64,000 bases of DNA from Aromatoleum toluolicum. Its GTDB lineage: Bacteria > Pseudomonadota > Gammaproteobacteria > Burkholderiales > Rhodocyclaceae. Positions 1-64,000 of the stretch are shown here, in pieces (position 1 is the stretch's first letter; every line of letters begins with the position of its first letter). The notes under the pieces are model-generated. The model was given only the letters and a program-made list of their open reading frames with translations, did no database searches and was not told the origin of the DNA. Where the stretch lies: the NCBI RefSeq assembly GCF_012911005.2, contig NZ_WTVS01000003.1, positions 62,001 to 126,000 of the forward strand. The letters run 5' to 3'. A program made the translations under genes and the position numbers.

Positions 1-1458
1 CTCGAGCAGGATCACGAACTCGTCACCGCCGAGGCGGCTGATCATGTCGGTGCCGTAGAGCGCATGCCGCAGGCGATCGGCGACGGCGACCAGCAGCGCG
101 TCGCCCACCGGGTGGCCGAGCGAGTCGTTCACGCGCTTGAAGTGGTCGAGGTCGAGGAACAGCAGGGCGAGATGTCGCCCCGTGTGACGTGCGTGCTCGG
201 CGGCCTGCGCGAAGCGTTCGCGCAGCAGCGTGCGGTTCGGCAGCCCCGTGAGGGCGTCGTGGCGCGCGAGGAACTGGACCCGCTCTTCAGCCTGCTTGCG
301 TCGCGTGACGTCCGAGAAGGCGCCGACGAAATGCGCGACGCGCCCCGCTTCGTCGCGCACGACCGAGATCGACAGGCGCTTCGGATAGATTTCGCCGTTC
401 TTGCGGCGATCCCAAATCTCGCCTTCCCAGCGGTTCTCGACCAGCAACGTTTCCCACATGCGGCGGTAGAACGCCGCGTCGTGACGTCCCGACTTGAGCA
501 GGGAGGGGGACTGGCCGATCACCTCGGCCGGCGCGTAGCCGGTGATGCGCACGAAGGCGGAGTTGACGCTGATGATGCGGTTGTCCGCATCGCACATCAT
601 CAGGGCTTCGCCGCTGTTCTCGAATACGGTGCTCGCGAGCTCGAGCTGGTGCTGCTGGCGCTTCTGCGCGTTGATGTCGGAATAAACCCAGATCGAGCCG
701 CCGTGCGGCTGCTGCGGGTCGAGCGGGCGGCCGACGCGGTAACACCAGATCGGTCGGCCGTCGCGGCGCTGCAGCAGCACCTCGTCCTCGCTGAAACCCT
801 GGGCTTCGAGGCGGTGATAGAGGCGGATGCCGTTCTCCCGCCAGTCCCGCGCCGAGGCGTAGAGCATTGCCGTCTTCCGGCCGACGAGGTCCTGCGCGCT
901 GTCATAACCGAAGATCTCCGCCATGCGGGGGTTGCAGCGCAGGATCACGCGGTCCTGTATGTACGCGATGCCGACGTGCGCGTTGTCGAAGATCACGCGC
1001 TGCTCGTCGAGCAGTTCCTGCAGGCGACGCTCGGCTTCCTTGCGTTCGGTGATGTCCTGCAGCGTCTCGATCGCTCCGATCACGCACCCGTGCTCGTCGC
1101 GGATCGGTGCCGCCGTGAAGTGGAGCCACATCCCGCCCTGCCCGAGGTGCGGAAAGAAATCCTCGGCCTCGTAGCTGCCCGGAATGCTCTTCGACGGCCG
1201 GTACTTGTCCGGGTAGTACGTCGGGATGAGCATCTCGATGCACCCCGAGGCGACCAGGTCGGCCATCACAGGCCGCCGCTCGGGGTAGAAGGGGCGCCAC
1301 TGGTCCGAGGTGCCGACGATCTCGTCGGCCAGTATTCCGAGCATCAGTTCGCAAGCGCGATTCCAGTAGCGGACGTGGTGCTCGCTGTCGATGACAAAGG
1401 TCGCGACCGGCGAACCGCTGACCAGTTCACCGACACGTGTCTCCAGGGTTTCGATCAT
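1..1458 (-). CDS. PAS-PAS-PAS-GGDEF diguanylate cyclase (partial, runs off left edge)
   Basis: A sensory diguanylate cyclase expected to make cyclic di-GMP. From the ATG at 1458 the visible 486 residues hold three PAS domains (about 13-140, 150-275 and 280-395), each ending in the usual PAC-type motif such as DITERKEAE or [15 protein letters not shown] domain starts near 405 with [13 protein letters not shown], continues through [17 protein letters not shown], and reaches [10 protein letters not shown] exactly at the window edge. No membrane segment or signal peptide is seen, so it is probably cytosolic. The rest of GGDEF, and any EAL domain, lies outside the window, so I cannot say whether it is also a phosphodiesterase. 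It is divergent from the arginine transport operon; a functional link is not shown. Confidence 0.9.
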
Positions 1459-1923
1459 CGTCGAGTGGGGCGGGAAGGATTGGTTTATAGGAGTTATTTA
1501 TGGACTTATACGTGAAACAGCTTACTGGCTGCTTGCAGGTCTTGGCGAGCAAAACATGTGCCCGTGGCCCCTCGAGCCCAAAGCCCAGATATTCCGCGGC
1601 TTTCCAGTGTGAAGGCGATCGGCGATTACAGTTTTGCGACATTTGCTATCAGCTTTGCCCCGCCCGGACCCGGCGTGCCGATTGCGGAAGGGCCTGATTG
1701 ACAACCGGAGAGCCTTGTAGCAATGAGGGTTTGCGCGGGCTTCGTGTTTGTCCGCGCGGATTTAGTGCGCTGCAATAGCGGCGGAGAGCCCTCATTGAGG
1801 CGCGGGGGATTTTTTGCCACCATGCGCGGCGTTTCCTGATTTTTACCCAATGATGTCGTGGTCTTTCGTGCGTCCCGAACCACGGGCGCGAAACCGCTGT
1901 GAAGAACTCATGAGGAATTCCGG
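1459..1923. other. 465-bp intergenic region between the GGDEF gene and aotJ
   Basis: I see no convincing gene here. The stretch must hold the divergent promoters of the GGDEF gene and aotJ. CAATGAGGG at 1721-1729 and CCCTCATTG at 1789-1797 form a perfect 9-bp inverted repeat around a 59-bp spacer. CGGAGAGCC occurs directly repeated at 1706-1714 and 1782-1790, and TCCGCGCGGA (1751-1760) is a 10-bp palindrome. These could be regulator sites, possibly for the ArgR encoded downstream; that is inference. The aotJ ribosome-binding site is the TGAGGA just before 1924. Confidence 0.4.
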
Positions 1924-2715
1924 ATGAAAAAGACTGCATTGCTGTTCGCCATGCTCGCCCTGACCGCGGGCGGCGCCTTCGCAAAAGACTGGAAAGAGAT
2001 CCGCCTGGCGTCCGAGGGTGCCTACCCCCCGTTCAACATCACCGCCGCCGACGGCTCGCTGCAGGGCTTCGACGTCGATATCGGCAATGCCCTGTGCGCC
2101 GAGATGAAGGCCAAGTGCACCTGGGTGAAGCAGGAATGGGACGGCATGATCCCGGCGCTGGTCGCGCGCAAGTTCGACGCGATCATCGCCTCGATGTCGA
2201 TCACCGAAGAGCGCAAGGCCAAGGTCGACTTCACCGACAAGTACTACGCCTCGCCGCTGGCGCTGATCGCCAAGAGCGGCTCGCCGCTGCGTCCCGACAT
2301 GGCCTCGCTGAAGGGCAAGAAGGTCGGCGTACAGCGCGGCACCGTCTCCGACAACTTCGCGACCAAGTATTGGGAAGGCAAGGGCCCGGAGCTGGTCCGC
2401 TACGCCAAGCAGGATGAAGCCTACCTCGACCTGAAGTCGGGGCGTCTGGACGCCGCGTTCGCCGACTACCTCGAAGCCTACGGCGGCTTCCTGACCAAGC
2501 CCGAAGGCCAGGGCTACGATGTCGCCGGCGACCGCCTGTTCGGCAAGAACGCCGAGGAGAAGGGTGTCATCGGCGAGGGCATCGGCATCGCCGTGCGCAA
2601 GAAGGACAAGGAGCTGACCGCGCAGCTCAACAAGGCCCTCGCGGCCATCCGCGCCAACGGCAAGTACGAAGAGATCCGCAAGAAGTACTTCCCGATGGAC
2701 ATCTACGGCAACTGA
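1924..2715 (+). CDS. aotJ: Arginine/basic amino acid ABC transporter, periplasmic binding protein
   Basis: Captures arginine or a related cationic amino acid in the periplasm and delivers it to the AotQM permease. The 263-residue product begins with a clear signal peptide, cleaved near AFA/KDW after residue 20. It then has the polar amino acid binding fold: EGAYPPFN, the FDVDIGNALC segment, and the late GIGIAVRKKDKELTAQLNKAL segment. Size and order match the HisJ/ArgT/AotJ family. It heads an operon with two permeases, an ATPase, an ArgR-type regulator and arginine succinyltransferase genes, which makes arginine the most likely substrate. A terminator-like hairpin follows immediately, so this gene is probably expressed above the permeases. 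Confidence 0.9.
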   Translation: MKKTALLFAMLALTAGGAFAKDWKEIRLASEGAYPPFNITAADGSLQGFDVDIGNALCAEMKAKCTWVKQEWDGMIPALVARKFDAIIASMSITEERKAKVDFTDKYYASPLALIAKSGSPLRPDMASLKGKKVGVQRGTVSDNFATKYWEGKGPELVRYAKQDEAYLDLKSGRLDAAFADYLEAYGGFLTKPEGQGYDVAGDRLFGKNAEEKGVIGEGIGIAVRKKDKELTAQLNKALAAIRANGKYEEIRKKYFPMDIYGN

Positions 2716-2731
2716 TCATTGCCCTGAAGAC

Positions 2732-2770
2732 AAGCGCCGGATTGCCTCTGCAAGCGGCGCTTTTTCTTTT
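2732..2770 (+). terminator. Attenuator-type hairpin between aotJ and aotQ
   Basis: AAGCGCCG (2732-2739) pairs with CGGCGCTT (2755-2762), with an inner TTGC/GCAA stem, and is followed by TTTTTCTTTT. It sits between the binding-protein and permease genes, where partial terminators commonly set a high binding protein to permease ratio. Confidence 0.7.
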
Positions 2771-2795
2771 CCCGTTTCCCCGGAGTCCGTGAGTA

Positions 2796-3488
2796 ATGGA
2801 TGCCCTGATCGAATATTCCCCCAGCCTGCTCGGCGGTGCGTGGGTCACCCTGAAGGTGGCGCTGCTGTCGCTGGTGCTCGCGGTCGCCAGCGGGCTGCTG
2901 GGGGCGGCGTGCAAGCTGTCGGATTTCCTGCCGCTGCGCCTGTGGACCATGCTCTACACGACGATCGTGCGCGGCGTGCCCGACCTGGTGATGATGCTGC
3001 TGGTGTTCTACGGCGGCCAGCTGCTGCTCAACGAGGTCATCGACTACTTCGAGTGGGAGTTCATCGAGATCAACCCCTTCGTCGCCGGCGTGCTGACGAT
3101 CGGCTTCATCTTCGGCGCCTATTTCACCGAGACTTTCCGCGGCGCATTCCTCTCCGTGTCCGCGGGCCAGCTCGAGGCGGGGCGCGCCTACGGCATGACC
3201 GGCTGGCAGGTGTTCCGGCGGATCATGTTTCCGCAAATGTTGCGCTATGCGCTGCCCGGCATCGGCAACAACTGGCTCGTGCTGCTGAAGAGCACCGCGA
3301 TCGTGTCGATGATCGGGCTCTCGGACATGACCTCGCTCGCCGACCAGGCGGGGCGCTCCACGCACCAGCCCTTCACCTTCTACCTCGCCGTCTGCGCCTT
3401 GTACCTCGCGATGACGGCGGTGTCGGGCTACGTCCTCAACCGGCTCACCGCGCGCTACAACGTCGGCGTCCGCGAAGCCAACGTCTGA
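2796..3488 (+). CDS. aotQ: Arginine ABC transporter permease, HisQ/AotQ type
   Basis: Inner-membrane subunit of the basic amino acid importer. The 230-residue protein has several hydrophobic segments and opens with a helix containing GGAWVTLKVALLSLVLAV. The coupling (EAA-type) loop reads EAGRAYGMTGWQVFRRIMFPQMLRYALPG near residues 127-155 and contacts the ATPase. Length and motif order match HisQ. The ATG at 2796 follows a GGAGTC ribosome-binding site and gives the expected N-terminus. The gene lies 16 nt before aotM; the two permeases should form a heterodimer. Confidence 0.9.
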   Translation: MDALIEYSPSLLGGAWVTLKVALLSLVLAVASGLLGAACKLSDFLPLRLWTMLYTTIVRGVPDLVMMLLVFYGGQLLLNEVIDYFEWEFIEINPFVAGVLTIGFIFGAYFTETFRGAFLSVSAGQLEAGRAYGMTGWQVFRRIMFPQMLRYALPGIGNNWLVLLKSTAIVSMIGLSDMTSLADQAGRSTHQPFTFYLAVCALYLAMTAVSGYVLNRLTARYNVGVREANV

Positions 3489-3504
3489 CGGAGCCGGAGT
3501 CATC

Positions 3505-4242
3505 ATGGAACTGTTCGATTTTCAGGTCATCACCAGCAGCCTGCCGGAGTTCTGGCGCGGCCTGCTGATGACGCTGCAACTCACCGGCATCGCGCTGCTG
3601 TGCGGCTTCGCCGGCGCGGTGCCGCTCGCCGTGGCGCGCGTATCGAAGAACCGCTGGGTGAGCGGCCCGGTCGCCGCCTACACCTACTTCTTCCGCGGCA
3701 CGCCGATGCTCGTGCAGCTGCTGCTGATCTACTACGGCGCCGGCCAGTGGCAGTGGATGCAGGCGGCGTGGGAGGCGGGCCACCCGGTGTGGCTGCTGTT
3801 CCGCGAACCCTTCTTCTGCGCGCTGGTGGCTTTCGGCCTCAACACCTGCGCCTACACGATCGAGATCATCGCCGGCGCGATGCGCAACACGCCGCATGGC
3901 GAGATCGAGGCCGCCAAGGCGATGGGCATGAGCCGTTTCAAGGCGCTGCAGCGCATCGTGCTGCCGTCGGCGCTGCGCCGCATGCTGCCTTCGTACAGCA
4001 ACGAGGTGATTTTGATGCTGCAGGGCTCGGCGATCGCCAGCGCGGTGACCCTGGTAGACATTACCGGCGCCGCGCGCAACGTGTATTCGCGCCATTTCGC
4101 ACCCTTCGAGGCCTTCGTCTTCGCCGGTCTCGTCTACCTGGTGCTCACCTTCCTGCTGGTGGGCATGTTCAAGTACGCCGAAGGCCGTTGGCTCGTCCAT
4201 CTCGCACCACGCAAGGCCACGAAGCGCAAGGAGGCAGCATAA
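3505..4242 (+). CDS. aotM: Arginine ABC transporter permease, HisM/AotM type
   Basis: Second inner-membrane subunit (245 residues) of the importer. Membrane segments alternate with short loops, and the coupling loop [30 protein letters not shown] lies near residues 132-162. The family signature [19 protein letters not shown] is present near residue 62. The start at 3505 has a GGAGTC ribosome-binding site about 8 nt upstream. Its TAA stop overlaps the first possible ATG of the ATPase gene by one base, indicating tight translational coupling. Confidence 0.9.
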
Positions 4243-5147
4243 TGAACCACGCCGCGACTTTCGAACGGATCAACGTCGGTGACCCCTACAACTCCATCGG
4301 CCTGTACGAGGCGCCCCAGGATGCGCTCAACGACGTGCGCTCCGCCGTCACGCAAGGAACTGCAATGAACCAGACCGCTACTGTCGAGCAGGTCCGCGTC
4401 GAGGACTTGCACAAGTCCTACGGCGACAACGAGGTGCTGAAGGGCGTGTCGCTGTCGGCGAGTTCCGGCGACGTCATCAGCATCATCGGCTCCTCGGGTT
4501 CCGGCAAGAGCACCTGGCTGCGCTGCATCAACTTCCTCGAAAACCCCACCTCGGGGCGCATCGTCGTCGGCGGCAAGGAAGTGGGCCTGACGCGCAACCG
4601 CAAGGGCGACCTCGTCGTCGCCGACCCGAAACAGCTGCAGCTGATCCGCACCCGCCTGTCGATGGTGTTCCAGCACTTCAACCTGTGGAGCCACATGACC
4701 GTGCTGGAGAACGTCATCGAGGCGCCGATCCACGTGCTGGGCCTCCCCAAGGCGGAGGTGCTGGAGCGCGCCGAGCGCTACCTCGAGCGCGTGGGCGTGT
4801 GGAATCTTCGCAATGCCTATCCGGCGCACATGTCGGGCGGCCAGCAGCAGCGCGTCGCGATCGCCCGCGCGTTGGCGATGGAACCGTCCGTGCTGCTGTT
4901 CGACGAGCCGACCTCGGCGCTCGACCCGGAACTCGTTGGCGAGGTGCTGAAGGTCATGCGCTCGCTCGCCGAAGAGGGGCGCACCATGCTCGTCGTCACG
5001 CACGAGATGGGCTTCGCGCGCGAGGTCTCCAACCACGTGATCTTCGTCCACCGCGGGCGCGTGGAGGAGCAGGGCAATCCCAAGGAAGTGCTGGTGCGCC
5101 CGCAGAGCGAGCGGCTGCAGCAGTTCCTGTCGGGCAACCTGAAGTAG
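4242..5147 (+). CDS. aotP: Arginine ABC transporter ATPase with duplicated N-terminus
   Basis: Energises basic amino acid uptake. It has Walker [10 protein letters not shown], the Q-loop in [13 protein letters not shown], signature LSGGQQQR, Walker [13 protein letters not shown] and the switch His in VVTHEMG. Two in-frame ATGs each carry a ribosome-binding site: 4242 (AAGGAGG; 301 residues) and 4365 (AAGGAA; 260 residues, the usual HisP length). The extra 41 residues look like a copy of the true N-terminus: [12 protein letters not shown] resembles [12 protein letters not shown], and the DNA around both starts is similar. The canonical protein probably starts at 4365; whether the longer form is made is unknown. 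It closes the transporter part of the operon. Confidence 0.9.
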
Positions 5148-5193
5148 TCGCACGTACGCGACGGCGGGCGAGCGCAGTCAGGGCGCGGCGAGG

Positions 5194-6240
5194 ATGCGCT
5201 GGGACCGGCCCGTCGATGCGGAGCGCGGCGCACAGCCGCTCGACGTCGCCGTGCTGCTGCTGCCGCCGGTGTCGCTCGGCACGCTGGGCGCCATCGTCGA
5301 TCCCTTCGTCGAGGCCAACCGGCTGGGCGGGCAGCGCTTCTACGCCGTGCATCTCGTTTCGGCCGATGGCGCCCCGGTCGCGCTGCCCGGCGGGGGCCGC
5401 CTGTCGGTCGGCGGTTCGCTGTCCGCGCTGGTGCGCTGCGACGCCCTCGTCGTCGCGTCCGATCTCCATCAGCCCGACGCCAACGCGGCCGACATCGTCT
5501 CGCAACTGAAGCGCATCGCGCGCGTCGGCGCCGCCTTCTGCGGCAACCGCGGCGGCACCGGCTGGCTTGCGGCGGCGGGCTTGCTGGACAATCGCCGCGT
5601 CGCCGTGCACTGGGAGGATATGACGCTCTACCGCGAGCGCCATCCCGAGCTGGTGCTGTGCGCGAGCCTGTACGAGATCGATGCCGACCGCCTGACCGCG
5701 TCGAGCAGCCAGGCGACGCTCGACATGATGCTGTGCGTGATCGCGCAGCAGGTCTCGCCCCGGCTCGCGGACAACGTCGCGCGCCAGTTCGGACTGGACC
5801 GCATCCGGCCCGGCCACGAGAAGCAGGCGGTGCCGGCCTCGAGCCGCATCTCGCAGCACCCGCCCAAGCTCAACGAGGCGCTGTTGGTGATGGAGGCGAA
5901 CCTCGAGGAGCCGCTCGGTTCGGACGAGATCGCCGAATGCGTCGGTATCTCGCGGCGCCAGCTGGAGCGGCTGTTCAAGCAGAACCTCGACATCCTGCCT
6001 TCGCGCTACTACCAGGAACTGCGCCTCGAGCGCGCGCGCCAGCTCATCGTGCGCACGCAGCAGTCCATCGTGCAGATCGGCCTGTCCTGCGGCTTTTCGT
6101 CGGGCTCGCACTTCGCGACCGCCTACCGCGCCCATTTCGGCATCACGCCGCGCGAGGACCGCTCGCGCGCCACGCTCACCGGCAGCCAGGGAACGGATCC
6201 CCGCGCGGCCGGCGCGCCCCCCACGGAGCCCTCATGCTGA
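5194..6240 (+). CDS. argR: ArgR-type AraC-family regulator with GATase1-like domain
   Basis: Transcriptional regulator of the type that controls arginine uptake and succinyltransferase genes in Pseudomonas. The 348-residue protein has an N-terminal DJ-1/PfpI-like sensing domain (about 15-190, starting DVAVLLLPPVSLGTLGAIVDP). A C-terminal pair of AraC helix-turn-helix motifs follows (about 235-335), with ISRRQLERLFKQ and the second-helix region QSIVQIGLSCGFSSGSHF. Gene order aotJQMP-argR matches the Pseudomonas aot operon, which is why I use this name; it is unrelated to the hexameric ArgR of enteric bacteria. Its stop overlaps the start of the next gene, so regulator and enzymes are co-translated. 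Confidence 0.85.
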   Translation: MRWDRPVDAERGAQPLDVAVLLLPPVSLGTLGAIVDPFVEANRLGGQRFYAVHLVSADGAPVALPGGGRLSVGGSLSALVRCDALVVASDLHQPDANAADIVSQLKRIARVGAAFCGNRGGTGWLAAAGLLDNRRVAVHWEDMTLYRERHPELVLCASLYEIDADRLTASSSQATLDMMLCVIAQQVSPRLADNVARQFGLDRIRPGHEKQAVPASSRISQHPPKLNEALLVMEANLEEPLGSDEIAECVGISRRQLERLFKQNLDILPSRYYQELRLERARQLIVRTQQSIVQIGLSCGFSSGSHFATAYRAHFGITPREDRSRATLTGSQGTDPRAAGAPPTEPSC

Positions 6241-7247
6241 CGATCCGACCCGCCCAGCATTCCGACCTGGACGCCCTGGCCGAGACCGCCGCGCGTGCCG
6301 GCGCCCCCGACGTTTCGCTGCCGAACGACCCCAGGCTGCTCGAACGCCTCATTGCGCAGAGCGAGGACGCGTTCGCGGCCGACATCGACTTCCCCGGCGA
6401 GGAGCAATACCTGCTCGTCGCCACCGACGGCGGTGCACTCGTCGGCGCGATGCTGGTCGTCGCCGCGGCCGGGTACCCCGGCGCCGACTACTCGTTCCGC
6501 AACGAGACCATCATCCACGCCTCGCCCGAGCTGGGCGTGAACCACCGCATGTATGCGCTGACGCTGAGCCACGAGCTCTCCGGCTTCACGCTGCTGCGGC
6601 CGCCGCTGGTCGCACGCGACGGCCGTCGGGCCCGCGTCGAGCGCGCGCTCGTGCAGGCCGCGCTGGCGTTCATCGCGATGCAGCCCGGACGGTTTGCCGA
6701 GGACCTGATCGCGCCGCTGCCGGGCATGGTCGACGACGATGGCGAGTCGCCGTTCTGGTCGGCGGTCGGGAGCAAGTTCTTCGGTGTCTCCTACCGCGAG
6801 GCGGAGCGGCTGGCGCTGGGCAAGGACCGCAGCTTCATGGCCGAGCTGATGCCGCACCATCCGATCTACGTGCCGCTGCTGCCCGAGGGCGCGCAGAACG
6901 TGCTCGGCCAGACCCGCGCGGGCTACATGCCGACCTATGGCCTGCTGATCGACGAGGGCTTCGAGGCGGAGCGCTACGTGGACGTGTTCGACGGCGGGCC
7001 GACCTTCTGCCTCAAGCGCGGGCTGGCGCGCTCGATCCGCGTCGCCCAGACGCTTCCGCTTGCGGTGGATGAGGCCATCGGCCGCAGCGAACCCGAGAGC
7101 CTGCTGGCGAACGGCGAGACGAGCCGCTTCCGCGCCGTGCTCGCGCCCGCGCTGCGGCGCCCCGACGGCCGCCTTGCCACCACCGCGGATGCCGCGAGCC
7201 GGCTCGAACTGATCGACGACGACGAGGTGTGCTGTGTCCCGGCATGA
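6234..7247 (+). CDS. aruF: Arginine N-succinyltransferase, alpha subunit
   Basis: Part of the first enzyme of the arginine succinyltransferase (AST) pathway, which transfers succinyl from succinyl-CoA to arginine. The 337-residue product starts MLTIRPAQHSDLDAL, typical of the AstA fold. It contains the hallmark MAELMPHHPIYVPLLPEGAQNVLGQ near residues 200-225 and a YVDVFDGGPTFCLKR segment near the end. The ATG at 6234 overlaps the argR stop. It is followed by a paralogue, as in Pseudomonas, where the enzyme is a heteromer. The rest of the pathway (astB, C, D, E) is not in the window. Confidence 0.9.
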   Translation: MLTIRPAQHSDLDALAETAARAGAPDVSLPNDPRLLERLIAQSEDAFAADIDFPGEEQYLLVATDGGALVGAMLVVAAAGYPGADYSFRNETIIHASPELGVNHRMYALTLSHELSGFTLLRPPLVARDGRRARVERALVQAALAFIAMQPGRFAEDLIAPLPGMVDDDGESPFWSAVGSKFFGVSYREAERLALGKDRSFMAELMPHHPIYVPLLPEGAQNVLGQTRAGYMPTYGLLIDEGFEAERYVDVFDGGPTFCLKRGLARSIRVAQTLPLAVDEAIGRSEPESLLANGETSRFRAVLAPALRRPDGRLATTADAASRLELIDDDEVCCVPA

Positions 7248-8289
7248 ACAGGCTTCCCTTCCCGCTTCCGCCGGCCGCTTCATCGTGCGCGTCGCGCGTG
7301 CGGACGACGCCGCGGCCTTCCATGCGCTCGTGATCGAGGCCGACGGCGCACTGGAGCGCCATGCGGAATCGCCCGAGGCGAGCCGCGCGACGCTGGAGCG
7401 AGTCGGGCGCAGCCTCGCCGGCGAGGCGAGCGACGCGGAGCGCGGCTACCTGCTGCTGCTGGAGGACCGTGCGAGCGGGGAGGTGGTCGGCTGCGTCCAG
7501 CTCGCGTGCAGCATCGGCCTGGATCAGCCGTTCTACGACTATCGCCTCGGCAAGATCGTCCATTCCAGTTCGCGCCTGAAGTCCTACCGCTGCCATGACG
7601 TGCTCTACCTGTGCAACGACCTCACCGGCTGCAGCGAACTGCACAGCTTGTACGTGCGGCGTGATGCGCGGGGGATGGGCGGCGCGGAACAGCTGACGAA
7701 GGCCGCCCAGCTCTTCATCGCCACGCATCTTGCCGAGTTTGCGCCGCGCACCATCATCGAGATGCACGGCGTGCGCGGTGCCGACGACACGTCGCCGTTC
7801 TGGGAGGCGGTCGGGCGGCACTTCTTCAAGGTCGACCAACGCGGCGCCGAGCGCCTCGTCGCGCAGGGCCGCAAGGCCTTCATCGCCGAGCTGATGCCCA
7901 AGCATCCGGTCTACCTGAGCCTGCTGCCCGAATCGGCGCAAGTCACCGTCGGCGGCATCCACCCCGAGGTCGCCGCGCTCGCGCGCCTGCTCGAACAGGA
8001 CGGCTTCCACTTCGAGAACCACGTCGACATCTTCGATGCCGGCATGGTGCTGGAAGCGCACACGCGCACGCTGAACGGCGTCGCCAACAGCCACGAAATC
8101 GCTGTGGAGGAGGGCAATCCGGCGCAAGGGGCAGGAGCGTGGTGGATCGCGGCGGGCGAGGGCGCGGGCTTTCGCATGTCCGCTGCCGCCGGCGTGCTCA
8201 TCGAGGACCGCCTGCGTCTGTCTCCAGAGACCTTGTGCGGGCTCGGCGTACAGTCCGGCGCCGCGTTGCGCGCGCTGGGTGCGACATAA
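7234..8289 (+). CDS. aruG: Arginine N-succinyltransferase, beta subunit
   Basis: Second AstA-family subunit, 351 residues from a GTG start at 7234 that overlaps the end of aruF by 14 nt. It repeats the family landmarks: IVRVARADDAAAFHAL at the N-terminus, a central LHSLYVRRDARGMGGAEQL acyl-CoA-binding-like region, and IAELMPKHPVYLSLLPESAQ near residue 220. The close overlap suggests 1:1 production with AruF. The downstream 150 bp hold only a REP-like palindrome, so the operon probably ends here. Confidence 0.9.
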   Translation: MSRHEQASLPASAGRFIVRVARADDAAAFHALVIEADGALERHAESPEASRATLERVGRSLAGEASDAERGYLLLLEDRASGEVVGCVQLACSIGLDQPFYDYRLGKIVHSSSRLKSYRCHDVLYLCNDLTGCSELHSLYVRRDARGMGGAEQLTKAAQLFIATHLAEFAPRTIIEMHGVRGADDTSPFWEAVGRHFFKVDQRGAERLVAQGRKAFIAELMPKHPVYLSLLPESAQVTVGGIHPEVAALARLLEQDGFHFENHVDIFDAGMVLEAHTRTLNGVANSHEIAVEEGNPAQGAGAWWIAAGEGAGFRMSAAAGVLIEDRLRLSPETLCGLGVQSGAALRALGAT

Positions 8290-8319
8290 GGGCTGCCGCC
8301 AGTCGCGGCTGCGGACCGT

Positions 8320-8413
8320 AGGGCGGGAGGAGCGCAGCGCATCCCGCCAATCCAGCCTCCCGCGACATACCCAGCGCCGCATGGCGGGATTCGCCTTCGG
8401 CTCCTCCCGCCCT
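8320..8413. repeat. REP-like intergenic palindrome
   Basis: AGGGCGGGAGGAGCGCAGCG begins at 8320 and continues to CATCCCGCCAA. It is mirrored by TGGCGGGATTCGCC, then TTCGGCTCCTCCCGCCCT ending at 8413. The two arms form an imperfect inverted repeat of about 30 bp with a 30-bp centre. This GC-rich GGCGGG...CCCGCC type resembles dispersed REP elements seen between genes in many betaproteobacteria. It marks the boundary between the arginine operon and the defence-type island, and may also serve as a transcription terminator. Confidence 0.7.
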
Positions 8414-8490
8414 GCGCCTGCTAATCGGCCCATCGGCCTGTTGTGCTATATTTGGCATCAATTAAGATGTCTTTTATGTCGAGGCTCACG

Positions 8491-8736
8491 ATGGACAAGA
8501 TCATCGCCAACATGACCGTGAGCGTGACCGAGCTCAAGCGAAACTTTGCGGGCATTCTCAGGGAGGCGGACGACTGTCCCGTGGCCGTCCTGAACCACAA
8601 TCGGCCCGAAGCCTATCTGCTTTCGGCCGCTCACTACGAGCGCCTGATGGCGTACCTCGAAGACCTCGAAGACGCCCGGACGGTGCGCGAACGCGCCGAT
8701 GGGCCATTCGTCGAGGTCGGTCTCGATGACCTATAG
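8491..8736 (+). CDS. Antitoxin of a RelBE/Phd-type toxin-antitoxin pair
   Basis: Small 81-residue protein predicted to bind and neutralise the RelE-like toxin encoded next and to repress its own promoter. I chose the ATG at 8491 because GAGG lies 7 nt upstream and the product MDKIIANMTVSVTELKRNFAGIL starts with the Phd/YefM DNA-binding fold. The middle, VAVLNHNRPEAYLLSAAHYERLM, is the characteristic YefM/Phd beta-alpha segment; the acidic C-terminus should wrap the toxin. AT-rich sequence with a TATATT lies just upstream (8447-8452). The gene overlaps the toxin start by 11 nt. Confidence 0.88.
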   Translation: MDKIIANMTVSVTELKRNFAGILREADDCPVAVLNHNRPEAYLLSAAHYERLMAYLEDLEDARTVRERADGPFVEVGLDDL

Positions 8737-9016
8737 GCTGCGCTTTCACGAACTCGCGCTGCAGGAGTGGAGGAAGCTGGACGGCTCCCTGCGCATGCAG
8801 TTCAAGAAGAAGCTGGAAGAGCGCCTCGAGAACCCGCGCGTACCTTCGGCCGCACTTGCGGGTATGCCCGACTGCTACAAGATCAAGCTGAGAAGTGTGG
8901 GCTACCGGCTCGTTTACCGTGTGGATGATGACATCGTCTTCGTGACGGTGATCGCCGTCGGCAGACGGGACGGAAACCGCGTTTACGCGCAGGCCCAGGG
9001 GCGCCTCGAGGAATAG
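8726..9016 (+). CDS. RelE-family toxin (mRNA interferase)
   Basis: A 96-residue protein expected to cut mRNA at the ribosome when its antitoxin is degraded. The family features are LRFHELALQEWRKLDGSLRMQFKKKL at the N-terminus, then the basic core CYKIKLRSVGYRLVYRVDDDIVFVTVIAVGRRD. The conserved Arg and Tyr positions of RelE are visible in RSVGYRLVY. Start at the ATG 8726 overlapping the antitoxin is typical of the type II arrangement. The pair sits at the left edge of an island with restriction, Fic and helicase genes. Confidence 0.88.
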   Translation: MTYRLRFHELALQEWRKLDGSLRMQFKKKLEERLENPRVPSAALAGMPDCYKIKLRSVGYRLVYRVDDDIVFVTVIAVGRRDGNRVYAQAQGRLEE

Positions 9017-9077
9017 CATCGCAGGGCACGAAGCATCATCCCCCCAGCATTCCCCGAGCGGTTAACTTCCCCGCTTC

Positions 9078-12000
9078 ATGCCGCCCGGAAGCCCCGCCGT
9101 GACCGCCTCGCTGATCGCCACCTTGCCCCCGCCCGCCGTCGACCTCTTCATCCAGCGCTGGCAGAAGGCCGGCGGCAGCGAGCGCGCCAACTACCAGCTC
9201 TTCCTCACCGAGCTGTGCGCGCTGCTCGACCTGCCCCTGCCCGAACCGGCCGGCGACGACACGCGCGACAACGCCTACGTGTTCGAGCGCCGCGTCGTCA
9301 TGCGCCAGCCCGACGGCAGCAGCAACAACGGCTTCATCGACCTCTACCGGCGTGGCACCTTCGTGCTGGAGGCCAAGCAGACCGGCAAGACGCTCGACTC
9401 CTCCGGCTGGGACAAGGCCATGCTGCGCGCCCACAACCAGGCCGACCAGTACGCCCGCGCGCTGCCCGCCGACGAGGGCCGCCCGCCCTTCATTCTCGTC
9501 GTGGACGTCGACCGCAACATCGAGCTGTACGCCGAGTTCAGCCGCTCAGGCGCCACCTACACGCCGTTCCCGGACCCGCGCAGCCACCGCCTCCGCCTCG
9601 AAGACCTGCGCCGCGAGGACATCCGCGAGCGCCTGCGCTGCGTCTGGCTCGACCCGCAGAGCCTCGACCCGGCGCGCCGTTCCGCGCGCGTCACGCGCGA
9701 GATCGCCGACCGCCTCGCCACCCTCGCCAAGTCGCTCGAAGCCGCCGGCCACCCGCCGCAGAAGGTCGCCGGCTTCCTCATGCGCGCGCTGTTCACGATG
9801 TTCGCCGAGGACGTCGGCCTGCTGCCGGCCAGGAGCTTCACCGACCTGCTGCTGAGCCTCAAGGATTCGCCGCTCACCTTCGCGCCGATGCTCGAACACC
9901 TGTGGCAGAACATGAACGTCGGCGGCTTCTCGCCCATCCTGCGCGGCAACGTGCTGCGCTTCAACGGCGGCCTGTTCAGCGACGCCACCGCCATCCCGCT
10001 CGACCGCGACCAGCTCGAACTGTTGCTCAAGGCCTCGCAGGCCGACTGGCGCTACGTCGAGCCGGCGATCTCGGCACCCTGCTCGAACGCGCCCTCGACG
10101 CCCGCGAGCGCCACAAGCTCGGCGCCCACTACACCCCGCGCGCCTACGTCGAACGCCTCGTGCTCCCCACCGTCATCGAGCCGCTGCGCAGCGAATGGAA
10201 GGAAGTCCAGACCGCCGCGCTCGCCTTCGAGCAGCAGGGCAAGCACCGCGAGGCCGACGTCACGCTCGAACACCTCAAGCGCCTCGAAGGCGAAGTGCTC
10301 AACCTGCTCCACGACCTTGGCGAATCGCAGGGCCTGCTCGAACTTGAAGGCGTCACCGTCGACCCGCACCAGTTCCTCGGCCTCGAGATCAACCCGCGCG
10401 CCGCGAAGATCGCCGAGATGGTGCTGTGGATCGGCTACCTGCAATGGCACTTCCGCACCCACGGCTCGGTGAACCCGCCCGAACCGGTGCTGCGCGACTT
10501 CCGCAACATCGAGCACCGCGACGCGCTGATCGCCTACGAGCGCGAGGAACTCGTCACCGACGAAGCGGGCCGTCCGGTCACGCGCTGGGATGGCGTGACG
10601 TACAAGCCGAGCCCGATCACCGGCGAGCCGATCCCGGACGAGACGGCGCAGACGGTGCAGGTGAGATACGTGAATCCGAAGAAGGCGGAATGGCCGCAGG
10701 CGGATTACATCGTCGGGAATCCGCCGTTCATCGGCTGCAAGCGGATGCGGGCGGCGCTTGGCGACGGCTATGTCGACGCGGTGCGCGGCACCTGGCCGGA
10801 AGTGCCGGAGTCGGCGGACTTCGTCATGTACTGGTGGCACATCGCCGGCGAGCGTGTGCGCGCCGGTGGCGCGCAACGCTTCGGCTTCATCACCACCAAC
10901 TCGATCCGTCAGACCTTCAACCGGCGCGTGATCGAGGCGCAGCTCAGCGCGAAGAACCCGCTGTCACTGGCTTTCGCGATTCCCGATCATCCGTGGGTCG
11001 ACGCGGCGGACGGGGCGGCGGTACGGATTGCGATGACGGTGTGCGTAGGCGGAGAAACGGAGGGAAAGCTGCTCAATGTGATCGAACAGCGAGAAACCGA
11101 TCGTGACGACGTCGATGTAACGCTCCAGGAACGGACAGGAAAACTCTTTGCAAATCTGAATGCCGGAGTAGATGTCGCTGGAGTGAAGGCATTGCGCGCC
11201 AATCTCGCAATTAGCTCCCCGGGTGTGAAACTGCATGGCTCGGGTTTTATCGTCACTGCCGATGAAGCACAGCAACTCGGCGTTGGCCAAGTCGACGGAC
11301 TGGACAAACACATTCGCGCATATCGCAATGGTCGCGATCTCGCCGACCACCCGCGTGCCGTTTACGTAATCGATTTGTTCAGTTTATCGGCAGACGATGT
11401 TCGCCGTCGATTTCCAGCCGTCTACCAAAGGGTTCTGGAACGGGTGAAACCTGAGCGCGACCACAATGGCCGAGCGGCTTATCGCGACAACTGGTGGATC
11501 TTCGGGGAAGCGCGTAGAGACTGGCGCTCGATGGTTGCCGGTCTGTCCTCCTACATCGCCACCCCAGTTACGGCAAAGCATAGAATTTTCCAAGCACTCG
11601 GTACGGACGTTCTGCCCGATGATGCGCTGATGAATATGGCGATTACGGATGCCGCTGTACTTGGAGTTCTGTCGTCGCGCGTACATACGAAATGGGCGTT
11701 CGCTACTGGTAGTACCTTGGAAGATCGTCCGCGCTACATAAAATCCGCGTGCTTCGAAACCTTCCCCTTCCCCGACGCGCTCCCCGAGCAGCAAGCCCGC
11801 ATCCGCGACCTCGCCTTGCAGCTCGACGCCCACCGCAAGCGCCAGCAGGCGCAGCACCCGGCGCTGACGCTCACCGGCCTGTACAACGTGCTCGAAAAGC
11901 TGCGCAGCGGCGAGACCCTGAACGCCAAGGACAAGGCGATCCACGAGCAGGGCCTGGTGTCGGTGCTGCGCGAGCTGCACGACGCGCTCGACGCCGCGGT

Positions 12001-12487
12001 GTTCGACGCCTACGGCTGGAGCGACCTCGCCGCCGCCCTCGTCGGCCGCCCCGGCGCGACCACCCCGCTGCCGGATAAGCCCGAGGCGCAAGCGGAGGCC
12101 GAGGAGGAACTGCTGCGCCGCCTCGTCGAGCTCAACGCCCGCCGCGCCGCCGAGGAAGCCCGCGGGCTGGTGCGCTGGCTGCGCCCGGACTACCAGAACC
12201 CCGGCGCCACCGCCGCCCCGCAACAGGTCGAAGCCGAACTCGGCGAAGCGGAGGACACCGAAACCGCCCCCGCCGCGGCGCCCGCCGGCAAGCTCGCGTG
12301 GCCCAAGAACATGCGCGAACAGGTCGCCGCCGTGCGCGCCGCGCTCGCCCGCCAGAGCCTCACCGCCGAGGCGATCGCCAGCCAGTTCAAACGCTCGCCG
12401 AAAGCCGCCGTGCAATCGGTGATCGAGGCGCTGGAAGAACTCGGCATGGTGCAGCGCGAGGGCGAGGCGTACCGGCTGCAGGGGTGA
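9078..12487 (+). pseudogene. MmeI-like DNA methyltransferase/nuclease, one frameshift
   Basis: A single-chain restriction-modification type enzyme of about 1,137 residues if read through. N-terminus: nuclease-like [18 protein letters not shown] (D...EAK). Centre: methyltransferase with [17 protein letters not shown], the SAM-site segment [16 protein letters not shown] and catalytic NPPF (around 10720). Next comes a target-recognition region (about 11040-11760) of visibly lower GC, then a coiled stretch and a C-terminal winged-helix-like end. Frame 9078 runs to EPAI, and the continuation [10 protein letters not shown] lies in another frame: one T is missing between 10070 and 10071 (ATC-TCGG instead of ATCTTCGG). 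It is either inactivated or a sequencing error; everything else is intact. A GTG at 9099 is an alternative start. Confidence 0.8.
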
Positions 12488-12570
12488 GCGTCGCGGCGAT
12501 GGTTCGATCATGATGCCAATGGCACCGGACATTCCTTCGGACAACAATTTTCCGAGAACAACGCCAAGCA

Positions 12571-12602
12571 ACTGATATTGCGATATAAACTGCCATATCA
12601 GT
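12571..12602. promoter_or_regulatory. Inverted repeat upstream of fic
   Basis: ACTGATAT (12571-12578) and ATATCAGT (12595-12602) form a perfect 8-bp inverted repeat separated by 16 bp. It lies 20 bp before the Fic start, in an AT-rich patch that is otherwise unusual here. It fits an autoregulatory operator or the promoter core; no regulator is identified. Confidence 0.45.
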
Positions 12603-12621
12603 CACGGACATTCCAGCGGAC

Positions 12622-13803
12622 ATGATCGCCCATGAAATCCCCGATATCCGGCTTCGCGTCGACACCGACCGTTTCGGGCCGGTGCTGTTCGAGATCGGCG
12701 TCGATCCGGAACGACTCCGGCTGACGATGCAGCGCGTCGAGGACGCACATGCGCGGTTTGTGCACTCCCCCTTGGCGCAGGTCGCCAACAAGCTCGAACG
12801 CGAGGTCATCGCCAGCAGCATCTACGGGACCAACACCATCGAAGGGGGCATCCTCACCGAGGATGAGACCCGCGCGGCGATGGATCTCGACCCCGCGCAG
12901 GTACAGGAAATCGAGCAGCGGCGTGTGCTCAACATCAAGGCGGCATACGGCCGGGCGCGGCAGGCTGCACTCGATCCGGCGTGGGCGCTCTCGATCGATT
13001 TCATCACCACCATCCACGGGCTGATCACCCACGACCTCCCGCACCCCGACAACCGGCCCGGGCTGATCCGCAACAATCCGAAAGGCCGCATCACTCACGT
13101 CGGCAGCCCGCAGCATGGCGGGCGGTACAAGCCACCGCAGTATGAGCGCGACATCTGGCGGCTGCTGGAGGGACTGCTGGCATGGCACCAGCAACTCGCC
13201 GAGGCCGGCGTGCATCCGCTGGTGCGTGCGCCGCTGGTGCATTACTACTACGAACTGATCCATCCCTTCTGGGATGGCAATGGGCGTGTCGGGCGGGTCA
13301 TCGAGGCCACGCTGCTGCAGGCTGCGGGCTACGAGTACGCCCCCTTCGCGTTGACGCGTTACTACCTCGACAACATCGACGCTTACTTCACGCTGTTCAA
13401 TTCCTGCCGCAAGGCGGCCGAAAAGCATCAGCCGCATCCGAACACGGCCTTCGTGCTGTTTCACCAGGAGGGGATGCGCCTGACGATCAACGCGCTGCAC
13501 GATCGTGTCAATCGGCTCGTCAGCATCCTGCTGTTCCAGAGCCGGACTCGCGAGCTGCTGGACAGCAAGGCGATCAATGCGCGCCAGTACACCATCGTGT
13601 CGCAACTGCTGACCCAGGGCCGCCCCGCGCCGCTTGGCGAACTCCGGCACACGCCGTGGTATGCGAGCCTCTACCTGAAGCTTAACGACAAGACGCGCAG
13701 CCGCGACCTGAAGAAGCTCCGGGAGCTGGAACTACTCGTTCTCGACCAGGAGGACCAGCTGTGGCCGGGCTGCGTGCAGGTCCGCAATCCCAGAGCGCTG
13801 TGA
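12622..13803 (+). CDS. Fic-family protein (AMPylase-type), self-inhibited class
   Basis: Predicted to transfer AMP or a related group to target proteins. The 393-residue protein carries the canonical Fic motif HPFWDGNGRVGR at residues 214-225, with catalytic His214. It also has an upstream (S/T)xxxE(G/N) inhibitory motif, TNTIEG, at residues 70-75, whose Glu blocks the active site in class II Fic proteins. The N-terminal Fic_N-like region and a C-terminal winged-helix-like part complete the common architecture. All key residues are present, so it looks functional. It lies between the methyltransferase gene and the SNF2 gene and may be a stand-alone regulatory or defence enzyme. Confidence 0.88.
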   Translation: MIAHEIPDIRLRVDTDRFGPVLFEIGVDPERLRLTMQRVEDAHARFVHSPLAQVANKLEREVIASSIYGTNTIEGGILTEDETRAAMDLDPAQVQEIEQRRVLNIKAAYGRARQAALDPAWALSIDFITTIHGLITHDLPHPDNRPGLIRNNPKGRITHVGSPQHGGRYKPPQYERDIWRLLEGLLAWHQQLAEAGVHPLVRAPLVHYYYELIHPFWDGNGRVGRVIEATLLQAAGYEYAPFALTRYYLDNIDAYFTLFNSCRKAAEKHQPHPNTAFVLFHQEGMRLTINALHDRVNRLVSILLFQSRTRELLDSKAINARQYTIVSQLLTQGRPAPLGELRHTPWYASLYLKLNDKTRSRDLKKLRELELLVLDQEDQLWPGCVQVRNPRAL

Positions 13804-13875
13804 CCCTGCCGGCTCGCGCGTCGTTGAACGAGTTGGGCGCGCTGCGCTGAAGACACGGAGCGGGGACTGACCCGG

Positions 13876-16800
13876 TCAGGCCGTGGCAGCAGGCAGGGGT
13901 GCGAGCAGCGCGGCGATGTCGTCCGCGCCGAACTTGGCGAGCGCGTTGGCGTCTTCCGACAGGACGCCGGCGGCGAGTGCGGCTTTGCGTTCCTGTAGTG
14001 CGAGGATGCGTTCCTCGATGCTGCCGGCGCAGATCAGCTTGAACACGAACACCGGCTTGTCCTGGCCGATGCGGTGGGCGCGGTCGGTGGCCTGGTTTTC
14101 GGCGGCGGGGTTCCACCACGGGTCGTAGTGGATCACGGTGTCGGCCGCGGTGAGGTTGAGGCCGACGCCGCCCGCCTTCAGGCTGATCAGGAACACGGAG
14201 GCGCGCCCGCGCTGGAAATCCTCGACCGGCGTGCGGCGGTCGCGCGTGTCGCCGGTCAGGCCGACCCAGCTGATCCTGGCGCGGTCGAGTTCGGCGGCGA
14301 TCAGCGCGAGCATCTGCGTGAATTGCGAGAACACCAGGATGCGCCGGCCTTCCGCGATCAGCTCGGGGAGCATGTCCATCAGGTGGTCGAGCTTGGCGCG
14401 CTCCTTGACCCTGGCCGCGGCCGCAGTGCTCTTGAGCAGGCGCGGGTCGCAGCACACCTGGCGCAGTTTCAGCAGCGCGTCGAGGATCACGATCTGGCTG
14501 CGCGCGAAGCCCTTCGCGGCGATCTCGCTGCGGATCTTGTCGTCCATCGCCGCGCGCACGGTCTCGTACAGGTCGCGCTGCCCGCCTTCGAGGCCGATGC
14601 TGCGCACGATCACGGTCTTGGGCGGCAGCTCCTTCGCGACGTCTTCCTTGCGCCGGCGCAGCATGAAGGGCTTGATGCGGGCGGCGAGGAGGTCGCGCCG
14701 CTGGGTGTCGGCGCGCTTTTCGACCGGCGTGCGCCAGATGCGGGTGAAGTCCTTGCTGGTGCCGAGGAAGCCGGGCAGCAGGAAGTCGAACTGCGCCCAC
14801 AGTTCGCCGAGGTGGTTTTCCAGCGGCGTGCCGGTCAGGCCGAGGCGATGGCGCGCGCGCAGCTGGCGGATGACCTGGGCGCCCTTGCTCGCGGCGTTTT
14901 TGACCGTCTGCGCCTCGTCGAGGATCAGCAGGCTCCACTCGCGCGCCTGCAGCGCGTCGGCGTCGCGCCACAGCAGGGGGTAGGTGGTCAGCGCGACGTC
15001 GACGCCGTCGAGCTGCTCGAAACGGCTGTGACGGTCGGGGCCGTGCAGGTTGAGCACGCGCAGCCCGGGGGTGAAGCGCGCCGCTTCGGCCTGCCAGTTG
15101 AACACCAGCGAGGTCGGCAGGATCACCAGCGCAGGCCGGTCGAGCCGTCCGGCGTGTTTCTCGGTGAGCAGGTGGGCGAGCGCCTGCGCGGTCTTGCCGA
15201 GGCCCATGTCGTCGGCGAGGATGCCGGCCAGATCGTGGCGCACGAGGTGTTGCAGCCACGCGAGCCCTTCGAGCTGGTAGGGGCGCAGCACGGCGTTGAA
15301 ATCCGCCGGTGTGGCGACGGGCTGAATGCCGCGGGCGTCGTGCAGGCGGCGGGCGAGCTCGGCGAGCGCGTCGCGTCCGCGCCCGGGCAGGTCGAGGTCG
15401 GCCAGCCGCGCGGCGTCCAGGCGCGACACGCGCAGCGCCCCTTCGGGGCGGTCGAACAGGTCCACCAGCGCACCGACGAGCGGCTTGAGGCGCCCGGCCG
15501 CGATGCGCAGCCGGCCGAGGTCGTCGTGGTGCAGGATGATCGCCTCCGCATCGGCGATGCGTTGGAGCCCGCCGCCCAACCAGCGCGTGTCGCGCCCGAA
15601 GAGTTCGGCCAGCAGCGGCGCGAGGGCGAGCGTGCGGCCGTCGACTTCGATGCCGGGCGAGATGTCGAGCCAGCCGCCGTCGGTTTCGTCGACGTCCAGC
15701 GTCACATCGGTGACGTCGATGGCGTGGTGGCGGAAATCGGGCGGCAGTTCGATCGCCCAGCCTTCGGCGCGCAGGGCCGGGATTTCGTTGGCGGTGAATG
15801 GGCCCCAGGCGTCTTCGCTGGCGAGGCCGAAGGCATGTCCGGGGAGGGTGTCGTAGGTGCTGGAGACGCTCCTCAGGCCCACCTTGCCCAGCCCGGCCTG
15901 ACCGAGGCGCCGGATGGCGGCCGATTCCGCCTTGGTGTCGCGCTGCAGCCGGGCACTGCGGCCGTCGGGGAGGGTGTGGAACATCGGCGCGTCGCCGGGC
16001 GGGATCGTCAGCGGGCCGTAGCGGAACGCGAGCGTCGCGTAGTCGAACAGCGTCGCGCCATAGCGCGGGTAGCTGCGGAAGTTCACGTCGTAGACGTAGA
16101 GCGTGTCGATGCGCAGCACCGGGACGGGCGGGCCGGACAGCTCCAATGGCGACTCGCCGAGCGTGCTCGGCAATGGCAGGGCAGGGGCGAGTTCGGCGAG
16201 CGTCGCGCTGATCATCTCCGCTTCGACCGGCGTCAGCGGCGGCAGCCACAGCAGGCGCACGACATGTTCGGCGGGGGCGTCGAGGGTGATGGGGCCGGTC
16301 TCGTTCGCCTTGCAGTCCACGTACCAGGGCGGCAGCAGCGGCAGCACGACCTCGGCCGGAGGCGTCAGGCGTAGTTCCGGCGCGCGTCGTCCGTCTGCGG
16401 TGCTGAGCCATTGCGGCGAACCGGGGCGTGCGTCGCCCAGGCTCAGCGGAGCGGCGCCGAGCTCGTCGAAATAGGCACGCCCGCAATGTGCCAGGCGCGT
16501 CATCAGCTGTTCGGCGTTGCGGCCATCGAGCGGTAGCGCGTCCTGGAAGAAGCGCCCGCGCAGGCGCTGGCTCCAGAGCAGGCCCAGGATCTCGAGATCC
16601 GCGTCATTGACGAAGGACGGCGGCGTGTCGAGCGCCCGCTCGATGTTCTGCCAGCTCTCGGCCTGTCGAACCGAGCCGTTGCGACCGAGCCGCGCCTTGA
16701 AGCAGGTCACGGCGTACTGCTGGTAGCCGTTGTGGAAGCGGATCAGGTAGAGGAGCGTGTGCTGCACGGTGGGCGCAGGCTTGCGCGTCGCCGGCGGTTG

Positions 16801-17160
16801 CTGTGCCGTGATGCCGCGGAACGCCTCGATCCAGGCGAGGATCTGTTCGCGCGGGCGTGACGGATCGCTGGCGCGCACCGTCAGCCAGCGCAGCAGGGTG
16901 GCGGCGACGTGTTTGCAGTCGATGCCGACCGGGCAGGAGCAATACGAAACGAGTCGCGGGGAACGGGGATGCGGGGCACCCGCGAATTGCACCACCACCT
17001 GATAGGGCCGCGACCGTGTGCCCTGGACGCGGGCGCGCAGGGTTTCGCCATCGCGGGCGAGGTCGGAGACAGCGCCCAGATAGGCGCGCCCCTTTGCGAC
17101 CTCGTGGGCGCCGAGCCAGCGCGTGATGTCGGTTTCGGTGCAGGTGTCGAGGATGCTCAT
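13876..17160 (-). CDS. SWIM-domain SNF2/RapA-like helicase
   Basis: Double-stranded DNA translocase of the SNF2 superfamily 2 group, 1,094 residues from the ATG at 17160. A SWIM zinc finger, CSCPVGIDCKH, lies near residue 75. The helicase core begins around residue 630 with DDMGLGKT (Walker A), then LDEAQTVKN (motif II). The second RecA lobe has VFSQFTQMLALIA, the motif SLKAGGVGLNLTAADTVI and the motif VI region QATDRAHRIGQ. A GTG at 17202 in the same frame could extend it by 14 residues; neither start has a strong ribosome-binding site. It is convergent with fic. SWIM-SNF2 proteins are common in bacterial chromosomes, so a defence role here rests only on context. Confidence 0.88.
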   Translation of the reverse strand: MSILDTCTETDITRWLGAHEVAKGRAYLGAVSDLARDGETLRARVQGTRSRPYQVVVQFAGAPHPRSPRLVSYCSCPVGIDCKHVAATLLRWLTVRASDPSRPREQILAWIEAFRGITAQQPPATRKPAPTVQHTLLYLIRFHNGYQQYAVTCFKARLGRNGSVRQAESWQNIERALDTPPSFVNDADLEILGLLWSQRLRGRFFQDALPLDGRNAEQLMTRLAHCGRAYFDELGAAPLSLGDARPGSPQWLSTADGRRAPELRLTPPAEVVLPLLPPWYVDCKANETGPITLDAPAEHVVRLLWLPPLTPVEAEMISATLAELAPALPLPSTLGESPLELSGPPVPVLRIDTLYVYDVNFRSYPRYGATLFDYATLAFRYGPLTIPPGDAPMFHTLPDGRSARLQRDTKAESAAIRRLGQAGLGKVGLRSVSSTYDTLPGHAFGLASEDAWGPFTANEIPALRAEGWAIELPPDFRHHAIDVTDVTLDVDETDGGWLDISPGIEVDGRTLALAPLLAELFGRDTRWLGGGLQRIADAEAIILHHDDLGRLRIAAGRLKPLVGALVDLFDRPEGALRVSRLDAARLADLDLPGRGRDALAELARRLHDARGIQPVATPADFNAVLRPYQLEGLAWLQHLVRHDLAGILADDMGLGKTAQALAHLLTEKHAGRLDRPALVILPTSLVFNWQAEAARFTPGLRVLNLHGPDRHSRFEQLDGVDVALTTYPLLWRDADALQAREWSLLILDEAQTVKNAASKGAQVIRQLRARHRLGLTGTPLENHLGELWAQFDFLLPGFLGTSKDFTRIWRTPVEKRADTQRRDLLAARIKPFMLRRRKEDVAKELPPKTVIVRSIGLEGGQRDLYETVRAAMDDKIRSEIAAKGFARSQIVILDALLKLRQVCCDPRLLKSTAAAARVKERAKLDHLMDMLPELIAEGRRILVFSQFTQMLALIAAELDRARISWVGLTGDTRDRRTPVEDFQRGRASVFLISLKAGGVGLNLTAADTVIHYDPWWNPAAENQATDRAHRIGQDKPVFVFKLICAGSIEERILALQERKAALAAGVLSEDANALAKFGADDIAALLAPLPAATA

Positions 17161-17397
17161 TGGGTCGGAGGCGAGGAACAAGGAGGAGGGCGCTTGCCTC
17201 ACCTGCGTTGTTTCAGTCGGTGCTGGAGGTGCGGGGCCGGGGATTATTGCGGATTCCGATGGAGTTGATCAGACAATCTGGTGTACTCATACATCGGCCA
17301 CTGGTGGTGCAGCTGAGGCGAGGACTTGCCCCTCACGGAGGCCGGTGGGCTACTGCCGTTGCCAGACATGCCAAAGCCTTTGCCGGATCAAGGCGGC

Positions 17398-18699
17398 TCA
17401 ACCGTGCGCCGAATCTTCGTCCTGTGCTTTGAGGAACTCGGCGACCAATCCCGCGAGGTCTTCCGGCGTGGTGTACTTGCACACCTGCAGGCGCGAGATC
17501 TCTGGAAACAGCATCGGATCTCCCCTTGTGACGAGTTGCGTCGGCCGGCCGAGCGCATGGGCCAGGCCGAGTTCGAGCACGACATTGGGATTGAGCCCGG
17601 TGAGATCCACCAGCGAAGTCGCGGCGCGGCCGATTTTTTCCCAGATCTTGGGAATCACATCGAGTCTTCCCGACTGGTCGCCCCTGTCATATTCGACGCC
17701 GGCTCCCTTGCATGCGGCCTTGACGGCGCGGCACGCGGCGTCGAACTCCGGCGCGAAAGGCGTGATGTGGAAACAGCGCTGGAGTGCCGCAGACGGATAA
17801 GATCCCGGCCAGAGCGGCTGCAGTAGCGCTGAATCCTGGCCGGCTTCGGACAACAGCGGTTCCAGCAGCGTCAATGCCTCGACCGGATCGACGCGCGGCG
17901 AAGAGCCGAGGCTGGCCAACAAACCGCCGCCGCTGTGACCGGCAGGCAGCCTCGCCGCGACTTCGCGTACCGTCGCCGCGACCGAGCTTCTGCCGTGCGT
18001 TGCGTAATGCCCGTAGCAGACCGCGTCGAGGAGATCGCCGAAGCCGCTGCCGTCCATTTCCGGCGCCCACTGCCACGGTTCGATGTCGATGTCGAACAGC
18101 CGCTTCGCGTCCGGACGGGCGACGACCGCGACCGACTTTCCGAGCGCGAGGGCGCATCCGAGCTGGTAGCACGCCGCTGCCCGGATCGCAACGTCGTCGG
18201 ATGTCAGGTCGAAGAGACCGGCGGCACTCTGCCGAAGCTGCGTCCACCGCGTCAGCCCGGTGTCCCAGCCGGAAGGCCGAATCGCGAGCCGCAGCGCGCG
18301 CTCTGCCGCGGCCGGCGCGAGCGCCGAGCAGAATTCGTCGCATCCGGAGACGAACACCAAGTTCGAGTCTTCCTCGACGGGCCCCCAGCCGCGAAAAGGC
18401 TGCGCATAGGTCAGGTGCTCGCGCAGCACAAAGCGGCGCATCCGAGCGACGAACGGCCGCGCCTCGTCGTGCTCGATGCGGTGCGCTTCGGCGTCGACGT
18501 CGGCGGCCTTCTTCAATTCGTCGCGGAACCTGCCTTCCTGCACCATGCAGTCGGTCAGCAGTGCGCGCTCCCGCTTGCCGATGTCGAAGCCGGTCAGGAC
18601 ATCGAACATGTAGCGGCGCGATGGCTTCAGCAGTTCGAGTACGACTGCGGCGCGCCCGAGCGCTTCGTATTCGCCGGGTGGACCTGGCATGGCCGTCAT
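17398..18699 (-). CDS. Unknown protein with C-terminal deoxyribosyltransferase/TIR-like domain (effector candidate)
   Basis: 433 residues, no recognised family name. The C-terminus (about 310-420) reads FHITPFAPEFD, then GAGVEYDRGD, then DLTGLNPNVVLELGLAHALG. This is the layout of the nucleoside 2-deoxyribosyltransferase/TIR-like superfamily used by many defence effectors to attack nucleotides or NAD, with the Glu of VVLELG in the catalytic position. A second, weaker copy seems to lie around 105-195 (NLVFVSG through YQLGCALALGKSVAVVARP) without that Glu. The start ATG overlaps the TGA of the upstream gene as ATGA, so the pair is translationally coupled. Function unproven; the domain reading is by eye. 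Confidence 0.7.
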   Translation of the reverse strand: MTAMPGPPGEYEALGRAAVVLELLKPSRRYMFDVLTGFDIGKRERALLTDCMVQEGRFRDELKKAADVDAEAHRIEHDEARPFVARMRRFVLREHLTYAQPFRGWGPVEEDSNLVFVSGCDEFCSALAPAAAERALRLAIRPSGWDTGLTRWTQLRQSAAGLFDLTSDDVAIRAAACYQLGCALALGKSVAVVARPDAKRLFDIDIEPWQWAPEMDGSGFGDLLDAVCYGHYATHGRSSVAATVREVAARLPAGHSGGGLLASLGSSPRVDPVEALTLLEPLLSEAGQDSALLQPLWPGSYPSAALQRCFHITPFAPEFDAACRAVKAACKGAGVEYDRGDQSGRLDVIPKIWEKIGRAATSLVDLTGLNPNVVLELGLAHALGRPTQLVTRGDPMLFPEISRLQVCKYTTPEDLAGLVAEFLKAQDEDSAHG

Positions 18700-20225
18700 T
18701 GTTCGAGATAGACCGCCTTCAGCCGCTGCAGCAACTCCTTGAGCTGCCTTTCCCGCATCGCTCTCGCGACTGGACTCTGCGGCCGCTGCCGCCGGATGCC
18801 GTCGAGCTCGGCCGCGAACCGCTCGAAACTGCGCCGCCTCTGCGAGGACGCGGGAGTCTGCTCCAGCAGCGCCACGAGGACCTCCCCAAGGGAGCCGATC
18901 ATCTCGTCTGACCGGTCACTCGACTCCGACCGGATCTCGGCCGCCAATCGATCATACTCAAGCAGTCGGTTGGCGATCCAATCCCCTCCCGTTTCACTGC
19001 CGTGCGTCGTCAGCGTCGTCAGCGTCGAGCGGAATTCGTCGTCGAGTAGGCTGTTTTTCAGGCGCTCGGTCTCCGCCTCCGCCTCGGCAAGCAACGCGTC
19101 GTCGTCCATGCCCGCCTCCAGCCGCCGGCGCAGCTCGGCAATCCGCGTCCTGTCCGTTTGCGCGGTGTGCGCCATGTCAGCCATCTGATACGAAATCATC
19201 ATATCGCGCAGCGACTCCTCTGTGACTTCGGCGCCGTCCTCGTCGCCGAGATCGCGAAAGCGCTGCAGCGCGCGGCGGTAGCGGCGTATCGCCTCGTCGA
19301 CCGCCTTGCGCTTGTCTTCTGCATCGAGCAGCCGCACGGCATTCGCGAAATTGAAATCGAGCTTCGCCAGCGCGCGCTCGTCTGCGCTCGCGGCGAGAAT
19401 CTCCTCGGCCTTGCGGTACGCATTGCACGCCTCGGTCAGCAGCGCCTGGTCGTGCTTGCGCGCGGCGCAGAAACACGCGTCACCCAGATAGCGCCACGTG
19501 TTCCCGATCTCGGCCGATTCCCGCAAGTGCCCCGCTTCACCAAGCAACGATCTGAGCGCCGCTGCGGCGACGGAGCCTGCCGCGGCAAGTTCCACGCTGT
19601 CGAACTCCGGCGCCGCGCGATCCTGCGCCGACCACAGTTCCTTCATGATCGCGTCGCGGCGAACCATGAACTCGTCCACGTCCAACGGGACGTCGTCGTC
19701 GCCCGCTTCGCCGAACACCGCCACCGCGCCGCACTCACATTGAGCGCGATCGAATCGCGAGCCGCAGTGCAAGCATTTGGGTCCCGATTCGCGCAGCGCG
19801 ACGGTGTCGGGAAGTCCGCGTGCGCGGCAGTCGGGGCAAATAACGTTCATCTGCCGGCCGCACGCCGAGCAGACGAAGCTGAACGGCTCGAAATCCGTAT
19901 GCGAATCCGCTTCCATCTCGGGTGCTGCGGCGAATCGAAGTCGACCTGCATGGTCCTGCAATAGCCGCAGATAGTGGATCGTGCGATCGGCAGCGGCGAC
20001 TTGATCGAGAGCATGGTCGGTCACGAAGCCGGACCATCTCGTGTCGAAGAAGCCGTGGTAGGAATTACGCCGCGCCTGCTGCTCGTCGATCACGTCGTTC
20101 AACGTCTGCATGAAGCCATCGTCTAGCAGGGCGCAGTTCTGCTGCAGAACCTGGGCTGCCAGCGATGCGTCCTGCAGGTCGAGCAGCGACTGGATCAGGG
20201 ATCTTGCTTGCCTGGAATCCATCAT
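18696..20225 (-). CDS. Unknown zinc-ribbon and helical-repeat protein, partner of the downstream effector candidate
   Basis: 509 residues, not recognised. Two CxxC-based zinc ribbons lie near residues 118-175: CSACGRQMNVICPDC, then CLHCGSRFDRAQCEC. Helical TPR-like repeats follow (about 225-345, with YLGDACFCAARKHDQALLTE and KLDFNFANAVRLLD), then a long charged helical C-terminus. A strong GGAGGA ribosome-binding site sits just before the two adjacent ATGs (20225 and 20222). It is the first gene of a two-gene operon whose second product has a nucleotide-attacking-type domain. By analogy it could be the sensor or regulator of that effector; this is inference. Confidence 0.65.
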   Translation of the reverse strand: MMDSRQARSLIQSLLDLQDASLAAQVLQQNCALLDDGFMQTLNDVIDEQQARRNSYHGFFDTRWSGFVTDHALDQVAAADRTIHYLRLLQDHAGRLRFAAAPEMEADSHTDFEPFSFVCSACGRQMNVICPDCRARGLPDTVALRESGPKCLHCGSRFDRAQCECGAVAVFGEAGDDDVPLDVDEFMVRRDAIMKELWSAQDRAAPEFDSVELAAAGSVAAAALRSLLGEAGHLRESAEIGNTWRYLGDACFCAARKHDQALLTEACNAYRKAEEILAASADERALAKLDFNFANAVRLLDAEDKRKAVDEAIRRYRRALQRFRDLGDEDGAEVTEESLRDMMISYQMADMAHTAQTDRTRIAELRRRLEAGMDDDALLAEAEAETERLKNSLLDDEFRSTLTTLTTHGSETGGDWIANRLLEYDRLAAEIRSESSDRSDEMIGSLGEVLVALLEQTPASSQRRRSFERFAAELDGIRRQRPQSPVARAMRERQLKELLQRLKAVYLEQ

Positions 20226-20250
20226 TTCCTCCGCGGGGCGCTATCGTTCA

Positions 20251-20279
20251 TCTATAGTTCGGGCGCGGCGCCGATGCAA
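20251..20279 (-). promoter_or_regulatory. Sigma-70-type promoter of the two-gene unknown operon
   Basis: On the minus strand TTGCAT (20279-20274) and TATAGA (20256-20251) are separated by exactly 17 bp, 25 bp upstream of the first ATG. This is a good -35/-10 pair for the operon at 20225-17398. Confidence 0.55.
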
Positions 20280-20360
20280 AGGATGGGAAATCCAAGGCCC
20301 GATACGGTCACGAGCGACCGAAATTCGCGATTTTGCGGGCCAATATCGTGGTGACAATGA

Positions 20361-20711
20361 CGCCAAATCCCCATAGTTGGTGATGAAGCTACTCAGGAAG
20401 TACTTGGCTTCTACGCGATCAGCCTGGCGGAATTGGTTACTACCGATCTGCCGGCGCAGTACCGGAAACGGTTGCCTGCCCGGGTGCCCGTGTTCAGACT
20501 CGGCAGACTGGCAACGGCCAAACGGCATGAGCGAAAGTGAATCGGGGAGTACATGCTTTTCGACGCCATCGACCGGGTAACGCGCATCGCAGGCGAGGTT
20601 GGCGGCATCGGCCTCGTGGTCAATGCGAAGGAGTCCGCCGTCGACTTTTACAAACGATACGGGTTCGAACAGTTCGTAGACAACCCGTTTAACCTGTTCC
20701 TGCCCCTGTAG
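20361..20711 (+). pseudogene. Broken GNAT acetyltransferase toxin gene
   Basis: The frame reads GFYAISLAELVTTDLPAQ, then FRLGRLATAKRHERK, a TGA stop at 20538-20540, then IGEYMLFDAIDRV, VVNAKESAVDFYKRYGF and FNLFLPL. This is the TacT/AtaT type GNAT toxin pattern, in which the acetyl-CoA loop normally runs R-x-x-G-x-G. Here a Gly codon (GGA) appears to have become TGA inside that loop. The N-terminal third is also gone: a stop precedes 20361 and no start codon is found. No antitoxin gene is visible upstream. The gene is a relic, consistent with an ageing mobile or defence region. Confidence 0.72.
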
Positions 20712-20720
20712 CCGGCTTCC

Positions 20721-21152
20721 TCAGCCGGGCCGATCCAGCTTGGTCGACAGCAAAATCGTCGAGAACGTATCCACCACGCCCCGGATCGCCCGCACGCGGT
20801 CGATGACCGCGTCCAGTTCGTGCGTGGTTTCCGTTTCCAGCATCCCGCACAGGTCGTAACGGCCGCTGATCGAGTAGAGCTTGGTGATCTCGTGACGTTT
20901 CCTCAGCGCACGCACGACATCCGGCTCGTTCTTCGACTCGATCGAGATCAGCACCATCGCCTGGATCGAGCGCGACGACTGCGGCTTCGACACGCTGACG
21001 GTGTAGCCGCTGATCGTTCCCGAATCTTCCAGCGCCTTAAGGCGCAACTGCACGGTGCTGCGCGCGCAGCCGAGCGCCTGCGCGATCTTCACGACGGGCA
21101 GGCGGGCATTCACTTTGAGTAGCTCGATGAGCTGGCGGTCGAGTTCGTCCAT
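20721..21152 (-). CDS. Lrp/AsnC-family transcriptional regulator
   Basis: 143-residue amino acid-responsive regulator. The N-terminal helix-turn-helix is visible as LPVVKIAQALGCARSTVQLRLKALEDSG (about 18-45). A C-terminal RAM/AsnC ligand-binding domain follows, from about residue 65, including SISGRYDLCGMLE. It is transcribed divergently from kamA, only 168 bp away, so it probably senses lysine or a related amino acid and controls the lysine degradation operon. An inverted repeat suitable as its operator lies between the two genes. Confidence 0.88.
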   Translation of the reverse strand: MDELDRQLIELLKVNARLPVVKIAQALGCARSTVQLRLKALEDSGTISGYTVSVSKPQSSRSIQAMVLISIESKNEPDVVRALRKRHEITKLYSISGRYDLCGMLETETTHELDAVIDRVRAIRGVVDTFSTILLSTKLDRPG

Positions 21153-21168
21153 GGGTCTTGCGGGGTAG

Positions 21169-21207
21169 AAATCAGATTGTACGAATGTCGGTCATTTTGA
21201 CTGATTT
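21169..21207. promoter_or_regulatory. Candidate Lrp operator between the regulator and kamA
   Basis: AAATCAG (21169-21175) and CTGATTT (21201-21207) form a perfect 7-bp inverted repeat with a 25-bp spacer. It lies just upstream of the Lrp-type gene and about 110 bp before kamA. Position suggests control of both genes. Confidence 0.45.
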
Positions 21208-21319
21208 GCGGGCATATTCAAAGGCACTTTGCCTGTTCAGGCTGGCGCGGCCCGTCCCTAAACTCGTCTTCGTCAGGCCCCCGCGGCCATTCATAACGAC
21301 GAACAGAAGGGACAGGAAA

Positions 21320-22501
21320 ATGCTGCAGAAAGTCGTCATCTCTCCCCGCCAACTGCTGACCCGCGCCGAACTGGAAGCCTACGATCCGGCGTCCGAATCG
21401 TGGCAGAAGCAGTTCGCCCGCCGCTACACCCACCACTCCGAACTGAAGGACGTCCTGAACAACATGGAGGACGTGAACGAGACCGTGTACGAGAAGTTCG
21501 CGGTGTCGGTCACGCCCTACATGGCGAAGCTGATGGACCCGCACGATCCGAACTGCCCGATCCGCCTGCAGTACCTCCCCTCGCACCACGAGGAGAAGAA
21601 GGCCGGCTTCGAGACGCTGCTCGACGAACTGGGCGAGGAGGGCGACACCGTGCCCGGCACCAGCGTCGTGCACCGCTACCCGCGCCGCGTGCTCTTCCTC
21701 GTGTCGAACACCTGCTCGACGCTGTGCCGCTTCTGCACCAGGAAGCGCATGGTGTCGCAGCCGACGGGCTCGGTGCATAAGGACGAGATCGAGCGTTCGA
21801 TCGACTACATCGCGAGCAACAAGGACATCGACGACGTGCTTCTGTCGGGCGGCGATCCGCTGACCTTCGACGACGAGCGCCTCGACTACATCCTCGGCGC
21901 GATCCGCGAACGCGCGCCGCACGTGCGCTTCCTGCGTATCGGCTCGCGCATGGTGGTGCAGCTGCCGACGCGCGTGACGCCCGAGCTGTGCGCGATCCTC
22001 GAGAAGCACCGCGTGCAGATGGTGAACATCCACATCAACCACCCGAAGGAGATCACGCCGCTGCTGCGCGAGCGCGTCAAGCTGATCCAGAAGGCCGGCA
22101 TCATGATGGGGCTGCAGACGGTGTGCCTGAAGGGCGTGAACGACGACGTCGAGGTGCTGCGCGAGCTCTTCATGCAGGCGATCGAGATGGGTGTGCGGCC
22201 GTACTACGTCTATTCGACCGACATGGTCGAGGGCGCGCACCACTTCATCGTGCCCTACCACCGCATGCTCGAACTGTACGAGGGCATCCGCGGCTGGATC
22301 AGCGGTCCGGCGGTGCCGACCTTCGTCGTCGATGGCCTGGGCGGGCTGGGCAAGCTGCCGATCATCCCGACCTACGTGACCGAGGAAATCCGCCGCGACG
22401 GCCAGGGCACGACGATCAAGTGCCGCAATTACAAGGGCGATACCGTCGAGATGCCCGGCCTGGGCCTCGACTTCCGCGTCCCGTCGCAAAGCCGCGCGTA
22501 A
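21320..22501 (+). CDS. kamA: L-lysine 2,3-aminomutase
   Basis: Radical SAM, PLP-dependent enzyme that converts L-lysine to L-beta-lysine, the first step of aminomutase-type lysine degradation. The radical SAM cluster motif C132-STL-C136-RF-C139 is present. It is followed by the SAM-binding DDVLLSGGDPL and the PLP-region pattern LPTRVTPELCAIL. The ATG at 21320 (AGGA upstream) gives 393 residues. An earlier in-frame start is possible, but the extra sequence lies in the Lrp promoter region. The neighbouring kdd, kamDE, kal and kce genes identify this as the catabolic enzyme rather than EpmB (the EF-P modifying paralogue). Confidence 0.93.
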   Translation: MLQKVVISPRQLLTRAELEAYDPASESWQKQFARRYTHHSELKDVLNNMEDVNETVYEKFAVSVTPYMAKLMDPHDPNCPIRLQYLPSHHEEKKAGFETLLDELGEEGDTVPGTSVVHRYPRRVLFLVSNTCSTLCRFCTRKRMVSQPTGSVHKDEIERSIDYIASNKDIDDVLLSGGDPLTFDDERLDYILGAIRERAPHVRFLRIGSRMVVQLPTRVTPELCAILEKHRVQMVNIHINHPKEITPLLRERVKLIQKAGIMMGLQTVCLKGVNDDVEVLRELFMQAIEMGVRPYYVYSTDMVEGAHHFIVPYHRMLELYEGIRGWISGPAVPTFVVDGLGGLGKLPIIPTYVTEEIRRDGQGTTIKCRNYKGDTVEMPGLGLDFRVPSQSRA

Positions 22502-22511
22502 GGGGAGCAGC

Positions 22512-23549
22512 ATGAAGCATGGTTCCCCTTACGGCACGCATCGCGTCGTCGAGCCGCAAGGCGTGCTGCCGCAAGGCGCGTGGAAGATCGACAACGCGAT
22601 GGCGCTTTGCGACAACGAGATCCTGATCGACGTCTCCGCGCTCAACATCGACGCCGCGAGCTTCACGCAGATCAAGACCGAGGCCGAAGGCGACCTTGGC
22701 CGCATCGCGGCGGTCGTGCGCGACATCGTCGGCCAGCGCGGCAAGATGCACAACCCGGTGACGGGCTCGGGCGGCATGCTGATCGGGCGTGTCGCGGCGA
22801 TCGGGCCCCAGCTCGCGCGCAAGATCGACCTGAAGGTTGGCGACAGGATCGCGACGCTCGTGTCGCTGTCGCTGACGCCGCTGCGGATCGACGCGATCCG
22901 CAAGATCCACGTCGACAAGGACCAGATCGAGATCGACGGTCAGGCGATCCTGTTCGAGACCGGCCTGTACGCGAAGCTGCCCGACGACATCCCCGAGAAG
23001 GTCGCGCTCGCAATTCTCGACGTCGCCGGCGCACCGGCGCAGACGGCGCGTCTGGTGCGTCCGGGCGACACGGTGGTCGTCGTCGGCGGGGGCGGCAAGT
23101 CCGGCACGCTGTGCGTGTATGAGGCGAAGAAGCGCGCGGGGCCGACCGGCTGCGTGATCGGCGTGTCGCCGTTCGCGAAGGACTGTCGCCGCATGAGCGA
23201 GCTCGGCTGGGTCGATCACGCACTGCAGGCTGATGCGACCGACGCCGTGTCGATGATGGAGGCGATCGCGGACGTGACCGGCGGGCGCATGGCCGACGTC
23301 GTGATCAACTGCGTGAACATCGCGAACACCGAGATGGGCAGCATCCTGTCGACGCGCGACGGCGGGAAAATCTACTTCTTCTCGATGGCGACGAGCTTCA
23401 CCGCGGCCGCACTCGGCGCCGAAGGCGTCGGCAAGGACGTCGAGATGATCGTCGGCAACGGCTACGCGAAGGGGCACGCGGTGCTCGCGCTCGAATTGCT
23501 GCGCGAATCGCCCACGCTGCGCCGGCTCTTCGAGACGCTGTATGTCTGA
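22512..23549 (+). CDS. kdd: L-erythro-3,5-diaminohexanoate dehydrogenase
   Basis: Oxidatively deaminates 3,5-diaminohexanoate to 3-keto-5-aminohexanoate using NAD(P). The 345-residue protein has a Rossmann-type nucleotide site in DTVVVVGGGGKSGTLCVYEAKK (about 183-204) and the family N-terminus SPYGTHRVVEPQGVLPQGAW. It sits 10 nt after kamA and overlaps the next gene by 8 nt. The substrate assignment rests on this conserved cluster order and the family-specific N-terminus. Confidence 0.9.
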   Translation: MKHGSPYGTHRVVEPQGVLPQGAWKIDNAMALCDNEILIDVSALNIDAASFTQIKTEAEGDLGRIAAVVRDIVGQRGKMHNPVTGSGGMLIGRVAAIGPQLARKIDLKVGDRIATLVSLSLTPLRIDAIRKIHVDKDQIEIDGQAILFETGLYAKLPDDIPEKVALAILDVAGAPAQTARLVRPGDTVVVVGGGGKSGTLCVYEAKKRAGPTGCVIGVSPFAKDCRRMSELGWVDHALQADATDAVSMMEAIADVTGGRMADVVINCVNIANTEMGSILSTRDGGKIYFFSMATSFTAAALGAEGVGKDVEMIVGNGYAKGHAVLALELLRESPTLRRLFETLYV

Positions 23550-24621
23550 GGCAGCTGCCATGCACGCGAGCGCACTGTGGCGCGAGATCCGCGCGGCCGG
23601 CATGACGACGCTGGCAGTGATGGGGATGACGAAGAACACCGGCAAGACGGTGTGCCTGAACCATCTCCTCACGCAGGCACACGCGCAGGGCGTGAGCGTC
23701 GGTATCACGTCGATCGGCCGCGACGGCGAGGACCGCGACCAGGTGTTCTTCATCCCCAAGCCGCCGGTGCTCGTGTGGCCCGGCAGCCTCGTCGCGACCG
23801 CACGCGACACGTTGCTGCGCGCGAAAGTGCGCTGGAAGCAGATCGGCGCGACCGGCATCGACAGCCCGATGGGCGAGATCCTGATCGTGCGCGCGCTCGA
23901 CCACGGCGAGATGGAGATCGCCGGCGCGTCGCGCAGCTCCGACCAGCACAAGGTCATCGCGATCCTTAAGGGCTGCGGCTGCGCGCTGGTGCTGCTCGAC
24001 GGCGCGCTCGGTCGCAGCCACCACGCCTCGCCTGCGATCGCCGATGGCGTCGTGCTCGCGACGGGCGCGGCGATCGGTGGCGGCATCGCCGACGTGATCC
24101 GCAAGACGCGCGACCGGCTCGCGATCCTCGGCATTGCAGCGGTCGATGAGGCGCTCGGTGAACGCTGCAGCCATGTCTTCGCGCACGGCGGCATCGGCGC
24201 GTGGAACCGCGCGGGAGAGACCGTGTTCGACGCGCGCATCCCGACGCTCAACGCCGCCCCGACGCTGCTCGGACTGGATGATCCCGTGACCATCGCCGTC
24301 AGCGGCGCCGTCGGCCGCGCGCTGTGGCACGCGCTGAAGACGCTCGCCGCGCGCCACCCGGGCCTCACGGTCGTCGTCGCCGACGGCACCAAGCTTTTTG
24401 TCGATGCCAACGACGTCGCGGGTTTCTCCGCGATGGGCGGACGGCTCGCCGCCTTCCGCGGCATCCGCATCGCCGGCATCACCCTCAACCCGTTTTCGCC
24501 GCTCGGCGGCAGCTTCGACGCCGGGGACTTCCTCGACGCCGCACGCCGGGCCTTCCCCGCTCACGTCGTCGCCGACGTGATGCGCGAGGAACACACCATG
24601 CAGGAAGGATTTCTCCAATGA
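23542..24621 (+). CDS. kamB: Lysine 5,6-aminomutase accessory P-loop protein (KamB-like)
   Basis: 359-residue protein with a P-loop, GMTKNTGKT, near residues 28-36, followed by SIGRDGEDRD. It is co-encoded with kamD and kamE, as in clostridial lysine-fermentation clusters, where KamB is thought to help maintain or reactivate the B12-dependent aminomutase. The clostridial partner KamC, a MutS-like ATPase, is not seen in this window. The gene overlaps kdd upstream by 8 nt and kamD downstream through an ATGA junction, indicating tight coupling. The name is given from position and the P-loop; the biochemical role is inferred. Confidence 0.72.
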   Translation: MSEAAAMHASALWREIRAAGMTTLAVMGMTKNTGKTVCLNHLLTQAHAQGVSVGITSIGRDGEDRDQVFFIPKPPVLVWPGSLVATARDTLLRAKVRWKQIGATGIDSPMGEILIVRALDHGEMEIAGASRSSDQHKVIAILKGCGCALVLLDGALGRSHHASPAIADGVVLATGAAIGGGIADVIRKTRDRLAILGIAAVDEALGERCSHVFAHGGIGAWNRAGETVFDARIPTLNAAPTLLGLDDPVTIAVSGAVGRALWHALKTLAARHPGLTVVVADGTKLFVDANDVAGFSAMGGRLAAFRGIRIAGITLNPFSPLGGSFDAGDFLDAARRAFPAHVVADVMREEHTMQEGFLQ

Positions 24622-26165
24622 GTCAATTGAATCTGGACCAGGGCCAGATCGACCGCGCGCGCGAGTCGGCGCGCCGCATCGCGCACCGCGTGTTCGACGA
24701 CATGAGCCAGTACACGACCACCACCGTCGAGCGCGCGACGCTGCGCCTGATGGGTGTCGACGGTGTGGACGATAATCAGATCCCGCTGCCGAACCGTCTC
24801 GTGAGCCACCTGCAGGAGCAGGGGTTGCTGCAGCACGGCGCGGCGGCGGTCGTCGCGGGCGCGATGGCCGAGCACAGCCTCGGCGCGCAGCAGATCGCTG
24901 AAGCCGTCGCTGCCGGCAAGCTCGTGCTCGCCCGACCGAAGAGCGACAAGACCGCGCGCCAGTCCGCCGAGGCGATTGCCGCGAGGATGTGCGAGCACGT
25001 CGCCGCCCAGCGTGCCTTCCGCGCGCAGCAGATCGAAAAGGTCGGCGAGGCCCGCACGCCGTGGCTCTATCTGATCGTCGCGACCGGTAACATTTTTGAG
25101 GACATCGTCCAGGCGCGCGCCGCCGCCGAGCAGGGCGCCGACATCGTCGCGGTGATCCGTTCGACCGGCCAGAGCCTGCTCGACTACGTGCCCTATGGCG
25201 CGACCACCGAAGGCTTCGGCGGCACCTACGCGACGCAGGAGAACTTCCGCCTGATGCGCGCCGCGCTCGACGAGGTCGGTGCCAAGATCGGCCGCTACAT
25301 CCGCCTGACGAACTACTGCTCCGGCCTGTGCATGCCCGAGATCGCGGCGATGGGGGCGATGGAGCGTCTCGACATGATGCTCAACGACTCGATGTACGGA
25401 ATCATCTTCCGCGACATCAACATGAAGCGCACCTTCATCGACCAGTTCTTCTCGCGCATGGTCAACGCCTACGCCGGCATCATCATCAACACCGGCGAGG
25501 ACAACTACCTGACGACCGCCGACGCGTTCGACGCGGCGCACACGGTGCTCGCGTCCCAGCTGATCAACGAGCAGTTCGCCTACATCTCGGGCCTGAAACC
25601 CGACCAGATGGGCCTCGGGCATGCCTTCGAGATCAACCCCGACCTCGAGAACGGCTTCCTGTGGGAAGTCGCGCACGCCCAGCTCGTGCGCCAGGTCTTT
25701 CCGGAAGCTTGCCTGAAGTACATGCCGCCGACCAAGCACATGACCGGCAACATCTTCAAGGGGCATGTACAGGACGCGCTGTTCAACGTCGTCAGCACAC
25801 TCACCGGGCAAAACATCCACCTGCTCGGCATGATGACCGAGGCGATCCACACGCCCTTCATCCAGGACCGCTTCCTCGCGATCCAGAACGCGAAGTACGT
25901 GTTCGGCACGATGCGCGACCTGCATGAAGAAGTCGAATTCAGGGCCGGCGGCAGGATCGAGCGGCGTGCGCAGGAAGTGCTCGGCGAGACCGTCGGGATC
26001 CTCGCCGACATCGAGAAGATCGGCCTGCCCGCGGCAATCGGCCGCGGCACCTTCGCCGACATCTCGCGCACGATGGACGGCGGCAAGGGCCTCGACGGCG
26101 TGATCGCCAAATCGCCCGACTACTACAACCCCTTCCCGGACCTGATGCTGGCGGGAGCGAACTGA
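24618..26165 (+). CDS. kamD: Lysine 5,6-aminomutase, alpha subunit
   Basis: Large subunit (515 residues) of the adenosylcobalamin- and PLP-dependent enzyme that moves the epsilon-amino group of beta-lysine. It starts MSQLNLDQGQIDRARESARR at the ATG overlapping the previous stop. The TIM-barrel portion includes VPYGATTEGFGGTYATQENF (about 195-215) and the substrate-site region LTNYCSGLCMPEIAAMGAMER. Length and pairing with kamE match the known D-lysine/beta-lysine 5,6-aminomutases. B12 must be made or imported elsewhere; no B12 gene is in the window. Confidence 0.93.
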   Translation: MSQLNLDQGQIDRARESARRIAHRVFDDMSQYTTTTVERATLRLMGVDGVDDNQIPLPNRLVSHLQEQGLLQHGAAAVVAGAMAEHSLGAQQIAEAVAAGKLVLARPKSDKTARQSAEAIAARMCEHVAAQRAFRAQQIEKVGEARTPWLYLIVATGNIFEDIVQARAAAEQGADIVAVIRSTGQSLLDYVPYGATTEGFGGTYATQENFRLMRAALDEVGAKIGRYIRLTNYCSGLCMPEIAAMGAMERLDMMLNDSMYGIIFRDINMKRTFIDQFFSRMVNAYAGIIINTGEDNYLTTADAFDAAHTVLASQLINEQFAYISGLKPDQMGLGHAFEINPDLENGFLWEVAHAQLVRQVFPEACLKYMPPTKHMTGNIFKGHVQDALFNVVSTLTGQNIHLLGMMTEAIHTPFIQDRFLAIQNAKYVFGTMRDLHEEVEFRAGGRIERRAQEVLGETVGILADIEKIGLPAAIGRGTFADISRTMDGGKGLDGVIAKSPDYYNPFPDLMLAGAN

Positions 26166-26167
26166 CC

Positions 26168-26257
26168 ATGAAACAGCCCCCACGCTCACTTTGTTTCGCT
26201 GCCCCCCGAGGGGGCGCAGGCCTCCCTTGGGGCGGCCCTACGGGAGTCCTGAAATGA
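26168..26257 (+). repeat. Dispersed GC-rich repeat carrying a 29-codon ORF, inside the kam operon
   Basis: The 88-bp gap between kamD and kamE is filled by CCCCCACGCTCACTTTGTTT, then the GCCCCCCGAGGGGGCG palindrome, then CCTCCCTTGGGGCGGCCC. This resembles a dispersed intergenic repeat common in betaproteobacterial genomes, recognised from memory. It is fully open as a 29-residue reading frame, starting MKQPPRSLCF at 26168, whose TGA (26255-26257) overlaps the kamE ATG at 26254. Translation through this frame could couple kamE to kamD. The peptide itself is probably not functional. Confidence 0.6.
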
Positions 26258-27030
26258 GCGCCAACATGAACAAACACCTCACAGAAGCGGTCGCCGAAAA
26301 CTGGGTGAAGCCCTACGGCGACACGATGAACGACGGCCGCGTACAGCTCTCCTTCACGCTGCCGGTCGCGCTCGACGAGAACGCGAAGGAAGCTGCGCGC
26401 CAGCTCGCGCTGGAGATGGGCCTCGACGAACCCTCCGTCGTGCATGCCGAGGACATGGGGCAGGGCTTCTCGTTCTACGTGCTGTACGGCCAGTGCAAAC
26501 ACCGCGTCGACCTCTCGCGCATCAAGGTCGCGAAGCCCGAGTTCGAGACGCTCGACAAGGACGGGATCAACGCGCTGATCGCCGAGAAGATGGGCCGCAA
26601 GATGGTTGTCGTCGGCGCCTGCATCGAGACCGACGCTCACACCGTCGGCATCGACGCGATCATGAACATGAAGGGCTACAACGGCCACAAGGGGCTGGAG
26701 AGCTACCACGAGGTGCGCGCGATCAACATGGGCGCGCAGGTCGATTCCGAGGAACTCGTGGCGCGCGCGATCGAGGAGCGGGCCGACGTGATTCTCGTGT
26801 CGCAGGTCGTCACGCAGAAGAACATCCACCTCGACAACCTGACGCGCCTGTCGGATCTGCTCGAAGCCGAAGGCATCCGCGACCGCGTGATCCTCGTCGT
26901 CGGCGGTCCGCGCATCTCGCACGAGCTCGCCAAGGAACTCGGCTACGACGCCGGTTTCGGCACCAAATCCTACGCCGAGGACGTCGCGTCCTTCGCGATC
27001 CACGAATGGACCAAGCGCCACGCGGCGTAA
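26254..27030 (+). CDS. kamE: Lysine 5,6-aminomutase, beta subunit (B12 and PLP binding)
   Basis: Small subunit (258 residues). It carries the base-off cobalamin signature D127-x-H129-x-x-G132 (DAHTVG), and after it [10 protein letters not shown] and LVVGGPRI, the other two B12-fold elements. K140, in NMKG just after the cobalamin loop, is in the right place for the Lys that binds PLP in the clostridial enzyme. The ATG at 26254 overlaps the small repeat-encoded frame. The N-terminal [20 protein letters not shown] is the family-typical dimerisation strand region. Confidence 0.93.
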
Positions 27031-27040
27031 GGGAGACAAT

Positions 27041-27442
27041 ATGAATAATGAAATCACCAGCCTCATCCGCCTGCGCATCAGCGCCCACGACGCCCATTAC
27101 GCCGGCGGTCTCGTCGACGGTGCGAAGATGCTGCAGCTCTTCGGCGACGTCGCCACTGAACTGCTGATCCGCAGCGACGGCGACGAGGGCCTGTTCGTCG
27201 CCTACGACAGCGTCGAGTTCCTCGCGCCGGTGCGCGCCGGCGACTTCATCGAGGCCACCGGCCGCATCGTGGCCATGGGCATGACCTCGCGCAAGATGGA
27301 GTTCGAGGCGCGCAAGGTCATCGTCCCGGCGGGCGTTGCCGGCCAGCCTTCGGCCTGCGATGTGCTGCCCGAGCCGATCGTCGTCTGCCGCGCGTCCGGC
27401 ACCTGCGTCGTGCCGGCAGCGTGCCAACGCAACGTGCGCTGA
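27041..27442 (+). CDS. kal: 3-Aminobutyryl-CoA ammonia-lyase
   Basis: Removes ammonia from 3-aminobutyryl-CoA to give crotonyl-CoA. The 133-residue protein has a hotdog fold: [33 protein letters not shown], then [20 protein letters not shown]. It follows kamE by 10 nt with a GGGAGA ribosome-binding site. Order kamDE-kal-kce is the known lysine fermentation order. The crotonyl-CoA formed can enter the general beta-oxidation pathway. Confidence 0.9.
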
Positions 27443-27452
27443 GCGCGTGGTC

Positions 27453-28268
27453 ATGGACAAGCTCATCATCACCGCGGCGCTGACCGGCGCCGAAGTCACC
27501 CGCGAGCAGCAACCCGCGCTGCCGCTCACGCCCGACGAGATCGCGCGCGCCGCCGAGGAATGCGCGCAGGCGGGCGCTTCCATCGTGCACGTGCACGCGC
27601 GCCGTCCCGACGGCACGCCGACGCAGGACAAGGCGATCTACGCCGAGATCATCGAGAAAATCCGGGCGCGTTGCGACGTGATCGTGCAGGTGTCGACCGG
27701 CGGTGCCGTCGGCATGACGGCCGCCGAGCGCCTCGCGCCGGTCGAACTGCGCCCCGAGATGGCGACGCTGTCGATGGGGTCGGTGAATTTCGGCGACGAC
27801 GTCTTCCTCAACCATCCGGCGGACATGGCAGCCTTCCTCGCCGCGATGAAGGAGTTCCGCGTAAGACCCGAGTTCGAGATCTTCGACGCCGGCATGCTGC
27901 ACAGCCTGCAGCGCTGGCTGAAGCAGGGCGTCGTCGACGGGCCGGTGCATGTCGACCTCGTGCTCGGGGTGCCCGGCGCGATGGCCGGCACCCCCGAGTC
28001 GTTGATGTTCCTGCGCTCGCAACTGCCTCCGGAGGCAACCTGGACGGTTGCCGGCATCGGCGCCGCGCAACTGCCGCTCGCCGCGATGGCGATCGCGCTC
28101 GGCGGGCATGTGCGCGTCGGCTTCGAGGACAACGTGTGGTACCGCAAGGGCGAACTCGCGACCAGCAACGCCCAGCTCGTCGCGCGCGTCGCCCGGATCG
28201 CAGGGGAGATGGAGCGGCCGGTGGCAACGCCGGACGAAGCGCGGGAGATCCTCGGCATCATGCGCTGA
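27453..28268 (+). CDS. kce: 3-Keto-5-aminohexanoate cleavage enzyme
   Basis: Zn-dependent BKACE-family enzyme that reacts 3-keto-5-aminohexanoate with acetyl-CoA to give acetoacetate and 3-aminobutyryl-CoA. The 271-residue product starts MDKLIITAALTGAEVTRE. Visible family elements are IVHVHARRPDGTPTQD (His pair for the metal), LSMGSVNFGDDVF, FEIFDAGMLHSL and GGHVRVGFEDNVWYRKGELA. It is the last gene of the operon; the CoA-transferase that would activate acetoacetate is not in the window. Confidence 0.92.
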   Translation: MDKLIITAALTGAEVTREQQPALPLTPDEIARAAEECAQAGASIVHVHARRPDGTPTQDKAIYAEIIEKIRARCDVIVQVSTGGAVGMTAAERLAPVELRPEMATLSMGSVNFGDDVFLNHPADMAAFLAAMKEFRVRPEFEIFDAGMLHSLQRWLKQGVVDGPVHVDLVLGVPGAMAGTPESLMFLRSQLPPEATWTVAGIGAAQLPLAAMAIALGGHVRVGFEDNVWYRKGELATSNAQLVARVARIAGEMERPVATPDEAREILGIMR

Positions 28269-28312
28269 GCGCATCGGGCGGCAGGGGGGCGCTCGCCGTG
28301 TTCGCCCGCCTT

Positions 28313-28345
28313 GCGTGCGCCGTCCTGTCGCGGCACGGCGCACGC
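28313..28345. terminator. Strong hairpin after the lysine operon
   Basis: GCGTGCGCCGT (28313-28323) pairs perfectly with ACGGCGCACGC (28335-28345) around an 11-nt loop. There is no clear U-tract on either strand. It lies 45 bp after kce and probably ends or stabilises the operon transcript. Confidence 0.5.
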
Positions 28346-28446
28346 TAACGGTTTCTCGCGCCGCCTGGCGGTTCGGCGTGGATGTCCCATTCGACCGCGT
28401 CACGCCCTTGCAGTCGCCCGGACATGCGTGTACGCTCGCGGCCGCA

Positions 28447-28469
28447 AAGATGCAAATAATATGACTCTT
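28447..28469. promoter_or_regulatory. Candidate NsrR (nitric oxide) box upstream of hmp
   Basis: AAGATGCAAAT, one base, then ATATGACTCTT forms an 11-1-11 imperfect inverted repeat. The left arm matches the NsrR half-site consensus AAGATGYATTT at 9 of 11 positions and the right arm at 8 of 11. It lies about 20 bp upstream of the flavohaemoglobin start, the standard NsrR target. Confidence 0.6.
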
Positions 28470-28486
28470 ATAGGAATGACCCCCCG

Positions 28487-29692
28487 ATGGCTTCAAGACG
28501 TACCGTCGAACTCGTCCACGCAACCGTTCCCGCGCTGCAGGCTCACGGCCTCCCGCTGACGACGCACTTCTATGATCGACTATTCGCGCACGAGCCGGAG
28601 CTGAAGAACATCTTCAATCTCGGTAACCAGGCCGGCGGTCGGCAGCAACAGGCGCTCGCGCAGGCCGTGCTCGCCTACGCGCAGAATATCGAGAACCCCG
28701 CGGCACTGGCGCCGGTCGCGTCGCGCATCGCACACAAGCACGCGAGCATCGGCATCCGCGCCGAGCATTATCCGATCGTCGGCCGCCACCTGCTCGCGTC
28801 GATCCGCGAAGTCCTCGGCGCTGCGGCGACCGACGAGATCGTCGCCGCCTGGGCCGAGGCCTATGGCGAGCTCGCCGACGTGTTGATCGCTGCCGAAGCG
28901 GAACTCTATCGCGCGGCGGCCGCGGCCCCCGGCGGCTGGGATGGCTGGCGCGAATTCGTTGTCGAGCGCAAGGAACGCGAGAGCGAGCTCATAACCTCCT
29001 TCTACCTCCGCCCGGCCGACGGCGGCGCGCTGCCGCCCTTCGTGCCGGGGCAGTTCGTCAGCCTCGTGCTGTACATCCCCGAGCTCGGCCACGAGCAGAT
29101 CCGCCAGTACAGCCTGTCCGAAGCGCCCAACACCGGCTATTTCCGCATCTCCGTCAAACGCGAGGGCCAGGATCCGCAGGGCGTCGTGTCGAATCGCCTG
29201 CACGACGCGGTGAATGCGGGCGACCGCGTCCGACTGTCGCCGCCCTACGGCGACTTCTATCTCGACGAGGAGCGGAACACGCCCGTCGTGCTGATCAGCG
29301 GCGGCGTCGGTCTCACGCCGATGATCAGCATGCTGAATGCGCTTGCACAGACGAAGCGGCGCGCGGTCTTCGTCCACGGCGCGCGCAACGGCCGCGTGCA
29401 CGCGCTCAAGGGACACGTCGAGCAGCTCGCGGCCGAGCATGCGCATGTCGAGCATGTCGTGTTCTACGACGCTCCGGACGCGGCGGATGTCGCCGGGCGC
29501 GACTACCACTTCGAGGGCGTCGTCGATCTCGAACGCGTGCGCACCCGGGTCGAACTCGCCGATGCCGACTACTACCTGTGCGGCCCGCTGCCCTTCATGC
29601 TGAAACAGCGCGACACGCTGCTCTCGTGGGGCGTGCCGGCAGGACGCGTGCACTATGAAGTCTTCGGGCCCGACCAGATCGTCAGCGCCTGA
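28487..29692 (+). CDS. hmp: Flavohaemoglobin (nitric oxide dioxygenase)
   Basis: Detoxifies NO to nitrate using O2 and NAD(P)H. The 401-residue protein has the full three-part design. The globin domain (about 1-140) has the proximal His in ASRIAHKHASIGIRAEHY. An FAD-binding domain contains RQYSLSEAPNTGYFRISVKRE. The NAD-binding domain has LISGGVGLTPMISML and ends YYLCGPLPFML and FGPDQ. The ATG at 28487 follows a probable NsrR box, so NO-induced expression is likely. This suits a denitrifying lifestyle, although no denitrification genes are in the window. Confidence 0.95.
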   Translation: MASRRTVELVHATVPALQAHGLPLTTHFYDRLFAHEPELKNIFNLGNQAGGRQQQALAQAVLAYAQNIENPAALAPVASRIAHKHASIGIRAEHYPIVGRHLLASIREVLGAAATDEIVAAWAEAYGELADVLIAAEAELYRAAAAAPGGWDGWREFVVERKERESELITSFYLRPADGGALPPFVPGQFVSLVLYIPELGHEQIRQYSLSEAPNTGYFRISVKREGQDPQGVVSNRLHDAVNAGDRVRLSPPYGDFYLDEERNTPVVLISGGVGLTPMISMLNALAQTKRRAVFVHGARNGRVHALKGHVEQLAAEHAHVEHVVFYDAPDAADVAGRDYHFEGVVDLERVRTRVELADADYYLCGPLPFMLKQRDTLLSWGVPAGRVHYEVFGPDQIVSA

Positions 29693-29866
29693 GCGCAGGC
29701 GCCGTGGGAGGCTGCGGCCGGGATGGCCGCCGATCACTTTCGCAAGCGATCGCAGGCGGATCGACCCGCCCTCCACTGCGGGGCCGGGAGCCGCGAGCCG
29801 TCGTCGGTCACCCTGCCTGCGCGCGGCGCCTCCTGGCGCTGCGCGGCGGATGATCCGGCAACGGGG

Positions 29867-30730
29867 TCAGCGATCCTCCCCGAGCAGAAACGCCACGACC
29901 GCATTCCACCAGCGATCGTCGACGCGCTCGACCCAGTCATTGTGGTCGGCCGCCGGCACGACGATCCGGCGTTTCGGGCCCGTCAGTCCCTCGTACAGCG
30001 CAGCGCCGAAGCGCGCGGGCACGATGCTGTCCCGTTCCGCGACGACGACCAGCACCGGGCGGTCGAATGATGTGAGGTGAGCGGCGCTGTCGTAGCGGTC
30101 ATGCAGCAGCCATCGCACCGGCAGCCACGGAAAGTGGAAGGCGGCGACGTTTTCGAGCCTGTCCCACGGCGTGATGAGCAGCAGGCTCGCGAGCCGGTCG
30201 CGCTGGCGCTCGGCGACCGCCGCGACGACGCCGGCGCCGAGCGATTCCCCGACAAGGAGCAGCGGCGCCCCGTACAGGCGATGGGCCAGCGCCACGGTCG
30301 CGTCGGCGTCATCGACCAGTGCTCGCTCGCCGGGCTTGCCGTCGCGCGGGCCGTAGCCGGGATATTCCGCGAGGATCACGCGCAGGCCGAGTCGTGTGAG
30401 CGCCTCGGCGTAATACCCGCGGTGGCCGGCGTGGCCCGCGTTGCCGTGGAAGACGACCGCGGTGCCGCGCACGGGGCCGGCCGGTTCGGCGACGAGCCCG
30501 CGGAAGTCATCCGGCGTCGGCCATGCACGCAGCGGCCCCGAGACCAGCGCCTCCAGCGGCGCCTTGTCAGGGTAGTAGAGCGACTGGTCCTGGAACATGG
30601 TGGCCCCCGCGAGCACGAGGATGAAGGCGATCGTCAGCCGCAGCATCACTGTGGCAAGCGGCGCGGCGGGGTCGGCGACGAGCCGGTTCATTCGGTCATA
30701 TCCGGTTTGTCCATCGGCATTCACCCGCAT
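29867..30730 (-). CDS. Membrane-anchored alpha/beta hydrolase
   Basis: Predicted serine hydrolase of unknown substrate, 287 residues from the ATG at 30730 (AAGG ribosome-binding site). An N-terminal hydrophobic segment, VMLRLTIAFILVLAGATMF, should anchor it in the membrane. The alpha/beta-hydrolase core shows the HGNAG oxyanion motif, nucleophile elbow GESLGAG, an acid in VVVAERDSIVP and a late catalytic His in ADHNDW. This is the BEM46/YtmA-like (DUF1749-type) pattern. An ATG at 30691 is an alternative start. It is convergent with hmp and not obviously linked to it. Confidence 0.82.
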   Translation of the reverse strand: MRVNADGQTGYDRMNRLVADPAAPLATVMLRLTIAFILVLAGATMFQDQSLYYPDKAPLEALVSGPLRAWPTPDDFRGLVAEPAGPVRGTAVVFHGNAGHAGHRGYYAEALTRLGLRVILAEYPGYGPRDGKPGERALVDDADATVALAHRLYGAPLLLVGESLGAGVVAAVAERQRDRLASLLLITPWDRLENVAAFHFPWLPVRWLLHDRYDSAAHLTSFDRPVLVVVAERDSIVPARFGAALYEGLTGPKRRIVVPAADHNDWVERVDDRWWNAVVAFLLGEDR

Positions 30731-31008
30731 GTGCAGCCTTGGAACACATTGTCGCGCGGCTGGCGGCTCGATTCAAATGCGGCGGCCCGATCGGTACAGG
30801 CGAACTCGACGCCCGAGCGTCGGGCACATCCCGCGCGCCGCCCCGATCGACACATGACGCGAGTGCGTCGCCGGATGGTGCCGTCGTCACGGTGCGAGAC
30901 CGGTTCGGTAGCCTTTCCGATGATGTTCATCCATAGGGCGGAGACGAAGGGGAGCTGCGGGCTCTGGTAGACTTCCCGGCCCCGCAGCCTCACCGAGTCC
31001 GCAGCACC

Positions 31009-31602
31009 GTGAACGTATCCGACCTGCAACGGCAACTGGCCTTCCTCAAGGAAATCGACCGGCTCAAGAGCATCGTCCGGCTGTCGCCGCTGATCGACCG
31101 CTCGCGGCGCGAGAACAGCGCCGAGCATTCCTGGCACCTCGCGCTCTACGCGCTGGTGCTCGCCGGGCATGCCGCCGGCGAGGTCGACGTGATGCGTGTC
31201 GTGAAGATGCTGCTGATCCACGACATCGTCGAGATCGACGCGGGCGACGTGCCCTTCCACATGCCGTCGACCCACGCGGGCCAGGCCGAGCGCGAACGGC
31301 TGGCCGCCGAGCGCATTTTCGGCCTACTGCCCGAAGCACAGGCGGCCGAATTCCGCGAGCTGTGGTTCGAGTTCGAGGCGGCCGAGAGCGACGACGCGAG
31401 ATTCGCCAAGGCGCTCGACCGGTTCCAACCGATGCTGCACAACGCCGCCACCGACGGCGGCACCTGGGTCGAATGCGACGTGACGCTGGAGCAGGTCGAG
31501 GCGCGCTGCCGCCCGCCCATCGAGCGCGGTGCGCCGGCGCTGTGGGCGGTGGCGGCGCAACTCGCGGAAGAGCACTTCCGCGAACGGCCGCAGGAGCCGT
31601 AG
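31009..31602 (+). CDS. HD-domain hydrolase (YfbR/HDDC2-like)
   Basis: 197 residues from a GTG start at 31009. The metal-binding HD set is visible: NSAEHSWHLAL (first His), LLIHDIVEIDAGD (HD pair), and a later Asp in ALDRFQPML. This pattern fits 5'-deoxynucleotidase-like enzymes that hydrolyse nucleoside monophosphates; the exact substrate cannot be read from sequence. It stands alone, convergent with kup; stops are only 9 bp apart. Confidence 0.82.
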   Translation: MNVSDLQRQLAFLKEIDRLKSIVRLSPLIDRSRRENSAEHSWHLALYALVLAGHAAGEVDVMRVVKMLLIHDIVEIDAGDVPFHMPSTHAGQAERERLAAERIFGLLPEAQAAEFRELWFEFEAAESDDARFAKALDRFQPMLHNAATDGGTWVECDVTLEQVEARCRPPIERGAPALWAVAAQLAEEHFRERPQEP

Positions 31603-31611
31603 GGAAGGTCG

Positions 31612-33474
31612 CTAGATCACGAGCTGCGTGCCGAGTTCGACGACGCGATTGTTCGGGATGCGGAAGAAGTCCGTCGCGCTGGTCGCATTCTTCGTCATGA
31701 ACGCGAACAGGCGTGCGCGCCACGGTGCGATGCGGCTGCGGCTCAGGCGCGGGATCACCGTTTCGCGCGACAGATAGAAGGTCGTCTCCATCATCTCGAA
31801 GGGTTCGCCGAAGCGGCTGCAGTGGTCCAGCGCGCTCGGGATGTCCGGGTCTTCCATGAAGCCGTAGCGCAGGATCACGCGGATGAAGCCCTGCTTCAGG
31901 TGATGCAGGTAGATGCGGTCGAGCTCGCTGACGTAGGGCGTGTCGGCGGTCTGCACGGTGACGAGGACGACGCGTTCGTGCAGCACCTGGTTATGCTTGA
32001 GATTGTGCAGCAGCGCGGCGGGCACGCCGTCCTTCGAGCTGGTCATGAACACGGCCGTGCCATGCACGCGATGCACGCTGCCGATCATGGCCATGAATTC
32101 GTTCATCGACAGGCCCTGCCTGGCGATCTCCTCCTGCACCAGGCCGCGTCCGCGGCGCCAGGTCGTCAGCACCGTGAAGGACACGAGCCCCATCGCGATC
32201 GGGAACCATCCGCCCTGCGGGATCTTGATCGCGTTGGCGGCGAAGAAGGCGATGTCGACCGCCAGCAGCGAGCCGGCAACGAGGGCGACGAGCAACAGAT
32301 TCCAGCGCCACAGCAGGACCATCACGAAGGCGATGAGCACGGTGTCGATCATCATCGTGCCGGTGACCGCGATGCCATATGCGGCGGCCAGGTTCGAGGA
32401 ACTCTGGAAGCCCAGCACCAGCGCGACCACGGCGAGGTAGAGCGTCCAGTTGGTAAAGGGCACGTAGATCTGCCCCTCTTCCTGGCCCGAGGTGTGCACG
32501 ATCAGCATGCGCGGCAGCAAGCCCATCTGCACGGCCTGGCGCGCCACCGAGAACGCGCCCGAGATCACCGCCTGCGACGCGATCACCGTGGCGAGCGTCG
32601 CGAGAATCAGCATGGGAATCATGGCCCACGACGGTCCGAGGTGGAAGAAGGGATTCTCGATCGATGCCGGCTCGTTCAGCAGCAGCGCGCCTTGGCCGAA
32701 GTAGTTCAGCACCAGCGCCGGCATCACGAAGGCGAACCATGCGAGGCGGATCGGAAAGGGGCCGAAATGACCCATGTCGGTATAGAGCGCCTCGCCGCCG
32801 GTCACCGCGAGCACGACCGCGCCGAGGGCGAGGAAGGCGAGGCCGGTGTGGTTGCCGATGAATGCGAGCGCGTACATCGGGTTCAGGGCCGCGAGCACTT
32901 CCGGATGGCGGACGATTTCGTTGAGGCCCAGCACTGCCAGCACAGCGAACCAGCCAGCCATGATCGGGCCGAAGAACAGGCCGACGGCGCCGGTGCCGCG
33001 GCGCTGGATCAGGAACAGTGCCGTGAGGATCACCACCGTGATGGGCACGACGAACGATTGCAGCTCCGGCGCGACGATGCCCAGGCCCTCGACCGCCGAC
33101 AGCACCGAGATGGCCGGCGTGATCATGCTGTCGCCGTAGAACAGCGCCGCCGCGAACACCCCCAGCATCGACACGACCCACGTGAGCCGCCGGCTTTTCG
33201 CCTTGTCGACGATCAGCGCGAGCAGCGCCAGCGAGCCACCTTCGCCGCGGTTGTCCGCCCGCATGATGATCAGCACGTACTTGAGCGTCACCAGCGCCAT
33301 GATCGACCAGAACACCATCGACAGGATGCCGAGGATGTTTTCGGGGGTGACGGGGATGGGGTGGTGACCGTTGAAGATTTCCTTCAGTGCGTAGAGCGGA
33401 CTCGTGCCGATGTCGCCGAACACCACGCCGATCGCGCCGACCGTGAGGGCCGGCAATGCCTTGCGTGAATGCAT
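31612..33474 (-). CDS. kup: Low-affinity potassium transporter Kup
   Basis: Proton-coupled potassium uptake protein of the inner membrane, 620 residues. The family N-terminus is present: [25 protein letters not shown]. About twelve hydrophobic segments follow, and the soluble C-terminus ends [16 protein letters not shown]. The start ATG at 33474 gives the normal length. No operon partner is seen. The sequence just upstream is occupied by a decayed MgtE-like gene on the opposite strand. Confidence 0.95.
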
Positions 33475-33545
33475 GCGCTATATCCTGTGTTGTTGTTTTG
33501 GGTGCAGCGGGGCGCATTGTAAGGCCGCCGCGCAGGCGCGAGCAC

Positions 33546-33794
33546 GTCGAGGACACCCATCGCTTCGCGGGCATACGAGACGCTGCGCGCCTCGATCGCC
33601 TCGCGGTGGCCGTCGCCGGCGCGCTCGTCGTCGCCGGCGGCATCGCGACGACCGCAGGGCTTTTCCTGCGCTGGGTCCGCGGTCGGGTGGGCAGCGACCC
33701 GGCCTACGACAGCGGTCCGCTGTCGACCATCATTCAGGACCTGCTTACGCTGCCGACCTATTTCGTCGACGTGAACCTGATCAAGAAGCAATGA
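33546..33794 (+). pseudogene. Remnant of an MgtE-like magnesium transporter C-terminus
   Basis: The frame reads a hydrophobic helix (LAVAVAGALVVAGGIATTAG), then RGRVGSDPAYDSGPLSTIIQ and DLLTLPTYF, and stops at 33794. The order helix, charged G-x-DPA...SGP.....D....YF matches the last two membrane segments of MgtE-type transporters. No start codon with a ribosome-binding site is found, the upstream part runs into the kup promoter, and nothing of the N-terminal domains remains. It is best read as a gene relic; a very short membrane protein from the GTG at 33606 is an alternative. Confidence 0.45.
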
Positions 33795-33810
33795 CCGGGG
33801 ACATCGCCGC

Positions 33811-34605
33811 TCACACGATGCAGTTCGGGTTCTCGATGATCTGCTGGTAGACCAGCCCCTTGATCACCATGCGATCGCCCGGCTGCAGATGCCGGAATTC
33901 AAGACCGCTGCGGACTGCGGCCTGGGTTCCGGGCGCTTCGGCCTCTTCATTGCTGACGATTTCGGCGGCGACGCTCAGGCGGGTGTCGACCTCGTGCAGG
34001 CGTGCATCGAAGTCGAGACGCACGAGCTCGCCGCGCGCGCCGGGGCTGCGGGCCGAGACGAGGCGGACGCCCGTCGAGCTGATGTTCTCGATCACCGCGT
34101 CGAGCGGTTCGCTGCCGGCGGCCGAACACTTCGTCGCGAGGCGCACGCGCACCCGCGTCGCCTTGCGGATCTCGCTGCCATGCACGACTTCCGGAAAAGA
34201 CAGGTGAAGGTAATCGAACGGCAGGCGGCACGTGCGCAGCACCGACGACCGGAAGGCAAATGCGCTCTGGCGGGAGAATGCACGCACGACAACCGCATCG
34301 TCGTCTACGAGGTTCACTCGCTGGCCGCCAAGCACGGGGGCCGTGACGATCAGGCTGGTGTTCTCGACGTATCCGACAATGCGCACGAAGACCTTGCCGA
34401 CGCCCAGGGGCGCAGGGCATTCCATCTGCAGCCTGTCACCCACCTGCAGGTGCATGTCGCGGAACGCGAAGGTCTTGCGCTGACTCGGCGGGGACTTCTT
34501 GGCGTGGGGGCTTGTGGAGGTCTGCTCGGAGCCAGCGGAGTCGGCGTCCGCGGCAGCATCGATGCCGGCGGCCACGGAGTTCTGAACAGGGGAATTCAGC
34601 GCCAT
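33811..34605 (-). CDS. PilZ-domain c-di-GMP-binding protein (YcgR-like)
   Basis: 264-residue protein expected to bind cyclic di-GMP and alter motility or surface behaviour. After a low-complexity N-terminus, a YcgR-N-like domain runs from about residue 45 (FRDMHLQVGDRLQMECP). A PilZ domain begins near residue 143 with the arginine-rich IRKATRVRVRLATKC and the (D/N)xSxxG motif NISSTG. A separate GGDEF gene lies at the left window edge, but no direct link is evident. The position next to arginase seems incidental. Confidence 0.85.
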   Translation of the reverse strand: MALNSPVQNSVAAGIDAAADADSAGSEQTSTSPHAKKSPPSQRKTFAFRDMHLQVGDRLQMECPAPLGVGKVFVRIVGYVENTSLIVTAPVLGGQRVNLVDDDAVVVRAFSRQSAFAFRSSVLRTCRLPFDYLHLSFPEVVHGSEIRKATRVRVRLATKCSAAGSEPLDAVIENISSTGVRLVSARSPGARGELVRLDFDARLHEVDTRLSVAAEIVSNEEAEAPGTQAAVRSGLEFRHLQPGDRMVIKGLVYQQIIENPNCIV

Positions 34606-34721
34606 GATGAGTCATTCGGGATTTGAACGAGGGACTCTAGCACGAGACAACTCAGGTGCAAGACGTGGCGCGCGCGTGACTTTGTCGACAGCCGGGAGGC
34701 GACTGGGGGAGGGAGAGAGAC

Positions 34722-34755
34722 GAAAAAGAGCCCGGGACGGGCAAGCCGTCCCGGG
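34722..34755 (-). terminator. Intrinsic terminator (minus strand) after the J-domain/GroEL relic
   Basis: CCCGGGACGG (34731-34740) and CCGTCCCGGG (34746-34755) are perfectly complementary around a 5-nt loop. On the minus strand the hairpin is followed by CTCTTTTTCG. It lies 55 bp after the relic with a GroEL-like tail and may be a retained chaperonin operon terminator. Confidence 0.75.
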
Positions 34756-34809
34756 GTCGGCAGACTCGAGCGGTCGATTCCGCCCCGACCGGGGCGGAGG
34801 GCCTGTGCC

Positions 34810-34959
34810 TCAGTAGTCCATGTCGGGCATGGCCGGCACTGCCGCCTTCTCGTCCTTCGGCACCTCGGCCTGGGTCTCCTTCGACACGTCGGGGTGGTAC
34901 TTGCGCGCGAGGCGGCGAAAGGCCTTCTTGACCTCATCGGGTGTGGCATTCCGCTCCAT
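34810..34959 (-). pseudogene. Chimeric relic: J-domain fragment joined to a GroEL-like tail
   Basis: A 49-codon frame. Residues 1-28 (MERNATPDEVKKAFRRLARK, then YHPDVSKE) are helix I end, helix II and the HPD motif of a DnaJ/CbpA J-domain, missing the first dozen residues. Residues 31-49 (AEVPKDEKAAVPAMPDMDY) look like the flexible C-terminal tail of a betaproteobacterial GroEL. A terminator follows. The simplest reading is a deletion that fused the beginning of a dnaJ-like gene to the end of a groEL copy. Expression as a micro-protein cannot be excluded, but no good ribosome-binding site is seen. Confidence 0.55.
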
Positions 34960-35032
34960 CCAAGATGGGTGGCATTGCGCCGGCTATCAAGCCCCTCCGT
35001 TTCGCGTGCGCATCGGAGCGTCCTGCCGCGGT

Positions 35033-35974
35033 TCAGCGGTTGCGGCGCGTCTGCCGGTGCATGCGCATCAGCGTGCTCTTGCCGAACAGGCTCTCGACGA
35101 GATCGACGGCCAGTTCGGCGGTCATGTTGCGGTGGTCGAGCGCGGGGTTGAGTTCGACGATGTCGAGCGACGCGAACTGCTCGGTGTCGGCGATCATCTC
35201 CATGCACAGCTCGGCTTCGCGGTAGGTCGGGCCGCCGCGCACGGTGGTGCCGACGCCCGGCGCGATGGTCGGATCGAGGAAGTCGACATCCAGGCTGACG
35301 TGCAGGTGCGTGTTCTCGTCCACGCCGGCGAGCGCCTGTTCCATCACCGCGCGCATGCCGACTTCGTCGATGTAGCGCATGTCGAAGACCTCGACCCCGA
35401 GTTCGCACAGGAAGCGCTTTTCGCCCTCGTCGACGCTGCGTATGCCGATCTGGTGGATCTCGGCCGGGAGCATTGCCGGGATGTGGCCGCCGATGCGCGT
35501 CAGCACCTCCGGGCCGTGGCCGCACAGGCAGGCGACCGGCATGCCGTGGATGTTGCCGGAGGGCGTCATCGTCGCGGTGTTGAGGTCGGCGTGCGCGTCG
35601 AACCACAGCACGCACAGCTTCTTGCCGACGCTGCGGCAGTGGCGCGCCACGGCGCTGACGGACCCGATCGCGAGGCAGTGGTCGCCGCCCATCATCACCG
35701 GCAGCCGTCCGGCGCGCAGCTCGGCATACACGGCCTCGTGCAGGATCTCGTTCCACTGCGCCACCTCCTGCAGGTGACGGAAGCCGTCGACCGCCGGCAG
35801 GTTCGGATTCGCCGGGCCGACGAGGTTGCCCAAGTCGCGCACGTCGGCACCGAAGGCCGCGATCGCCGCGTGGATCTCGGCCACGCGCAGGGCCTCGGGG
35901 CCCATGCTGGCGCCGCGCGTGCCGGCGCCTACGTCGGTGGGAACGCCAATCAGGCTAACGTTCAGATTCGTCAT
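35033..35974 (-). CDS. rocF: Arginase
   Basis: Hydrolyses arginine to ornithine and urea with a binuclear manganese centre. The 313-residue protein shows all metal motifs: MMGGDHCLAIG, LWFDAHADLNT and LDVDFLDPTIAPGVGT, plus the N-terminal VSLIGVPTDVGAGTRGASMGP. Length and motif spacing fit true arginase rather than agmatinase. It gives the organism a second arginine-degrading route besides the succinyltransferase genes at 6.2-8.3 kb. It is a single gene, divergent from a DMT transporter. Confidence 0.93.
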   Translation of the reverse strand: MTNLNVSLIGVPTDVGAGTRGASMGPEALRVAEIHAAIAAFGADVRDLGNLVGPANPNLPAVDGFRHLQEVAQWNEILHEAVYAELRAGRLPVMMGGDHCLAIGSVSAVARHCRSVGKKLCVLWFDAHADLNTATMTPSGNIHGMPVACLCGHGPEVLTRIGGHIPAMLPAEIHQIGIRSVDEGEKRFLCELGVEVFDMRYIDEVGMRAVMEQALAGVDENTHLHVSLDVDFLDPTIAPGVGTTVRGGPTYREAELCMEMIADTEQFASLDIVELNPALDHRNMTAELAVDLVESLFGKSTLMRMHRQTRRNR

Positions 35975-36404
35975 GGTGTCGGTCTACCCTTGTGCGGTCG
36001 CCGCAGTCCGCGGTGCGAGAGTTCGGTTCGACCCGCAGGACGCAGTGTGGTTCGTCATGCGGGGCGGGTAGCGTCCGGGCACGTGGTCGGTGCCCGTTTC
36101 GCAGGGCCGAACTTTGACGGATGCGTCGCTCAAACAGAATGGTTAATTTTGTATCGGAATGCCACTGCTCTGACGAAATGGCAGAGTTGAGTTGCGATTT
36201 GCGCAAAATCCGCCGCGCGCCACCCCCAGCGACGCCCCCGGCTCGGGTATAAAGGCGCCTCGGTTGGCACGGGACGGTATGCCCGTCCGGGTGCATTGTC
36301 GGTGCGCGGGGCTGCGTTCGTCGACCTGGTGCGCGTCGGGATCCGCCCGGGTGCCGGCCGAAATGGATAGCCACGTCGGCGAAGACTGCATAGGGAGTCG
36401 GTGA
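35975..36404. other. 430-bp intergenic region between rocF and the DMT transporter
   Basis: No gene is supported here. The region must contain the divergent promoters. A relatively AT-rich patch around 36138-36160 (GGTTAATTTTGTATCGG) is the likeliest position of the arginase promoter. A TATAAA at 36248-36253 might serve the transporter gene. No clear regulator site was identified. Confidence 0.4.
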
Positions 36405-37310
36405 ATGAAGCGCGCGCAGGCCAATGGCCTCCTGCTGGTTGCGGCACTGATCTGGGGGACGGCCTTCGTCGCCCAGCAGGCGGGCATGCGTGATGTCGGT
36501 CCGTTCACCTTCACCGGCGTGCGTTTCCTGTTCGGCGCCGTGGTGATCCTGCCCTTGGTGGCGCGTGAGCTGCGCCGCCTCGGGCGGCGCGGGGTGTGGC
36601 TGGACGGGCGCGACCTGGCGGGCGGGTTGCTGCTGGGCGTGGTGCTCTTCCTCGGCGCGGCATTCCAGCAGATCGGCATCGCCGGCACCACCGTCAGCAA
36701 CGCCGGCTTCCTCACCGCACTGTACGTGCCGCTGGTGCCCGTTGCGAGCGCGCTGCTGTTGCGCGAACGCCTGCACTGGTCGGTGTGGCCGGCAAGCGCC
36801 GGCTGCCTCGGGGGCACCTTCCTGCTCGGCGGCGGCAGCCTCTCGGCGCTGTCGACGGGCGATCTGTGGGTGATCGCGAGCGCGCTGTTCTGGGCCGCGC
36901 ACGTGATGATGGTCGGGCGGGTGGCCGCGCGCCACGGCGCCCCGATCACCATCGCATGCCTGCAGTTCCTGATGTGCGGCGCGCTGGGCATGGTCAGCGG
37001 GTTCTCGCTGGAGGTCGTCGGCGTCGATGCGCTGGAGCGCGCGCTGCCGTCGATCGCCTATGCCGGCATCCTCTCGGTGGGGCTGGGGTTTACGCTGCAG
37101 GTGGTCGCGCAGCGCCACACGCTGGCGGCCGACGCGGCGATCCTGCTGAGCTGCGAGACGCTGTTCGCGGCGATTGCGGCGCGCATCTTCGTCGGCGAAG
37201 TGCTCACGCCGATGCAGTTGCTGGGCGGCGGGCTGATCTTCGCGTGCGTGATGGCGATCCAGTTGCTGCCGCTCGTCCGCGCCCGCAACGAGGCGGCCCA
37301 GCCGGCCTGA
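36405..37310 (+). CDS. DMT-superfamily (EamA) transporter
   Basis: 301-residue inner-membrane protein with ten hydrophobic segments and two EamA repeats. The first starts GLLLVAALIWGTAFVAQQAG and includes GPFTFTGVRFLFGAVVILP; the second starts GDLWVIASALFWAAHVMMVGR. It ends with the typical FVGEVLTPMQLLGGGLIFACVMAIQ. Probably a metabolite or amino acid exporter, but the substrate cannot be predicted. Monocistronic; convergent with the regulator gene that follows. Confidence 0.88.
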   Translation: MKRAQANGLLLVAALIWGTAFVAQQAGMRDVGPFTFTGVRFLFGAVVILPLVARELRRLGRRGVWLDGRDLAGGLLLGVVLFLGAAFQQIGIAGTTVSNAGFLTALYVPLVPVASALLLRERLHWSVWPASAGCLGGTFLLGGGSLSALSTGDLWVIASALFWAAHVMMVGRVAARHGAPITIACLQFLMCGALGMVSGFSLEVVGVDALERALPSIAYAGILSVGLGFTLQVVAQRHTLAADAAILLSCETLFAAIAARIFVGEVLTPMQLLGGGLIFACVMAIQLLPLVRARNEAAQPA

Positions 37311-37322
37311 TCCCGCGCAAGG

Positions 37323-38945
37323 TCAGGCGGCGTTCTCGAACAGCTCCGGGGGGATATCCTCGGGGCACAGCTGGCTGGCCTCGTCTCCCATCAGGGCGAG
37401 CATCAGGCGCAGCTGGTTGCGCAGCTCGCGCAGGTTGCCCGGCCAGCGGTGGCGGTGCAGCAGCGCAAGCGCCTCGGGGCACACGTAGACCGGTCGCCCG
37501 CCGGCGACCTCGCGCACGACATGGCGCACGAGCTCGTCGAAATCGTCGCGCTCGCGCAGCGGCGGCAGGCTGATGATCCGGCCGCCGGCCGCGTCGAAAT
37601 TGCGCAGGTCGAGTCGTCCCTCACGGCGCAGTTCGGCGAGCGGACGCCGTGCCGCACCGATCACGCGGGCGCGGCTGCCGTCGTGGGCGTCGAAGAGTCG
37701 TGCCTGCAGCGTCGTGGGTAGTGCGTCGATCTCCACGAGGAAGAGGATGCCGTTGGCCGCCTGCACCCAGGCGCGGTCCAGCTCCGCCTCCGCGGCCTCG
37801 CCCGCGGGCAGGGCCGTGCAGTCGATGCCGATCAGCGGTGCATCCGCGGTTGCTTTGTGGTCTTCATGGAATGCGCGCACGAGATGCGCCTTGCCGGTCC
37901 CCATCTCGCCTTCGATCAGCAGCGGCGTGTTCTCGGCGGCGCAATTGCGCAGCGTATCGACGATGCGCGCGATGCGCCCGTCGCCGCGGCCGATCGCGCC
38001 CAGACGGGAATCGTCGTAGCGGGCCGTCGCGGCGCGCGGTGCCGTGTCGGCGTGGCGTCGCGAACGCAGGTTGGCGCGGGCGATGAGCGTGCGGCCTTTC
38101 AAGTCGTAGAGCGGGAAGGGCGCGTCGGGCGCCTGCGCTGCCCAGCCGACCAGCCTGTTCCAGGGCGTCGTGAAGCAGGCTTCATAGATCGTCGCGGGAT
38201 GCGCCGCGTCCAGACCGAGCATCCCGCGCGCTTTGCGATTGCTCGCGACGAGCCGGCCGCCTTCGTCGAACACGACGAGCGCGTGCAGGGGGTCCGCGAG
38301 CGCATCGCGGCGCGTGTGGAAGTGCAGTGTGAGGAAGCCGTCGTCCAGCGTTTCCAGCAGGCGGTGCTCGATCAGTTCGGCCGTCGTACGTAGCAGCGCC
38401 TCGGCGTGTGTGAGGTTTTCGCGCGCATCCGACGATACGTCGAGGATGCCGAGCATGCCGCCGGTGGGTGCGAGGATGGGCGTGGCGACGCAGGTGAGGA
38501 TGCGGTTGCGCGCGAGGTAGTGTTCGTCGCCCTGCACCGTGACGACCGTGCCGGAGTGCAGCGCCGTGCCGATCGCGTTGGTGCCCATCGTGGCCTCGCT
38601 CCAGTCGACGCCGGGTCGCAGCGCGACGCGGCTGGCACGGTCGAGGAAGTCGGTGTGGCCCAGCGCGCTGAGGATCATGCCTTTGCGGTCGGCCAGCAGT
38701 ACCGTGGATGACGGGCTGCCGATCTGGCGGTACAGGCCTTCGATCATCGGGCGCGAGAACGCGAGCAGCCGGTTGTTCGCGGCGATGCGGTCGGTGAGTT
38801 CGCCCGGCGCGAGCGCCGTGTCGTTGAGCGGTTCGTCCGGACGAAGGCCGTGCTCGCGGCTGCGCTGCCACGATGCGATGAGCGGTTCCGGTCGGGATGT
38901 GGGGGGTGACGCTTCCATCATGGGAAGCGATGAAGCATGAATCAT
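37323..38945 (-). CDS. Degenerate AcoR-like sigma-54 regulator lacking GAFTGA and HTH
   Basis: 540 residues from the ATG at 38945. The N-terminus is AcoR-like: [20 protein letters not shown], then a GAF domain with [32 protein letters not shown]. In the AAA+ part, Walker A is kept ([10 protein letters not shown]). Walker B reads LFLVEID with Val in place of Asp, the whole GAFTGA loop is deleted, and the protein stops after the [12 protein letters not shown] segment without the C-terminal Fis-type DNA-binding helix. It therefore cannot be a normal sigma-54 activator; it may be a sensor partner or modulator. It is divergent from exaC. A longer start at 39032 is possible. Confidence 0.82.
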
Positions 38946-39014
38946 TCCGTCGCCGTCGAACCGCGCGGGCAAAGGGGTTTTCCCGGCAGCGGGGCGTGCG
39001 TGGTGCGGCGCCGT

Positions 39015-39050
39015 TGTCACGCATCGGAACAAGTGTTGCCTTGTTGAGCA
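39015..39050. promoter_or_regulatory. Paired 17-bp palindromes upstream of exaC (activator site)
   Basis: TGTCACGCATCGGAACA (39015-39031) and TGTTGCCTTGTTGAGCA (39034-39050) start 19 bp apart. They resemble TGTTCC-N5-GGAACA at 10 and 9 of 12 defined bases. The same pair arrangement, in better form, precedes the PQQ-associated cluster at 41080. They lie about 115 bp upstream of the exaC sigma-54 promoter, a normal enhancer distance. Confidence 0.55.
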
Positions 39051-39164
39051 GGCCGGAGCAGGGCAGGGCGGCGGGGCAGTCGGTGGCGAAATTATGCCGG
39101 CGTGTGGTGCAAGTTATTGTTCGCTAGATGAAAGATGTCTCTGGATGAGGTGGTGGCGCTTGCT

Positions 39165-39180
39165 GGCACGCGCCCTGCGG
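39165..39180 (+). promoter_or_regulatory. Sigma-54 promoter of exaC
   Basis: TGGCACG-CGCC-CTGCG keeps the -24 GG and -12 GC with the exact 10-bp interval of TGGCACG-N4-TTGCA. Only the first T of TTGC differs. It is about 60 bp upstream of the exaC ATG. Confidence 0.65.
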
Positions 39181-39240
39181 AAGGGATGGCGACGCGAGAC
39201 AGCGTTTCGACCAATCAACACACTTCTGGAGACGAGTTCA

Positions 39241-40743
<1,503 letters not shown>

Positions 40744-40761
<18 letters not shown>

Positions 40762-40843
40762 GCGCGTTACCAGGGCCTCGCGCTCGGCTTCTTCTGAGCG
40801 CGTTACCTGGTCCTCGCGCTCGGGTTCTTCCGAGCGCGGTATG
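40744..40843. repeat. 36-bp tandem repeat copying the 3' end of exaC
   Basis: The last codons and stop of exaC (GCGCTCGGGTTCTTCTGAGC from 40744) begin a 36-bp unit. It is repeated at 40780 with few changes and partly again at 40816 (GCGCTCGGGTTCTTCCGAGC). The second copy therefore carries a spare LGFF-stop sequence. Confidence 0.8.
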
Positions 40844-40930
40844 AAAACTCCGCGCCCGGGTCTCGTCCGGGTGCGAAGTTGCACAGGTGTTCTTCTCTCC
40901 CTCTCATCCGCCCACAGCGGAAGAGCTTCA

Positions 40931-40958
40931 CGGGCGGCTGCGGCCGCCCGTTTTTTTT
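40931..40958 (+). terminator. Intrinsic terminator of exaC
   Basis: CGGGCGGC (40931-40938), loop TGCG, GCCGCCCG (40943-40950), then eight T residues. A strong rho-independent terminator about 170 bp after the exaC stop. Confidence 0.9.
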
Positions 40959-41079
40959 CACCGCATCGCTGCTCCGGGGGGCGAGCGCGCTTCTTGCGGA
41001 TGAGGGCTGATCCTGCGCTATGCTTCAACTGGCTTCCGATCTGCCCGACGTACCCGCAATGTGCGGTCTTCTCGGCGGG

Positions 41080-41115
41080 TGTTCCGAAATGGAGCATCTG
41101 TTCCGTGATGGAACA
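41080..41115. promoter_or_regulatory. Paired 17-bp palindromes upstream of the PQQ-associated cluster
   Basis: TGTTCCGAAATGGAGCA (41080-41096) and TGTTCCGTGATGGAACA (41099-41115) start 19 bp apart. The second is a perfect TGTTCC-N5-GGAACA. They lie about 40 bp upstream of a sigma-54-type promoter and match the pair in front of exaC, suggesting one shared enhancer-binding activator. Confidence 0.65.
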
Positions 41116-41156
41116 CCCGATTTCGCATGCGACGGATTCGCGGTGCGTTCCCCGGC

Positions 41157-41172
41157 TGGATCGAATCCTGCA
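41157..41172 (+). promoter_or_regulatory. Sigma-54 promoter of the PQQ-associated cluster
   Basis: TGGATCG-AATC-CTGCA has GG and GC in the required 10-bp spacing and shares the CTGC -12 form with the exaC promoter. It lies about 65 bp before the first gene and directly downstream of the palindromes. Confidence 0.55.
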
Positions 41173-41238
41173 TTGGAAGCACGACCGTCCCCGGCTCGAT
41201 CCGGCGGGCGCTGATACAAGAACGATGGAGACACATCA

Positions 41239-42231
41239 ATGCTGCGACCCTTTGCGCGCGCGTGCCTTGCGGCAGCTGCGCTCCTTGCCTGCCTGATCGC
41301 GCCGGTGCGCGCCGCCGACCCGGCGGTGATCCGCATCGGGGTGCTGCAATACGGCACCGTGAGTTGGGAGCTCGAGGTGATGAAGCGCATGGGCTACGCC
41401 GAACGCGAGGGGGTGCGCATCGAGGTCGTGCCGCTCGCGCAGAAGGACGCCGCGAACGTCGCGCTGCAGGGCGGGGCGGTCGATCTCATCGTCAATGACT
41501 GGATCTGGGTCGCACGTCAGCGCGCCGACGGGCGGGATTTCGCCTTCGTGCCGTACTCGCGTGCGGTGGGCGGCATCATGGTGCGCCCGGACGCGAACCT
41601 GCGCTCGCTCGCCGACCTGCGCGGGCAGCGCCTGGGTGTCGCCGGCGGTGCGCTGGACAAGAGCTGGCTGCTGCTGCGCGCGTATTCGCGCAAGACCCTG
41701 GGCGAGGACGCCGCGACGTTCGTGAAGCCGGATTTCGGCGCGCCGCCGCTGTTGAACGCCTTGATGCTGAAGGGTGAACTGCCGGCGGTGATGAACTTCT
41801 GGCACTTCGCGGCGCGCCTGCGGGCGGCCGGCATGCGCGATCTCCTGTCCCTCGACGAGGTCCTCAAGGGACTCGGCGTCGAAGGCGAACTGCCGATGAT
41901 CGGCTGGGTGTTCCGCGAGGACTGGGCGGCGAAGCACCGCGCCGCCTTCGAGGGTTTCCTGCGCGCCGGCGCCCAGGCGCGCCGCCACATGCAGAGCTCG
42001 GATGCAGTGTGGGAGGAGCTGCGTCCGCTCACGCGCGCCGAGGACGACGCGACGCTGGTCGCGTTGCGCGACGGCTTCCGCGCCGGCATCCCCGGCGAGG
42101 ACATCGCGCAGGCCGAACGCACCGCGCGGCGCGTGTTTGCGATCCTCGCGCAGGAGGGCGGCGCCGAACTCGTCGGCAGCGCCACCGCACTTCCGGCGGG
42201 CACCTTCTGGCGTGCGGGCGCCCCGCACTGA
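41239..42231 (+). CDS. ABC transporter substrate-binding protein (NMT1/SsuA-like), PQQ cluster
   Basis: 330-residue exported binding protein with a signal peptide (about 1-25, ending PVRAADP). The mature part has the SsuA/ThiY-like fold: IRIGVLQYGTVSWELEVMKRMGY, VDLIVNDWIWVARQR, SLADLRGQRLGVAGGALDKSWLLL. The next two genes encode a matching permease and ATPase, forming a complete importer. The ligand is unknown; co-location with alcohol oxidation genes suggests a compound linked to that pathway, but this is inference. Confidence 0.85.
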   Translation: MLRPFARACLAAAALLACLIAPVRAADPAVIRIGVLQYGTVSWELEVMKRMGYAEREGVRIEVVPLAQKDAANVALQGGAVDLIVNDWIWVARQRADGRDFAFVPYSRAVGGIMVRPDANLRSLADLRGQRLGVAGGALDKSWLLLRAYSRKTLGEDAATFVKPDFGAPPLLNALMLKGELPAVMNFWHFAARLRAAGMRDLLSLDEVLKGLGVEGELPMIGWVFREDWAAKHRAAFEGFLRAGAQARRHMQSSDAVWEELRPLTRAEDDATLVALRDGFRAGIPGEDIAQAERTARRVFAILAQEGGAELVGSATALPAGTFWRAGAPH

Positions 42232-43052
42232 TGAAGGCCGGTGTCGATGACTCCGCGCCCTGGCCGCTGCCGGCCGCGCCGGGGCGGCGCGCGATGAAAC
42301 GCCGCGGCCCGCAGGGCGAGGGGTGGCTGCGCGCGGCCTCGCTCGTCGCCTTTCTTCTGCTGTGGCAACTCGGCGCATGGCTCTTCGCCAGCCAGACGCT
42401 GCCTCCACCGGTCACCGTCTTCGCGCGCATCGCCGCCGAGACCGCCTCGCTCGCGCTGCCCACGCATCTGGCCGTGACGCTCGCGCGCGTCGCGGTCGCG
42501 TTCGGGCTGGCGATGGCCCTCGGCGCCGCGATCGGCATCGCCATGGGGCGCTGGCGCCGGCTCGATGCGCTCCTCGACGGCTGGCTCGTGCTCGGGCTCA
42601 ACATCCCCGCGCTCGTCACCATCATCCTGTGCTACGTATGGTTCGGGCTGAACGACGCCGCCGCGATCGTCGCCGTCGCCCTGAACAAGATCCCCACGGT
42701 GGTCGTCACCGTGCGCGAAGGCGCGCGTGCGGTGGACGCCCGCCTGATGCAGGTCGCCCACGCCTACCGCCTGCCGCGGCTGCGCACCTTCGCCCGCGTC
42801 TACCTGCCCCAGCTCGTGCCCTACCTGATGGCCGCGGCGCGCTCGGGGCTGTCGCTGATCTGGAAGATCGTGCTCGTGGTCGAGCTCCTCGGCCGCAGCA
42901 ACGGCGTCGGCTTCCAGCTCAACATGTTCTTCCAGCTCTTCGACATTGCCGGCATCCTCGCCTACACGCTAGTGTTCGCGGCCGTCGTGCTCGTCGTCGA
43001 AGCGGCCGTCCTGCGCCCGCTCGAGCGACGCCTCACGCGTTGGAGATCCTGA
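42231..43052 (+). CDS. ABC transporter permease (SsuC-like), PQQ cluster
   Basis: 273-residue inner-membrane protein. After a polar N-terminus, hydrophobic segments begin at about residue 38. The coupling loop reads DARLMQVAHAYRLPRLRTFARVYLPQLVPYL, typical of the SsuC/TauC permeases. The ATG at 42231 directly abuts the preceding stop, so translation is coupled. It should pair with the binding protein and ATPase on either side. Confidence 0.87.
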   Translation: MKAGVDDSAPWPLPAAPGRRAMKRRGPQGEGWLRAASLVAFLLLWQLGAWLFASQTLPPPVTVFARIAAETASLALPTHLAVTLARVAVAFGLAMALGAAIGIAMGRWRRLDALLDGWLVLGLNIPALVTIILCYVWFGLNDAAAIVAVALNKIPTVVVTVREGARAVDARLMQVAHAYRLPRLRTFARVYLPQLVPYLMAAARSGLSLIWKIVLVVELLGRSNGVGFQLNMFFQLFDIAGILAYTLVFAAVVLVVEAAVLRPLERRLTRWRS

Positions 43053-43817
43053 ATGCTCGACATCGCCATCGACCGCAAGACCTACCCCGACCGCGCCGGC
43101 GCCCCGCATCTGGCGCTCGCCGGGCTGCGCCTCGAGGCTGCCCCCGGCGAGTTCGTGTGCGTCGTCGGCCCCTCGGGCTGCGGCAAGAGCACGCTGCTCA
43201 ACGTCGTCGGCGGCCTCGACCGCGACGTCGAGGGGCGTGTGCGTCTCACCGGCGCAGATTCCGCCCACGACATCGGCTTCATGTTCCAGGAGCCGCGCCT
43301 GATGCCCTGGCTCACGGTGCTCGACAACGTGCTCCTCGTCACCGACGCGAGCCCCACGGCGCAGCGGCGTGCGCGCGAGCTCCTCACGGCGATGGGGCTC
43401 GCCGACGTGCTCGACGCCTACCCCGGGCGCCTGTCGGGCGGCATGCAGCGGCGTGTCGCCCTCGCGCGCGCCTTCGTCATCGAACCGAAGCTCCTGCTGA
43501 TGGACGAGCCCTTCGTCTCGCTCGACGTGCCCACCGCCAACCGCCTGCGTGCGATGCTGGTCGAACAGTGGCAGCGCTCGGGCGCGACAGTGCTCTTCGT
43601 CACCCACGACCTGCGCGAAGCGCTCGCGCTCGCCGACCGCATCTGCTTCCTCTCGGCCGCCCCCGGGCGCGTCGTGCTCGAACTCCCCCTCGCGCTCGCG
43701 CGCCCGCGCGCCCCCGACGATGCCGCGGTGCAGGCGCTGCACGCCGAGCTGCTTGCCCGGCACCCCGAGCTCCTCGCCGGGCTCACCAGCGAACCGCACG
43801 AGATCCAGGATGAATGA
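43053..43817 (+). CDS. ABC transporter ATPase (SsuB-like), PQQ cluster
   Basis: 254-residue ATPase with Walker A VGPSGCGKST, signature LSGGMQRRVALARAF, Walker B LLLMDEPFVSLD and switch His in LFVTHDLREAL. It begins on the base after the permease stop and belongs to the same NitT/TauT-type importer. It overlaps the next ATPase gene by 8 nt. Two consecutive ATPase genes serve different transporters here: this importer and the ABC-2 exporter that follows. Confidence 0.88.
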   Translation: MLDIAIDRKTYPDRAGAPHLALAGLRLEAAPGEFVCVVGPSGCGKSTLLNVVGGLDRDVEGRVRLTGADSAHDIGFMFQEPRLMPWLTVLDNVLLVTDASPTAQRRARELLTAMGLADVLDAYPGRLSGGMQRRVALARAFVIEPKLLLMDEPFVSLDVPTANRLRAMLVEQWQRSGATVLFVTHDLREALALADRICFLSAAPGRVVLELPLALARPRAPDDAAVQALHAELLARHPELLAGLTSEPHEIQDE

Positions 43818-44610
43818 GCGCATGAACACTGCCGTCGACGCATCCCCCCGCAGCCGCGATTCGGCGCAGGCGGGCGCCGCGCTCGAGCTCGCCGACGTGC
43901 GCAAGGCCTACGGCACGCGTGAGGCGCTGCGCGGAGTCACGCTCAAGGTCGACCGTGGCGAATTCGTCGCGCTGCTCGGCCCCAACGGTGCGGGCAAGAG
44001 CACGCTGTTCCAGCTCTTGACCGGCCTCTTCAACGCCGACTCGGGGCGGCTCGCCGTGTGCGGCCACGACATCCGCAAGGCTCCGGTCGCGGCGCTCGCC
44101 CACCTCGGCGTCGTGTTCCAGCAGAGCACGCTCGACCTCGACCTCGGCGTCGCCGCGAACCTCAAGTTCCACGCCGCGCTGCACGGCCTCGGCGGGCGAC
44201 ACGCGCGCGAACGCGTCGCCGACGCGCTGGGCCGCCTCGGCCTCACCGAGCGCGCGCGGGACCCCGTGCGCGAACTCTCCGGCGGTAACCGCCGCAAGGT
44301 CGAGCTCGCGCGTGCGCTGGTGCACGAGCCCGCGGTGCTGCTGATGGACGAGGCCACCGTCGGGCTGGACCCGGCCTCCCGCCGCCAGCTCCTCGATGAA
44401 GTGCTCGCGCTGCGCGCGCGCGGGGTGGCCGTGCTGTGGGCGACCCATCTCGTCGACGAGGCGGAGGCCGCCGACCGCGTCGTCGTGCTGCACCGCGGCC
44501 AGATCCTCGCCGAAGGCCGCCCGCAGGCACTCGCCGATCAGGCCGGCACCGCAACGCTGGCCGACGCCTTCCTGCAGATGACCGGCGGTGGCGGCGAGCG
44601 CGGCGACTGA
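43810..44610 (+). CDS. ABC-2 type exporter ATPase, PQQ alcohol dehydrogenase-associated
   Basis: 266-residue ATPase: Walker A LLGPNGAGKST, Q-loop in VVFQQSTLDLDL, signature LSGGNRRKVELARAL, Walker B VLLMDEATVGLD, switch His in WATHLVDEAE. It matches the drug/polysaccharide-exporter class and pairs with the ABC-2 permease at 46857. The set of this ATPase, a beta-propeller protein, a binding protein and the permease is a conserved neighbourhood of PQQ-dependent alcohol dehydrogenase systems. The transported substrate is not known. Confidence 0.87.
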   Translation: MNERMNTAVDASPRSRDSAQAGAALELADVRKAYGTREALRGVTLKVDRGEFVALLGPNGAGKSTLFQLLTGLFNADSGRLAVCGHDIRKAPVAALAHLGVVFQQSTLDLDLGVAANLKFHAALHGLGGRHARERVADALGRLGLTERARDPVRELSGGNRRKVELARALVHEPAVLLMDEATVGLDPASRRQLLDEVLALRARGVAVLWATHLVDEAEAADRVVVLHRGQILAEGRPQALADQAGTATLADAFLQMTGGGGERGD

Positions 44611-44665
44611 ACGCCTTCAAACCAAAAAGAACCGTTCCGGAAAACCAACCCGACAGGAGACCCGC

Positions 44666-45643
44666 TTGATCCCCCGCACCCGACTCATCGCCGCACTGGC
44701 GCTCACGCTGGCAGCCGGCGCGGCTGGCGCCAAGGGCACCGGCTACGTGTTCGTCAGCAGCGAGAACGACCACGCCGTGACCGTGCTCGACAGCAAGAGC
44801 TGGCAGGTCGTCAAATCCATCCCCACCGGCCAGCGCCCGCGCGACATGCGCCTGTCGCCCGATCGCAGCCAGCTCTACGTGGTGGCGAGCAAGGCCAATC
44901 GCGTCGACGTCATCGACATCGCCCAGCTCAAGGTCACCCATAGCATCCCCGTCGGCGAGGACCCGGAGATGTTCGACCTCTCGCCCGACGGCAAGCGCCT
45001 CTACGTCTCGAACGAGGAGGGCGCGCAGGTGTCCGTGATCGACGTCGCGACGAAGAAGCCCGTCGCGCGTATCGAGGTCGGCGAGGAGCCCGAAGGGGTG
45101 CGCCTGTCGCCCGATGGCAAGCGCGTGTATGCGACCTCCGAGGTTGCGAACATGGTGCACGTGATCGACGCCGCGACCCACAAGATCCTCGCCAACGTCG
45201 TCGTCGCCAACCGCCCGCGCCGCTTCGCGATGACGCCGGACGGCGCCGAGGTGTGGGTCACCTCCGAGCTTGGCGGCAAGGTCAGCGTGCTCGACGGCGC
45301 CACCAATGCCGTCAAGGCCACGATCGCCTTCACCCCCAAGGGCTTCCGTGCCGACGACGTCACGCCAGTCGGCATCGCGATGACGGGCGACGGCAAGACC
45401 GCGTACGTGACGCTCGGGCGTGCCAATCACATCGCGGTGGTCGATGTCGCCAGCCGCAAGGTCGAGGATTACGTCCTCGTGGGCAACCGCGCCTGGGGGG
45501 CGAGCCTCAACCGTGACGGCAGCCTGCTCTTCGTCGCCAACGGCCTGTCCGACGACATCTCGGTCGTCGATACGAAGACCCGCAAGGTGCTGCGCTCGGT
45601 GCCGGTCGGGCGCGTGCCGCACACCGTCGTGATCGACGACTGA
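44666..45643 (+). CDS. YVTN-type beta-propeller protein, PQQ-catabolism associated
   Basis: Exported 325-residue protein of repeated propeller blades, each with a pattern such as SPDGKRLYVSNEEGAQVSVID. The repeats run from about residue 28 to the C-terminus and should make a seven-blade propeller. I chose the TTG at 44666: it has an AGGAGA ribosome-binding site and gives a clean signal peptide (MIPRTRLIAALALTLAAGAA). Earlier in-frame ATG choices lack both. Probably periplasmic; role in the alcohol oxidation system unknown. Confidence 0.88.
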   Translation: MIPRTRLIAALALTLAAGAAGAKGTGYVFVSSENDHAVTVLDSKSWQVVKSIPTGQRPRDMRLSPDRSQLYVVASKANRVDVIDIAQLKVTHSIPVGEDPEMFDLSPDGKRLYVSNEEGAQVSVIDVATKKPVARIEVGEEPEGVRLSPDGKRVYATSEVANMVHVIDAATHKILANVVVANRPRRFAMTPDGAEVWVTSELGGKVSVLDGATNAVKATIAFTPKGFRADDVTPVGIAMTGDGKTAYVTLGRANHIAVVDVASRKVEDYVLVGNRAWGASLNRDGSLLFVANGLSDDISVVDTKTRKVLRSVPVGRVPHTVVIDD

Positions 45644-45656
45644 GGGCGGCCGACCC

Positions 45657-46844
45657 ATGCGTACCCGCCTGAAACGTCTCCTGCGAGCCACGCTCGGCAG
45701 CGTCGCCGCGCTCCTTGCCGCCTCCGCGTTTGCCGCCACGAATGTGCGTATCGCCCACCTGGAACTCGAAACCGACGCGCGCTACGACGAGACGAAACTC
45801 TTCTTCCGCAGCCTCGCCCAGCCGCTCGGGCGGCCCTTCGCCGGCGCGGAAGTGGCGCTGCGCGAGGCGCGTTTCGTCGGCCAGGCGGTGGGCGCCGAAT
45901 TCGCGCTCGAACGCGTCACCGGCGCCGACGCGAAGGCGCTTCTCGCCGCGATCGACAAGCTCAACAAGGACGGGGTGCGCTACTTCCTCCTCGATGCCCC
46001 CGGCGCGGTCGTCGCCGAAGTCGCCAAAGCCGTGCGGGGCAAGGAACTCCTGCTCTTCAACGTCTCCGCGCCCGATGACGCGCTGCGCCAGGCGCAGTGC
46101 CAACCCAACCTGCTGCACACCCTGCCCAACGACGCGATGCGCATGGACGCGCTCGCGCAGTACCTGGTGTCGAAGAAGTGGCGCAACGTGCTCATGCTCG
46201 AAGGCCCGCGTCCCGAGGACAAGCTCGTCGCCGACGCCTTCGACCGCGCCGCCAAACGCTTCGGCCTGAAACTCGTCGAGCGCCGCCCCTTCGTGCTCTC
46301 GAACGACCCGCGCCAGCGCGACCAGGGCAACGTCGCGCTGCTCACGGCCGGCAGTGAGCACGACGTCGTCTTCGTTGCCGACAGTGACGGCGAGTTCGCG
46401 CGCAGCGTCCCCTATCGCACGGTGCGCGCGCGCCCGGTCGTCGGTTCGGAGGGGCTGGTGGCCGCCGCGTGGTCCTGGGCGTGGGAGCGCCACGGCGCAC
46501 CGCAACTGAACAGTCGCCTCGAGAAACACGCCGGCCGCAAGATGGCCGACCCCGACTGGGCTGCGTGGATGGCGGTGAAGGCGGTCGTCGAGGCGGTCGT
46601 GCGCACGCAGAACGCCCCCTTCGGCACGGTCGCGAAATACCTCAAGGGCGAGGAGATCACGCTCGACGGCTTCAAGGGCAACCGACTCGGCTTCCGCGCC
46701 TGGGACAACCAGCTGCGCCAGCCCGTGCTGCTCGCGACCCACAACGCGGTGATCGAGCGCGCCCCGATTGCAGGCTTCCTGCATCCGACCAACAACATGG
46801 ACACCCTCGGCTTCGACCAGCGCGACAGCCGCTGCGCGTTCTGA
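45657..46844 (+). CDS. ABC-type branched-chain-like binding protein, PQQ alcohol dehydrogenase system
   Basis: 395-residue exported protein with a signal peptide (ending SAFAATN). It has a LivJ-like two-domain fold: FFRSLAQPLGRPFAGAEVALREARFVG near the start and GLVAAAWSWAWERHGAPQLNSR late. It ends with the distinctive FLHPTNNMDTLGFDQRDSRCAF typical of this PQQ-associated family. It lies 13 nt after the propeller gene and 12 nt before the ABC-2 permease. The binding protein of a transporter that otherwise looks like an exporter is a known oddity of this cluster type. Confidence 0.85.
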   Translation: MRTRLKRLLRATLGSVAALLAASAFAATNVRIAHLELETDARYDETKLFFRSLAQPLGRPFAGAEVALREARFVGQAVGAEFALERVTGADAKALLAAIDKLNKDGVRYFLLDAPGAVVAEVAKAVRGKELLLFNVSAPDDALRQAQCQPNLLHTLPNDAMRMDALAQYLVSKKWRNVLMLEGPRPEDKLVADAFDRAAKRFGLKLVERRPFVLSNDPRQRDQGNVALLTAGSEHDVVFVADSDGEFARSVPYRTVRARPVVGSEGLVAAAWSWAWERHGAPQLNSRLEKHAGRKMADPDWAAWMAVKAVVEAVVRTQNAPFGTVAKYLKGEEITLDGFKGNRLGFRAWDNQLRQPVLLATHNAVIERAPIAGFLHPTNNMDTLGFDQRDSRCAF

Positions 46845-46856
46845 CAGGCACGACTG

Positions 46857-47669
46857 ATGAGACTCTCCCACGCGTGGCTGGCCCTGCAGGCGATCGCCGG
46901 CCGCGAGATCGCCAAGTTCGTGCGCCAGGGCGGCCGCTTCGCCTCGGCGCTGGTGCGGCCGCTGTTGTGGCTCGTCGTCTTCGCGGCGGGCTTCCAGAAC
47001 GTCTTCGGCGTCTCGATCATCCCGCCCTACGACACCTACATCCCTTATCAGGTCTACATCGTGCCGGGGCTGCTGGGCATGGTGCTGCTCTTCAACGGCA
47101 TGCAGTCCTCGCTCGCGATGGTGTACGACCGCGAGATGGGCATGATGCGCCTGCTCCTCACCGCACCGCTGCCACGCAGCTTCCTCCTCTTCGCCAAGCT
47201 CCTCGCGGGCACCTTGCTGTCGGTGCTGCAGGCCTACGTCTTTCTCCTCATCGCATGGCTGTTCGACGTCGACGTGCCATGGAGTGGCTGGCTCACCGCG
47301 CTGCCGGTGATCGTGCTCGCGGGGATGATGCTCGGCGCGCTGGGCCTGCTGCTGTCGGTGCAGGTACGCCAGCTCGAGAACTTCGCCGGCACGATGAACT
47401 TCGTGATCTTTCCGATGTTCTTCGTCTCGCCCGCGCTGTATCCGCTGTGGAAGCTCGAGGAATCGGGCGCTGCGGTCGTGCATGCGGTCGCGCAGTGGAA
47501 CCCCTTCACCCACGCCGTCGAGGCGATCCGCTTCGCGCTCTATGGCCAGCTCGCCGCCACCTCGCTCGCGATCGTCGCCGGCTGCCTCGTCGTGTTCTTC
47601 ACGCTCGCGGTGCGCGGCTACGATCCGCAGCGCGGGATGCTCAGGCGGGCAGGGGGCAAACCGGCCTGA
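46857..47669 (+). CDS. ABC-2 type permease, PQQ alcohol dehydrogenase system
   Basis: 270-residue inner-membrane protein with about six hydrophobic helices. Landmarks include YQVYIVPGLLGMVLLFNGMQ, the cytoplasmic loop YDREMGMMRLLLTAPLPRSFLLFAKLL, and FPMFFVSPALYPLWKLEESG. This is the DrrB/NodJ-like ABC-2 fold; its ATPase is encoded at 43810. It is the last gene of the cluster, which meets a convergent operon at a bidirectional terminator. Confidence 0.88.
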   Translation: MRLSHAWLALQAIAGREIAKFVRQGGRFASALVRPLLWLVVFAAGFQNVFGVSIIPPYDTYIPYQVYIVPGLLGMVLLFNGMQSSLAMVYDREMGMMRLLLTAPLPRSFLLFAKLLAGTLLSVLQAYVFLLIAWLFDVDVPWSGWLTALPVIVLAGMMLGALGLLLSVQVRQLENFAGTMNFVIFPMFFVSPALYPLWKLEESGAAVVHAVAQWNPFTHAVEAIRFALYGQLAATSLAIVAGCLVVFFTLAVRGYDPQRGMLRRAGGKPA

Positions 47670-47721
47670 CCTGCTCCTGTCACGCCGTGGAGCAGGTGCT
47701 CCAAAACGGAACAACGGGGGC

Positions 47722-47777
47722 AAAAAAGAAGCCGGAGGTTCTGCAAAACCGTGCATAGGTTTTGTCGAACATCCGGC
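47722..47777. terminator. Bidirectional terminator between convergent operons
   Basis: GCCGGAGGTTCTGCAAAACC (47731-47750) pairs almost perfectly with GGTTTTGTCGAACATCCGGC (47758-47777). On the minus strand it is followed by TTCTTTTTTG, a strong terminator for the PedF/binding-protein operon. On the plus strand it is followed by AATTTT, weaker. A second hairpin with CGGGGC/GCCCCG stems follows near 47785-47803. Confidence 0.85.
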
Positions 47778-47811
47778 AATTTTCCGGGGCGCCGAGTGCC
47801 CCGAAAGCCGT

Positions 47812-48654
47812 TCAGGGAATTCTGTGCGTGACCCCGTGAGCCGAGAAGATCCGCCCGAGTTCACCCGAGCGCTGCAGTTCCGCCAGCGCCTCCGACAGCG
47901 CCGCGGCCAGCTCCTTGCTTTCGGCCTTCACGGCCATGCCGAGCGGCCAGCCCTTCACACGCAGCTCGGGCATGGTCAGCGCGTCGATCGCGAACTGCTT
48001 GTGCTCCTTCATTGCCGCCTCCAGCTGGCTGCGCGGGGCCATCACGGCGCTCACTTCACCCTTGGCCATCGCGGCTGCCGCTTCGGCAACGCTGCGGAAA
48101 TGCACGACGTTGTCGCGCAGCCGCCCGTTCAGCACATGCAACATGAAGTCGCTCGCGTGTGTGTCGAGCTCGACGCCGATCTTCTCGCGCGTGAACACTT
48201 CGAAGGCGACCGCGGCCGAACCCGACACCGACGGCACACGCTCGGGATTGCGCGCGATCGCGATCGTCTCGAGGTGATAGGGACCGAAGATCGCCACCTT
48301 GTCGTTCTGTGCCGCGAACTGCGCATCCACGGGCACATGCAGCATCACGTCGGCCGGGCGCCGGCCGAGGTAGTGCCCTTTCCACACCATGTTGCGCAGG
48401 TCGTCGCTCATGTTCTCGTCGGGCGGGAACTCGACGATCTCCGCGCGCATCCCCAGGCGCTCGGCCAGGGACTGCGCGATGGCCACGTCGATGCCCTTGC
48501 CGCGCGCCGAGAACGGCGCGTAGTCGGCATACACGGCCACCCGCAAGGTGCCCGCCTGCTGCACTTCGAGCTGTGCGGCCGCGTGGGCCGGGAGCAGGGC
48601 GCCTGCCAGCATGGCGCCCGCTGCGATCAGGAATGCGCGTCGTTCATTTTTCAC
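47812..48654 (-). CDS. Quinoprotein dehydrogenase-associated periplasmic binding protein
   Basis: 280-residue exported protein with a signal peptide (about 1-27). The mature part has the amino acid-binding (SBP family 3) fold: LRVAVYADYAPFSARGKGIDVAIAQSLAERLG and a late VKGWPLGMAVKAESKELAAALSEAL. This family is typically encoded beside PQQ-dependent alcohol dehydrogenases and their cytochromes. It overlaps the PedF-like gene by 11 nt, so the two are co-translated. No permease or ATPase is associated; a periplasmic accessory role is more likely than transport. Confidence 0.85.
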   Translation of the reverse strand: MKNERRAFLIAAGAMLAGALLPAHAAAQLEVQQAGTLRVAVYADYAPFSARGKGIDVAIAQSLAERLGMRAEIVEFPPDENMSDDLRNMVWKGHYLGRRPADVMLHVPVDAQFAAQNDKVAIFGPYHLETIAIARNPERVPSVSGSAAVAFEVFTREKIGVELDTHASDFMLHVLNGRLRDNVVHFRSVAEAAAAMAKGEVSAVMAPRSQLEAAMKEHKQFAIDALTMPELRVKGWPLGMAVKAESKELAAALSEALAELQRSGELGRIFSAHGVTHRIP

Positions 48655-49063
48655 GTACGGTCTCCAGCCAGGCCTTGATTGCCCACATCGCCTCCTGCGA
48701 CAGCATGCCCTCGAATGGCGGCATATACACGGCGCCGTTGCGGCTCACGCCGTTGCGAATGCGCTGCAGGAAATACTCGTCCGTTTCGGGCGCGATGTCG
48801 AGCTTGCGCAGGTCCGGCGCGATGCCGCCCGAGACCGCGCCGAGGCCGTGGCAGCGCGCGCAGTTCTGGTTGAAGGCCGAATCGCCGATGCGGATCGCCT
48901 CCGCATTGTCGCGGTACGGATTGACCGCGCGCCATTCCTCGCCGAGCTTGGGGAGCGACGATACATCCACCGCCTGCGGCGTCACGTCGCCGTGTGCGTG
49001 GGCCAGTCCCGCTCCGAGCGCGAGTCCCGCGGCGAGGGCCGCTGCGCGCAGTTTGCGGGTCAA
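48644..49063 (-). CDS. pedF: Cytochrome c-550 PedF-like, electron acceptor of PQQ alcohol dehydrogenase
   Basis: Small periplasmic c-type cytochrome, 139 residues. I chose the TTG at 49063: AAGGAGACA lies just upstream and the product MTRKLRAAALAAGLALGAGL is a standard signal peptide. An ATG at 49105 would add 14 polar residues and lacks a good ribosome-binding site. Haem motif CARCH follows FNQNCARCHGLGAVSGGIAPDL. Late YMPPFEGMLSQEAMWAIKAWL supplies a Met ligand candidate. Preceded by a sigma-54-type promoter on the minus strand. The alcohol dehydrogenase it should serve is not in the window. Confidence 0.87.
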   Translation of the reverse strand: MTRKLRAAALAAGLALGAGLAHAHGDVTPQAVDVSSLPKLGEEWRAVNPYRDNAEAIRIGDSAFNQNCARCHGLGAVSGGIAPDLRKLDIAPETDEYFLQRIRNGVSRNGAVYMPPFEGMLSQEAMWAIKAWLETVREK

Positions 49064-49148
49064 TGTCTCCTTGTCGTTGTGCTTATCCACCTTTTGATTC
49101 CTCATCTCTGATTGACGACGCCCGGAGTGCCGGATCTGCACCCTCCTT

Positions 49149-49164
49149 CGCAAGCCCTGTGCCA
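49149..49164 (-). promoter_or_regulatory. Sigma-54 promoter of the PedF operon
   Basis: Minus-strand TGGCACA-GGGC-TTGCG (49164 to 49149) has the -24 GG and -12 GC with the exact 10-bp interval and near-consensus bases. It lies about 90 bp upstream of the TTG start of the PedF-like gene. Confidence 0.7.
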
Positions 49165-49222
49165 CGTTGGCGGAGCGGCACGGAATCCGGCGTATTTCCT
49201 TGGTAAGGCGCCTGAACGCTGC

Positions 49223-49238
49223 TGGCAGGAAAATTGCT
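49223..49238 (+). promoter_or_regulatory. Sigma-54 promoter of the AcoR-type regulator gene
   Basis: Plus-strand TGGCAGG-AAAA-TTGCT has near-consensus -24 and -12 elements at correct spacing, 120 bp upstream of the regulator ATG. It faces away from the PedF sigma-54 promoter 60 bp to the left, giving a back-to-back pair. The regulator may thus control its own gene. Confidence 0.65.
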
Positions 49239-49357
49239 CCTCTGTTGTTGCCGGTTCGGATGAACGATTGCTTCGAGCTGGTGCAGGTGCTACTTTCTGA
49301 CACAAGGGACAAACAAAAAAATAGTCCCCAAAGTGACGCGCAGGAGAGGAGGAGAAG

Positions 49358-51427
49358 ATGGCCGTATTGCCGCAATTGCGGGATCGCCGCGAGAACACCA
49401 TTTCGGACGCGCGACGATTTTTCTTCGAGCTTGGCCAGACGCCGGAGGCCGGGCTCGCCCCTCCTGTGCTGCGTTCCTGGCAGCGCTGTCGCAACGGCGG
49501 GCTCGACCACCTCGATGCCTACATGATCGACCCGGCGGGCCGCGCCCAGCTCTCCGACGCGCGCGACCGCAGCGCGCGTCTGCTGGAGCACGCCGGCGGG
49601 ATCATGGAACACGTGTTCGAGCAGATCCGCGCCTCCGGCAGCATGGTCATCCTCGCCGACACCAAAGGCATGATCCTGCACTGCCTCGGCGATCCGGATT
49701 TTGTCGGCCGTGCGCAACGCGTCGCACTGCAGCCGGGCGCGTCGTGGGATGAAACCTTTCGCGGCACCAATGCGATCGGCACCGCGATCCTGGAAGGTGC
49801 ACCGGTCGAAATCCATGGCGCCGAACACTACCTGGAACGCAATGGCTTTTTGACCTGCAGTGCCGCGCCGGTGTTCAACGCACAGGGATGTCTCGCCGGC
49901 GTGCTCGACATCTCGGGCGATTCGCGCAACAACCAGCGCCATACGCTGGGTCTGGTGCGCCTCTCGGTGCAACTGCTCGAGAAGCGGCTCTTCGAGGCGG
50001 AGTTCGCCAAGGAAATCCGCATCGCCTTCCATCCCCGCCCCGAATACGTCGGCAGCCTGCAGGAAGCGCTGCTCGCGGTCGACGCCGACGGCCGCATCGT
50101 CGGCGCCAACCCGGTCGCGCGCGAGTGGCTGGGGCTTGCGGCGGGGCTCGCCGACGCACCGTCCTTCGGCACGCTCTTCCGCACCGGCTTCGGTCAGGTG
50201 CTCGATCGCGCGGCCAACGCGCCCGACGATCTGCTGCTGCTCGAAATGCGGCGCGGCGACGCCGTCTTCGTGCAGGTGCGCGGCCACCGGCGGACGCGCC
50301 CCGAGGTCCATGCGCCCAGATTGCAGGAAGCGGCACCGGAGTCGGCAAAGGGGCCGGCGAAAACCTCGGACGGTTCGAAAGGTCGCATCACCCTCGACAG
50401 CCTCGCGACCGGCGACGCGCGCCTGCAACTCGCGCTCGACCGCGCGCGCCGCGTGCAGGGGAAGGACATCCCGCTGCTGATCCAGGGCGAATCGGGTGTC
50501 GGCAAGGAACTCTTCGCTCGCGCCTTCCACAACAGCGGCGTGCGCAGCGACGGACCCTTCGTCGCGCTCAACTGTGCGGCGATTCCCGAGAACCTCATCG
50601 AATCGGAACTCTTCGGCTACGTCGGCGGCTCCTTCACCGGCGCGCGGCGCGAAGGAGCGGTCGGCAAGTTGCAGCAGGCCCACGGCGGCACGCTGTTCCT
50701 CGATGAAATCGGCGACATGCCGCTCGGCATGCAGGCGCGACTGCTGCGCGTGCTGCAGGAGCGCAGCGTCACGCCGATCGGTTCGATGAAGTCCATCCCG
50801 GTCGATATCTCGCTCGTGTGCGCAACCCACCGCGTGCTGCGCGACGCGGTGAAGCAGGGCGTGTTCCGCGAAGACCTCTATTACCGCGTCAACAGCCTCA
50901 CCGTCACCCTGCCGCCCTTGCGCGAACGCACCGACGTCCGTCGTATCGTGCTGAACCTGCTCGAGATCGAAGCGGCCGACCGGCGGAGCGGGCCGCTCGG
51001 CATCAGCGAAGAGGTCATGGACTTCTTCGAACGCTACCCCTGGCCGGGCAACGTCCGCCAACTCCAGAACGTCATCCGCGTCGCCGTCGCGCTGCTCGAC
51101 GACAACGAGGACGAGATCGCGTCGATCCATCTGCCCGAGGAGCTCTTCGGCATCGACGGCGGGGACGACAATTCGGAGCCCGCCGCGCGACCAGCGGTCG
51201 CGATGGCCCCGGCCTATACCTCGCCTTTTGCCGCCGCCGTACCGACCGCGGCCGCTGCGCTTGCCCCCTCGGCGCCCGCACCCGGCGCTCCGCGCAGTCT
51301 GGATGAAATCGAACTGGAAGCGATCACCACGGTCATGCGCGAGGTGGGCGGAAACGTCTCGGCCGCTGCGCGCAGGTTGGGCGTCAGCCGCAATACGCTC
51401 TACCGCAAGCTCGGCAAATTGAACTGA
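49358..51427 (+). CDS. AcoR-type sigma-54-dependent activator
   Basis: 689-residue enhancer-binding protein, the intact counterpart of the degenerate one at 37.3 kb. N-terminus: PVLRSWQRCRNGGLDHLDAYM, then a GAF domain with [36 protein letters not shown]+ domain: Walker A GESGVGKELFA, sigma-54 loop GSFTGA (a GAFTGA variant), Walker B LFLDEIGDMP, and the REDLYYRVNSLTVTLPPLRER segment. C-terminal Fis-type helix-turn-helix: GGNVSAAARRLGVSRNTLYRKLGKLN. It lies upstream of the aor operon, and is the best candidate activator for the sigma-54 promoters in this region. Confidence 0.92.
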   Translation: MAVLPQLRDRRENTISDARRFFFELGQTPEAGLAPPVLRSWQRCRNGGLDHLDAYMIDPAGRAQLSDARDRSARLLEHAGGIMEHVFEQIRASGSMVILADTKGMILHCLGDPDFVGRAQRVALQPGASWDETFRGTNAIGTAILEGAPVEIHGAEHYLERNGFLTCSAAPVFNAQGCLAGVLDISGDSRNNQRHTLGLVRLSVQLLEKRLFEAEFAKEIRIAFHPRPEYVGSLQEALLAVDADGRIVGANPVAREWLGLAAGLADAPSFGTLFRTGFGQVLDRAANAPDDLLLLEMRRGDAVFVQVRGHRRTRPEVHAPRLQEAAPESAKGPAKTSDGSKGRITLDSLATGDARLQLALDRARRVQGKDIPLLIQGESGVGKELFARAFHNSGVRSDGPFVALNCAAIPENLIESELFGYVGGSFTGARREGAVGKLQQAHGGTLFLDEIGDMPLGMQARLLRVLQERSVTPIGSMKSIPVDISLVCATHRVLRDAVKQGVFREDLYYRVNSLTVTLPPLRERTDVRRIVLNLLEIEAADRRSGPLGISEEVMDFFERYPWPGNVRQLQNVIRVAVALLDDNEDEIASIHLPEELFGIDGGDDNSEPAARPAVAMAPAYTSPFAAAVPTAAAALAPSAPAPGAPRSLDEIELEAITTVMREVGGNVSAAARRLGVSRNTLYRKLGKLN

Positions 51428-51434
51428 AGTGCGA

Positions 51435-51457
51435 AAACCATGCTTGCGGCATGGTTT
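51435..51457. promoter_or_regulatory. Inverted repeat adjoining the aorA promoter
   Basis: AAACCATGC (51435-51443) and GCATGGTTT (51449-51457) are perfect inverted repeats around 5 bp. They begin 8 bp after the regulator stop and end one base before the sigma-54 promoter. Either an operator for the aor operon or the end hairpin of the regulator transcript; no U-tract follows. Confidence 0.5.
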
Positions 51458-51458
51458 G

Positions 51459-51474
51459 TGGCATGATATTTGCA
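51459..51474 (+). promoter_or_regulatory. Sigma-54 promoter of the aor operon
   Basis: TGGCATG-ATAT-TTGCA is the best -24/-12 match in the window: one deviation (T for C in the -24 box) and the correct interval. It lies 51 bp upstream of aorA. The AcoR-type gene directly before it is the likely activator. Confidence 0.8.
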
Positions 51475-51524
51475 ATCTGCGACACGTTGTCCCGAAGCGA
51501 AACAAACGACGGAGGAGTACATCG

Positions 51525-52001
51525 ATGTGGAAATCCCTTCACATTGACCCCGCGAAGTGCACCGGCTGCCTGCAGTGCGAAATGGCCTGCTCGTATGAGC
51601 ACACCGGGGTCATCAATCCCAGCAACTCGCTGATCAAGGTCTTCAACTTCGAGCACGAAGGGCGCAAGGTGCCGTACACCTGTACCCAGTGCACGGACGC
51701 GTGGTGCATGCATTCCTGTCCGGTCGATGCGATCCGGCTCGACCTGACGACCGGCGCCAAGATGGTGTTCGAGGACACCTGTGTCGGCTGCAAGGTATGT
51801 ACGATCGCCTGTCCGTTCGGCACGGTGAATTACAACCAGGTCACCGGCAAGGTCCAGAAATGCGACCTGTGCGAGGGCGATCCCGCATGCGCGAAAGCCT
51901 GCCCGACCGGCGCGATCACCTACATCGACGCCAACTGGACCGGACTCGGCCGCATGCAGGCCTGGGCTGCCAAGGCCAACACCCCCGCATCGGCGGCCTG
52001 A
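51525..52001 (+). CDS. aorA: Aldehyde oxidoreductase, ferredoxin-like subunit AorA
   Basis: Electron-transfer subunit of the tungsten aldehyde:acceptor oxidoreductase. The 158 residues hold sixteen Cys in four ferredoxin-type motifs: CTGCLQCEMAC, CTQCTDAWCMHSC, CVGCKVCTIAC and CDLCEGDPACAKAC, enough for four [4Fe-4S] clusters. The ATG at 51525 has a GGAGGAG ribosome-binding site. It precedes the catalytic subunit by 15 nt, as in the aor operon known from Aromatoleum aromaticum. Electrons should pass from AorB through AorA to AorC and NAD, or to ferredoxin or dyes. Confidence 0.92.
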   Translation: MWKSLHIDPAKCTGCLQCEMACSYEHTGVINPSNSLIKVFNFEHEGRKVPYTCTQCTDAWCMHSCPVDAIRLDLTTGAKMVFEDTCVGCKVCTIACPFGTVNYNQVTGKVQKCDLCEGDPACAKACPTGAITYIDANWTGLGRMQAWAAKANTPASAA

Positions 52002-52016
52002 GAGGAGAGGAATACC

Positions 52017-53864
52017 ATGGCATGGAATCGCAAGCTGCTGCGGGTGAACCTCACCCAGGGCACGTGCAAGGAAGAGCCCCTCAACATGGAGTGGGCCAAC
52101 GAATACCTCGGGTCGCGCGGCCTCTCGGCCAAGTATCTGGTCTCCGAGATCGATCCCAAGGTCGATCCGCTGTCGCCCGACAACAAACTGATCATGGCGA
52201 CCGGCCCGCTCACCGGCACGATGGCCTCCACCGGCGGCCGCTATACCGTGAGCTGCAAGGGGCCGCTCACCGGCGCGATCGCCTGTTCCAACTCGGGCGG
52301 TTTCTTCGGCGCCGAGCTGAAGTTCGCCGGTTGGGACATGATCATCTTCGAAGGCCGGTCGCCCAAGCCCGTCTACCTCTTCATCGAGAACGACAAGGCG
52401 GAACTGCGCGACGCCTCGCACCTGTGGGGCACCAGCTGCTGGCACACCGAGGAGCAGATCAAGGCCGATCACCAGGACCCGCTGATCCGCGTCTCCTCGA
52501 TCGGCAAGGCGGGCGAGAACCAGGTGCTGTTCGCGGTCGTCATCAATGACCTGCACCGCGCGGCCGGCCGATCGGGCGTGGGCGCCGTGATGGGCTCGAA
52601 GAACCTCAAGGCGGTCGCGATCCGCGGCACCAAGGGCGTTGCGGGCATCAAGGACTTCCCGGCCTTTCTCAAGGCCACGGCGGACGCGAAGAAGGTGCTC
52701 GCCGACAATGCCGTCACCGGCCAGGGCCTGCCGAAGTTCGGCACCCAGGTGCTGATGAACGTCATCAACGAGATCGGCGCACTGCCCACGCGCAACCACC
52801 GCGACGTGCAGTTCGAGGACGCCTCCAAGATTTCCGCCGAGGCGATGCACGAGAAGCGCCCGAGCGACGGCAAGTCGCACCTCGTCACCAACGCCGCGTG
52901 CTTCGGCTGCACCATCGCCTGCGGGCGCATCTCGCAGCTCGACAAGAACCATTTCACCGTCAAGAACAGCCCGCAGTACTGGGGTGCGTCGGGCGGCCTG
53001 GAATACGAAGCGGCGTGGGCGCTCGGTGCGGCCAACGGCGTCGGCGACCTCGAGGCGCTGCAGTACGCCAACATGCTGTGCAACGAGCAGGGCATGGACC
53101 CGATCTCCTTCGGCGCCACCGTCGGCGCGGCGATGGAGCTCTATGAGATGGGTGTGCTGAAGAAGGAAGAGATGGGCATCGACACGCCCTTCGGTTCCGC
53201 TGAGGCGCTGGCGAAACTCGCCGAGATGACCGCCAATGGCGAAGGTTTCGGCAAGGAGATCGGTCAGGGCTCCGCGCGCATGTGCGCGAAGTACGGCCAC
53301 CCCGAGCTGTCGATGAGCGTCAAGAAGCAGGAATTCCCTGCCTACGACTCGCGCGGCATCCAGGGCATGGGCCTCGCGTACGCGACGTCCAACCGCGGCG
53401 CGTGCCACCTGCGCGGCTACACCGTCGCCTCCGAAGTGCTGGGCATCCCGGTCAAGACGGACCCGCTCGTCACCGAAGGCAAGGCCGAACTCGTGAAGGC
53501 CTTCCAGGACGCCACCGCGGTGTTCGACGCGGCCGGCATCTGCGTGTTCACGTCCTTCGCGTGGACGCTCGCCGACGTGCAGCCGCAACTCGCGGCGGCC
53601 TGCGGCGAGGAATGGACGATGGAGAAGCTCAACGCGGTCGGCGAGCGCATCTGGAACCTCGAGCGCCAGTTCAACAACGCGGCCGGCTTCACCGCCAAGG
53701 ACGACAATCTGCCGCCGCGCCTGTTGACGGAACCGGCCAAGACCGGCCCGGCGAAGGGACTCGTCAACGGCCTCGACAAGATGCTGCCCGAGTACTACAA
53801 GGTGCGCGGCTGGACGCCCGACGGCGTGCCGACCGCGGAAACTCTGGCGCGACTCGGACTCTGA
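52017..53864 (+). CDS. aorB: Tungsten-containing aldehyde oxidoreductase, catalytic subunit AorB
   Basis: Oxidises a broad range of aldehydes to carboxylic acids at a tungsten-bis-metallopterin site. The 615-residue protein is the normal AOR family length. The N-terminal cofactor domain starts AWNRKLLRVNLTQGTCKEEPL and has GPLTGTMASTGGRYTVSCKGPLTGAIACSNSGG. The single [4Fe-4S] cluster motif CFGCTIAC lies near residue 300, with the fourth Cys candidate in AAGICVFTSFAW near residue 505. Cofactor contacts include GIQGMGLAYATSNRGACHLRG. It requires the tungstate transporter encoded downstream. Confidence 0.95.
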   Translation: MAWNRKLLRVNLTQGTCKEEPLNMEWANEYLGSRGLSAKYLVSEIDPKVDPLSPDNKLIMATGPLTGTMASTGGRYTVSCKGPLTGAIACSNSGGFFGAELKFAGWDMIIFEGRSPKPVYLFIENDKAELRDASHLWGTSCWHTEEQIKADHQDPLIRVSSIGKAGENQVLFAVVINDLHRAAGRSGVGAVMGSKNLKAVAIRGTKGVAGIKDFPAFLKATADAKKVLADNAVTGQGLPKFGTQVLMNVINEIGALPTRNHRDVQFEDASKISAEAMHEKRPSDGKSHLVTNAACFGCTIACGRISQLDKNHFTVKNSPQYWGASGGLEYEAAWALGAANGVGDLEALQYANMLCNEQGMDPISFGATVGAAMELYEMGVLKKEEMGIDTPFGSAEALAKLAEMTANGEGFGKEIGQGSARMCAKYGHPELSMSVKKQEFPAYDSRGIQGMGLAYATSNRGACHLRGYTVASEVLGIPVKTDPLVTEGKAELVKAFQDATAVFDAAGICVFTSFAWTLADVQPQLAAACGEEWTMEKLNAVGERIWNLERQFNNAAGFTAKDDNLPPRLLTEPAKTGPAKGLVNGLDKMLPEYYKVRGWTPDGVPTAETLARLGL

Positions 53865-53874
53865 GCATCGCCTG

Positions 53875-53928
53875 ACGCTCGCCTGTCGAGCGTGTGAGCC
53901 CTTCCCGGCGGCCCGCTGCCGGGAAGGG
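53875..53928. other. Two hairpins between aorB and aorC
   Basis: ACGCTCG/CGAGCGT (53875-53881 and 53887-53893) and CCCTTCCCGGC/GCCGGGAAGGG (53899-53909 and 53918-53928) are perfect stems with 5- and 8-nt loops. No U-tract follows, so they are more likely RNA-stability or processing elements than terminators. They could protect the aorAB part of the message. Confidence 0.6.
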
Positions 53929-53957
53929 TGCCTCATCGCCCAAACGAGGACGAACCC

Positions 53958-55229
53958 ATGAAACACGTGATACTCGGCAACGGACCCGCCGGCGTCGTAG
54001 CGGCCGAAACGCTGCGCCGCGCCGCGCCCGCCGACGAGATCCTGATGGTCGGCAGCGAGGACGCCCCGCCGTACTCGCGCATGGCCATTCCCTACCTGCT
54101 GGAAGAGAACATCGACGAAACGGGCACTTACCTGCGCAAGGCGCCCGACCATTTCCGCAGGCTGAACATCGGCGAACTGCGCGCTCGCGCCGTGTCGCTG
54201 GATACCGACAAGCGCCGCATCCTGTTCCACGACGGCCACTTCGAGGACTACGACCGCCTGCTGGTCGCGACCGGCTCGCATCCGGTGCGTCCGCCGATCC
54301 CCGGCGTCGACCTGCCTGAAGTGCAGACCTGCTGGACGCTGGACGACGCCCGCGCGATCGCCAGTCTGGCGAAGCCCGGATCGCGCGTGCTGCAACTCGG
54401 CGCCGGCTTCATCGGCTGCATCATCATGCAGGCGCTCGCCGCCCGCGGCGTGAAGCTCACCGTCGTCGAGATGGGCGACCGCATGGTGCCGCGCATGATG
54501 ACACCCAAGGCCGGCGGCATGATCAAGAGCTGGGTCGAGCACAAGGGGGTCCGCGTCGTCACCAACGCCGGCGTGCAGCGCATCGACCGCGGGGCGGCGG
54601 CAGGCAGCATCGATGTGACCCTGTCGACCGGCGAAGTGCTGCCCTGCGACCTCGTCATCGTCGCGGCCGGCGTCGCGCCCAACGTCGCCTTCCTCGATTC
54701 CACCCCCGTCCATGTCGCCAAGGGCGTGCTCGTCGACGACAAGCTCGAAACCAGCGTCCCGGGCATCTTCGCCGCCGGCGACGTCGCCGAGGCGCCCGAC
54801 CTCTTCACCGGTGCCCACCTCGTTGCCGCAATCCAGCCCAATGCCGCCGACCAGGCCCGTGTGGCCGCGCTCAACATGGCGGGGCGCCACACGAAGCTCA
54901 ACGGCGTGCTTGCGATCAACGTGCTCGACACGCTGGGGCTGATCTCGGCGTCCTTCGGCCAGTGGTGGGGCGAGGGGAGCGAAACCGGCGGAGCAGGGGT
55001 CGAACACGTCGACGAGAAACGCTTCCGCTACCTCAGCCTGCAGTTCAAGGACGACGTGATGATCGGCGCAACCTCCATCGGTCTCACCCAGCACGTCGGC
55101 GCGCTGCGCGGTCTGATCCACGGGCAGGTGAAGCTCGGGGCATGGAAGGAACGGCTGCTCGCCAACCCGCTGCAGTTCGTCGAAGCGTACGTCGCCCGCT
55201 CGCAGCAACCCATGGCGCTCGCGCGCTGA
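53958..55229 (+). CDS. aorC: FAD-dependent NADH oxidoreductase subunit AorC
   Basis: 423-residue flavoprotein that should connect the AorAB electron chain to NAD. It has an N-terminal FAD site VILGNGPAGVVAAETL, a middle NAD site VLQLGAGFIGCII, and the second FAD motif GIFAAGDVAEAPDLFTG. A C-terminal domain includes FASASFGQWWGEG-like and FRYLSLQFKDDVMIGATSIG sequence. I chose the ATG at 53958, right before MKHVILGNGPAG; an in-frame ATG at 53928 lies inside the intergenic hairpin. Third gene of the operon, 93 bp after aorB. Confidence 0.92.
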   Translation: MKHVILGNGPAGVVAAETLRRAAPADEILMVGSEDAPPYSRMAIPYLLEENIDETGTYLRKAPDHFRRLNIGELRARAVSLDTDKRRILFHDGHFEDYDRLLVATGSHPVRPPIPGVDLPEVQTCWTLDDARAIASLAKPGSRVLQLGAGFIGCIIMQALAARGVKLTVVEMGDRMVPRMMTPKAGGMIKSWVEHKGVRVVTNAGVQRIDRGAAAGSIDVTLSTGEVLPCDLVIVAAGVAPNVAFLDSTPVHVAKGVLVDDKLETSVPGIFAAGDVAEAPDLFTGAHLVAAIQPNAADQARVAALNMAGRHTKLNGVLAINVLDTLGLISASFGQWWGEGSETGGAGVEHVDEKRFRYLSLQFKDDVMIGATSIGLTQHVGALRGLIHGQVKLGAWKERLLANPLQFVEAYVARSQQPMALAR

Positions 55230-55248
55230 TGCCGGAGTGGATGCGCCC

Positions 55249-55500
55249 ATGAAGATCGGCTTCAAGCTTTTCGCCTCGCTCACCGACCACCTCCCGTCCG
55301 ACCGCAAGGGCAACCGCATCGAACTGGAAGTCGGCGAGGGGACGACCATCGCCGAGCTGATCATGCGCTTCAATGTTCCCGAGCGCAGCGCGCATCTCGT
55401 GCTCGTCAATGGCCACTTCGTCCCGCCCGCGCAGCGCGCCTCGCGGCGGCTCGCGGACGGCGACGAACTGGCCATCTGGCCGCCCATCGCCGGCGGCTGA
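55249..55500 (+). CDS. aorD: MoaD/ThiS-like small protein AorD
   Basis: 83-residue ubiquitin-fold protein ending in the di-glycine WPPIAGG used for sulfur transfer in molybdopterin-type cofactor synthesis. The beta-grasp pattern FKLFASLTDHLPSDR, then GTTIAELIMRFNV, then LVNGHFVPPAQRA, is clear. A dedicated MoaD-like protein in an aor operon suggests a role in making the tungsten cofactor. Starts at ATG 55249; a GTG at 55237 in the same frame would add four residues. Confidence 0.87.
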   Translation: MKIGFKLFASLTDHLPSDRKGNRIELEVGEGTTIAELIMRFNVPERSAHLVLVNGHFVPPAQRASRRLADGDELAIWPPIAGG

Positions 55501-55582
55501 ATTCTGCGCCTTCCTGTTCCGGCTCCGCGAGGACCGCAGCCACGCGACCGCGGCTGGAGGGAACCCGCAGAGTGAGCACCGC

Positions 55583-55918
55583 ATGCCACACATGACAGGA
55601 GAGCGCTCGTTGGCGTTTGTCAGCGGCCCCGTGCCGGAGCGCTTTGAGCGTGACGTGACCGCCTCGCCAGCCGAATTCGAGCGCGATCTGCGCAAGGCGT
55701 CGCCCTGCACGGTGGAAGCCGTCGGACCCGATCATTTCCGTCTGTGCGCCGGGCCGACCCGGCTCGACATCCATCTTGCCGCGCGCGGCGCGCGTCGGCT
55801 AGGCCTGCTTCAATTGCAGACGCTCGGCGTGCGTTACGAATTCTCCGGCGGAACCGAATCCGACCGCAGGGCCTTGCTCGTTCTGCTCGATCGCGCGATG
55901 CAGCGAGGCGGAGGTTGA
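55583..55918 (+). CDS. Small conserved-looking protein of the aor operon, function unknown
   Basis: 111 residues from the ATG at 55583 (or 103 from 55592). Sequence features: SLAFVSGPVPERFERDVTAS, a central HFRLCAGPTRLDIHLAARGA and a C-terminal GLLQLQTLGVRYEFSGGTES. It looks like a small alpha/beta protein without signal peptide or membrane segment. Codon use matches the neighbours, and it lies between aorD and tupB on the same strand, so it is probably translated and involved in enzyme maturation or regulation. I do not recognise the family. Confidence 0.6.
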   Translation: MPHMTGERSLAFVSGPVPERFERDVTASPAEFERDLRKASPCTVEAVGPDHFRLCAGPTRLDIHLAARGARRLGLLQLQTLGVRYEFSGGTESDRRALLVLLDRAMQRGGG

Positions 55919-55996
55919 CCTGGCTGATGAGGCCGCGGATGAGGCGGTTCCCGAGCCGCATGCGGCGCAGGGCTGCCGAAGCGCGGCGCTTGCGCT

Positions 55997-56713
55997 ATGC
56001 TCCGCCGAATGTACGGACTTGCCGCGACCTTCGCCGATGCCTTCGCTCTCCTCGCCACCTTCGATCACCGCGCGGTCGAAATTGTAAGCCTGTCGCTGCA
56101 GGTCAGCGTTTCGGCCGTGATCCTCGGCACCCTCATCGGTCTGCCCCTCGGTGCCTGTCTCGCCGTAGGCCGCTTCCCCGGGCGGAGTGCGGCGCTGGTG
56201 GTCATCAACGGGCTGATGGGCGCACCTTCCGTCGTTGTCGGCGTGGTCGTCTATCTGATCCTGTCGCGCTCCGGCCCGCTCGGCGGGCTGGGAATGCTCT
56301 ACACGCCCGCTGCGATGGTCGCCGCGCAGACCCTGCTGGTCGTCCCCCTGATGGCCGCCATCGCCCGCCAGATCATCGAGGATACCTGGCAGCGCTATGC
56401 CGAGGAGTTCAGGGCGATGCGTTTCACATGGCTGCAAAGCGTCACGACGCTGCTGTATGACTGCCGCCATTCCCTGCTCGTTGCCGTCCTCGCCGGACTC
56501 GGACGCGCCATGAGCGAAGTCGGCGCGGTGATGATCGTCGGCGGCAACATCGACCATGCGACGCGCGTCATGACCACCGCGATCGCGCTGGAAACCAGCA
56601 AGGGCGACCTGCCGCTCGCGATCGCGTTGGGCATCGTGCTCGTCGCGGTCATCCTGGTCCTCAACGCCGCCGCATTCGCGATGCGGGCGTGGGCGATGCG
56701 CAGGTACGGCTGA
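55997..56713 (+). CDS. tupB: Tungstate ABC transporter permease
   Basis: 238-residue inner-membrane protein. Hydrophobic segments include VSLSLQVSVSAVILGTLIGLPLG and INGLMGAPSVVVGVVVYLIL. It has the tungstate/molybdate-type coupling region QRYAEEFRAMRFTWLQSVTTLLYDCRHSLL, and ends near LGRAMSEVGAVMIVGGNIDHATRVMTTAI, a strong TupB/ModB-like signature. An ATG at 56009 is an alternative start. Next to aorABCD, tungstate is the expected substrate. Confidence 0.88.
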   Translation: MLRRMYGLAATFADAFALLATFDHRAVEIVSLSLQVSVSAVILGTLIGLPLGACLAVGRFPGRSAALVVINGLMGAPSVVVGVVVYLILSRSGPLGGLGMLYTPAAMVAAQTLLVVPLMAAIARQIIEDTWQRYAEEFRAMRFTWLQSVTTLLYDCRHSLLVAVLAGLGRAMSEVGAVMIVGGNIDHATRVMTTAIALETSKGDLPLAIALGIVLVAVILVLNAAAFAMRAWAMRRYG

Positions 56714-56715
56714 GC

Positions 56716-57429
56716 ATGTTCCCGCTGCGCCTGCATGACGTCCGCTTCCAGCCCAACGGCCGCAAGGTCCTCGACGGCGTCGAGCTCGAGCTGGGCGGCG
56801 AGGGCATCACGCTCGTGCTCGGCCCCAACGGCGCGGGCAAGAGCGTGCTGCTGCGCACGATCTGCGGCCTGCTCGAACCGACCGGCGGGCGGATCGACTG
56901 GGGCGGCGGCGCGCGCCCCCATCTCGGCGTGATGATGGTGTTCCAGCATCCGATGATGCTGCGCGCCTCGGTGCTGGAAAACGTCGCCCTTGCGCTCAAG
57001 CCCCACGGCGTACCGCGCATCGAGCGCCGCCACCGCGCCGCCCGCGTGCTCGATCGCGTCGGCCTGCTCGCACGCGCGTCCGAGAGCGCCAGACTGCTGT
57101 CCGGCGGCGAGCAGCAGCGCCTCGCGCTGGCCCGCGCCTGGGTGACCGCGCCGCGCCTGCTGCTGCTGGACGAACCCACCGCCAGCCTCGACCCCTCCGC
57201 GACGGCCGAAGTCGAACGCATCGTCCGCGAGATCCGTACCGACGGCACCCGCATCCTCATGACCACGCACAATCTCGGGCAGGCCACCCGCCTCGGCGAC
57301 GACGTCGTCTTCATGAGCGCCGGACGGGTGCGCGAACACGCCCCGGTGCAGCGCTTCTTCGCCCGTCCTGCATCCGACGAAGCCCGCCTGTTCATCCAGG
57401 GCGAGCTGCCGTGGCGGATGAACTTCTGA
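56716..57429 (+). CDS. tupC: Tungstate ABC transporter ATPase
   Basis: 237-residue ATPase: Walker A LGPNGAGKSV, Q-loop in MMVFQHPMMLRASVLENV, signature LSGGEQQRLALARAW, Walker B LLLLDEPTASLD and switch His in MTTHNLGQA. It begins 2 nt after the tupB stop. The periplasmic tungstate-binding protein TupA, which would complete the importer, is not encoded nearby and must lie elsewhere or be shared with a Mod system. Confidence 0.88.
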   Translation: MFPLRLHDVRFQPNGRKVLDGVELELGGEGITLVLGPNGAGKSVLLRTICGLLEPTGGRIDWGGGARPHLGVMMVFQHPMMLRASVLENVALALKPHGVPRIERRHRAARVLDRVGLLARASESARLLSGGEQQRLALARAWVTAPRLLLLDEPTASLDPSATAEVERIVREIRTDGTRILMTTHNLGQATRLGDDVVFMSAGRVREHAPVQRFFARPASDEARLFIQGELPWRMNF

Positions 57430-57434
57430 GCCGT

Positions 57435-58331
57435 TCAGTCCCAGTATGGGACCGGCCCGATGCGCTCCGCCAGATAGTCGACCAGCGTGCGCACCCGGTG
57501 CGGCACATAGCGCGTGCCGGGAAACACCGCGTAGATGTGCAGCTCGGTGGCCGAGTACTCCGGCAGCAGCACCTCCAGCAGCCCGGCGTGGACCGCCTGC
57601 GAAGTCAGGAAGGTCGGCTCGCGCACGATCCCCAGCCCGCGGATCGCCGCGTCGAGCAGGGCATCCCCGTTATTGGCGCGGAATCGCCCCTTGATCGGCA
57701 CCGAATACTGCTCCCCGTTCACGCTGAAGCTCCAGCCGAGGCTCGAGCCCAGCGTGTAGGTCAGGCAGTGGTGCTGCAGCAGCTCGTCGGGATGCTGCGG
57801 TCGCCCGTGGCGGTCCAGATAATCCGGCGAGGCGACCACCGTCAGCGAGCTGCAGCTCAGGCGGCGGATCACCAGCGACGGATCGATCTGCTCCGAAATG
57901 CGCACGGCGAAATCCATCCCTTCCTCGATCAGATTCACGCGCCGGTCGCTGAACTCGACGTCCACGCTGACTTCCGGGTAGGTCGTGATGAAGTCCGCAA
58001 CGAGCGGCATCAGGTGGCGCACACCAAAGCTCATCGGCACGCTGGCGCGGATCTGGCCGCGCGGCGCCTGCTTCTCACCCGCCAGGTCGCCCTCTGCCGC
58101 CTCGACCATCGCCAGGATTTCGCGGCACTTCTCCAGGTAGGCCGAACCGGATGAGGTCAGGCTCAGCCTGCGCGTGCTGCGCGCGAGCAGCTTCGTGCCC
58201 AGGTGTGCCTCGAGCGCAGCGATCTGCCGCGTGATCGCCGAGCGGGCGACATTCAGCCGGTCCGCCACCGCGGTAAAGCTTCCCGCTTCCGCAACGCGAA
58301 CAAACACTTCCATTGCCTGCAGGCGATCCAT
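57435..58331 (-). CDS. LysR-family transcriptional regulator
   Basis: 298-residue regulator. N-terminal winged helix-turn-helix: MEVFVRVAEAGSFTAVADRL, then NVARSAITRQIAALEAHLGTKL. The C-terminal effector domain includes the CLTYTLGSSLGWSF segment. It is divergent from an NmrA-like oxidoreductase gene 107 bp away, the usual arrangement for LysR regulators and their target. The inducer is unknown. Confidence 0.9.
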   Translation of the reverse strand: MDRLQAMEVFVRVAEAGSFTAVADRLNVARSAITRQIAALEAHLGTKLLARSTRRLSLTSSGSAYLEKCREILAMVEAAEGDLAGEKQAPRGQIRASVPMSFGVRHLMPLVADFITTYPEVSVDVEFSDRRVNLIEEGMDFAVRISEQIDPSLVIRRLSCSSLTVVASPDYLDRHGRPQHPDELLQHHCLTYTLGSSLGWSFSVNGEQYSVPIKGRFRANNGDALLDAAIRGLGIVREPTFLTSQAVHAGLLEVLLPEYSATELHIYAVFPGTRYVPHRVRTLVDYLAERIGPVPYWD

Positions 58332-58438
58332 TGTTGTCCTTGTCGCAACAAAGAGTTTGCTTGGTTCCGCTATTTTAGAACCAATCAATCCCATAAAGTG
58401 CGCCCATACGCTAACGACGCACCGCCAAGGACGACCAC

Positions 58439-59311
58439 ATGATTCTCGTAACCGGAGCAACAGGGCAGTTGGGCCTGCAGATCGTGCAGCAGCTCGCCGT
58501 GCGACTTCCCGGCGCGGGTGCCGGCCGGCTTGCCGTCAGCGTCCGCGACCCCGAGCGGGCCGGGGCGCTTGCGGCGCGCGGCATCGAAGTGCGCCGTGGC
58601 AACTTCGACCAACCCGAAGCCCTGCGTGCGACGTTCGCCGGCGCATCGCGCCTGGTGATCGTGTCGACCGACGGCCCCAAGGCCCAACGCATCGCGCAGC
58701 ACCGCAACGCGATCGAAGCCGCACGAGCCGCCGGCGTCGAACACATCCTCTACACCAGCTTCCTCGACGCCGACGCCGCGTCGCCGTCCGAGTTCGCACA
58801 GGTTCATGCCGACAGCGAGGCAGCGCTCGTCGCATCCGGCGTCGGTCACACCATCCTGCGCAACGGCATGTACGCCGACTTCCTGCCGATGACTTTCGCC
58901 GGCGCACTGAATTGCGGCCTGCTTCAGCTGCCGGCGGGGGTGGGCAGGGTCAGCTACCTGTCGCGCAACGAGCTTGCCGCGGCCATTGCCGCCGCAACGG
59001 TCGCGCCGCGGCTCGAAAAGTGCATCTACGAACTCACGGGCCAGACCGCCCACGACTATCACGACCTCGCCGCACGCGTGGGCACCGCAACCGGGAAGAC
59101 GCTGCGCTACGAATCGGTCGGCGAGGACGCCTACGCCGGCGTGCTCGAGGGTGTCGGCACGCCCGCCTGGCTCGCCCGCGCCATGGCCAACATGTTCACC
59201 GCCGTCGCTGCGGGCCGTCTGGCGCGCACCACCAACGATTTTGCTGCGCTGGTCGGTCACCCGCCCAAGTCGATCGACTGCCTCATCGCGGAATTTTTCC
59301 GCGCGGTCTGA
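58439..59311 (+). CDS. NmrA-like/QorB-type NAD(P)H quinone oxidoreductase
   Basis: 290-residue atypical short-chain dehydrogenase. NAD(P)-binding MILVTGATGQLGLQIVQQL at the very N-terminus, then VSVRDPERAGALAARGIEV and RRGNFDQPEAL. The C-terminus SLLGHPPKSIDCLIAEFF-like ends typical of the QorB/NmrA group. Likely reduces quinones or acts as a redox sensor. LysR-controlled by position; 38 nt before the cytochrome b561 gene, so it may be cotranscribed with it. Confidence 0.87.
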   Translation: MILVTGATGQLGLQIVQQLAVRLPGAGAGRLAVSVRDPERAGALAARGIEVRRGNFDQPEALRATFAGASRLVIVSTDGPKAQRIAQHRNAIEAARAAGVEHILYTSFLDADAASPSEFAQVHADSEAALVASGVGHTILRNGMYADFLPMTFAGALNCGLLQLPAGVGRVSYLSRNELAAAIAAATVAPRLEKCIYELTGQTAHDYHDLAARVGTATGKTLRYESVGEDAYAGVLEGVGTPAWLARAMANMFTAVAAGRLARTTNDFAALVGHPPKSIDCLIAEFFRAV

Positions 59312-59349
59312 GTGCTGAAACGAAAACAACAGGAACAGGGGGAAACGCG

Positions 59350-59892
59350 ATGAATGCTCCGGGCCAATATTCGAAACCGGCGGTAATCGTTCACTGGATG
59401 ATCGCGATCCTCGTGCTCGTCGCCTTGCCGCTCGGCTACTACATGACCGATCTGTCCCTGTCGCCGCGCAAGCTGCAGCTCATCTCCTGGCACAAGTGGA
59501 TCGGCTTCACGGTGCTGCTGCTGTTCATTCCCCGCCTGATCGTGCGCCTGACGCGGCCGGTGCCCGCGCCGGTCGACACCATGCCCGGCTGGCAGCGCGC
59601 AGTGGCGTCGATCACCCACGTCGTGCTCTACGCGCTGATCATCGGCGTGCCGCTCTCCGGCTGGATGATGAGCTCGGCCAAGGGCTTCCCCGTCGTCTAT
59701 CTGGGCCTCGTTCCGCTGCCCGATCTCGTCGGCAAGGACGAAGCGCTCGGCGACCTGCTCAAGTCTGCTCACGAGCTCCTCACGTCCGGTCTGCTGATCC
59801 TCGTGGGCCTGCATATCGCCGCCGCACTCAAACACCACATCATCGACCGCGACGAAACGCTGGTGCGGATGGTGCCCCTGCTCAAACGCTGA
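59350..59892 (+). CDS. Cytochrome b561-family membrane protein
   Basis: 180-residue dihaem-type membrane protein. Four hydrophobic segments with haem His candidates in AVIVHWMIAILVLVALPLGYY, SWHKWIGFTVLLLFIPRLI, SITHVVLYALIIGVPLSGWMM and LLILVGLHIAAALKHHIIDRD. It probably passes electrons between the quinone pool and periplasmic partners. Encoded with two YceI proteins, a common trio; YceI proteins bind isoprenoid quinones. Confidence 0.9.
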   Translation: MNAPGQYSKPAVIVHWMIAILVLVALPLGYYMTDLSLSPRKLQLISWHKWIGFTVLLLFIPRLIVRLTRPVPAPVDTMPGWQRAVASITHVVLYALIIGVPLSGWMMSSAKGFPVVYLGLVPLPDLVGKDEALGDLLKSAHELLTSGLLILVGLHIAAALKHHIIDRDETLVRMVPLLKR

Positions 59893-59918
59893 ACCGGATA
59901 GTCAAAGGAATACACCTC

Positions 59919-60512
59919 ATGAACAGCAAACGACTTCTTGCCGCCGCCCTCGTGTCCCTGATTCTGCCGCTGGCCGGCGCGGGAGCATATGCGGCGCAAC
60001 CAGCAGGCTCGTTCGACCAGGTGCTACCGGCCAAGAACCGTATCGATTTTGTCTTCAAGCAGATGAACGTGCCGGTCAAGGGCCACTTCAAGAAGGCCAA
60101 TGTCAATCTCGTCTTCGATCCGGCCGCGCCCGCGAAAACGACCGTTCGCCTCGACCTCGACCTCGGCAGCATCGACGCCGGCTCCGCCGACGCGAACAGT
60201 GAAGTGGTCGGCAAGCCCTGGTTCGACCTCAAGACCTTCCCCACCGCGACCTTCGTCTCGTCGTCCGTGAAGCCTCTCGGCGGCGACCGTTATGAAATGA
60301 CCGGCAAGCTCACGATCAAGGGCAAGACCCGCGACGTGACGACTCCGGTAACCGTCACGCAGAACGGCAACACCGCTGCGTTCGACGGTGGTTTCACCCT
60401 CAATCGCCTGGAGTTCGCCATCGGCGACGGCACCTGGTCCGACACCTCGATCGTTGCCGACGAGGTCAAGGTCAGCTTCCACGTCGAAGCCGAACGCCGC
60501 GCTGCGAAATAG
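59919..60512 (+). CDS. YceI-family periplasmic protein (first copy)
   Basis: 197-residue secreted lipocalin-like protein; signal peptide about 1-25 (LAGAGAYAAQPA). The YceI pattern KNRIDFVFKQMNVPVKGHF, then KPWFDLKTFPTATFVSSSVK, then LTIKGKTRDVTTPVTV, is clear. Expected to bind a long isoprenoid such as a ubiquinone. It differs from the second copy in the middle of the operon; both are single domain. Confidence 0.9.
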   Translation: MNSKRLLAAALVSLILPLAGAGAYAAQPAGSFDQVLPAKNRIDFVFKQMNVPVKGHFKKANVNLVFDPAAPAKTTVRLDLDLGSIDAGSADANSEVVGKPWFDLKTFPTATFVSSSVKPLGGDRYEMTGKLTIKGKTRDVTTPVTVTQNGNTAAFDGGFTLNRLEFAIGDGTWSDTSIVADEVKVSFHVEAERRAAK

Positions 60513-60568
60513 TCCCGAACCATCGTCTTTTCGAACCGTTTCGAATCATTCCCGAACCCAGGAGTTTC

Positions 60569-61150
60569 ATGATGAAGCAACTCAAGCGCCTCGCACTCGC
60601 GTCCATCCTCGCCGCCTCCGTCGCCGCCCCCGCCGTGGCCGCCCCCGAGACCTTCGATATCGACGGCTCGCACACTTTCGCGCGCTTCGCCTACAGCCAC
60701 TTCGGCTATTCGAAGCAGGAAAGCCGCTTCAACAAGACCACCGGCACGATCAAGCTCGACCGCGCCGCGAAAGCCGGCTCGGTCGACGTCGCGATCGACG
60801 CCAAGTCGGTGGATACCGGCTTTGAGATGTTCAACGGCCACATCCAGGGCGAGGACTTCTTCCACACCGAGAAGTACCCGACGATCACCTTCAAGTCGAC
60901 GAAGCTGAACTTCAACGGCGACAAACTCGCCTCGGTCGACGGCAACCTGACCATCAAGGGCGTCACCAAGCCGGTGAAGCTCGAAGTCACCTCCTTCCAC
61001 TGCATGGAGCACCCGATGCTCAAGAAGGAAGCCTGCGGCGCGAACGCCGCGGCCGTGGTCAAGCGTTCCGATTTCGGTGCCGGCAAGTTCGCCCCCCACG
61101 TTGGCGACGACGTCACGCTCGAGATCGCTGTCGAAGCGGTCAAGCAGTAA
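60569..61150 (+). CDS. YceI-family periplasmic protein (second copy)
   Basis: 193-residue YceI protein with its own signal peptide (about 1-24, ending AVAAPE). Motifs DGSHTFARFAYSHFGYSKQE, EDFFHTEKYPTITFKSTKLN and LTIKGVTKPVKLEVTSFHC match canonical YceI better than the first copy. A strong terminator follows, closing the operon. Confidence 0.92.
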   Translation: MMKQLKRLALASILAASVAAPAVAAPETFDIDGSHTFARFAYSHFGYSKQESRFNKTTGTIKLDRAAKAGSVDVAIDAKSVDTGFEMFNGHIQGEDFFHTEKYPTITFKSTKLNFNGDKLASVDGNLTIKGVTKPVKLEVTSFHCMEHPMLKKEACGANAAAVVKRSDFGAGKFAPHVGDDVTLEIAVEAVKQ

Positions 61151-61198
61151 TCCGGCAGTTCCGTCTCCATTGATCCCGCCCCCTGGGGATCACTTTCA

Positions 61199-61226
61199 CC
61201 ACCCCGGAATTTCGGGGTGGTTTTTT
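61199..61226 (+). terminator. Intrinsic terminator after the yceI operon
   Basis: CCACCCCG (61199-61206), 6-nt loop, CGGGGTGG (61213-61220), followed by TTTTTT. Strong rho-independent terminator 50 bp after the second yceI. Confidence 0.92.
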
Positions 61227-61250
61227 ATCCGCCGCATTAGGAGTTGATGC

Positions 61251-61496
61251 ATGTCGAACGAATCCGCAAATATCGCCCAGAAATCCCCCTACGCAGTCGA
61301 CATCGAGGCCGGCAAGAGCTACTGGTGGTGTTCCTGTGGCAAGAGCGCCAAGCAACCGTTCTGCGACGGTTCCCACCAGGGAAGCAGCTTCACCCCGGTC
61401 GAGTACAAGGCCGAGGACACCAAGACCGCCTACTTCTGCGGCTGTAAGCAGTCGGGCAACGGCGTGATGTGCGACGGCGCCCACCAGAAGCTGTAA
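61251..61496 (+). CDS. Double CDGSH iron-sulfur domain protein
   Basis: 81-residue small [2Fe-2S] protein. Two CDGSH motifs: CSCGKSAKQPFCDGSH and CGCKQSGNGVMCDGAH, each giving three Cys and one His cluster ligands. Probably cytosolic, involved in electron transfer or iron-sulfur handling. Monocistronic: it follows the yceI terminator and starts 25 bp later with an AGGAG ribosome-binding site. Confidence 0.92.
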   Translation: MSNESANIAQKSPYAVDIEAGKSYWWCSCGKSAKQPFCDGSHQGSSFTPVEYKAEDTKTAYFCGCKQSGNGVMCDGAHQKL

Positions 61497-61763
61497 ATCA
61501 CCGTTGTTCCGGCGCGGAACCGCACATCCGCGGGGCTCGTGACCGGGGCACATTCCCGTCTATCGGTCCACTTTTGGGGAAGTTCACCCGCAACATTCCC
61601 CTACTTGTGTGCAGTTGTAAGAACAGCCCGATCCGCTCGATGCGGGAGTGATAATTGCGCCACGAGCGCGCTCCGGCCTGGCTCCACTGCGGAATCCCCA
61701 GCCCGCAGCATCCGCAGCCCGCGCAGATTTCGCGCTCCGTCTCCATCATTTCGGGCTGCCAAC

Positions 61764-62285
61764 ATGAGACGTTGCGCCGCGGCCTTGGCCGCAAGTCTTC
61801 CGCTCCTCGCGCACGGCGCGTTGGTCGCCGGCGAGCATCTCGATCGCGCTGTCCGCAGCGATCCACATGGCGCCGAGCACTTCGGCGCCCAGCTCGTCCT
61901 CACCCCCGACGAGACGCACTTCCTGAAGGTGTGGCGCGTGTCGAATACGCCCCTGCGGCTCCCCGCCACGGCAACCGTCCGGCGCGGGTCGTCCGTCACC
62001 GCCATGCTCGTCTTCCAGGGATGTGCGAGGGATGCTTCCGGACGATGCGATGTCGTCGCCGACCTCGCACTCCAGGCGCCGGACGGAGGGCGCATCCCCG
62101 GGGGCTCGACGTCCCTGTGGTCCGCCGAGTCCGTGCCGGGGCGTCTCCATCTCGGCAACGGTAGCATGCAGGTCAGCTTCGATCCGCACGACCGTATCGG
62201 CCGCTACAAGGTGATCGCAACTGTCCGCGACCGCGTGTCCGGGCAATCCCTCGTCCTGAGTTCGGGTCTGCAAGTCCTCGAATAG
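61764..62285 (+). CDS. Exported protein of unknown function
   Basis: 173 residues; ATG at 61764 gives a signal peptide (MRRCAAALAASLPLLAHGAL) with a cleavage near VAG/EHL. The mature protein is beta-rich, with HFLKVWRVSNTPLRLPATAT, TAMLVFQGCARDASGRCDVV (a likely disulfide between the two Cys), LWSAESVPGRLHLG and a C-terminal GRYKVIATVRDRVSGQSLVL. The pattern suggests an immunoglobulin-like periplasmic domain. No family name can be given. It stands alone between the CDGSH gene and the cytochrome genes. Confidence 0.75.
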   Translation: MRRCAAALAASLPLLAHGALVAGEHLDRAVRSDPHGAEHFGAQLVLTPDETHFLKVWRVSNTPLRLPATATVRRGSSVTAMLVFQGCARDASGRCDVVADLALQAPDGGRIPGGSTSLWSAESVPGRLHLGNGSMQVSFDPHDRIGRYKVIATVRDRVSGQSLVLSSGLQVLE

Positions 62286-62709
62286 ACGCGGCGGCGTTGC
62301 CGCTGCGCTCCCCACGACGTCGAGACCTTCCGCATGGATGTTGTCGGAAAGCAAGGTGTCGTCCACCGATCGCTCTTGCTTCCCGCAGTGACGACCGTCG
62401 CCGGTTCACCGGCTGGCCGGGAGGTGACACCGGCCCTTCCGCATTACAAATTACTAATTAAGATTTGCTGCATATACATTTAATTAGCCACCAGTAATGA
62501 ACCGGTGCATGCGCAAATAAGAATCTTGAATAAATATGCGCCATCGTGTCAAGGCCTTGTGTTGTAACGAGGCAATTGTGTCCTTTTGTACGATCGTGTC
62601 GAACACCCTTCGAAAATTTGGGGGTATATTCCACCAGCAAAATGTCTGGAGGGAGTCCGTTCAGCTCCCGCGGGCGTTTGGATGCGTATATATTGAAAGG
62701 AGAATCAGC
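62286..62709. other. 424-bp AT-rich intergenic region before the cytochrome genes
   Basis: I see no supported gene. From about 62440 the sequence becomes markedly AT-rich for this window, typical of a regulated promoter. CTAATTAA (62454-62461) and TTAATTAG (62480-62487) form a perfect 8-bp inverted repeat with an 18-bp spacer. The ribosome-binding site of the cytochrome gene is AAAGGAGAA just before 62710. Confidence 0.5.
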
Positions 62710-63051
62710 GTGAAGGCACGAATTCTTGCGAGCATGATCCTGGTCGGATTGACGGCAGCCCTCGCGACCCCGGCTGCAATGGCTGTGGACGCCGACGCTG
62801 CCAAGGCCACCGCCAAGCGCAACGACTGTTTCAAGTGCCATGCGGTCGACAAGACCAAGAAAGGCCCGTCCTACAAGAAGATCTCGGCGAAGTACAAGGA
62901 CAAGGCAGACGCCGAGCAGAAGATGATCGAGCAGATCACCAAGGAACATAAGGTGAAGCTCGAGGACGGCACCGAAGAAACGCACAAGGTGATCGACACC
63001 ACCGACAAGGCCGAGATCAAGAATCTCATCGACTGGATCCGCGCTCAGTAA
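62710..63051 (+). CDS. Small periplasmic cytochrome c with unusual C-terminal part
   Basis: 113 residues from a GTG start at 62710 with a strong AAGGAG site. Signal peptide about 1-25. One haem motif, CFKCH (C40, C43, H44), followed by KTKKGPSYKKISAKY, as in class I cytochromes c. The distal Met motif usual in this class (MPP-like) is absent; candidates are M72, H80 or H92 in a charged insert with EHKVKLEDGTEETHKV. It lies 66 bp upstream of the multihaem cytochrome and probably transfers electrons to it. Confidence 0.85.
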   Translation: MKARILASMILVGLTAALATPAAMAVDADAAKATAKRNDCFKCHAVDKTKKGPSYKKISAKYKDKADAEQKMIEQITKEHKVKLEDGTEETHKVIDTTDKAEIKNLIDWIRAQ

Positions 63052-63117
63052 GGCGGCAAGAGATCCGGCGCGCATCGCCGTGGTGCGCGCCACTCATCAG
63101 CAAATCAGGGGGTTTAT

Positions 63118-64000
63118 ATGAAATCGCTAGGAAAAGCGTTGCGCCTGTGCGCATTCGCGGTCCTCGCCGGGAGCCTGTTCCCGGCGCTGACTGCGACCGC
63201 TGCCGAGAAGGAAGTGCCCAAGGACATCGTCCTCACGGGCGATGCAAAATGTACGACCTGTCACGACGAGAACGACTCGCCCGAAGCGCTGCGCATCGGC
63301 AAGACGAAACACGGCACCGTCGCCGACAAGCGTACCCCGGGCTGTACGAATTGCCACGGCGAGAGCGAGAAGCACGTCAAGGAAGCCGGTCGCGGCAGCG
63401 GCCCGACGCCGCCAGTGGATGTCGGTTTCACCAAGAAGAATCTTTCTTCTGCTGAAGCCCAGAACGCCTCCTGTCTGAACTGCCACCAGGGCAGCACCCG
63501 CATCTTCTGGCAGAACAGCACCCACGCCCGTCGTGATGTGACCTGTGCATCCTGTCACTCCATCCACGACAGCCACGACAAGGTTCGCGAAGCCAAGTCG
63601 CAGCCCGAAGTGTGCTCGAACTGCCACAAGGAACAGCGTGCGCAATTTGCACGTCCGTCGCACCACCCCGTGCCGGAAGGCCAGATGAGCTGCTCGTCCT
63701 GCCACAACGTGCATGGCGACAACCCGTCGCAGCTCGCCAAGCCCAGCGTGAATGAGACCTGCTACTCCTGCCACATGGAAAAGCGCGGCCCGTTCGTGCA
63801 TAACCACCAGCCGGTTGCCGAAGACTGCGCGATCTGCCACAACCCGCACGGCACCAACGTCGCCAATCTCCTCAAGGCCCGCGCGCCGTACCTGTGTCAG
63901 GAATGTCACAGCCACGACAGCCACCCGAGCCAGCTCGCTGGCCTGCCGACTGACCGGACCACCAGCACCTCGCTCCTTGGCACCGTCGGACGTGGCTGCC
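63118..64000 (+). CDS. DmsE/MtrA-family multihaem c-type cytochrome (partial, right edge)
   Basis: Periplasmic electron conduit protein, cut by the window end after 294 residues. Signal peptide about 1-29. Nine CxxCH haem motifs are visible: CTTCH, CTNCH, CLNCH, CASCH, CSNCH, CSSCH, CYSCH, CAICH and CQECH. A final Cys at the window edge may begin a tenth. The regular spacing and distal His placement match the decahaem DmsE/MtrA/PioA group, which normally sits inside an outer-membrane beta-barrel (MtrB/PioB) to move electrons across the outer membrane. The barrel gene would be expected just beyond the window. Confidence 0.9.
   Translation, partial: MKSLGKALRLCAFAVLAGSLFPALTATAAEKEVPKDIVLTGDAKCTTCHDENDSPEALRIGKTKHGTVADKRTPGCTNCHGESEKHVKEAGRGSGPTPPVDVGFTKKNLSSAEAQNASCLNCHQGSTRIFWQNSTHARRDVTCASCHSIHDSHDKVREAKSQPEVCSNCHKEQRAQFARPSHHPVPEGQMSCSSCHNVHGDNPSQLAKPSVNETCYSCHMEKRGPFVHNHQPVAEDCAICHNPHGTNVANLLKARAPYLCQECHSHDSHPSQLAGLPTDRTTSTSLLGTVGRGC

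Follow-up and report, generated by a model that had tools for sequence, protein, structure and literature searches.

A conserved degenerate enhancer-binding-protein homologue divergent from exaC in Aromatoleum toluolicum is a candidate sensory regulator of a linked intact activator

The window analyzed is a stretch of 64,000 nucleotides from a contig of Aromatoleum toluolicum. At positions 37323-38945 of its minus strand, gene A encodes a degenerate homologue of the enhancer-binding proteins (bEBPs), designated P0001, which consists of an N-terminal helix, a GAF domain, a PAS-like segment, a remnant of a P-loop AAA+ domain, and a lid. Gene A is divergent from exaC (39244-40761, plus strand), which encodes an acetaldehyde dehydrogenase (NF050026, 951.5 bits for a cut-off of 900). 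Past exaC are found ABC-transporter genes and the PQQ-associated genes TIGR03866, TIGR03863, and TIGR03861 (PedC). The region of pedC is followed by a cytochrome c gene, by gene B (49358-51427, plus strand) encoding P0002, an intact activator and the presumed partner of P0001, and by a tungsten aldehyde oxidoreductase operon. An operon of this kind appears as aorABC of Aromatoleum aromaticum in passages of PMC6365974, the main text of which does not contain the word 'regulator'.

The four best sigma-54 -24/-12 sites of the window precede exaC (TGGCACGCGCCCTGC, 39164-39178, plus strand) and, as detected by site scan, the cytochrome c gene (TGGCACAGGGCTTGC, 49150-49164, minus strand), the P0002 gene (TGGCAGGAAAATTGC, 49223-49237, plus strand), and the tungsten aldehyde oxidoreductase operon, where the element is sigma-54-like (TGGCATGATATTTGC, 51459-51473, plus strand). 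The presence of four sites with a score of at least 10 is not a significant excess for the window (mean of 1.65 in simulated sequences, with 9 of 60 simulations reaching four) and only the positions of the -24/-12 sites are therefore informative. Upstream from exaC, a site scoring 9-10 of 11 was present 69 to 124 nt before the gene in 34 of 34 loci, comprising 26 loci with a degenerate and 8 with an intact form of gene A (interval searched, 60-130 nt). A weak sigma-54-like GG-N10-GC site (CGGAATGATTCATGC, 38935-38949, minus strand), possibly the promoter of gene A, overlaps the annotated start of this gene. It scores 7 of 11, as does its counterpart in the Aromatoleum group closest to the window; near the start of gene A in the other loci, the scores are 8-9 except for locus L062 (7). 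The methionine taken as the start in five orthologues (L032-L036) aligns with the M9 column of P0001. This alignment and the overlap between the start at 38945 and the GG-N10-GC site make the first 8 codons of the annotated gene doubtful. The true start may be M9 or M10 (about 38921 and 38918, respectively), which would shorten the protein by 8-9 residues.

The reading frame of gene A is uninterrupted across 540 codons, in agreement with an earlier sequence-only reading of this DNA. Pfam searches detected the GAF domain (47.4 bits), a Sigma54_activat domain split in two stretches (50.4 bits in total), and AAA_lid_14. HTH_8 was not found by Pfam in P0001, which ends ahead of the expected position of this domain. 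The same searches with P0002, which corresponds to the intact AcoR-type protein that the sequence-only reading had located at 49.4 kb, detected GAF, Sigma54_activat (216.1 bits), AAA_lid_14, and HTH_8 (53.3 bits). The two proteins share 33% identity over residues 13-536 of P0001 (blastp). Alignment of P0001 with P0002 and intact homologues showed that Walker A is kept (GEMGTGKA), that the FLDEI of Walker B has become FLVEI, and that both AAA+ insertion loops, L1 (GAFTGA) and L2 (pre-sensor-1), are gone. The arginine fingers are missing, and the glutamate-switch Asn is replaced by Asp. The Walker B DE pair, the arginine fingers, and the glutamate switch are motifs of ATP hydrolysis. The sequence-only reading had correctly identified the retention of GAF and Walker A, the substitution of the Walker B Asp by Val, the deletion of GAFTGA, and the absence of a Fis-type HTH; it had missed that the pre-sensor-1 loop and the arginine fingers are also gone and that the Asn of the glutamate switch is changed. 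P0001 is related to bEBPs by descent, as indicated by its Sigma54_activat and AAA_lid_14 domains and by its fold, and, among the features of a functional bEBP, it retains Walker A and is devoid of GAFTGA, of the ATP hydrolysis motifs, and of HTH_8. Taken from the sequence, these comparisons indicate that P0001 is a protein that has lost its DNA-binding, sigma-54-contact, and ATP-hydrolysis parts and in which GAF, P-loop, and lid are conserved.

The predicted fold of P0001 (AlphaFold2; mean pLDDT of 76.4, pTM of 0.48) was used for structure searches. Residues 20-231 of the model matched DhaR(N) with a Z score of 22.6, and residues about 312-540 matched the AAA+ domains of LuxO, NtrC1, FleQ, and PspF (Z of 18-20). 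The label 'AcoR-like' initially given to P0001 is thus a loose one, since the N-terminal half is closest to DhaR both for the solved fold and for the NCBIfam model, although the score obtained with the DhaR equivalog NF008485 (134.3 bits) does not reach the cut-off of 551. PADLOC returned three matches, all to models of the RtcR type and all over the AAA+ part of P0001.

Close orthologues of P0001 (57-100% identity) were detected in 16 of 101 genomes, i.e. its own, which is counted, and 100 relatives, and all of them are devoid of GAFTGA and HTH. A scan of genome contigs retrieved 18 loci. Of these, 14 are degenerate (Aromatoleum, Azoarcus, Parazoarcus, Thauera, and one Rhodocyclales MAG), whereas the remaining 4, which come from MAGs of Rhodocyclaceae, Zoogloeaceae, and an uncultured betaproteobacterium, are intact. 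In 249 genomes of the family, profile scores separated 20 degenerate genes (579-1077 bits) and 26 intact genes of the same clade, referred to as clade A (456-526 bits), from other activators (365 bits at most). The intact class is thus defined by profile score for 26 of 46 genomes and verified by sequence for 13 rows of the alignment; one of the 26 score-defined genes (G222) contains an in-frame TGA. A sample of 300 genomes of the order yielded, at an E value of 1e-125, the genome of the window as the sole match. Searching plasmids for P0001 gave matches that were all below 60% identity, the best among the matches listed being about 36%. In titles and abstract openings, a scope that leaves most subscription journals outside, no description of the family of P0001 was found.

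Degenerate rows were picked by BLAST closeness to P0001 rather than by motif. In the 29 rows, which include P0001 and originate from Aromatoleum, Thauera, and their relatives, the reading frames are unbroken in several genera, GAFTGA and HTH are absent in every case (29/29), and the glutamate-switch Asn is always replaced by Asp. The first arginine finger is lost in 29/29 and the second in 26/29 of the rows as aligned, with an Arg displaced by one or two positions in some rows. The Walker B Asp is lost in 28 rows, the DE pair being kept in G014 (L120), and its position is occupied by V, K, I, S, T, or C depending on the lineage. The Walker B Glu is replaced by Asp in 10 of the 29 rows, and the sensor II Arg by Ser in 13. 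The P-loop GExGxGK is kept in all 29 rows, with an invariant Lys. Conversely, the full motif set is present in 13/13 intact clade-A rows and in 16/16 rows of the P0002 type. Apart from the Walker B of L120, partial forms between intact and degenerate were not found among the rows aligned.

The 800 nt downstream from the degenerate genes were searched in all frames and showed no HTH-like motif (29/29 loci, with 304 nt available for L126). The loss of the HTH in P0001 is therefore not a frameshift artefact, and neither a frameshifted nor a separate HTH was found in this interval. This result argues against the idea that P0001 is bound to DNA through a borrowed HTH. The conserved P-loop would be compatible with such a protein and also with a general ATP-binding metabolic sensor having no role in transcription. 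However, gene A is mostly divergent from exaC and sigma-54-like sites are found near its start, pointing to that regulon, and we consider both possibilities to be very improbable.

The sequence-only reading had suggested looking for the same losses upstream of exaC-type genes, and a divergent exaC was indeed found within 600 nt of gene A in 26 of the 29 degenerate loci; two of the others are at a contig edge (L104 and L105) and one has no exaC (L106). A divergent exaC is also present beside gene A in 8 of the 13 intact loci, the exceptions being L133, L108, L109, L111, and L112. The degenerate gene of G150 (8235-9752; L106/L064), which has no adjacent exaC, is the fastest-evolving member of the group, and part of its conserved GAF sequence is altered. 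In two Aromatoleum genomes lacking gene A, G004 (L129, 7707-11334) and G006 (L130, 8210-11699), a different activator homologue, 39-41% identical to P0002, is divergent from a further exaC homologue (74%). In G009 (L126, 4420-8778), a P0002-like match (35%) and an ExaC-like match (31%) are located between exaC and the ABC genes.

In a tree based on the full alignment (64 rows), the degenerate rows are all on one side of a branch (support of 100/100) with a long stem of 0.73. The intact clade-A rows sit between the degenerate group and P0002, in an order that is weakly supported (85/67). L106 forms a long branch in this tree; it was left out of a tree based on the GAF/PAS columns, which recovered the degenerate group with an SH-aLRT value of 99. 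On these trees, the clade of P0001 is nearest to full activators, 8/13 of which are divergent from exaC. The simplest history would be a single loss from an intact clade-A activator, which is located beside exaC in many living relatives.

Selection was estimated by NG86, a rough method for which some dS values were high, as medians over 28 pairs from 8 Aromatoleum genomes. For degenerate A, the dN/dS ratios were 0.220 for the N-terminus, 0.067 for GAF, 0.213 for the PAS-like segment, 0.402 for the linker, 0.181 for AAA+, and 0.187 for the lid (overall median of 0.169 over the 28 pairs), each segment being well below 1. For P0002, the 28 pairs gave 0.045 for GAF, 0.021 for AAA+, 0.203 for the lid, and 0.052 for HTH. 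Thus, the AAA+ core of degenerate A is about nine-fold relaxed in comparison to that of P0002, whereas the constraint on GAF approaches, and that on the lid equals, the level seen in P0002. Nine further degenerate pairs gave 0.14-0.645 for AAA+ and 0.040-0.366 for GAF; the values for six intact clade-A pairs were 0.017-0.198 and 0.020-0.143, respectively. These ratios indicate that the motor is freed from its former constraint yet not neutral, and that the sensor and the lid are held.

Simple decay would have P0001 as a former activator of exaC that was made redundant by P0002 and is now eroding. The existence of full-motif orthologues together with relaxed selection had been proposed as the signature of such a process, and this expectation was borne out in part: intact orthologues are present in 26 genomes, the AAA+ core is relaxed, and the catalytic residues are drifting among lineages, as exemplified by the Walker B Asp and by sensor II (R or S). 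In contrast, the frames are unbroken, the P-loop Lys is invariant, and the AAA+ ratio is below 1 in all 37 degenerate pairs measured. A pseudogene, with dN/dS near 1, is not what these values describe, and the constraint on GAF and lid does not fit simple decay, which we regard as very improbable. The proposal that the gene is under selection for another role gains support from the grouping of the degenerate rows in one clade, their uniform loss of GAFTGA and HTH, and the low median dN/dS of every segment.

An orthologue of P0002 was found in 46 of 46 clade-A genomes, versus 20 of the 203 other genomes of the family (Fisher p of 1e-34, kinship being ignored); the latter 20 carry P0002 without gene A. 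In a set of 56 genomes, P0002 was present in 28/28 genomes with degenerate A and in 26/26 with intact A, and the two remaining genomes (G004 and G006, Aromatoleum) had neither A nor P0002. Co-occurrence is equally strict for intact A and, consequently, need not reflect the degenerate state. P0002 was found in the same fetched locus as gene A for 23 of the 29 degenerate and 11 of the 13 intact loci, several others being cut by the ends of contigs or stretches. In one genome (G007; L124, 14202-16207), the orthologue of P0002 is divided between two frames by a frameshift or, perhaps, an assembly error, and the degenerate gene is intact. The distribution of the tungsten oxidoreductase was also considered. 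AorB is present in 24/28 genomes with degenerate A, in 17/26 with intact A, and in both genomes devoid of A, and is far from P0002 in several genomes; a link between aor and degeneration was rejected.

A putative enhancer (UAS; TCGGAACAAGTGTTGCCTTGTTGAGCAG, 39024-39051, plus strand) is located about 210 nt before exaC. A match at a distance of 195-245 nt was obtained for each of the 21 non-redundant loci, compared with control means of 1.5 of 21 for simulated sequences and 1.8 for random stretches. Its consensus is near GGARCAGGTGT-N7-TKGARCA. A weaker, similar element is present between the cytochrome c gene and the P0002 gene (CTGGTGCAGGTGCTACTTTCTGACACAA, 49278-49305, plus strand; p of 0.037 with the exaC-UAS matrix, stretches from its own locus serving as control). 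Applied to cytochrome c/P0002 intergenic regions, this matrix gave p values below 0.05 in 25/25 cases against shuffled sequences (near-copies left out; the shuffling could revert to a plain one when a dinucleotide path failed) and in 29/34 cases when the control was made of other stretches from each locus. If known sites were retained in this control, a p value of 0.05 was reached by only 10 of the 34 loci, and, within the window, 4 of the 248 control stretches scored as high as the element before P0002. Single-genome matches before P0002 are therefore only suggestive, and the element appears modestly exaC-like. A third UAS-like element (GTGGAGCAGGTGCTCCAAAACGGAACAAC, 47677-47721) lies between the 3' ends of two convergent genes, pedC and the gene at 47812-48654, and 13 of the 21 locus rows tested, some from the same genome, contain a similar element in this gap.

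No means by which P0001 could bind DNA or sigma-54 is known, and exaC must therefore be served by another, intact activator. P0002 appears to be the best candidate, judging from genomic context, although another of the 24 proteins of the genome with a full-length Sigma54_activat domain (P0002 included) might fulfil this function. The pairing of the two proteins that the sequence-only reading had suggested as a possibility is supported indirectly, by their strict co-occurrence, by the linkage of their genes, and by the resemblance of the enhancer-like elements. The explanation that we favor, with somewhat less than even confidence, is that P0001 functions as a sensory bEBP relative without catalytic activity and controls, via P0002, exaC and probably also the PQQ-alcohol/aldehyde oxidation genes linked to it. 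P0001 would bind P0002 through its AAA+/lid surfaces, its GAF-PAS surfaces, or both, and the binding to GAF of a ligand, derived from an alcohol or an aldehyde or consisting of a protein, would set whether P0002 fires. Proteins are as plausible as small molecules in this role since DhaR(N) was solved with DhaK and DhaL. In a mixed ring, P0001 would supply neither an arginine finger nor a GAFTGA loop, and these absences make a negative sign the most likely one. By default, P0001 would accordingly poison the ring until the ligand frees it. The case for a precise role at the ring interface is weakened by the fast evolution of AAA+ in some pairs, for which dN/dS reaches 0.645.

The opposite sign would make P0001 an assembly subunit joining P0002 to direct or complete an active complex at exaC, as in the case of FleT, which, according to passages of PMC7175178 and PMC11999139, has neither sensor nor DNA-binding domain, is inactive alone, and works with FleQ. 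Retention of the P-loop in every degenerate row and a lid as constrained as that of P0002 are in keeping with such a positive function. However, a protein deprived of the first arginine finger, of GAFTGA, and, in 28/29 rows, of the Walker B Asp could hardly contact sigma-54 or complete the site of its neighbor, making this possibility rather unlikely. Marginally less so is a third possibility, in which P0001 senses via GAF and acts on a target other than P0002, by analogy with DhaR and DhaK/DhaL; this target could be a different activator, a small protein, or an enzyme, for instance ExaC. The N-terminal half folds like the part of DhaR solved in complex with these two proteins, GAF is the most constrained segment of P0001, the genome encodes 23 further full-length Sigma54_activat domains, and exaC is the usual divergent neighbor of degenerate A (26/29). 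Nevertheless, strict co-occurrence is with P0002, L106 has gene A with no neighboring exaC, and DhaR binds DNA, which the known domains of P0001 cannot do.

Beyond this locus, the regulatory scheme in which P0001 acts on P0002 may be extended, as a bolder and more tentative proposal, to a conserved family of sensory pseudo-ATPases that would have arisen in one lineage from a sigma-54 activator deprived of its motor, its sigma contact, and its DNA binding, each being the ligand-gated poison subunit of the ring of a neighboring paralogue, so that ring composition would switch alcohol/aldehyde oxidation. The sensor and the P-loop are kept, the rest is lost, and the intact sister group is often found at the same position, providing a natural before-and-after experiment. 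The lineage of P0001 may therefore reveal how an AAA+ transcription activator turns into a regulator of its own paralogue, and it leads to a clear prediction on how PQQ-alcohol oxidation, ExaC, and perhaps the oxidation of aldehydes by the tungsten enzyme are controlled in Aromatoleum and Thauera.

Activators of the AcoR/EatR (PA4021) type combine a GAF-AAA+-HTH architecture with an exaC-type neighbor and are full activators; P0001 resembles them in architecture and neighbor but is not a full activator. DhaR, TyrR, and HupR are similar to P0001 in the loss of the sigma-54 interface, DhaR providing in addition the closest N-terminal fold and the best NCBIfam match; unlike P0001, the three proteins retain a DNA-binding domain. 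Azoarcus anaerobius, the host of RedR1/RedR2, is a near relative of Aromatoleum. Hetero-oligomers or co-dependence of paralogous activators are known for VnfA1/VnfA3, HrpR/HrpS, and RedR1/RedR2, in addition to FleQ/FleT (passages of PMC9542535, PMC11999139, and PMC7175178), and none of the partners in the first three pairs is presented as catalytically dead in the relevant passages of PMC9542535. A survey covering some 5,000 activators (PMC3162934, in part) lists types lacking the sensor, the DNA-binding domain, or both, and mentions TyrR, DhaR, and HupR as GAFTGA-deficient homologues described as sigma-70 dependent. FlgR of Helicobacter and CtcC of Chlamydia have no DNA-binding domain, as is the case for P0001, but are classed in passages of the survey as functional activators, whereas P0001 is degenerate. 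Accessory activators without sensor and/or DNA-binding domain are thus part of this survey, whereas the combination of features found in P0001 is not described in those passages of PMC3162934. A close parallel is FleT of Rhodobacter (Cereibacter) sphaeroides, described in parts of the cited work as having no DNA-binding domain, as being unable to activate alone, and as forming hetero-oligomers with intact FleQ; the putative P0001-P0002 hetero-oligomer would be of this type, as suggested by co-occurrence and linkage. FleT, which was compared by description, differs from P0001 in that it is also devoid of a sensor, whereas in P0001 GAF/PAS is retained and the motifs for catalysis and sigma-54 contact are lost; FleT probably retains the GAFTGA loop, since it is among the functional types in the GAFTGA-filtered survey as presented in passages of PMC3162934.
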